Positions 1 through 23,332 of a stretch of DNA of 23,332 nt are shown piece after piece. A program made the translations under genes and the position numbers. The stretch comes from a virus. The notes beneath the pieces are model-generated. The model saw nothing but the letters and a program-made list of their open reading frames with translations, was not told the DNA's origin and searched no databases. How positions within the stretch are numbered: the first letter of the stretch is position 1; each line of letters begins with the position of its first letter. The stretch is taken from positions 1 through 23,332 of IMG/VR virus record IMGVR_UViG_3300032116_001337. One strand, 5' to 3'.

Positions 1-152
1 ATTTCTTGAAGGTCTGCTAAGGTTCGTTCCATTGAATCTATTATGTCTTTTCGATTAGGGTGGTTCGTCTTTATCTCTTCTAAACTTATTTTAACTTTTA
101 AGAAAGTAGTTTGTATTCCTACTTTGGCACTTATAATATTCAATTCATCCAT
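1..152 (-). CDS. Hypothetical protein, N-terminal part (cut by window edge)
   Basis: The frame opens with an ATG at 152-150 and stays open for 50 codons to the edge of the window, so only the N-terminus is seen. It begins MDELNIISAKVGIQ and is rich in Lys, Glu and Ile, consistent with a helical cytoplasmic protein. A second ATG two bases upstream is out of frame. The gene follows the PAPS-reductase-like gene by 26 nt, and one copy of the repeated motif AAAACACGAA lies three bases before the start codon. I do not recognise the family. Its position suggests the replication or early transcription unit. Confidence 0.6.
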   Translation of the reverse strand, partial: MDELNIISAKVGIQTTFLKVKISLEEIKTNHPNRKDIIDSMERTLADLQE

Positions 153-178
153 TTATTCGTGTTTTTGCTTGTTATAAT

Positions 179-1027
179 TTACATTCCACAATATCCTGAA
201 TCGCATTCATTAAAATCATCGTCAAATAATTCTAATTGCGTTCTATAGCTTTTAATTTTTTCATATGTAATTCCACTTTTAAACGTGCATCCGTTTTTCT
301 TTTCCATTTCAATAAACCAATTAAACTGCTTTTCGGCTTTGTTACTCATATGTTTAAGCATTAATTCGCTTCGGTGAAAACAACCTACGCAGTTATTTTG
401 ATATGCAAATCTAACAGGTTTATCTTTCCAGTAGTTTTCTATTGTGTCTTTAAATATAGCGTCATTAATTAAAGGGAAAGTAGTCTTTCGGTATGGTAAT
501 TCTTTCCATTTATTGCGTCCGTTTTTTATTCCAACCTTAAATTTAAAACTTTCTATCCCATCAATAGCACGTTCACTCATTGTTTTTGCTCTGCTCATTT
601 CATTTGCTCTAAAACCTATTCGCATTTCTATTGGTAGTTCCGTATTTTCGTAGCACCATTGTGCAATTGGTTTAACTTTCATGTCCATAGTGCAGTAACG
701 TGTCATTTGATTAGGTAAATAATTTTTACCATTTGCCATTTTATAACTTGCTATAACTTCTTCAAACGTGTTTTCGCTTATCCATACTATTTCTTGACCT
801 ATAAACTGCTCTAAATCTAACATCGTATAAATTATAGTATCTTCTTCTAAAGTTCCTATAAATTCAGTTCCGATTTTATCGCTTACGATTTGTCTAATTT
901 TCGCATCAGGGAATAAACAATTTGTATCATTTGTTCTTACAAGTGAAAATATGTTATAATCAGCAGGATAATTTGCAGCTATATAACTCGATGTTTTACC
1001 ACCACTTAAACTGTTAACTGTTTTCAT
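179..1027 (-). CDS. PAPS-reductase / DndC-like PP-loop protein
   Basis: A 282-residue protein with an N-terminal PP-loop, SLSGGKTSS at residues 6-14, the ATP-pyrophosphatase signature of the adenine-nucleotide alpha-hydrolase fold used by PAPS reductases and DndC-like enzymes. Cysteines fall at about 112 (RYCT), 213 and 216 (CVGCFHR), 247, 275 and 280 (GYCGM). The 112/213/216 set, perhaps with a C-terminal one, could ligate an Fe-S cluster; this is inferred. Such proteins are common in phages but their substrate is mostly unknown. Sulfur metabolism, nucleic-acid thiolation and phosphorothioate-like modification are all possible. It starts 2 nt after the helicase-like gene ends, so it is probably co-transcribed with the replication genes. 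No DndD/E or modification partners are visible here. Confidence 0.8.
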   Translation of the reverse strand: MKTVNSLSGGKTSSYIAANYPADYNIFSLVRTNDTNCLFPDAKIRQIVSDKIGTEFIGTLEEDTIIYTMLDLEQFIGQEIVWISENTFEEVIASYKMANGKNYLPNQMTRYCTMDMKVKPIAQWCYENTELPIEMRIGFRANEMSRAKTMSERAIDGIESFKFKVGIKNGRNKWKELPYRKTTFPLINDAIFKDTIENYWKDKPVRFAYQNNCVGCFHRSELMLKHMSNKAEKQFNWFIEMEKKNGCTFKSGITYEKIKSYRTQLELFDDDFNECDSGYCGM

Positions 1028-1029
1028 AA

Positions 1030-1974
1030 TTAAAAAGGGGATTGTTTAAGTTTTTCACTAAACGAAATTAATTCTTTTCCATTAACTATGTCAGGTTCGA
1101 TTAAAGGAAGTTGTTTAGGTTTTATTGGTTCGTATTTTCGTAATGGGTCAACTGAATTAATCTTGAACCCTAATCCGTTATTAAATTCACATAGTACTGG
1201 TTCATCTAATCTTGTATGCATTCCGCCAGTATCCATGTCTTTAATCTTTTCTACGTTAACCATAGTATAATATTTCATTGTTTCGTGTTTTATTAGCCTA
1301 TGAATTACAAACATATCGTCGCACCTATTTAAAAAAGCCTTACCGCCCTCGATATGGTCTTTTAATGGTGGTTTAAGATGTCCTTTCCATTGATGATTTT
1401 CAGGATATAAGTTACCGCTCCTACCACTTTCGCTATTTGGGTGCGTGTTTATGTAAATTGACATTCCAGATTCATTAACAAATTGCCTTGCCTGATTTAA
1501 AAATTGATAGTTTCCTTCAAATGTCATAGGTCGGTCAAGACCTGTAAAAGGGTCAATTAACCCGGCATCGCATTCGCTTTCTTTAAACAGCTTTAAAATA
1601 TCCGCAGGTGTATAAAGTTTATCGTTTGGTATAAAATCAAAATACTGCTCCAAAAATGTAGCGGTGCTTAATATCTTTTTATCGTCAATTTCTGAAAACT
1701 TTTGTCCTAAATACATTTGAATCATATCACGTAAGATTTGTCCTTTTTGGTTTTCGCCACTCCAAATACAAAATCTTAATTCGTGTTTTACTGCCAACGT
1801 TAAAAAATACCAATTAATCCAGTAAGTTTTACCTACGTTATCATGTCCTAAAATAATATTTAGCTGTTTACGTTTAAACCTAAGGTGTTCATCTAAGAAA
1901 CAATCTATTCCGTAACCCTTTTTTATTTTGCCGTGTTTATAATCAAGCAAGTATTGAACCGCATCGCCTTTCAT
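1030..1974 (-). CDS. RecA-fold ATPase, DnaB/RepA-like replicative helicase candidate
   Basis: A 314-residue protein with a Walker A motif GHDNVGKT at residues 43-50, a Walker B-like LIDPF with acidic residue D141, and a strand ending in YINTHPN (about 174-180) like the region after Walker B in RecA-fold helicases. The overall pattern matches the monodomain RepA/DnaB-type ATPases of phages that unwind DNA at the replication fork. There is no DnaB N-terminal helical domain, so it is shorter than bacterial DnaB. The start ATG overlaps the stop of the upstream replication-initiator-like gene by 4 nt (ATGA), supporting translational coupling and a shared replication role. A RecA-type recombinase or AAA clamp role is less likely. 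The C-terminal 40 residues are basic and proline-rich. Confidence 0.75.
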   Translation of the reverse strand: MKGDAVQYLLDYKHGKIKKGYGIDCFLDEHLRFKRKQLNIILGHDNVGKTYWINWYFLTLAVKHELRFCIWSGENQKGQILRDMIQMYLGQKFSEIDDKKILSTATFLEQYFDFIPNDKLYTPADILKLFKESECDAGLIDPFTGLDRPMTFEGNYQFLNQARQFVNESGMSIYINTHPNSESGRSGNLYPENHQWKGHLKPPLKDHIEGGKAFLNRCDDMFVIHRLIKHETMKYYTMVNVEKIKDMDTGGMHTRLDEPVLCEFNNGLGFKINSVDPLRKYEPIKPKQLPLIEPDIVNGKELISFSEKLKQSPF

Positions 1975-2552
1975 AATCCTAATTGTTTGTTAACGTATTC
2001 TACTAATGGGTCAATTATTGTAATTTCATTTTGTTTTTCATTACGTTTTAACCAATTTTTAGCTGTCAAATATAAAGAACTAAATTTTTTATTTTGAGAA
2101 TAATTTTCAATTTGGTCTAAAATATCATCAATTTGCTGTTTAGTATAATCAATGCATAACTTATTAAATTCTTCAACTGAAATAGATAAATGTTTAAACC
2201 TCCTATATATATATTTATCTTTACTTTTATCTTTATTATTTACTCTAAGGGTATCTTCAAGGGAATCTTGTAGGGGGTCTTCAAGGGTATCAATGTTAAC
2301 TTGTTGTTTTTCAATACGTTTCAACGCACCTTGTTTACCAAATTCTTTAGCTTGAATTACGATGTTCATCGTCTTTTTGTAATTATCAAAATATTTTTTT
2401 ACAATTTTCTTCTTAATTGTAATTTCATTACCCTGATAATACTCGGTAACTGCATAAAGCCATAACGAATAATCCGATACATTATCAAAAAATTCTTTGG
2501 CATAAATAAGGTCTTCGATGTTAACCTTAATAAATTCTTTTTTGTTTGTCAT
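1971..2552 (-). CDS. Replication initiator / helicase-loader-like protein
   Basis: A 193-residue, Lys-rich protein. Residues 1-80 look like a winged-helix-type N-terminal region, with YSLWLYAVTEYY and IVKKYFDNYKKTMN. A low-complexity acidic and polar linker (about 88-113) follows. The C-terminal region of about 60 residues has the pattern (FNKLCIDYTKQQIDDIL, then SLYLTAKNWLKRN) seen in phage replisome-organiser and DnaD-like proteins. It is followed directly by the helicase-like gene with a 4-nt overlap, the usual initiator-then-helicase pairing. The start ATG is preceded by AAGG nine bases upstream, and that AAGGCAG copy also matches an element in the structured leader. Function is inferred from the C-terminal pattern and neighbourhood, so confidence is moderate. 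Confidence 0.6.
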   Translation of the reverse strand: MTNKKEFIKVNIEDLIYAKEFFDNVSDYSLWLYAVTEYYQGNEITIKKKIVKKYFDNYKKTMNIVIQAKEFGKQGALKRIEKQQVNIDTLEDPLQDSLEDTLRVNNKDKSKDKYIYRRFKHLSISVEEFNKLCIDYTKQQIDDILDQIENYSQNKKFSSLYLTAKNWLKRNEKQNEITIIDPLVEYVNKQLGL

Positions 2553-2565
2553 TTTTTACTGCCTT

Positions 2566-2616
2566 AAAAAAAAAGCCCTATCAGTGTTCACGAGGCAGCG
2601 TTACTAACCAATAGGG
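2566..2616 (-). terminator. Intrinsic terminator in leader of the replication gene
   Basis: On the minus strand CCCTAT (2616-2611) pairs with ATAGGG (2581-2576), followed by C and nine T residues (2574-2566). The 29-nt inner loop contains a smaller hairpin. The 3' end lies only 14 nt before the ATG of the replication-initiator-like gene. It therefore either ends a small RNA or attenuates that gene. Confidence 0.7.
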
Positions 2617-2650
2617 ACTTCAATAATGTCTCTTCGGGACTGCCTTCCCA
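2566..2650 (-). ncRNA. Structured leader or small RNA with two complementary hairpin loops
   Basis: The 119-nt gap between the 38-residue gene and the replication gene holds a TATATTTG box at 2662-2655, then an RNA expected to start near 2650. Hairpin 1 is GGGA/TCCC (2649-2646 with 2639-2636) with hexaloop AGGCAG (2645-2640). Hairpin 2, inside the terminator, is ACG/CGT (2601-2599 with 2592-2590) with hexaloop CTGCCT (2598-2593). The two loops are exactly complementary. A second AGGCAG lies at 2564-2559, in the probable ribosome-binding region of the downstream gene. GGGA can also pair with TCCC at 2617-2614, within the terminator's 5' arm. Either an attenuator or a free small RNA fits. The stems are short, so the structure is only a prediction by eye. 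Confidence 0.45.
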
Positions 2651-2654
2651 ATCG

Positions 2655-2662
2655 CAAATATA
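2655..2662 (-). promoter_or_regulatory. Bacteroidetes-type promoter -7 box (TATATTTG)
   Basis: TATATTTGCGAT on the minus strand matches the TAnnTTTG -7 consensus of the Bacteroidetes primary sigma factor. No clear -33 TTG is present; TTTC at 2687-2684 is the nearest weak match. The box sits 5 nt before a compact structured region and 100 nt before the replication gene, which supports a real start site. Confidence 0.55.
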
Positions 2663-2671
2663 AAAAATATT

Positions 2672-2788
2672 TTAATCTAATTCGAAATTTTTGTAAAAAT
2701 TATTTGATATGTTTATTCGAACCCTCCATCGCTTTATTTTACGATAGTCAATCTTTTGCTTACCATTATATAATACAAGAACTTTCAT
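2672..2788 (-). CDS. Tiny hypothetical protein (38 aa)
   Basis: ATG at 2788-2786 overlaps the stop of the preceding 62-residue gene by 4 nt (ATGA). It reads MKVLVLYNGKQKIDYRKIKR onward and ends NFELD with TAA at 2674-2672. The protein is basic in its middle (KIKRWRVR) and may adopt a short beta or beta-alpha fold. It is the last of five tiny genes linked by identical 4-nt overlaps, which is the main support for it being translated. No family is recognised. The promoter for the replication leader follows directly. Confidence 0.5.
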   Translation of the reverse strand: MKVLVLYNGKQKIDYRKIKRWRVRINISNNFYKNFELD

Positions 2789-2973
2789 AACTTTTCAATT
2801 TCGGTTATAACTTCTTTTAAAAACTTAATTCGTGTTAATGTAAGGGTTTCCTGAATACGTTGATGACAAGTAAAGATAGCGCAGTTACGTGCCGTCTTAT
2901 AGTCTTTAATATGCAGTCCTACATAGAATTTATCTACTAATTCAACAGCGAACTTTTTAGGGTCTTGGTTCAT
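2785..2973 (-). CDS. Hypothetical protein (62 aa)
   Basis: The protein runs MNQDPKKFAVELVDKFYVGL and onward, and is predicted mostly helical with two cysteines (CAIFTCHQR, about residues 31-36). It looks like a type of small protein found beside replication genes in Flavobacterium-type phages, but its function is unknown to me. Its start overlaps the previous gene by 4 nt and its stop overlaps the next by 4 nt. It is therefore part of a translationally coupled chain driven from the promoter near 3525. The two cysteines with a nearby His could bind metal, but no complete motif is seen. Confidence 0.65.
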   Translation of the reverse strand: MNQDPKKFAVELVDKFYVGLHIKDYKTARNCAIFTCHQRIQETLTLTRIKFLKEVITEIEKL

Positions 2974-3185
2974 ACGTTTGATTTTATAATTATTTCGTTA
3001 TGATTAATTACTTTAAAGCTACGCATTCTTTCGTATTTCTGCATAAACTGAAGATTCATTTTATCGTAAACATCCTCGTGATATTCCTTACCTTGTAAAA
3101 TCAATTCCTTTAAACGTTCTATTTGCTGCAATAAGACGGATTCATTTGTCCATTCAAATACTGCTGTAACTTCTTTAGCCTTCAT
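2970..3185 (-). CDS. Hypothetical helical protein (71 aa)
   Basis: A 71-residue protein. Residues 12-45 form a likely amphipathic or coiled-coil helix (NESVLLQQIERLKELILQGK), with a basic and hydrophobic beta-like end (RSFKVINHNEIIIKSNV). It contains no cysteine and no membrane segment. Both ends are joined to neighbours by 4-nt ATGA overlaps. No family is recognised. Location in a cassette of tiny genes next to replication functions suggests an early accessory role such as a host-interaction protein, but this is only contextual. Confidence 0.65.
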   Translation of the reverse strand: MKAKEVTAVFEWTNESVLLQQIERLKELILQGKEYHEDVYDKMNLQFMQKYERMRSFKVINHNEIIIKSNV

Positions 3186-3352
3186 ATTCTTATCATATTA
3201 TTGTTTTCATCAAATCTAACATTATATGCCTTAGCCTGACAAACCCTTAAATAATGCTCCATATTAAATCTACCTAAGTTCTTTTTCTTTTGATCGTGCC
3301 AATAGTTGATTATTTCAAGAAATGTTGGCTTCGTGTTTTTCTTCGTTCTCAT
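3182..3352 (-). CDS. Small basic hypothetical protein (56 aa)
   Basis: ATG at 3352-3350 overlaps the TGA of the upstream 48-residue gene by 4 nt, and the stop TGA at 3184-3182 overlaps the next ATG by 4 nt. The protein begins MRTKKNTKPTFLEIINYWHD and continues with KKKNLGRFN. It is strongly basic with a short acidic and Asn-rich end. The basic N-terminus could contact nucleic acid, which is inference only. One copy of the repeated AAAACACGAA motif lies inside it, read as Lys-Asn-Thr-Lys. No family is recognised. Confidence 0.55.
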   Translation of the reverse strand: MRTKKNTKPTFLEIINYWHDQKKKNLGRFNMEHYLRVCQAKAYNVRFDENNNMIRI

Positions 3353-3495
3353 CGCATAAAAATTAAAAGTGAATACAATGCACCAATGATAGCAAAAACT
3401 ATCACAGGAAAGGCTAAAAACGACCTTAAAACGTCTTTATGCTCATCGTTTGCAGGTGTAACTTGGTCTAACAAGTCGTAAATGTGTTTTTTCAT
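3349..3495 (-). CDS. Small single-pass membrane protein (48 aa)
   Basis: ATG at 3495-3493 follows a TATATTTG promoter box by 25 nt. The N-terminal 25 residues are soluble and charged (MKKHIYDLLDQVTP, then NDEHKDVLRS). Residues 26-46 form one continuous hydrophobic helix (FLAFPVIVFAIIGALYSLLI), ending FMR and TGA. That is a clear single transmembrane segment with a cytoplasmic N-terminus likely. It is the first gene of the five-gene chain. A holin or antiholin role is possible because the lysis cassette ends 161 nt upstream, but it lies in a different transcription unit after a terminator. An early membrane-targeted protein, for instance for exclusion of other phages, fits equally well. Confidence 0.6.
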   Translation of the reverse strand: MKKHIYDLLDQVTPANDEHKDVLRSFLAFPVIVFAIIGALYSLLIFMR

Positions 3496-3520
3496 AACTT
3501 AAATATTTAATTGTTTTGAG

Positions 3521-3528
3521 CAAATATA
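3521..3528 (-). promoter_or_regulatory. Bacteroidetes-type promoter -7 box (TATATTTG)
   Basis: TAGTATATTTGC on the minus strand is identical over 12 bases to the box at 3655-3648. It lies in an AT-rich, gene-free stretch between a terminator and the five-gene chain, 25 nt before that chain's first ATG. No good -33 TTG is found at the usual spacing. Confidence 0.55.
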
Positions 3529-3575
3529 CTATACTTTTTAATATAAGGTTACATTTTTAACAAATATTTTTTTGG

Positions 3576-3607
3576 GAAAATAAAAAACCCCTACCGAAGT
3601 AAGGGTT
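3576..3607 (-). terminator. Strong intrinsic terminator with UUCG tetraloop
   Basis: On the minus strand AACCCTTAC (3607-3599), loop TTCG (3598-3595) and GTAGGGGTT (3594-3586) form a 9-bp stem with one G-U pair, closed by C-G around the very stable UUCG loop. It is followed by TTTTATTTT. It ends the late (structural and lysis) unit. Confidence 0.9.
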
Positions 3608-3642
3608 CTCGTTAACAATTAAACTATGATTATGAAAAAAGT
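3576..3642 (-). ncRNA. Candidate short RNA between a promoter and a terminator
   Basis: A near-consensus promoter (TTTG, 18 nt, TATATTTG at 3677-3648) points into a 40-nt stretch without a reasonable minus-strand ORF, then directly into the UUCG terminator. The expected transcript is about 65 nt, U- and A-rich, with the 7-mer CGAGAAC twice (3647-3641 and 3611-3605). The first copy straddles the expected start site. It could be a small regulatory RNA. Alternatively the promoter relies on read-through to the tiny-gene chain beyond. No expression evidence exists here. Confidence 0.35.
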
Positions 3643-3647
3643 TCTCG

Positions 3648-3677
3648 CAAATATACTACTTTAATCGTCGTAACAAA
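3648..3677 (-). promoter_or_regulatory. Near-consensus Bacteroidetes promoter (TTTG-N18-TATATTTG)
   Basis: TTTG at 3677-3674 and TATATTTG at 3655-3648 are separated by 18 nt, close to the Bacteroidetes sigma-A layout of a -33 TTTG and a -7 TAnnTTTG. The -33 element overlaps the last codons of the 73-residue gene. It is the best promoter match I found in the window. Confidence 0.6.
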
Positions 3678-3877
3678 ATCTTTTTAACGATATTACCAAC
3701 AATTTTAAAAAGACCGCCTTGAGAGTCGACTTTCACCTCTACTTTATCAGCGGTCTTGTCAACAGTTACATCTATGTTTTTAGAATCGTAATCTACTTTT
3801 AACTCTCCGTCTTTGCGTTCAACCTTAACGTCTATGTTTTCGGTGTCTACTTCTACTTTTAAATTTTTCTTTGCCAT
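3656..3877 (-). CDS. Small protein with beta-repeat body and cationic amphipathic tail; possible lysis factor
   Basis: A 73-residue protein. Residues 1-52 alternate charged and hydrophobic residues in a repeating pattern (LKVEVDTENIDVKVE, LKVDYDSKNIDVTVD, KVEVKVDS), suggesting three beta repeats. Residues 54-73 (GGLFKIVGNIVKKILLRRLK) form a cationic amphipathic helix like those of membrane-active peptides. It directly follows the endolysin with a TAATG stop-start overlap and ends the late unit. Together these suggest a membrane-disrupting or spanin-like helper in lysis. No signal peptide or lipobox is present, so it is not a classical spanin. Function is inferred. Confidence 0.7.
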   Translation of the reverse strand: MAKKNLKVEVDTENIDVKVERKDGELKVDYDSKNIDVTVDKTADKVEVKVDSQGGLFKIVGNIVKKILLRRLK

Positions 3878-4395
3878 TATGCTTCATTTGTTGTTATTAC
3901 TCCTTTTGGCTCTAAATAAACTTTACGAACGTTTGCAGGTTGAGCCACTTTCCATGCTGTTCTACGTGCTTGATTTAATCTATTCTTAGCGATGCGTGAA
4001 ACGCTTACTGAATTGTTTTGATTACCACCTAAAACATGATAGTGAGTATTATCCTCACCTACATAAATTCCTACGTGTCCACCGCCATTTCTTTTGAATG
4101 TAAGAACATCACCCAACATTGGTTCGGTTACTTTAGTTCCCCAATTTGACCATGACAACGCCCATAATGGCTTAGAAACTACGTCTAATGCTGCCATCTT
4201 ACAACAATAAGCTATAAACAAACCGCACCACGGAATTTCATCTGACTTATAAATCTTTTCAAGTCCGACCTCTTTTGCCCAATTCATGATAATTGGATTG
4301 TGAGTTCCACCAACAAATTCCCTAACGCCTATTTGTTTAATGGCTTGAATTAATACTCTTGGAGCTGTTTCTTTTTTTAACCAGTCGTAACTCAT
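3877..4395 (-). CDS. Endolysin, CHAP/NlpC-P60-like amidase or peptidase
   Basis: A 172-residue protein of the TIGR02594-type phage lysin family with a papain-like Cys/His fold. The probable catalytic Cys57 sits in EIPWCGLFIAYC, His107 in GGGHVGIYVGED, and an Asn/Gln-containing strand follows (VLGGNQNN, about 121-128). Such enzymes cut peptide or amide bonds in peptidoglycan at the end of infection. No signal peptide or SAR helix is visible, so export should need a holin. The holin-like gene is immediately upstream with a 4-nt overlap, and the amphipathic 73-residue protein is immediately downstream. Cell-wall-binding repeats are absent, as usual for lysins of Gram-negative hosts. A structural tail-lysin role is less likely because of the cassette context. 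Confidence 0.85.
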   Translation of the reverse strand: MSYDWLKKETAPRVLIQAIKQIGVREFVGGTHNPIIMNWAKEVGLEKIYKSDEIPWCGLFIAYCCKMAALDVVSKPLWALSWSNWGTKVTEPMLGDVLTFKRNGGGHVGIYVGEDNTHYHVLGGNQNNSVSVSRIAKNRLNQARRTAWKVAQPANVRKVYLEPKGVITTNEA

Positions 4396-4607
4396 TCTTC
4401 GTTTAATTCGTCTTTTGGTATTATAGCGACAACTGATGTATCTTTAATTTCTTTAGTTGCTGAAGAAGTTTTATCTTTTCCATAACAATCATAAAGACGC
4501 GCTTTTAAATCTTGTACATCTGAATGTGTATACCATAACCATAACGCAAGTACTCCAGTAGCGCCTTGCTTTTTAATAATATCTAAGATTTGTGTAACAG
4601 GTATCAT
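4392..4607 (-). CDS. Holin-like single-TM protein
   Basis: A 71-residue protein with a short N-terminal amphipathic segment (MIPVTQILDIIKKQG), one hydrophobic stretch (GATGVLALWLWY, about 15-26), and a charged stretch DVQDLKARLYDCYGKDK, resembling BhlA/UviB-type small holins. It lies upstream of and overlaps the endolysin by 4 nt (ATGA), the expected holin-endolysin arrangement. The membrane segment is short for a TM helix, about 18 residues at most including flanks. An alternative is a membrane-anchored tail accessory protein. Likely role: timing and opening of the cytoplasmic membrane for endolysin release. Confidence 0.65.
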   Translation of the reverse strand: MIPVTQILDIIKKQGATGVLALWLWYTHSDVQDLKARLYDCYGKDKTSSATKEIKDTSVVAIIPKDELNEE

Positions 4608-4612
4608 TTAAA

Positions 4613-4840
4613 TTAATTTTCTATTGGTGGAAATGGTGAAGGCTTAGGCTCAAATGGACTTAATGGAATATCTAATAAATATGCATATTCAGTTGGCTTA
4701 ATATCTGCCTCATCTGATTCACTTAAGAATAAAAAATATACATCATTAATATCCTGAACAAAATTAAAGAATGTATCAGCATCAAAGAATACACCTTGTA
4801 AATCTTGTGCTTGTTCATTTGTTACTATTCTACCTTCCAT
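4613..4840 (-). CDS. Hypothetical acidic protein (75 aa)
   Basis: A 75-residue acidic protein rich in Asp, Glu, Phe and Pro. The N-terminus MEGRIVTNEQAQDLQGVFFD is followed by DADTFFNFVQDINDVYFLFL and a proline-rich end (PLSPFEPKPSPFPPIEN). It starts 1 nt after the Ig-domain tail protein stops. No family is recognised. Its position directly after a putative adhesin suggests a tail-fibre-associated or fibre-assembly protein, but nothing in the sequence proves that. Confidence 0.65.
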   Translation of the reverse strand: MEGRIVTNEQAQDLQGVFFDADTFFNFVQDINDVYFLFLSESDEADIKPTEYAYLLDIPLSPFEPKPSPFPPIEN

Positions 4841-4841
4841 T

Positions 4842-5957
4842 TTAATTATATCTACTTAATGCTGTTTGGTAAGTTGTTACAGCTGTATTAAAATTTGCTA
4901 TATCTGTATCTGTTAATCCATCCCCAATAGATGCGAATTTACATATTCCATTAAAATAATCACTTCCAAAACCTCCTAACCTTCCTAATTCTATGTTTGA
5001 CGTTGGTCTTGCACTTGAGTTTAATGTAGCGGTTTGAATTGTTGCATTATTTGCAAATTTATGAACTGTTGAAGATAATCTACTAATAACTCTAAATTTA
5101 ACACCACCACCTGAATAAGTATAACTTGACCAAGTTGCACTATTAACCCCGTATAAACCTTGCGAATATATAGCCAGTCTATTAGGTGAATTAAAAGCAC
5201 CAATCATACAAGCAGCGGTTGAGTCAATAAAACCACTTGTAAAATAACTTAAATGTGTATCATTCAATCCAAGAACTGAAGAAGGTTGTAAATTAGTTTG
5301 TGCAAATGTGTTGAAAGATGTCATTCCATTTGCGTTATGAGTCCAACCCGTTCCAAAAGTTAAATTATATGTGCCAGGCGTTTTAAGATTGACTGCATGG
5401 CTTGAAGCACTACCACCACAAACTGGATAGATAGCTTTCATTTTAGTCCAAATTGAATACCCTTTTAAGTCAAGTACTAATTGATTAATAGCACTTTGTT
5501 GAGTAGGGTCTGTAATTGAAGCAGCTGTTATGAATGCTTGTGCATCAGGGTCAACTGAACTTGTAGGAGTAACCGTGTTTGAATCAGCAGTAGCACTACC
5601 AATAAAATTAGTAGCTGTTACCGTACATTTAATTGATTGTCCTACATCCGCAGTTACAAGTGTGTAAGTTGAGTTTGTAGCACTACCAATATTACTTCCG
5701 TTTCGCTTCCATTGATAAGTATAGGTAGGAGAACCCGACCAAGTACCTGTAGAACAAGTTAATGTCTGACCTTCTTGAGCAGTTCCACTTAATGCAGGAG
5801 CAACACTATTAGAAGGCAAATTTCCACCATCAATATCAGTAGCTCCAGACCAACTATCAATATGGCTTTTACCCCAACCAATAGCGTTGTTAGCACCTTG
5901 TCCCCAACCTATTGCGTTGTTTGCTGAACCATCTCCCCATCCGTTACTATTTGCCAT
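4842..5957 (-). CDS. Tail adhesin-like protein with Ig-like domain
   Basis: A 371-residue protein. Residues 1-45 are Gly/Asn/Trp-rich with repeats of the type NNAIGWGQGA, perhaps the virion attachment part. Residues 51-131 form an Ig-like domain (GQTLTCSTGTW, then YTYQWKRNGSNIG, then STYTLVTADVGQSIKCTVTATN), of the kind displayed on phage surfaces for weak carbohydrate binding. Residues 137-371 look like a beta-rich, Ser/Thr-rich domain common in Bacteroidetes phage tail proteins, possibly a jelly-roll adhesin. It is a good candidate for receptor or mucus/polysaccharide binding. It lies after the tail fibre gene and before the lysis genes. The exact receptor role is inferred. Confidence 0.75.
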   Translation of the reverse strand: MANSNGWGDGSANNAIGWGQGANNAIGWGKSHIDSWSGATDIDGGNLPSNSVAPALSGTAQEGQTLTCSTGTWSGSPTYTYQWKRNGSNIGSATNSTYTLVTADVGQSIKCTVTATNFIGSATADSNTVTPTSSVDPDAQAFITAASITDPTQQSAINQLVLDLKGYSIWTKMKAIYPVCGGSASSHAVNLKTPGTYNLTFGTGWTHNANGMTSFNTFAQTNLQPSSVLGLNDTHLSYFTSGFIDSTAACMIGAFNSPNRLAIYSQGLYGVNSATWSSYTYSGGGVKFRVISRLSSTVHKFANNATIQTATLNSSARPTSNIELGRLGGFGSDYFNGICKFASIGDGLTDTDIANFNTAVTTYQTALSRYN

Positions 5958-5987
5958 ACTTATTTAACTTAATGGTTCGTGTTTTGT

Positions 5988-6299
5988 TCAATTTAAATCA
6001 ATGACAACTTCATATCCTTGCCCTTCATAAGCTATCTTAGCGTACTTATGAGCTGTTTCCAATGATTGTGTTTCGTTAGGCTCTAAATTAGCCGTTAAAG
6101 AACGTGATTCAACGTCTGTAAATACTACTTTATTTTCTTCAAATGTTTGCTCACTTACATAGGTTATAATCCCTATTTCTAAAGTAGTGCCATTTGCGCG
6201 ACCTACAAACTCCACACGACCATAAATTTCTGGAATTGTTATATCAGTTCCCGATAATTTAATTTGTTTTTCTGTTGTTCCTTTAATTAAAATTGCCAT
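5988..6299 (-). CDS. Hypothetical tail-region protein (103 aa)
   Basis: A 103-residue, beta-rich protein (IKGTTEKQIKLSGTDITIPE; GRVEFVGRANGTTLEIGI) ending in an acidic and helical part, then YEVVIDLN. It has no cysteine, signal peptide or membrane segment. It lies between the tail fibre and the Ig-domain protein with 10- and 30-nt gaps, so it probably belongs to the fibre or adsorption apparatus. No family is recognised. One copy of the repeated AAAACACGAA motif is in the short intergenic gap after its stop. Confidence 0.65.
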   Translation of the reverse strand: MAILIKGTTEKQIKLSGTDITIPEIYGRVEFVGRANGTTLEIGIITYVSEQTFEENKVVFTDVESRSLTANLEPNETQSLETAHKYAKIAYEGQGYEVVIDLN

Positions 6300-6309
6300 A
6301 ATATATTTT

Positions 6310-7695
6310 TTATGCTAAAATACCTAAATTTCTTAATGCTTTTACTACTTGTTGTAAAGTATACCCATCAAATGTATCTGTTGATGTCAATGTAGTTCCA
6401 GCATTACTTACTAATGTAGCCGAAGCAACTCCAGTTGTTTCTTGATACAACTTAACAACGTTTCCGTTTTCAGTTCTAAAATGTGGTGCTGCATTACCAG
6501 CTGTAATGTCTGCTGAATATTGTTGGTAAGCATCAGCGGGTGAAGAGCCTGGAGCTGTTCCCGTATATTGTGCTAATACTTTATCTGAACTCGTACCAAA
6601 AGACGTACCTCCAATAGCTACATTCCCACTCGTTGAATTAAATATAACACTTCCAGTTGTTGTTTCAATTGCTCTATGAGTAACTCCAGTTATCGATGTT
6701 AATGTTGGATTGTAATATAAACCTCTTATTGTACTTGTCCCACCCGTAACATTAATTGTCGGATCAATGGTTAACATTCGTGTGTCAGTTGTACTTCCCG
6801 AAGTGTGTGTAATACCATTTGAAATTCGTAAAAGATTACGAGTAGTATTTGCGGTATTATAAACATTTAAGCAAGACAAAAACACTGTATCTGTTACATC
6901 TCTACCCCCGTATAAACTTAAGGCATTTGAATTACCAAATGAAGATAAATTATTTTGTCTAACAAATCCATTTTCAGATACTCTAAAAAGTTCAGTTGAT
7001 ACAGAAAAAATACTAAATGACGTTCCACCTCCACCTAAGTTAGTAACAATTCTTCCAGCACCAGCAACATCCAAAGCAACCGTTGGAGTAGCTGTATTGA
7101 TTCCTAACCTATTATTTGTATTATCCCAAAATAAATTTGCACTTTGAGATAATTGATTTGAAGCATTCTGAAAGAATACACGTCCAGCAGTTCCCGAAGC
7201 TATTGCAGTTGAATTAACAGTTAAACCCGAATCGTTATTTGTCCAGCTTAATGTTCCCGTTCCATTTGTGGACAAAACTTGTCCACTTGTTCCATCTGCT
7301 GTTGGTAAAGTATAGGTAGTGTTGGCAGTTAAAGAATCAGCTGCCTTTAAAGCAACATAACTTGAGCCATTAGGCACACCTTCATAAAATAAAAGAGATT
7401 TAGCTACAGCACTATTTGTATTTTGTAAATGTAAATCAGTTTCTATTTTTACTATTCCAGTTCCATTTGGATTTATAATAACATTACCATTTGAAGCACT
7501 CGTAATTTGAAATCCATTTACATCTAAGTTTCCACCTAATTGTGGTGAAGTATCTAAGCTAACTTCATTAATTTCCGAACCCGTTACATACTTAGTATCG
7601 TAAGTTGTTCCGTTATAATCTGCTATTGGAATTCTATCTGTACTTTCAACTTTTGCCGCTTTCGCTGTTAGTTGACTTATCTTTACGTCCGCCAT
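6310..7695 (-). CDS. Tail fibre / tail spike-like protein
   Basis: A 461-residue protein rich in Gly, Asn, Ser and Thr. The N-terminus (DVKISQLTAKAAKVESTDRI) is a common attachment segment of Bacteroidetes phage fibre proteins. Short beta-helix-like repeats follow (GNLDVNGFQITSASNGNVII; NGTGIVKIETDLHL). Then comes NRLGINTATPTVALDVAGAG, the GIGT-P-LDV type repeat of phage fibres, and a C-terminal segment YTLQQVVKALRNLGILA. It probably forms a trimeric fibre contacting the cell surface. No cysteine-rich or enzymatic motif is seen. It is followed by other adsorption-type genes. Confidence 0.8.
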   Translation of the reverse strand: MADVKISQLTAKAAKVESTDRIPIADYNGTTYDTKYVTGSEINEVSLDTSPQLGGNLDVNGFQITSASNGNVIINPNGTGIVKIETDLHLQNTNSAVAKSLLFYEGVPNGSSYVALKAADSLTANTTYTLPTADGTSGQVLSTNGTGTLSWTNNDSGLTVNSTAIASGTAGRVFFQNASNQLSQSANLFWDNTNNRLGINTATPTVALDVAGAGRIVTNLGGGGTSFSIFSVSTELFRVSENGFVRQNNLSSFGNSNALSLYGGRDVTDTVFLSCLNVYNTANTTRNLLRISNGITHTSGSTTDTRMLTIDPTINVTGGTSTIRGLYYNPTLTSITGVTHRAIETTTGSVIFNSTSGNVAIGGTSFGTSSDKVLAQYTGTAPGSSPADAYQQYSADITAGNAAPHFRTENGNVVKLYQETTGVASATLVSNAGTTLTSTDTFDGYTLQQVVKALRNLGILA

Positions 7696-7755
7696 TTATT
7701 TTGTTTAAATAAATTTGTAATTTTTTAATGTTTTCAGCCTTAGGCTTATACTTCT

Positions 7756-8256
7756 TTAAATGAACCATCCAAAATAGTTATTTTGTGTGTCTGGGTACAT
7801 ATCCCCATTTGAATTTAAATTGTATTCAGGAAACGAAGCTTGATTAAAAGCCATGTAATCTATAAATCTTTCTGTATAATGTTGAGCAATTGAACGCTCT
7901 TTTTCTATTAAGAAGTCTATTTCGTCTTTTTCTACGTTTGTAGAGTTTTCTGAATTATGCTTAAATACGCCTTTATTAGCGATTGTATACGCTGCAAAGG
8001 GTAAATATTCAACCATAGCCCAATGTATCAGCATAGGCTTTATATACGTCGTTACAAGCGTTAAATAATCACCGCTTAAAGTTTCGTTTACAATATCATC
8101 TTTTATTTTGTCTAAAAGACGTGTTCCTAAGTAAGTTTGAATGTGAATATCTTGAGCGACTTTAATCCATTGAATAAAGTTATCCGTGTCTACGTTGCCA
8201 TTCATAGCAGTAAACTTTACAACATCGTCTCTCGTAATTAATAACGCTTCTGCCAT
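7756..8256 (-). CDS. Head-tail connector-like protein
   Basis: A 166-residue, mainly helical protein. Helical segments cover residues 20-75 (DNFIQWIKVAQDIHIQTYLG; LVTTYIKPMLIHWAMVEYLP) and 110-135 (EIDFLIEKERSIAQHYTERF). The pattern LGTRLLDKI plus a helical bundle resembles the phage adaptor proteins (gp6/gp15-like, DUF6712-type) that dock under the portal. It lies 3 nt after the portal gene, the expected place for an adaptor. It is followed by a 60-nt gap before the fibre gene. Assignment rests on pattern and position. Confidence 0.6.
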   Translation of the reverse strand: MAEALLITRDDVVKFTAMNGNVDTDNFIQWIKVAQDIHIQTYLGTRLLDKIKDDIVNETLSGDYLTLVTTYIKPMLIHWAMVEYLPFAAYTIANKGVFKHNSENSTNVEKDEIDFLIEKERSIAQHYTERFIDYMAFNQASFPEYNLNSNGDMYPDTQNNYFGWFI

Positions 8257-8259
8257 CTT

Positions 8260-10002
8260 TTAATCTTTTGGTAAAAACCCTCTGTTTGGCATATCAATAG
8301 GTCTTTGACTTACCAAGTTTGGATTCTTAATTACATAACCTAATTTTTCAGCTTTTCTTGAAGCTACTTGTCTCGCTTTTGGCGAATAAACATCAATACC
8401 TACGCCTTCAAAACTTGCATAAACTCGCTTGTTCCATCTATGGTGACAATTACCACCGCCTTTGTATAACCAAATTGAATAAGTATCTGCACCACGTGGC
8501 CCCCAACCTGCATTTACAACGTTGTTACCCATTCTTAAAATATCTTCTTTACGATAGATTTTATTAGCTTTAATCATTTGACTACAAAAAGGTCTCGTCT
8601 TTTCGGTAGTTTCACCTGCATAAACATAACGAGTAATGAATTTAATACCTTCTATATTTTCGTCTTGCTCACTTTTTGAGTTAGGAAAAGCCGAACCAGT
8701 GCTAACAAGGTTAACAACCTTAGATAATAAACTTTGTTTTACTTCGCCGCTTAGAATTTCGTTTTCCTTTTCGTCTGTATCGTAGTCAACTTCAAACTCA
8801 TCAATAAGCAACCATTCAGAACTTTCGTCTTCACCTAATTCTATTAAAGGGTTTACAGCGCTTAATTCAGTTCCTGTTTCTTCAGCTATTTGCTCCTCTG
8901 TTTGTGCGTTCTCTAAGTCCATAAACTCCAAAGGCTGTAAAGTCTTAAAGAATAACTTTAAAGTAATTCCATTATAAGCTAATATTCTATCGAAAGCCTC
9001 AAGTAATTCATCTTGCATAGGCTTAATAACCATGTTGTCAAACAAAATACTTGAGTTCTTAAGTTCATCAGCATTTGAACTAAAGCCAGTTGTTGAAGCA
9101 ATACCAAATAAAAGTGGGCTTGTTACGTTATGCCCTAACATAATCTTACGTAAACACTCCTCACTTAAATACGAATAGTGTTCAGGTGCATCGTTTAATG
9201 GAATATCGTCTACAGTTGTTTTGCTTGTTTCACTTGCATTAAATGCGACAATAGTTCTTAGTCCTTTAGAACCCGTTAATTGTGCGTTTACTTTGCTTGT
9301 AATGATACTTTGTTGTTCTTCGGTAGGAATACCGTTGTTAAAGTTAATAACCTTTGTACCGCTAAAGCCGTGTTGAACTTCATTAATCAAATAGTCTGCT
9401 ATTTCCTCCTCAAGTTTAGCGTAAGGAACAGCACCTTGATAATCAGGATAGGCGTAATACTTCATTCCTACCGTATAAGGCTTAATATAAAGTATTTCTA
9501 TTTGCTCGTTTGAATACCCAAAAGCAGGTATTCTCTTAGGGGCGTATTTTTTTATGTCTTGCCAATTATCTGAATAGTAATAACCTTCTACTTCTCCGTC
9601 TTTATTGCACTTTTCAGCACGTAAAAGATTAACTGGCATATGATAAGCCTTAAGTATTTTTTTATGGTCTTTAGAGTAATGTATCTGAATAGCGCATTGC
9701 CCTAACATCTTTCTATCCACTACTAATTTACGAACGCAATCAGGGTGAAGTAAAGCCATCATTTGAGCATACTCATTTGGCTTTTTACTTGCATCTAACG
9801 CACTTAAACCACGTCCATAAACTAATCTACTTATATTGTTTATAATGGCGTTATTCGTCGTTGAATACGTGTATCTGTCAATTAAATATTGAAAGTAATT
9901 ATTGTCCTCACCGAACTCAACCCAATTATCTCTTTTAGACTCTTGGATTAATGGCGTTTGGTAAGAACTTAAATTAATTACGTGTATATTGTTATCACTC
10001 AT
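8260..10002 (-). CDS. Portal protein with C-terminal head-morphogenesis-like extension
   Basis: A 580-residue protein. Residues 20-390 match phage portals of Bacteroidetes phages: RDNWVEFGEDNNYFQYLIDR near the N-terminus, a long wing and stem region, HNVTSPLLFGI (about 291-301), and the helix FDNMVIKPMQDELLEAFDRI (321-340). The portal forms the dodecameric vertex ring for DNA packaging. Residues 455-530 hold an additional module with TRPFCSQMIKANKIY (469-483) and GGGNCHHRWNKRVY (515-528), like the Cys/His end of Mu gpF-type minor head proteins. No separate MuF gene is visible, which supports a fusion. The ATG overlaps the previous gene by 8 nt. Unusually, it lies downstream of the capsid gene. 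Confidence 0.85.
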   Translation of the reverse strand: MSDNNIHVINLSSYQTPLIQESKRDNWVEFGEDNNYFQYLIDRYTYSTTNNAIINNISRLVYGRGLSALDASKKPNEYAQMMALLHPDCVRKLVVDRKMLGQCAIQIHYSKDHKKILKAYHMPVNLLRAEKCNKDGEVEGYYYSDNWQDIKKYAPKRIPAFGYSNEQIEILYIKPYTVGMKYYAYPDYQGAVPYAKLEEEIADYLINEVQHGFSGTKVINFNNGIPTEEQQSIITSKVNAQLTGSKGLRTIVAFNASETSKTTVDDIPLNDAPEHYSYLSEECLRKIMLGHNVTSPLLFGIASTTGFSSNADELKNSSILFDNMVIKPMQDELLEAFDRILAYNGITLKLFFKTLQPLEFMDLENAQTEEQIAEETGTELSAVNPLIELGEDESSEWLLIDEFEVDYDTDEKENEILSGEVKQSLLSKVVNLVSTGSAFPNSKSEQDENIEGIKFITRYVYAGETTEKTRPFCSQMIKANKIYRKEDILRMGNNVVNAGWGPRGADTYSIWLYKGGGNCHHRWNKRVYASFEGVGIDVYSPKARQVASRKAEKLGYVIKNPNLVSQRPIDMPNRGFLPKD

Positions 10003-10327
10003 AAACTATAAAAGTATTTGCAGTTGTATTTGAAGTATATTGTCCGTTATTAACCGAAAAGGTAACTATCGGTTGGTCGGTGCAGAATATCCTATCTCTA
10101 TAAACTATATTTGTTCCGTCTTTTACTACTAAATTGTAGAAATGGTTTTCAACTAATTCGAACTCTGCTTCTAACGTAGAATAATAATCTCCTTCCGTAA
10201 AAGTCCAACCTTCAATTAAAATAGTTTCGTTCGTTTGGTCATCTGTAATTTCTACTATATCGAAATCAGCAGTACGTGGAATAAAGCTAAATGTTTGAGG
10301 GTCTAAAGTGGTAGTTAAAACTATCAT
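9995..10327 (-). CDS. Hypothetical beta-rich structural protein (110 aa)
   Basis: A 110-residue acidic, beta-strand-rich protein (MIVLTTTLDPQTFSFIPR; FYNLVVKDGTNIVYRDRIFC; TFIVYE). The pattern of short strands with NLVVKDGTNIVYRD resembles small virion proteins found next to tail genes in Bacteroidetes phages, but I cannot name a family. It follows a terminator and a 90-nt gap and overlaps the portal start by 8 nt, so its translation may be coupled to the portal. A head-tail completion or decoration role is possible. Confidence 0.65.
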   Translation of the reverse strand: MIVLTTTLDPQTFSFIPRTADFDIVEITDDQTNETILIEGWTFTEGDYYSTLEAEFELVENHFYNLVVKDGTNIVYRDRIFCTDQPIVTFSVNNGQYTSNTTANTFIVYE

Positions 10328-10360
10328 ACTTTATTAACTACTAAAGTCTAAAATTGTTAC

Positions 10361-10394
10361 CTAAAACAGAAAACCCCACCACGTAGGTAGGGTT
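10361..10394 (-). terminator. Intrinsic terminator after the tail-tube-like gene
   Basis: On the minus strand AACCCTACC (10394-10386), loop TACGT and GGTGGGGTT (10380-10372) form a 9-bp stem with one G-U pair. It is followed by TTCTGTTTT. It lies 24 nt after the stop of the 188-residue gene and is probably partial, because structural genes continue beyond it without a visible promoter. Confidence 0.8.
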
Positions 10395-10417
10395 AACTTG
10401 TTGGTATGCTTGGAGAA

Positions 10418-10984
10418 TTAAGAAGTTACAATGATAGCATTTGCTGAACCATCAGTAAAGATAGCTTGTAATCCAGCCTCATCAGCGCAGTCAATGAAGT
10501 AAGCAGGGCTTTTTTCCATTCCTGTGAATGTCAAGTTATACCCATTGAAGTCACCCATTGCAGTTCCAGTAGATACAGTTCCAGCAGTAACATCACACCC
10601 TTGGTCATAACCAGCTAAAAAGAATTGGTGGTCTCTTGTTTCAACAACGATTCTTGGTCGCCCGTAAGCTAACAATTTAACGTTCTTATGCGTTACAGCG
10701 TCTTGCTTCTTTAATTGAATAGTCAATACTTGCTCAAAGAAAGTAGTTCCGTTGTCTCTTGAAGTTTGGATAGTTTGCTCAAAACCATTTGCACCTTTCA
10801 ATTCGTATTTGTAAAGTGAAATTTGTGTAGCAGTAATCCATTCAGTAATTTGGTCATCACCATCAAATGTTACACTTGATTGTAATGTATTCAAATCTCC
10901 GTAGTTAATAAAGTAAATGTTTAGAAGTCCTGAAATCGCATCTTTACAAGCTTCTAATCTTCCGTTTGCTATATCGCAGCTCAT
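10418..10984 (-). CDS. Tail tube / major tail protein-like
   Basis: A 188-residue protein rich in beta strands. It starts MSCDIANGRLEACKDAISGL, followed by LNIYFINYGD, a central VLTIQLKKQDAVTHKNVKLL, and GRPRIVVETRDHQFFLAGYD. The long strand pairs, with one helix between strands and abundant Gly/Thr, fit the tail-tube fold. Placing it right after the major capsid gene and between two terminators suggests a high-copy virion protein. It contains several cysteines near the N-terminus (C3, C13). A head decoration protein is the main alternative. The name is inferred from composition and context. Confidence 0.55.
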   Translation of the reverse strand: MSCDIANGRLEACKDAISGLLNIYFINYGDLNTLQSSVTFDGDDQITEWITATQISLYKYELKGANGFEQTIQTSRDNGTTFFEQVLTIQLKKQDAVTHKNVKLLAYGRPRIVVETRDHQFFLAGYDQGCDVTAGTVSTGTAMGDFNGYNLTFTGMEKSPAYFIDCADEAGLQAIFTDGSANAIIVTS

Positions 10985-11008
10985 TTTATTATTTTTTTAA
11001 TGTTAAAC

Positions 11009-11038
11009 AAAAAAGGGTGGCGTTTATTTCACCACCCT
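11009..11038 (-). terminator. Intrinsic terminator after the major capsid gene
   Basis: On the minus strand AGGGTGG (11038-11032) pairs with CCACCCT (11020-11014) around an 11-nt loop, followed by a T tract (11013-11009). It lies 20 nt after the capsid gene's stop. It is likely a partial terminator that gives extra capsid transcript relative to downstream genes. Confidence 0.85.
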
Positions 11039-11057
11039 CGTTATAATTGTTGTTTGA

Positions 11058-11993
11058 TTAGATTCCGTAAGTTACAACGTCAGAAGCGAAACCATATTTA
11101 GCATCAGCTGTAAAACGCATGATAACTCTTACGTTTTGTGAACCGTCAAGGTCAGCCATATCTAATACTTTAACTTCGTTCATATCGTTCATCAATCCTG
11201 TTGCAAAGAACAAGTTAGATTTTTGAGCAAGTAACGCAGTGTTAGTAGCAAGACCCGGAGCTAAGAATACTTTAACGCCATCAAAGTAAATGTCATTCAA
11301 TACTTGGTTAGTTCCTTTGTTGTCATAACCGTTAGCACCTACACCAGCAGCAGCAAAACCACCCAAAGCACGAACGTAAGCTCTATAAATGTTAGAAGAA
11401 ACATAAAGATACAAATCTTCTTTTCCGTACAATGCAGCAGGAAGGGCATCAATGATAGAACCTAACTCAGCAACTACGTTAGAAGCAGTTACAGAAGTAC
11501 CAGCGATTTTTTGACCTGCAGGTAAAGAAGCATCAACGTCTAATTGTCTCATGATTCCTGAAAACTCACCAGCAGAAGCGTTGTTACCATCCCAAATAAC
11601 TAATTCCATTTGTTGAGCAACTTTCTCAGCAGCGTGTGCAATTAAGAAATCAGCAAAAGACTTAGGCAATACGTCAAACGCTGAATAACCCATTTGGATA
11701 GCATCCCAATCTGAACGAAAGTCAGACTTACATAATTGTAAGTTAACTTGGAATGACTCAGGTTGAAGAACTCTCTCTGTTAAAGTCAAAGTTGAAGTTG
11801 GGTCAAAATCACAAGTTGCATTTTTAACGATTCCGTCAGTAGCTACTCTTTTGATAACTTGCTTGTACTTAACGTTAGGCATAATAGTAATTCCGCCTTT
11901 TTCTAAAGTTGGAGACGACAATAAAGCCGCCGCAATGTACTTACCTGCGAATTCACCAGCGTAAGTAGTTGTAATTGAAGTTGTTGTTGCCAT
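11058..11993 (-). CDS. Major capsid protein
   Basis: A 311-residue protein with features of an HK97-fold capsid subunit. It has an N-terminal arm rich in Thr/Ala (MATTTSITTTYAGEFAGKYI) and a P-domain-like stretch with AAEKVAQQMELVIWDG (about 130-145). A-domain-like strands follow (DLYLYVSSNIYRAYVRAL; GVKVFLAPGL), and a C-terminal strand VRVIMRFTADAKYGFASDVV. It follows the protease, tiny genes and scaffold-like genes, as expected for a head module, and has its own terminator. Ala/Gly-rich content with low charge is typical. No N-terminal prosequence is obvious, so the upstream scaffold-like gene may act in trans. Confidence 0.85.
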   Translation of the reverse strand: MATTTSITTTYAGEFAGKYIAAALLSSPTLEKGGITIMPNVKYKQVIKRVATDGIVKNATCDFDPTSTLTLTERVLQPESFQVNLQLCKSDFRSDWDAIQMGYSAFDVLPKSFADFLIAHAAEKVAQQMELVIWDGNNASAGEFSGIMRQLDVDASLPAGQKIAGTSVTASNVVAELGSIIDALPAALYGKEDLYLYVSSNIYRAYVRALGGFAAAGVGANGYDNKGTNQVLNDIYFDGVKVFLAPGLATNTALLAQKSNLFFATGLMNDMNEVKVLDMADLDGSQNVRVIMRFTADAKYGFASDVVTYGI

Positions 11994-12021
11994 TTTTGTA
12001 AAATGTATTTAAAAATTAATA

Positions 12022-12597
12022 TTACTTATTTAGTTTTTCTAAGATTGAATCCATAATTGAACGCTCTCTTTTAGACGCGATTCTTACAGTCTCAACTTTA
12101 TTTTCGTTTTCTGGATTGAAAGAAATTGGTTTAACTTCTTCGTCAGATGAAAGTGTTACTTCTTCTTTAACCTCTTTTAATTTGCTTAATTCAGCTTTTA
12201 AAGTTTCGTTTTCTTCTTTTAGTTTTTCTATTTCAGAAAAGAAAGTTTCTTTAACTACGCTTTCAATAGTTTTCTTAGCAGTTGGCTTTTCAGTTTCCAT
12301 TTCTTCCTTTTTCTCGGTTTCAACTTCTACTTCAACTTCAGGCTCTTCCATTTCTTTTTCTTTAACTTCAGCAATCATTCCTTCTTCTACTACGATTAAC
12401 ATACGTCCATCTTCGAACTCATACTCACCTACTGGCAAAGGAATTTTTTGTTCGTCTTCTGTTACGATAAACACTTCGTTACCTGCTTCGAATGAATCAG
12501 CTTCTAAGATAGTTACTCCATCCATTAATTTCATTTGCTCAAGTTTTACTTCCATTCCGAGCAAAGTTTTGATTTGGTTTATTAGGCTATTTTTCAT
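12022..12597 (-). CDS. Scaffold-like acidic coiled-coil protein
   Basis: A 191-residue, highly acidic protein. Residues 1-75 may form a small beta domain (LEADSFEAGNEVFIVTEDEQ; LPVGEYEFEDGRMLIVVEEG). Residues 78-108 are a Glu/Val/Lys repeat (EVEVEVETEKKEEMETEK). A coiled coil covers about 112-145 (SEIEKLKEENETLKAELSKL), and the end is basic (ASKRERSIMDSILEKLNK). A coiled-coil rod followed by a basic capsid-binding tail, directly upstream of the major capsid gene, matches a capsid scaffold. The N-terminal domain is similar in pattern to scaffold-associated domains of Bacteroidetes phages. A direct test of capsid association is lacking. Confidence 0.65.
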   Translation of the reverse strand: MKNSLINQIKTLLGMEVKLEQMKLMDGVTILEADSFEAGNEVFIVTEDEQKIPLPVGEYEFEDGRMLIVVEEGMIAEVKEKEMEEPEVEVEVETEKKEEMETEKPTAKKTIESVVKETFFSEIEKLKEENETLKAELSKLKEVKEEVTLSSDEEVKPISFNPENENKVETVRIASKRERSIMDSILEKLNK

Positions 12598-12608
12598 TTT
12601 TATTTTTT

Positions 12609-12971
12609 TTATAAATTTTTAATTCTTGCAACCATTGTAGGCACTTCTCTTGATTTTAAATTAATATCCATTAATTTTTTAGCCTCTTTATATTCCGAAA
12701 ATTTTAAACCTAAATCAGCAAATTGTTTATCAAACGTTCTTGCTAATTCATTACTTCTATCTTTAGAAGCAATAAAATCATTACCTACTTTAATAATACT
12801 TGGAGCAATTTTATCTACTTGTTCGTATAAAGCATTAAAATCAGATAATAATTTTTCACTTTTATTCATTTCTTGAACTAAATCATTAATGTTTGCCAAT
12901 TCAACTTCATGCGAAGCCAACTTAGTTTCCTCTTTAAAAAGTTTTCCGTAAACTGTTTTTAGTGTATTCAT
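12609..12971 (-). CDS. Helical coiled-coil protein in head module
   Basis: A 120-residue, almost entirely helical protein. It begins MNTLKTVYGKLFKEETKLAS, then a heptad-like ANINDLVQEMNKSEKLLSDF and LYEQVDKIAPSIIKVGNDF, and a basic end REVPTMVARIKNL. No cysteine, membrane segment or catalytic motif is present. It lies 11 nt before the scaffold-like gene, so it may be a second scaffold or assembly chaperone. I do not recognise a family. Its length and coiled coil would also suit a tail or neck spacer protein, but the position favours head assembly. Confidence 0.6.
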   Translation of the reverse strand: MNTLKTVYGKLFKEETKLASHEVELANINDLVQEMNKSEKLLSDFNALYEQVDKIAPSIIKVGNDFIASKDRSNELARTFDKQFADLGLKFSEYKEAKKLMDINLKSREVPTMVARIKNL

Positions 12972-13007
12972 AACTTATTAACTTTTGAATTTATACTTGT
13001 TCCTTTT

Positions 13008-13208
13008 TTATCCGTTTTGACGAACGATAGTTCTTACTCCGTTGTTATCGGTTATATTTACTACGTCTGTTCCTGTGCCTGTAGTTTTACCTATTCCTTG
13101 TGCCTCTAAACTTCCGTCACAACATTCTTTTCGGTATTTTCCGTCTTTACATAGACAACCTCTTTTGCCACCACGTGGGCTTACTTTACTTAATGTTTTT
13201 TCTGCCAT
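13008..13208 (-). CDS. Small Cys-cluster protein (66 aa)
   Basis: A 66-residue protein with four clustered cysteines, CLCKDGKYRKECC at about residues 18-30, followed by DGSLEAQGIGKT. The pattern of CLCKDG, then CCDGS, then AQGIG appears familiar from small proteins in head modules of Bacteroidetes phages, but no function is known to me. The cysteines could bind a metal ion or form disulfides. The C-terminal half is polar (GTDVVNITDNNGVRTIVRQNG). It sits between the tiny basic gene and the coiled-coil gene, consistent with a virion or assembly protein. Confidence 0.65.
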   Translation of the reverse strand: MAEKTLSKVSPRGGKRGCLCKDGKYRKECCDGSLEAQGIGKTTGTGTDVVNITDNNGVRTIVRQNG

Positions 13209-13224
13209 TTTGTTTGTTTTTAGT

Positions 13225-13356
13225 TTATCCTTGACCTCTATTTAATTTAACGTAGTTCTTAGACGTTTTTAGTTTAGATGACCTTTTACAATGTTGCTTA
13301 GGTCTTTTCTTTCGTGTTTTTCTAAGAAAGTTATTTACGTTAGTTTGCTTTTTCAT
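13225..13356 (-). CDS. Tiny highly basic protein (43 aa)
   Basis: ATG at 13356-13354 lies inside the 3' end of the protease gene (17-nt overlap). The ORF ends at TAA 13227-13225, 16 nt before the Cys-cluster gene. It begins MKKQTNVNNFLRKTRKKRPK and ends YVKLNRGQG; about 40% of residues are Lys or Arg. It has no hydrophobic core, so it is probably disordered. Tiny Lys/Arg-rich peptides with a GQG ending occur in comparable positions in other Bacteroidetes phages as I recall, but this needs a search. A nucleic-acid-binding internal head peptide is a reasonable guess. One AAAACACGAA copy lies inside it. Confidence 0.55.
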   Translation of the reverse strand: MKKQTNVNNFLRKTRKKRPKQHCKRSSKLKTSKNYVKLNRGQG

Positions 13357-14254
13357 TTCTGATTTGTTCTAATTTTCTTTGCGCCCATTCAATACCAGCA
13401 TCACCACCCCAAGCAAGCCATGCCAATCTTCCGCAGCCATCTCCTAACTCTTTTTGTGAATTTTGTCTATGTCTTTCAAATGAAGCCATGCGTGAAATTG
13501 TTTCTTCACTTATGTTTTCGCCATTTGCTAATTGGTTTGCTCGTGCTTTTCCCGTTGCTTCAAGACAATCTCCCCAACCATTTTCTTCAGCATAACGTAA
13601 AGCTATCTTAGCGTTTTCACTTGCTTCTTTTGGATAGTCGTTATAAGTTTCTAATTTGTATTGTTCGTCTTTTAGTATCAAATCACGAATAGCTTTTAAC
13701 AATCTATCTTCTTCAGTTTCTTGTAAACTCATTTCGTATTTATCTACAAAATAACCTTCAATCGAGAATCCTTTTACTTCACCTGCTTTTACCTTATTCC
13801 AAATCTCGTCGTTATTGACTTTCATTGAAATCATCCAAGTTCCTTTTGGTAAATTGAAGTTATATAATCGGCTTTTGTCCGTTTTTTCATCTTCAATGAT
13901 CCAGCTTTCAACAACTGACATTCCGTCTAACATTTTCTTTTCATGTTCTAACGTTGCGTTGTTTTGGTTGGCTCTCATTAAAAATAACTCCGATGCCTTG
14001 CGTACTGTTTCTTCACTAAAATAAATATAAAATTCTTTGTCTCCGTTTTTACGATAAATCTGTTTGTTAGGAATTAAAGCAGCACCCATTAAGATACGTT
14101 TCTCTCCGTCAACTTCTTTAAGTTCTACTTCGTGTTTTTTTAAGGCTACAAAGTTTTCTTCTATTGCTGGGCTTTCAACAACTGAAACCGCATTGATACC
14201 GCTTTCGATTTTATTCTCATCAATAAGCAGTTCTATAATTTCCATCTTTGCCAT
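13340..14254 (-). CDS. XkdF-like prohead protease with extra C-terminal domain
   Basis: A 304-residue protein. Residues 1-180 match the XkdF-like (S78-type) phage serine protease. His104 in NATLEHEKKM and Ser164 in GFSIEGYF are the likely catalytic pair, and strands such as GTWMISMKVN lie between them. The protease would trim scaffold and capsid proteins during head maturation. Residues about 205-295 form a second domain: YPKEASENAKIALRYAEENG, then RANQLANGENISEETISRMA, and GCGRLAWLAWGGDAGIEWAQ. This domain recurs in Bacteroidetes phage proteins but has no function known to me. The gene leads the head module. Start choice: ATG 11 nt after the tape measure gene. Confidence 0.8.
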   Translation of the reverse strand: MAKMEIIELLIDENKIESGINAVSVVESPAIEENFVALKKHEVELKEVDGEKRILMGAALIPNKQIYRKNGDKEFYIYFSEETVRKASELFLMRANQNNATLEHEKKMLDGMSVVESWIIEDEKTDKSRLYNFNLPKGTWMISMKVNNDEIWNKVKAGEVKGFSIEGYFVDKYEMSLQETEEDRLLKAIRDLILKDEQYKLETYNDYPKEASENAKIALRYAEENGWGDCLEATGKARANQLANGENISEETISRMASFERHRQNSQKELGDGCGRLAWLAWGGDAGIEWAQRKLEQIRNEKAN

Positions 14255-14265
14255 AATTCTTTAAC

Positions 14266-16479
14266 TTATAATGTTGCGTTTTGTAACCTATTTCTATCTA
14301 AACTTTGAGCTGAAGTAACCTCACCACTAACTACATAAGCTTTTGTAGGTTGTTGTTGTAACGTCGCTAATTGGTTTATTCCGCTTGTTCCTATTGTATT
14401 AAATTGAGGAGCCATAGCACCACCACCAGCACCTCCGCCTCCACCACTTGGGTTTTGAACTGGAGGAGGACTTCCTCCACCCAACGTTTTTAAAGCTTTT
14501 GCTGTTGCCGCAATATTAGCAGCTATTCCGATACCTGTTGATATATTATTCATTGCTATAACTGGCGCAGCTGCTGCTCCACTTGTTGCTATTGCTTGAG
14601 GAGTTGCTAAAGCTCCAGCGTTTGCTAACTTATTTGAAATAATCATTTTTGCAATACCTATTGCGCTTTCTGCAATTACTGCTGCTTTTTGAACTCCTTT
14701 TTGCTTTTCAAATAAACTCGCTATTAATTGAACGCCTTGTAATGCCGTGTCTAAACCTTGTTGTTGTAACGCTGCTTTTTGTTCTGCTGCTGCCTTAGCT
14801 GCTGCAATTTCTTTTTCTGTTGCTTCTTTATCTAAAGCAGCCTTTTTTTCTTTTGCTACCTTGTCATTTTCATAAGCTATGTTTTGATATTTTAAATTAA
14901 TATCGTTTAGCTCATTCATTTTAGCCAATTCAATTTCTGCAAGTGCGTCTTTATTGCCTTCCGCTAAAGTTTCAAGTTCAAAATATTTGTCATTAACTAA
15001 TAAAATTTCACGTTCTTGTTCCGTTAAACTATTTTGAAAATTTTGTTCAGCAATATCTTCTAATCTTTTATTAAGTTCGTTTTGTTGTTCAATTGCTAAA
15101 CGTGCTGCTTCTGCGTTTGCGTTTTTTATTAAATCGTTTTTTTCTTTATTAGCGTCTATTGTTTTTTGAGAATTTGTTTTGTCTATTTGTTGAACTGCTA
15201 AAACATAACCAGCTCTTTTATTTTTTAAATCCGTTAATTGCTTTTGTGTTTCTTCTTGTAACTTAATACCATCCTCCTTTACTTGCTCAGGGTCAAATAA
15301 TAATTTAGCGCCCTTTTCCGCCATTGAGTCAAAGAACTTATTAGCTTCTTTTAATGGTTCTAAATCAATTAATTTACCACCACCTAACGCTTCACTCACA
15401 TAATTAGCACCTTTAATTAAAAGGTCAATTTGTGCTATCATTGCCGTTACAGGAATTAAAGCAATCTTAGTAATTGCTGCAATAACCTTTTTAGCTATTT
15501 CAAAGTTTCTAATTGTTGCTTCTTCTTGAGCTTTAGCCGTAATTTGATTTTGCTTTATTTGTTCTTCTGTAGCAGCTATAACTAAATCTATTTGCTTAAT
15601 TTTAAGTTGTAAAATTTGCTTTTCACTTAAACCTTGTAACTTTAAAATGTTGTCTTGAGAATCTAACGCCGTTAATTTTTCGTTTTCAATAGTTACATTC
15701 TTTTCCGCCTTTTTGTTTAACGCTTCTTGTTCATCACTTACACCGCTAACAGCTTCTTTAATATCATCCCAATATGCTACAATACTTCCTAACGCAATAA
15801 CTAAAAGACCAATACCAGTAGCAGCTATTCCTGTTCTAATTCCTTTTAAGGCAGTCATAGCCGTAGTGCCTAACGCTTTAAAACTACTACCTGCCTCTTT
15901 CAGCCCTTGTATTCCTTGACTAATAGCCATAACAGACTGTAGCTTAACCATTGTTTCTTGGAGCTTACTTGATTCAACACCAAATAATGCAGCAGCACCT
16001 TCAGCAACCTCAAAACCTGAAGCAACACCCCCAACAGCACCTAATAACTTTTGATTCATAGTTGTAGCAGAAGCGTCCACAACCATGTCGGTTTGCATTT
16101 GAACTTTTCGATAACCCGAAACAGCTTGTAATAAATCGTTATATTCCTTAGTTCCTTGTTTACCAGCTAAAGCTAATTCATATAAACGGTCTTCTGCTTC
16201 ACCCATTCTTGTAGTAAGCGGTTGAAGTTCGCCATAGACTTGCTCAAATGAAGCGTTTAAATCTGTTGCACTTTTGCTTAATGAATCGTAAGCAAGTGTT
16301 AATTTGCTTAATTCTTGGCGTGCTTTGTCTGCTTCTTCGCTATTGTCTCCGAATTCCTTACTTAAGTCCTCTACTTCTTGAGTAGTTTTTTGAATAGATT
16401 TGCGTAAGTTATCAAATTCACTTTGAACATCTTTGTTGTTCGTCTTTACGTTTAATTCAACGGTTCTTATTTCTGCCAT
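14266..16479 (-). CDS. Tape measure protein
   Basis: A 737-residue protein with typical tape measure features. A long N-terminal coiled coil (about 15-85) is followed by TTRMGEAEDRLYELALAGKQ, a hydrophobic segment GIAATGIGLLVIALGSIVAYW (about 217-237), and a second at about 335-355 (IALIPVTAMIAQIDLLI). Further Ala/Lys/Glu coiled coils cover 440-570, and the end is Gly/Pro-rich (GGGSPPPVQNPSGGGGGAGG). The protein would set tail length and assist DNA passage through the membrane. At 737 residues it implies a moderate tail if phage tails scale with it. Its start overlaps the 52-residue gene by 23 nt. It is placed after, not before, the large tail-tip genes. Confidence 0.85.
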   Translation of the reverse strand: MAEIRTVELNVKTNNKDVQSEFDNLRKSIQKTTQEVEDLSKEFGDNSEEADKARQELSKLTLAYDSLSKSATDLNASFEQVYGELQPLTTRMGEAEDRLYELALAGKQGTKEYNDLLQAVSGYRKVQMQTDMVVDASATTMNQKLLGAVGGVASGFEVAEGAAALFGVESSKLQETMVKLQSVMAISQGIQGLKEAGSSFKALGTTAMTALKGIRTGIAATGIGLLVIALGSIVAYWDDIKEAVSGVSDEQEALNKKAEKNVTIENEKLTALDSQDNILKLQGLSEKQILQLKIKQIDLVIAATEEQIKQNQITAKAQEEATIRNFEIAKKVIAAITKIALIPVTAMIAQIDLLIKGANYVSEALGGGKLIDLEPLKEANKFFDSMAEKGAKLLFDPEQVKEDGIKLQEETQKQLTDLKNKRAGYVLAVQQIDKTNSQKTIDANKEKNDLIKNANAEAARLAIEQQNELNKRLEDIAEQNFQNSLTEQEREILLVNDKYFELETLAEGNKDALAEIELAKMNELNDINLKYQNIAYENDKVAKEKKAALDKEATEKEIAAAKAAAEQKAALQQQGLDTALQGVQLIASLFEKQKGVQKAAVIAESAIGIAKMIISNKLANAGALATPQAIATSGAAAAPVIAMNNISTGIGIAANIAATAKALKTLGGGSPPPVQNPSGGGGGAGGGAMAPQFNTIGTSGINQLATLQQQPTKAYVVSGEVTSAQSLDRNRLQNATL

Positions 16480-16615
16480 TGTACTTTCGTTTCTGCTGTT
16501 TATAAATCTTTTTTAGGTTCGAACTGTATTCGTGTTTTCCTTTAGCTATATCGACAATCTCACTTACATTAAAGAAATCATCTGTTTTTAAAAGTTCTAA
16601 TATCTGTAATATCAT
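16457..16615 (-). CDS. Tiny protein preceding the tape measure (52 aa)
   Basis: ATG at 16615-16613 overlaps the stop of the 774-residue gene by 4 nt (ATGA). The stop TGA at 16459-16457 lies 23 nt inside the tape measure gene. It begins MILQILELLKTDDFFNVSEI and ends in a strongly basic tail (KKIYKQQKRKYNGRNKNR). An amphipathic helix with a basic C-terminus directly before the tape measure is where tail assembly chaperones sit in many phages. That role is inferred from position only. Both overlaps indicate coupled translation. One AAAACACGAA copy lies inside it. Confidence 0.6.
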   Translation of the reverse strand: MILQILELLKTDDFFNVSEIVDIAKGKHEYSSNLKKIYKQQKRKYNGRNKNR

Positions 16616-18936
16616 TGTTGTACTATTATTGTATTTGTTGCGCTTATATTCCCATTAATATCAGTATATGTAGCTACTATTGTTATAACTTGAACGGAGC
16701 TTTCTTCAGTAATTAAATATAAACCAGTTTCTGTAATTATTGGGTCTGTATTTTCGGCTAATATTCTTGATGTTGTATTCGTATTTGCGGGAATACAAAC
16801 CTCCACTATCTGATTTTGATAAATCGTACTTGGAGTTATTGTAACACCCGGGAAAGAACTTGTTATTGTAGCACTTGCAGTACCGTTTGGAAAAGGTATA
16901 TTAACATCTAAACATTGAGCGTTAGGGTCAGGGTTAATTGGGTCTTGAGCAATTAAAGGTCTGAAGTCTAAATATAAACTGAAATTTACTTCACCAGTTG
17001 TAAGGTTACTTTTCATTTCGTTTATAATATATCTCTTATCTCGAATAATAACCCTATCGTTCAATCTAAGGTTACTTAAAAGGCTAATTGGTAAAATCGT
17101 CTTAACGTTAATTAAACGTTGTTTTAAATCGAATAAATTACTTAAGTAAGGAAAATAATAAGTAGCGTATAATCCGTTGTTTATAGTTTCTAAATGAATT
17201 ATTGAATTGTCAGCTCCAAAGTTTAAACTATATTTCGTGTTTTGGTAACTTAAATCTTGCCCGAATAAAGCGTAAGTGTCAATATTTTGATGCGTAGTAC
17301 CATCGTAGAATCTTATATCATGCGGTAAAGATTGACTGGTTCCATAAAAATAAAACAAACAAGGCTTTGGAGTGTAAGCTTGATAATTTTCATTAAGCGC
17401 ATACCCTAATATCGCATAATTAGTTCCATCTGTTGAACGTGCAAATAATAAATTTTCAAATGGGCTTTCTATTACATACTCGCCTCCATCATAATCGAAT
17501 TGATATTCTAAGTTCCCGTATTGCTGATTATAAGTTTTAAAGTAATTCTTATTTACAAATGATTCGCTTTCTTGATATTTAAACTTTATTCTTTTAAATA
17601 ATTTAACTCGTTCAATATCTATTGAGTCTAAATCCGTATATTCGGTTATATCTACAATAGCTCCTTGACTATACCATATATCTAAAGGCAAAACTTGATA
17701 AACATTTTCTTCTACGCCTACGCAAGTCATATTGAAATCTAATAAAACACCACGTAAGAAATCCTCAACTTTCATATCAGGAACAACGTTATTTAAATTC
17801 ACATTACCTGTTAATGTTGTTTGAATTGTACTTATTTGTGCTATATTATTTAATCCTTGATTACTTGTTATTTGATAAATAATATTTAAATCAACATTCA
17901 TAGGTGCTGTTGCTCTTAACTTAAACGTTAATTTAGTATCTAAACCAATGGTGTTTTGAAAAGATACGTTTCCGAAATTGCCAGTAGTATCTCCAGTTAT
18001 TGTTTGATTATAATTACCATCTTGAAAAACATCAATATAAAAAGTCCCTGCCGCCGATAAATTTAGAACCTCAAAATACACTGTATGAGTTTGAGTTGGT
18101 ATCGGTGCGTATTTTATATTTATGTAATCTTGGTAAATATTTACATATTCAAGTGAAGAAGGGTCAGGAATATTAGGGTCTGCAATAACAGTTGCTATAA
18201 TTTGGTCTATTACAATATCTGATTGTTCACTTACCCAAGTATATTGATTCGTGTTTTTGCCCCATAAAAATAACCTTCTAAATCTTTGGTCATTAAAAAA
18301 AGAACTCTGAAACGTTATTCCGTATTTATCCTCAATAGCTTCAAATATCTTACTTACTTTAATTGCAGGAAAAAGCTCATCGTATTGAATAGCGTGTGTA
18401 TTTTGTGTTATATCCTGCGTCCCGTGATGATATTCCCATAACCGCGTATTAGCGATTAACGGATAGCGAACATCGTAATCTGTTGCCGTGTCAGTTATTC
18501 TATCGTATATTTCAGTTCCATCAAAAGCAAATTCTAAACTACTAAAATCTAAATCTTTTAATTTATCCTCTCCGAACTTATCTTTTAACGCAAGTATATC
18601 GCCATAAAAAGTTATAGTGTAACTTTCTACTTGCCCATTTTTTAGATTAGACTTTTCAAGTTGTATCTTACCACGTCTAAAAAAAGTAAGGTCTATTTCT
18701 ATAAATGCTGAACGCCTTATGTTAGGGTCTATTGTTGGGTTTACATCCGATTGATAAAAGTGTTCAAATATCTCGTTGTTATGAGGAGTAGCAGGAACGG
18801 TAAAGCTTTGCGAAAAGTCAGTGAATACTTTTGATATATCCGAAATGTTTTGAACGCTTGAAGTAACGTTTATTTGTTCGTCGTTGAATAGTTCTAATTG
18901 AACACCCTCTATAAATATTCCTACTACTCGATTCAT
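16612..18936 (-). CDS. Tail tip / baseplate hub-like structural protein
   Basis: A 774-residue protein. The N-terminal 120 residues (FIEGVQLELFNDEQINVTSS; SQSFTVPATPHNNEIFEHFY) match a recurring pattern of large tail proteins in Bacteroidetes phages, with a beta-rich domain similar to tail hub proteins. The middle contains many Tyr/Asn/Asp-rich strands, and residues 685-774 look like an Ig-like or carbohydrate-binding C-terminal domain (NGTASATITSSFPGVTITPS). No hydrolase motif is seen. It overlaps the 358-residue gene by 4 nt and the 52-residue gene by 4 nt. It is likely part of the tail tip complex. A baseplate protein or tail-associated adhesin remains possible. Confidence 0.65.
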   Translation of the reverse strand: MNRVVGIFIEGVQLELFNDEQINVTSSVQNISDISKVFTDFSQSFTVPATPHNNEIFEHFYQSDVNPTIDPNIRRSAFIEIDLTFFRRGKIQLEKSNLKNGQVESYTITFYGDILALKDKFGEDKLKDLDFSSLEFAFDGTEIYDRITDTATDYDVRYPLIANTRLWEYHHGTQDITQNTHAIQYDELFPAIKVSKIFEAIEDKYGITFQSSFFNDQRFRRLFLWGKNTNQYTWVSEQSDIVIDQIIATVIADPNIPDPSSLEYVNIYQDYINIKYAPIPTQTHTVYFEVLNLSAAGTFYIDVFQDGNYNQTITGDTTGNFGNVSFQNTIGLDTKLTFKLRATAPMNVDLNIIYQITSNQGLNNIAQISTIQTTLTGNVNLNNVVPDMKVEDFLRGVLLDFNMTCVGVEENVYQVLPLDIWYSQGAIVDITEYTDLDSIDIERVKLFKRIKFKYQESESFVNKNYFKTYNQQYGNLEYQFDYDGGEYVIESPFENLLFARSTDGTNYAILGYALNENYQAYTPKPCLFYFYGTSQSLPHDIRFYDGTTHQNIDTYALFGQDLSYQNTKYSLNFGADNSIIHLETINNGLYATYYFPYLSNLFDLKQRLINVKTILPISLLSNLRLNDRVIIRDKRYIINEMKSNLTTGEVNFSLYLDFRPLIAQDPINPDPNAQCLDVNIPFPNGTASATITSSFPGVTITPSTIYQNQIVEVCIPANTNTTSRILAENTDPIITETGLYLITEESSVQVITIVATYTDINGNISATNTIIVQQ

Positions 18937-20009
18937 ATTACATTGTTAATTGCATTGTAAGCAAATTCAAACTCCATTTGGTAGTTAATCATTTTCGTGT
19001 TTATGCTTTTGAATAACTCCGTGCTTTGCGTGTTTAATTTTACTGGCAAAGAGTTTAATAATATCCTTTCGCTCAACATTAACTGCTTAACTATTTCTTT
19101 AAAGTCTTCATTTACCCAATCGGTATTTACCTTAATCGTCTTTTTGCCGTTTACGTTAAATGACTTTCTTTGACCTACTAAAGTGTCATAATCAGGAAAA
19201 GCTCCTTGCATTAAATTATAATCCGTCTTTTCAATGTTTAACGTGTCATTTGAGGCACCGAAAAACCAAGTTCTTTGCCAACCTCCATACTTGTTTACAA
19301 AGTCGCATACAATAGGCGTATACTTACAATTTAGATAAGGCTCAAAATATCCAGTATATAAAACAACACCTGACAAAACATAGTATATTTCTAATTTGTT
19401 TCCATCTGCATAATAAGATTGATGAACTTTACGAACATCAATTACTGAACTATTACTTATTGATTGAACTTGAGTTGCTCCAGTTCTTAAATTAGTCCAT
19501 CTTGCGCTTACTGCTGTTAATGTTGTAGCTACTGTTATAAAATTACTTCTATAATCCGTGTTTGTGCTTGGGTCTTCGTTAGCGTCGTAAGCATAAAAGA
19601 AAGTCCCTTCATCATGTAAAATATCGTAGCTTAAAGTTGGGTTATAACCTTGCTCATAATATCCGAATCCGTCAAATGCTTTATAAGTCGTAGTATCTAA
19701 TAAAGTGTAAGTTGTGCCGTCTAATTTATAACGTTTTACTTGTACGTTACACCATTGAGCAGTCGGAGTAGTTGTATTGTTATTCCAGTTAGTTTGACGT
19801 TCATCAAAATTTAGGTATTCACGAATGTAAGGTGAAATATTATAATACGTGTTTACGTTGTTTGAAGCTGGAATTAATTTGCTAAGTGTATATTGAGGGT
19901 CTGTTGGAGCTGAACCCGTGCCATTCCAAATTCTTAACTCTACCTTTGAACCTTCTTGACCGCTTTCGGCTATTGTTACTATAAAAGGTGAACGTGCAAA
20001 AATACTCAT
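18933..20009 (-). CDS. Tail protein, possibly distal-tail-like
   Basis: A 358-residue, beta-rich protein. It begins MSIFARSPFIVTIAESGQEG and continues KVELRIWNGTGSAPTDPQYT. Tyr/Asn/Thr-rich strands follow throughout (YYNISPYIREYLNFDERQTN; YILHDEGT-like stretch near residue 130), and the end KMINYQMEFEFAYNAINNVI is typical of a virion protein strand. It lies in the order HK97-gp10-like, this gene, tail-tip-like, each joined by a 4-nt ATGA overlap, suggesting an ordered tail assembly module. The family is not recognised with certainty; a distal tail or tail-tube-initiating role is inferred from position. Confidence 0.6.
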   Translation of the reverse strand: MSIFARSPFIVTIAESGQEGSKVELRIWNGTGSAPTDPQYTLSKLIPASNNVNTYYNISPYIREYLNFDERQTNWNNNTTTPTAQWCNVQVKRYKLDGTTYTLLDTTTYKAFDGFGYYEQGYNPTLSYDILHDEGTFFYAYDANEDPSTNTDYRSNFITVATTLTAVSARWTNLRTGATQVQSISNSSVIDVRKVHQSYYADGNKLEIYYVLSGVVLYTGYFEPYLNCKYTPIVCDFVNKYGGWQRTWFFGASNDTLNIEKTDYNLMQGAFPDYDTLVGQRKSFNVNGKKTIKVNTDWVNEDFKEIVKQLMLSERILLNSLPVKLNTQSTELFKSINTKMINYQMEFEFAYNAINNVI

Positions 20010-20521
20010 TTTATATTTTTTAAGTTTTGATTTAATATTGAATTTAAAAGCGTTTCAGCGTCTAATCCGTATTTATCTATTAAGACATCAGGAAGTTTCT
20101 TAAATGCTTTCTCAAATGGCTTAGTAAAGAATAAAGAAGGTTTGATTCCGTATTTAAATATGCTTTTAGCTATTGCAAATTGTAATCCTTTTCTTGACTG
20201 AAATTTACCTGCTACATTTCGCGGTGCGATTCCTTTACGAACTATCCACTTATCCAATTTACTTGGAGGCGGCATTTTAGATTTATAGCTGTATTCTGTA
20301 TTGTATTTTTTAAACTTACCAGAAACCCCTTTATCCTGAAAGTTCCCGTAGGCTTCCATGTCAAAATAAATACCTATTGAGTTAGGGAATTCTTTAACTT
20401 CACCTTGTATTGATTCGGCTAATTTACCGGACGAGTTTTTATTTTGGCGTTTAAGTTCTGCTTTTGCTTCCTTAACAACCTCATCTCTGAATTTCTCTAA
20501 AGCTTTTAGAACTTCACTCAT
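20006..20521 (-). CDS. HK97 gp10-like neck / tail completion protein
   Basis: A 171-residue protein if it starts at the ATG 20521-20519. An in-frame TTG six bases upstream would give 173 residues, but the ATG forms a TAATG overlap with the previous stop and is preferred. A helical N-terminus (LKALEKFRDEVVKEAKAELK) is followed by SGKLAESIQGEV, YFDMEAYGNFQDKGVSGKFK and KPSLFFTKPFEKAFKKLPDV. This order, especially the A-YG-FQDKG motif, is the HK97 gp10 family signature. Such proteins sit at the head-tail joint. The downstream neighbour begins with a 4-nt overlap. Confidence 0.75.
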   Translation of the reverse strand: MSEVLKALEKFRDEVVKEAKAELKRQNKNSSGKLAESIQGEVKEFPNSIGIYFDMEAYGNFQDKGVSGKFKKYNTEYSYKSKMPPPSKLDKWIVRKGIAPRNVAGKFQSRKGLQFAIAKSIFKYGIKPSLFFTKPFEKAFKKLPDVLIDKYGLDAETLLNSILNQNLKNIK

Positions 20522-20976
20522 TAGCAAATTGTCATTGAGTTAGGAACTAAAATATCTAAGGTCATTGTCCAACCTGCTAAATAGTTTTCAAAGCGTTCTG
20601 CAAATGGTTCTACTGTTGCGTTGCCATCTACCATAAAATTGTCACTGAATAAGTCTCCACGTCTTAAACTTTCGTAAAGTCTATTTTGAACTGCAAACAT
20701 TGTATTTAAAACGTCTTGTTCGTTATTATCTCCAATAAATATATTCGTGTTTTCGTTCTTTGAAATGTCAACTATATCCATACATAAAATAGATACGTTA
20801 AAACGAATTACATTATTTTCGATTGTGCTGTTGTTTACAATTATATGAGCTAAAGGAAAAATTGTTTGTTTAGATAAATCAACTGCAAATATGTCGCCTT
20901 CAGTAACCGTGTTTATAAAAGCATCGTTGTCGAAGTGTCCTTTTAAAGTGTCAAGTAAATTATAGTAATTACCCAT
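20521..20976 (-). CDS. Tail terminator-like protein
   Basis: A 151-residue protein with the pattern MGNYYNLLDTLKGHFDNDAF, then GDIFAVDLSKQTIFPLAHII, and a later NRLYESLRRGDLF and AGWTMTLDILVPN. The mix of a short helix, the strand pair FAVDLSKQTIFPLAHIIVNN and a final long strand resembles phage tail terminator or tail completion proteins, which are about this length. It sits just before the HK97-gp10-like gene, as terminators often do. Contact with the capsid-tail joint is inferred. One AAAACACGAA copy occurs within it (Asn-Thr-Asn codons). Confidence 0.6.
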   Translation of the reverse strand: MGNYYNLLDTLKGHFDNDAFINTVTEGDIFAVDLSKQTIFPLAHIIVNNSTIENNVIRFNVSILCMDIVDISKNENTNIFIGDNNEQDVLNTMFAVQNRLYESLRRGDLFSDNFMVDGNATVEPFAERFENYLAGWTMTLDILVPNSMTIC

Positions 20977-21006
20977 GTCTCATTTTTCTTTTTAATTCGT
21001 TATTCT

Positions 21007-21735
21007 CTATTTCAGTTCTTTGTCTTTCGTAAGTAAGGTAGGTAAGGCACTTGCGAATTCCCAATTTGGTAACTTCATCAAACTTTGTAACATCTCCTTT
21101 AGCGAGTGCATAGATTGAATTATACCATCCCCATTGCTTGTTGAACTGAGCCCGTTCTGAATAGTCGTTTGTAGCTCCTTGTTCTTCATCATCTCCTGCT
21201 CCAAAGAGGTAAGCGAAGCTTGAACTAAGTCGTTTCCTAAATGATAAAAAAAAACCGAAGCAGCCATTGCAATATCTAACGGAGCATATTTCATTAGTTC
21301 GGCAAATTCATCCGTTCCTGAGTAACCCATTATGCTGTAAGTGTCTTTCGTTTTTTTGGTTATCGGTCTGTATAAAACCGCCATTGCTTTATGGAATGTT
21401 TCAACCTTGCCGATATTATGGTCTAAGTCTACATATTCACCGAAGCTCATATCTTCTAAGTTAGGAATGAAACCGAATTCAATGTCTTTAATTTTAAACG
21501 TTGTTTTGAACTCCGTCTTTTGCTGGAATAACTGATTAAAATGGTTCGCTAACCCAACAACATCACTCCATTTAATCTTTAATACGTCACGCATATTTAA
21601 ACCGCAGAAAATCTCAATAGACTTTTGTGCTATTAGTTCTTCGTCATTTGAACCTTCAACAAGTTTTATAAACTTTTGATAGCTCATTAATGGAATTTCA
21701 CTTAAACTTGTAGGAATTACTATTTCCGTTGTCAT
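21007..21735 (-). CDS. Hypothetical tail-module protein, possible assembly chaperone
   Basis: A 242-residue protein. It begins MTTEIVIPTSLSEIPLMSYQ, then EIFCGLNMRDVLKIKWSDVV, and has the strong core FKIKDIEFGFIPNLEDMSFG with EYVDLDHNIG, and KAMAVLYRPITKK (about residues 115-127). This core is one I associate with a conserved family of Bacteroidetes phage proteins located near the terminase; I know no proven function. The C-terminal 70 residues are helical and polar (SLEQEMMKNKELQTTIQNGL). No membrane segment is convincing. Its location before terminator- and neck-like genes suggests a tail assembly chaperone or morphogenesis factor, which is only contextual. Confidence 0.6.
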   Translation of the reverse strand: MTTEIVIPTSLSEIPLMSYQKFIKLVEGSNDEELIAQKSIEIFCGLNMRDVLKIKWSDVVGLANHFNQLFQQKTEFKTTFKIKDIEFGFIPNLEDMSFGEYVDLDHNIGKVETFHKAMAVLYRPITKKTKDTYSIMGYSGTDEFAELMKYAPLDIAMAASVFFYHLGNDLVQASLTSLEQEMMKNKELQTTIQNGLSSTSNGDGIIQSMHSLKEMLQSLMKLPNWEFASALPTLLTKDKELK

Positions 21736-21747
21736 AATTATTTAACT

Positions 21748-21918
21748 TTATATTTGGTAATTGTAGTAAGCTAAGGCAATATCAAACGCTTTTGCTAACA
21801 TTTGAGTATGCATTCGTATTTTCATAGGGTCGTCAAACACTATCCGAACCCTAATACCTTTCTTTTCTTGGATATATTTCTCAACTATGCGCACCATCAT
21901 CGGTAGGTCATCTGTCAT
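21748..21918 (-). CDS. Small hypothetical protein (56 aa)
   Basis: ATG at 21918-21916 lies 9 nt after the terminase stop, and the stop TAA (21750-21748) lies 12 nt before the 242-residue gene. The protein begins MTDDLPMMVRIVEKYIQEKK, then GIRVRIVFDDPMKIRMHTQM and LAKAFDIALAYYNYQI. It shows a strand-then-helix arrangement with basic residues between. It fills almost the whole 192-nt gap between its neighbours, and coding density supports it. No family is recognised. Packaging or early tail assembly is possible from position. Confidence 0.6.
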   Translation of the reverse strand: MTDDLPMMVRIVEKYIQEKKGIRVRIVFDDPMKIRMHTQMLAKAFDIALAYYNYQI

Positions 21919-21927
21919 TTGTGTGAA

Positions 21928-23088
21928 TTAATGAATAAAATACTGACCATAATGAGGATTAACACCTAAAACTTCCATTTCATGATAACGTGCTGCGTCT
22001 ATTGAGTGGTTATTGAAATCAATAGGCTTATTAAGACGAACGCCTGTTTTATCAGTGTCCCAAATGTAGCCACGTAGTTCTTTGATTAGGTTAGTGCTAT
22101 TTGACGTTACTAAATATTCTTGGCTTTGCATTATCTGAATACCGAAGTTAATTGAGTCTTTGCCTTTTGTAACTCCTTTAATCGTCTTTCCGTAGCGTCT
22201 TATTTCTTCTATTGACTTAGGCTCTGAGCTATCCGCATATATCGGAACGTTATCAGGAAGTATTTTAGCTATGTCGCTGTTTATCATTCCTGTACGGTAA
22301 ACAAGTTCATTAAGTATTCTTTGTCCATTCCATGTATAAACTTCAACTGCTGCCGTTGGGTCGTTCGTGTAACCAAAGTCTAATCCTATTCCTATTAATC
22401 GCGCATCACTTGGAACTTTATCTATTTGCTTCCAGTTGCTGAATATAACGCCTTCTAACATTCCTATTTCACCTAAACCATATACACGCCACCAATTAGC
22501 CCAATACGTGCTTGTAGAGGCTTTCTCGCGATTCTTTTCTATTTGTTCGACTATAGAGTTATCTAAGGCTTCGTTGTCCTTGTAGGTAAGAATTATAAAG
22601 TCAGCATCGGGTTCGTCTTTTAGTTCGGTATGCACCCAAAACTCATTTGCCGGGTTGAAGTCTAAAAATACTTCTTTTTTAGTCCGTATAGCAAGTTCAT
22701 TATAAGATTCAAAGGTAACATTATTGCACTCGTTAATATATAGAATATCACGGCGAGCACCACGTAACTTACTACTATCATCCGCAGAAAAAAACTCAAA
22801 AACACTTCCATTTTTAAAGTTATAAGTTAATAAAGATTTGTTGAACTGTTCATCGTTAAATCGATTAGTCCATTTAAGTATTTTAAGAAAGTCTTTTAAC
22901 GCTCCTCTACGCAAGTGAGGTATTGATTCAGCAACTACGCTTATTTCTAAGTTAGGTTTTTGTATTGCTTTGTTTATTAAGACCGCTAAAATAGAATACG
23001 TTTTCGAAGCCGCCGTGCCTCCTTGTATTATTTTAGTTCGTCTTTTTAAAGCCAGTACCTTATTCGTTGCTGTCGTTCTCTTGAACAT
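21928..23088 (-). CDS. terL: Terminase large subunit
   Basis: A 386-residue protein of the PBSX-type large terminase family. The ATPase half has a Walker A-like GGTAASKT (residues 23-30), a Walker B ILYINE (115-120) and a coupling-like FNPANEFWVHTEL (144-156). The nuclease half has GIGLDFGYTNDPTAA with Asp237, YADSSEPKSIEEIRR with Asp286, and HSIDAARY with Asp364, the three-acid RNase H-like site. The enzyme translocates and cuts concatemeric DNA into the prohead through the portal. Its start overlaps the upstream small-terminase-like gene by 29 nt. All key motifs are intact. Confidence 0.95.
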   Translation of the reverse strand: MFKRTTATNKVLALKRRTKIIQGGTAASKTYSILAVLINKAIQKPNLEISVVAESIPHLRRGALKDFLKILKWTNRFNDEQFNKSLLTYNFKNGSVFEFFSADDSSKLRGARRDILYINECNNVTFESYNELAIRTKKEVFLDFNPANEFWVHTELKDEPDADFIILTYKDNEALDNSIVEQIEKNREKASTSTYWANWWRVYGLGEIGMLEGVIFSNWKQIDKVPSDARLIGIGLDFGYTNDPTAAVEVYTWNGQRILNELVYRTGMINSDIAKILPDNVPIYADSSEPKSIEEIRRYGKTIKGVTKGKDSINFGIQIMQSQEYLVTSNSTNLIKELRGYIWDTDKTGVRLNKPIDFNNHSIDAARYHEMEVLGVNPHYGQYFIH

Positions 23089-23332
23089 CTGGGAACAATG
23101 GTTGTTCTAAAATCGTTTGTTCTATTTGTTGTAATGGCGCACCGTAACCGCTATCCATTAATGCTTTGTATGCAGCCACATCTCCCTCACGTGCTTTTTT
23201 AATTAAAGCCAAAGTCATTAAATCTTCTTGGCTCATTGTTTCTTCAGCACCTGTTAAAGGGTTCTTTAGCTTTTGATTAACTTCTAACCAATATTTTGCT
23301 ATTGTGCTTCTGTTCTTTGCTCCTTTAGGTCT
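23060..23332 (-). CDS. Small terminase subunit-like protein, C-terminal part (cut by window edge)
   Basis: An open frame entering at the right edge reads for 90 residues and stops at TAA 23062-23060. It contains RSTIAKYWLEVNQKLKN near the start of the visible part, then LIKKAREGDVAAYKALMDSG and YGAPLQQIEQTI, the motif order (GD-AAYKALMDSGYG-P) typical of small terminase or terminase-associated proteins in these phages. It immediately precedes and overlaps the large terminase, the classical pairing. The likely N-terminal DNA-binding domain lies outside the window. The acidic C-terminus (VQENDSNE) may contact the large subunit. Confidence 0.75.
   Translation of the reverse strand, partial: RPKGAKNRSTIAKYWLEVNQKLKNPLTGAEETMSQEDLMTLALIKKAREGDVAAYKALMDSGYGAPLQQIEQTILEQPLFPDVQENDSNE

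Follow-up and report, generated by a model that had tools for sequence, protein, structure and literature searches.

The window, that is, the whole stretch of DNA analysed here (23,332 nucleotides), is a fragment of a tailed-phage record, and distant relatives of its terminase and portal occur in phages of Flavobacterium and Nonlabens. A replisome-organizer-like protein of 193 aa is encoded on the minus strand (1971–2552), and this ORF, located 3′ of the leader described below, matched the "replisome organizer" profile phrog_13246 with E = 2e-6. The replication genes adjoin a phosphoadenosine-phosphosulfate-reductase-like gene (179–1027, minus strand; phrog_424, E = 2.8e-21), which is possibly a DNA-modification or sulfur gene. 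No relative of the window replication protein was found in the bacterial genomes examined, among which chromosomes were sampled only slightly.

The leader also lies on the minus strand. It is preceded by a Bacteroidota-type −7 promoter box, TATATTTG (2655–2662), read from the sequence; the same 8-letter box preceded 50 of the 61 elements that scored high when the descriptor was first applied. The P1 hairpin (TTGGGA-AGGCAG-TCCCGA, 2634–2651) starts 3 nt 3′ of the box and was assigned by folding and as the positional counterpart of P1 in types B and D of the relatives. Its arms, TTGGGA (2651–2646) and TCCCGA (2639–2634), form 6 bp. An earlier interpretation of this DNA made from the letters alone, hereafter the sequence-only reading, had given P1 four base pairs (GGGA/TCCC), and had correctly placed GGGA 5 nt after the box. 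The P1 loop AGGCAG (X1, 2640–2645) is the partner of X′, and their kissing helix covaries in relatives. P1 is joined to P2 by a 17-nt A-rich linker (2617–2633), delimited by the alignments and a covariance-model alignment. The linker contains ACATTATT, a motif partly kept as ATTATT in the alignment of type B, with a similar TTATT in D.

The terminator stem P2 encloses P3 (2576–2616) and pairs CCCTATTGGT (2616–2607) with ACTGATAGGG (2585–2576) over 10 bp; it was found by folding and covaries in relatives. The P2/P3 internal loop (2587–2605) consists of AGUA (2605–2602) and GAA (2589–2587) and is kept in alignment A4. This AGUA/GAA junction is common to types A and B, and its counterpart in family D is UGAA/GGA; we take the former to resemble a loop-E/sarcin-ricin module, as a candidate likeness. 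The inner hairpin P3 (ACG-CTGCCT-CGT, 2590–2601), with arms ACG (2601–2599) and CGT (2592–2590), was also predicted by folding and covaries in D. The sequence and the relatives agree in making its loop CTGCCT (X′, 2593–2598) complementary to both X1 and X3. In the window, AGGCAG and CTGCCT are exactly complementary and GGGA is able to pair with TCCC at 2617–2614, both as previously noticed. The terminator ends in a T-run (2566–2574), followed by AAGGCAGTAAAAA and the ATG (2552–2550) of the replisome-organizer-like gene. The nine T (2574–2566) had been counted correctly, but the gap between them and the ATG is 13 nt and not 14. The third hexamer AGGCAG (X3, 2559–2564), recognised by comparing X3 with X1 in relatives, lies 6 nt before the ATG. 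The sequence-only reading had its coordinates right, among them those of the second AGGCAG at 2564–2559. We must also note that the single-sequence fold of the window element was not unusually stable (z = −0.64), a negative outcome of a simple MFE test that is not decisive where pseudoknots are involved. Energy by itself would thus lend the element no support; its support is comparative.

Covariation of the kissing loops in relatives

Many IMG/VR contigs shared the layout of −7 box, P1 hairpin, terminator P2/P3, T-run and start codon. A search with the downstream protein gave 32 loci, at which the leaders were not mere copies of the window leader. X1, X′ and X3 read GGGCAG, CTGCCC and GGGCAG in L014 and L023, GAGCAG, CTGCTC and GAGCAG in L025, and ACAACCAC, GTGGTTGT and ACAACC-ATG in L004 and others, in unchanged order and at distances nearly equal to those of the window. 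The three hexamers thus vary in step.

The type B pattern (GTTC NNN CAG GAAC ... CTG NNN N CCGAAAG) left three bases per loop free and did not demand complementarity. All 18 elements that were distinct by their downstream sequence had perfectly complementary loops, with four loop sequences among the matches listed. The pattern for family D, AAAGRARTTATT..AATGAANNNGA, includes neither loop. It gave 98 distinct matches listed, of which 45 were flanked by a −7 box on the 5′ side and a T-run on the 3′ side; X1 and X′ were complementary in 45/45 of these (over 8 nt in 37 elements and over 7 nt in the other 8), with at least 11 loop sequences. As a cross-control, X′ was compared with the P1 region of elements carrying another loop, and complementarity of 8 nt was found in 0% and of 7 nt in 1.8%. 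The other 53 matches, mostly chance matches in coding sequence, were mainly complementary over 0–5 nt. A T-run was present in 45 of the 46 D elements having a −7 box. Type C was collected with X′ fixed, and the unbiased tests of the kiss are types B and D only; the range of loop sequences and hosts from the IMG/VR scans is a lower bound. Loops lacking conservation or compensatory change would have spoken against the kissing-loop leader that the sequence-only reading placed before the replication gene. The loops changed in step across relatives, and the leader proved conserved, with relatives in types B and D.

In the alignment of the 45 D sequences, 98.7% of the cells were paired, and the covariation score was 0.657 versus 0.188 ± 0.013 in shuffles (0/500) and at most 0.117 when slid. 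Both sides had changed in 6 of 9 kissing pairs, 6 of 11 pairs of P2 and 3 of 4 pairs of P3. The type B alignment (17 sequences) was 99.5% paired and scored 0.314 against 0.131 ± 0.013 in shuffles. Within the 10–11 bp P2 stems of D, present in all 45 sequences and extended until a mismatch, we counted 74 G-U and 0 A-C pairs; the presence of G-U yet not A-C indicates that the structure forms in the RNA of the coding strand. On this comparative basis, the predicted structure of the kissing-loop leader is near certain.

The covariance model R1, built from type B only and with the kissing helix left out, found the window at 2653–2563 (E = 3e-10). The window copy is thus recognised by a model of another type. 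R1 also recovered leaders ahead of HNH-type genes (E = 1e-6), the L120 element (3e-4) and one member of D (3e-3), and the D model found the cultured Flavobacterium phage FL-1 (KY421186.2; host Flavobacterium sp. B183) at 18933–19025 (E = 1.5e-7), where the box is at 18920 and the T-run near 19022. A generic descriptor, consisting of the box, P1, X1 and X′ within a stem carrying the T-run, scored ≥ 32 at 63 places versus 1.6 in dinucleotide shuffles. Descriptor and shuffles superseded a first, looser scan of all terminators, which gave many chance pairs of 6–7 nt. More distant classes with the same layout and unrelated sequence were found before another replication gene family; examples of their loops are TTTGACCA/TGGTCAAA (L131), GTAGGAG/CTCCTAC (L136), CGGGCAGGCT/AGCCTGCCCG (L148), CGGGCAGGTT/AACCTGCCCG (L172), GCTCAAGAA/TTCTTGAGC (L154), CTCGAAG/CTTCGAG (L155) and GAACGAG/CTCGTTC (L175). 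We also observed more inverted loop pairs near the replication gene in L142, L126 and L154–L169, e.g. CACATAGAA/TTCTATGTG, with no clear TANNTTTG box or with another geometry, and these may be more distant classes.

None of the 4227 Rfam models matched at the gathering threshold or, in a focused search, at E ≤ 1, and relaxed thresholds gave sub-threshold chance matches only, none of them credible at the element. Direct similarity searches of annotated phages gave no match with a type A or C query; the D query led to FL-1. The exact type C X′ was not found in the bacterial genomes examined, in which chromosomes were sampled only slightly. The layout was not found described in the open-access literature, which together with Rfam bears out the earlier remark that no described family has it. 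By sequence comparison, the predicted leader is a real, undescribed RNA class of Flavobacterium-type phages.

Downstream genes and the third hexamer

In the descriptor-selected set, the next ATG followed the T-run within a narrow range of distances (median 17 nt, middle half 15–20 nt, n = 91). For one replication gene family, the leader was situated 51–550 nt upstream of the gene at 42 of 80 loci, and 29 loci with at least 1 kb upstream had no such leader by the descriptor. A phage contig usually carried one leader and two at most. The genes behind the leader can be exchanged for one another, and they include those of DUF6291 replisome organizers and further replication proteins, NUMOD4/HNH-type and GIY-YIG endonucleases, and ParB-like proteins (ParB_N). 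Some leaders are followed by small ORFs leading up to the replication gene. Before HNH/NUMOD4-type genes, the architecture was observed at L004:6052–6160, L070:3826, L184:3512, L269:2696, L231:1979 and L291:9110 (minus); NUMOD4 was identified for L291, the other five were assigned by similarity, and the gene in L087 is GIY-YIG. Homing endonuclease genes of phages seem to come with a kissing-loop leader of their own.

Four high-scoring candidates had no ORF directly behind the T-run, namely FL-1 (KY421186.2) 3691–3800, L046 minus 8926, L121 minus 2255 and L071 minus 13208, and from their sequence they are possible stand-alone small RNAs. Some type C copies had a weak T-run. L052 (minus, ~1588) has its own leader without X3, and ACAACCAC occurs 1 nt ahead of the ATG that opens an 86-aa ORF in another part of the contig, as a possible trans target or by chance.

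X3 was identical to X1 and no more than 8 nt from the ATG in 2/2 elements of type A, 9/18 of type B and 16/19 of type C, and one further type C X3 (ACGACC, L055) pairs by wobble. It was absent in 45/45 D elements. Other NNGCAG hexamers, taken as a control, were found at X3 places in 0/120 cases. X3 covaried with X′ (GGGCAG, GAGCAG, GTGCAG, AGGCAG, ACAACC) and lay 0–6 nt before the ATG. Its recurrence in relatives supports the earlier view that X′ has two possible partners in the window, X1 and X3. Judged by these predicted pairings, X3 is a real, yet optional or secondary feature; as it is missing in half of B and all of D, a translational gate cannot be the core function. The second AGGCAG had been assigned to the probable ribosome-binding region, and it does lie in the initiation region, but it is not a Shine-Dalgarno sequence. 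Flavobacterium ribosomes use no Shine-Dalgarno pairing (PMC9976891), and X3 is therefore best understood as a plausible lever on access to the start site. In type C (e.g. L071 minus 3161–3260 and L074:6350–6450), X1 is often followed by an ATG and an ORF of 24–45 codons (..PRGCGY..) running through X′, with X1 in that position resembling a duplicate of X3, the true start region. A leader peptide as the common principle was rejected, as L067, L057 and L055 lack the short ORF and L078 has it in another frame.

Proposed function and alternatives

We favour, at about an even chance, the reading that the element would act as an attenuator-type 5′ leader of a phage replication operon, with translational gating where X3 exists. 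Such a leader probably controls the switch-on of phage replication. At the sequence level, the leader does show the attenuator trait of an intrinsic terminator close to the promoter. The layout, the three covarying helices with the kissing helix, the RNA strand and the constant spacing to the start codon, all established by comparison, support the leader reading, whereas the four ORF-less candidates fit a stand-alone RNA and argue against it, as do the weak T-runs of some type C copies and the 29 loci at which the descriptor saw no leader.

The type alignments contained no conserved antiterminator exclusive with the terminator. X′ occupies the whole P3 loop in types A and B and, in D, the eight bases at the 3′ side of a loop of 10, and likewise, by inspection, in type C. 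It never overlaps the P2 or P3 arms; in consequence, kiss and terminator can coexist, and the kiss is no usual antiterminator. The switch between termination and read-through suggested by the sequence-only reading is hence not upheld as exclusive pairing, X′ having no competition with the terminator. Pairing of GGGA with the TCCC of the terminator arm is available in the window's type, but has no general equivalent in the alignments of relatives. As a free duplex, the kissing helix amounts to about −8 to −13 kcal/mol, on the order of the window P2/P3 stem (−12.7). The sole exclusive choice in the leader is that of X′ between X1 and X3.

In the mechanism we propose, the transcript would start a few nt after the −7 box, P1 and the intrinsic terminator P2/P3 would fold, and the loops would kiss (X1:X′). 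Most transcripts would end at the T-run as a compact RNA of ~85–90 nt held by the kiss, so that early expression of the replication gene would be throttled, with a minor read-through fraction serving as mRNA. In the X3-bearing types, including the window, X3 of the mRNA would compete with X1 for X′: pairing of X′ with X3 would occlude the start region and pairing with X1 would leave it free, making X1 an anti-sequestering decoy. The leader might thereby set both mRNA amount and translation efficiency. Candidate signals that would shift the balance are the state of RNAP, a phage or host protein, and the accumulated terminated RNA.

The terminated RNA could itself be the functional molecule and work in trans as a phage small RNA, much as c4 RNA (P1/P7) does, which we consider rather unlikely. 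Its free copy of X′ would bind the start region of read-through mRNA from its own or a co-infecting phage or, where X3 is lacking, other targets. The anatomy is that of a full small-RNA gene (promoter, compact body, T-run), X3 would be the antisense target at the start codon, and a few stand-alone candidates exist, besides the ACAACCAC that precedes another ORF in L052. Nevertheless, the energies indicate that X′ is already held by X1 of the same molecule in an equal pairing, and the ATG is tightly spaced after the T-run. X (7–8 nt) almost never recurs elsewhere in its own locus (essentially never for 8-nt X), so that no phage target is visible in D. Loops serving as a self-recognition code, through which the terminated RNA of one phage would act on leaders with matching loops within the cell, controlling copy number or excluding related phages that co-infect, are unlikely on our estimate; such a code would explain why the loops of close leaders differ yet always match.

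It is also improbable that the element is a riboswitch-like leader sensing a ligand or protein, in which the kiss, linker and P2/P3 junction would form a pocket and the ligand would alter termination. Unpaired positions are indeed conserved (the linker AAAGAAGTTATT, UGAA/GGA in D, AGUA/GAA in A and B), and a pseudoknot riboswitch embedded in a terminator, HMP-PP, is known (PMC6478431). This conservation, however, holds within types only, linker and junction differing between types while the layout stays, and the DUF6291, NUMOD4, GIY-YIG and ParB_N genes downstream share no metabolite. The location at replication genes and the inverted repeats X1/X′ would suit an element acting as DNA, i.e. a protein operator, part of a replication origin or a replication-priming transcript. 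We consider this very unlikely, given G-U but not A-C pairs in P2, covarying stems of both loops, the fixed distance from promoter and T-run, and the occurrence before HNH and GIY-YIG genes. A common terminator beside a hairpin with a fortuitously matching loop would agree with the ordinary single-sequence fold (z = −0.64), but this chance reading has a negligible probability and is refuted by the comparative data: unasked complementarity in 18/18 and 45/45 elements, and 63 places against 1.6 in shuffles.

Regulatory leaders of Bacteroidota phages are almost unexplored, and the present family has many members, strong covariation, a clear place where the replication operon begins and one cultured phage (FL-1). 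Terminator and kissing loop in one small RNA make a compact system for studying what a long-range loop contact does to intrinsic termination and to start-site access in bacteria that ignore Shine-Dalgarno sequences. The loops, swapped freely in nature, are for that reason programmable in principle. If the self-recognition code were true, they would constitute an RNA-only incompatibility system in lytic phages, like the incompatibility loops of plasmids.

Comparison with known systems

The c4 antisense RNA of P1/P7 (RF01695) is, like the leader, a phage RNA. A single promoter serves both c4 and its target. The loops of c4 are complementary to the start region of the mRNA that they act on and block its translation (PMC12197685). 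The corresponding trait, a loop that can pair with the start region of the gene co-transcribed downstream, was found in types A and C and in half of type B, but not in D. The c4 target is an antirepressor, whereas that of the leader is replication; moreover, the leader has an extra X1 holding X′ and often lacks X3, and the element gave no sequence or structure match to RF01695.

The type III toxin-antitoxin RNAs and the abiF RNA consist of a structured RNA and a terminator followed by a same-strand gene. Unlike these RNAs (PMC12373285), the leader has no repeats and no toxin-like gene downstream, and its replication genes are exchangeable. The repZ leader of the IncI-complex plasmids (ColIb-P9) and the repC attenuator of pT181 are also leaders of replication genes in which loop sequences confer specificity. 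RNAI kisses stem-loop I (PMC10724649), and titles cited there name a leader pseudoknot or countertranscript-driven attenuation. The plasmid leaders need an antisense transcript, whereas here both loops reside in one RNA, one of them in the terminator. Furthermore, no antisense promoter of the plasmid RNAI type was conserved opposite the leader, TANNTTTG matching the opposite strand in only 11 of 72 leaders at scattered positions.

The phi29-type pRNA is likewise a phage RNA in which two loops complement each other and vary in concert from phage to phage; its loops join separate molecules for DNA packaging. The leader differs from it by its terminator and its location before replication genes. 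The HMP-PP (thiS) riboswitch likewise has a pseudoknot in an intrinsic terminator, where it controls read-through (PMC6478431). That pseudoknot disrupts the terminator, whereas X′ is not part of the P2/P3 arms and can coexist with the terminator, and the leader has no fixed aptamer sequence. Two kissing loops within one RNA, one of them in the terminator, are present in none of c4, the plasmid rep leaders and HMP-PP. Among the known systems, c4 is closest in effect, setting a loop against a start region, the plasmid rep leaders are closest in place, and the HMP-PP riboswitch is closest in placing a pseudoknot into the terminator.
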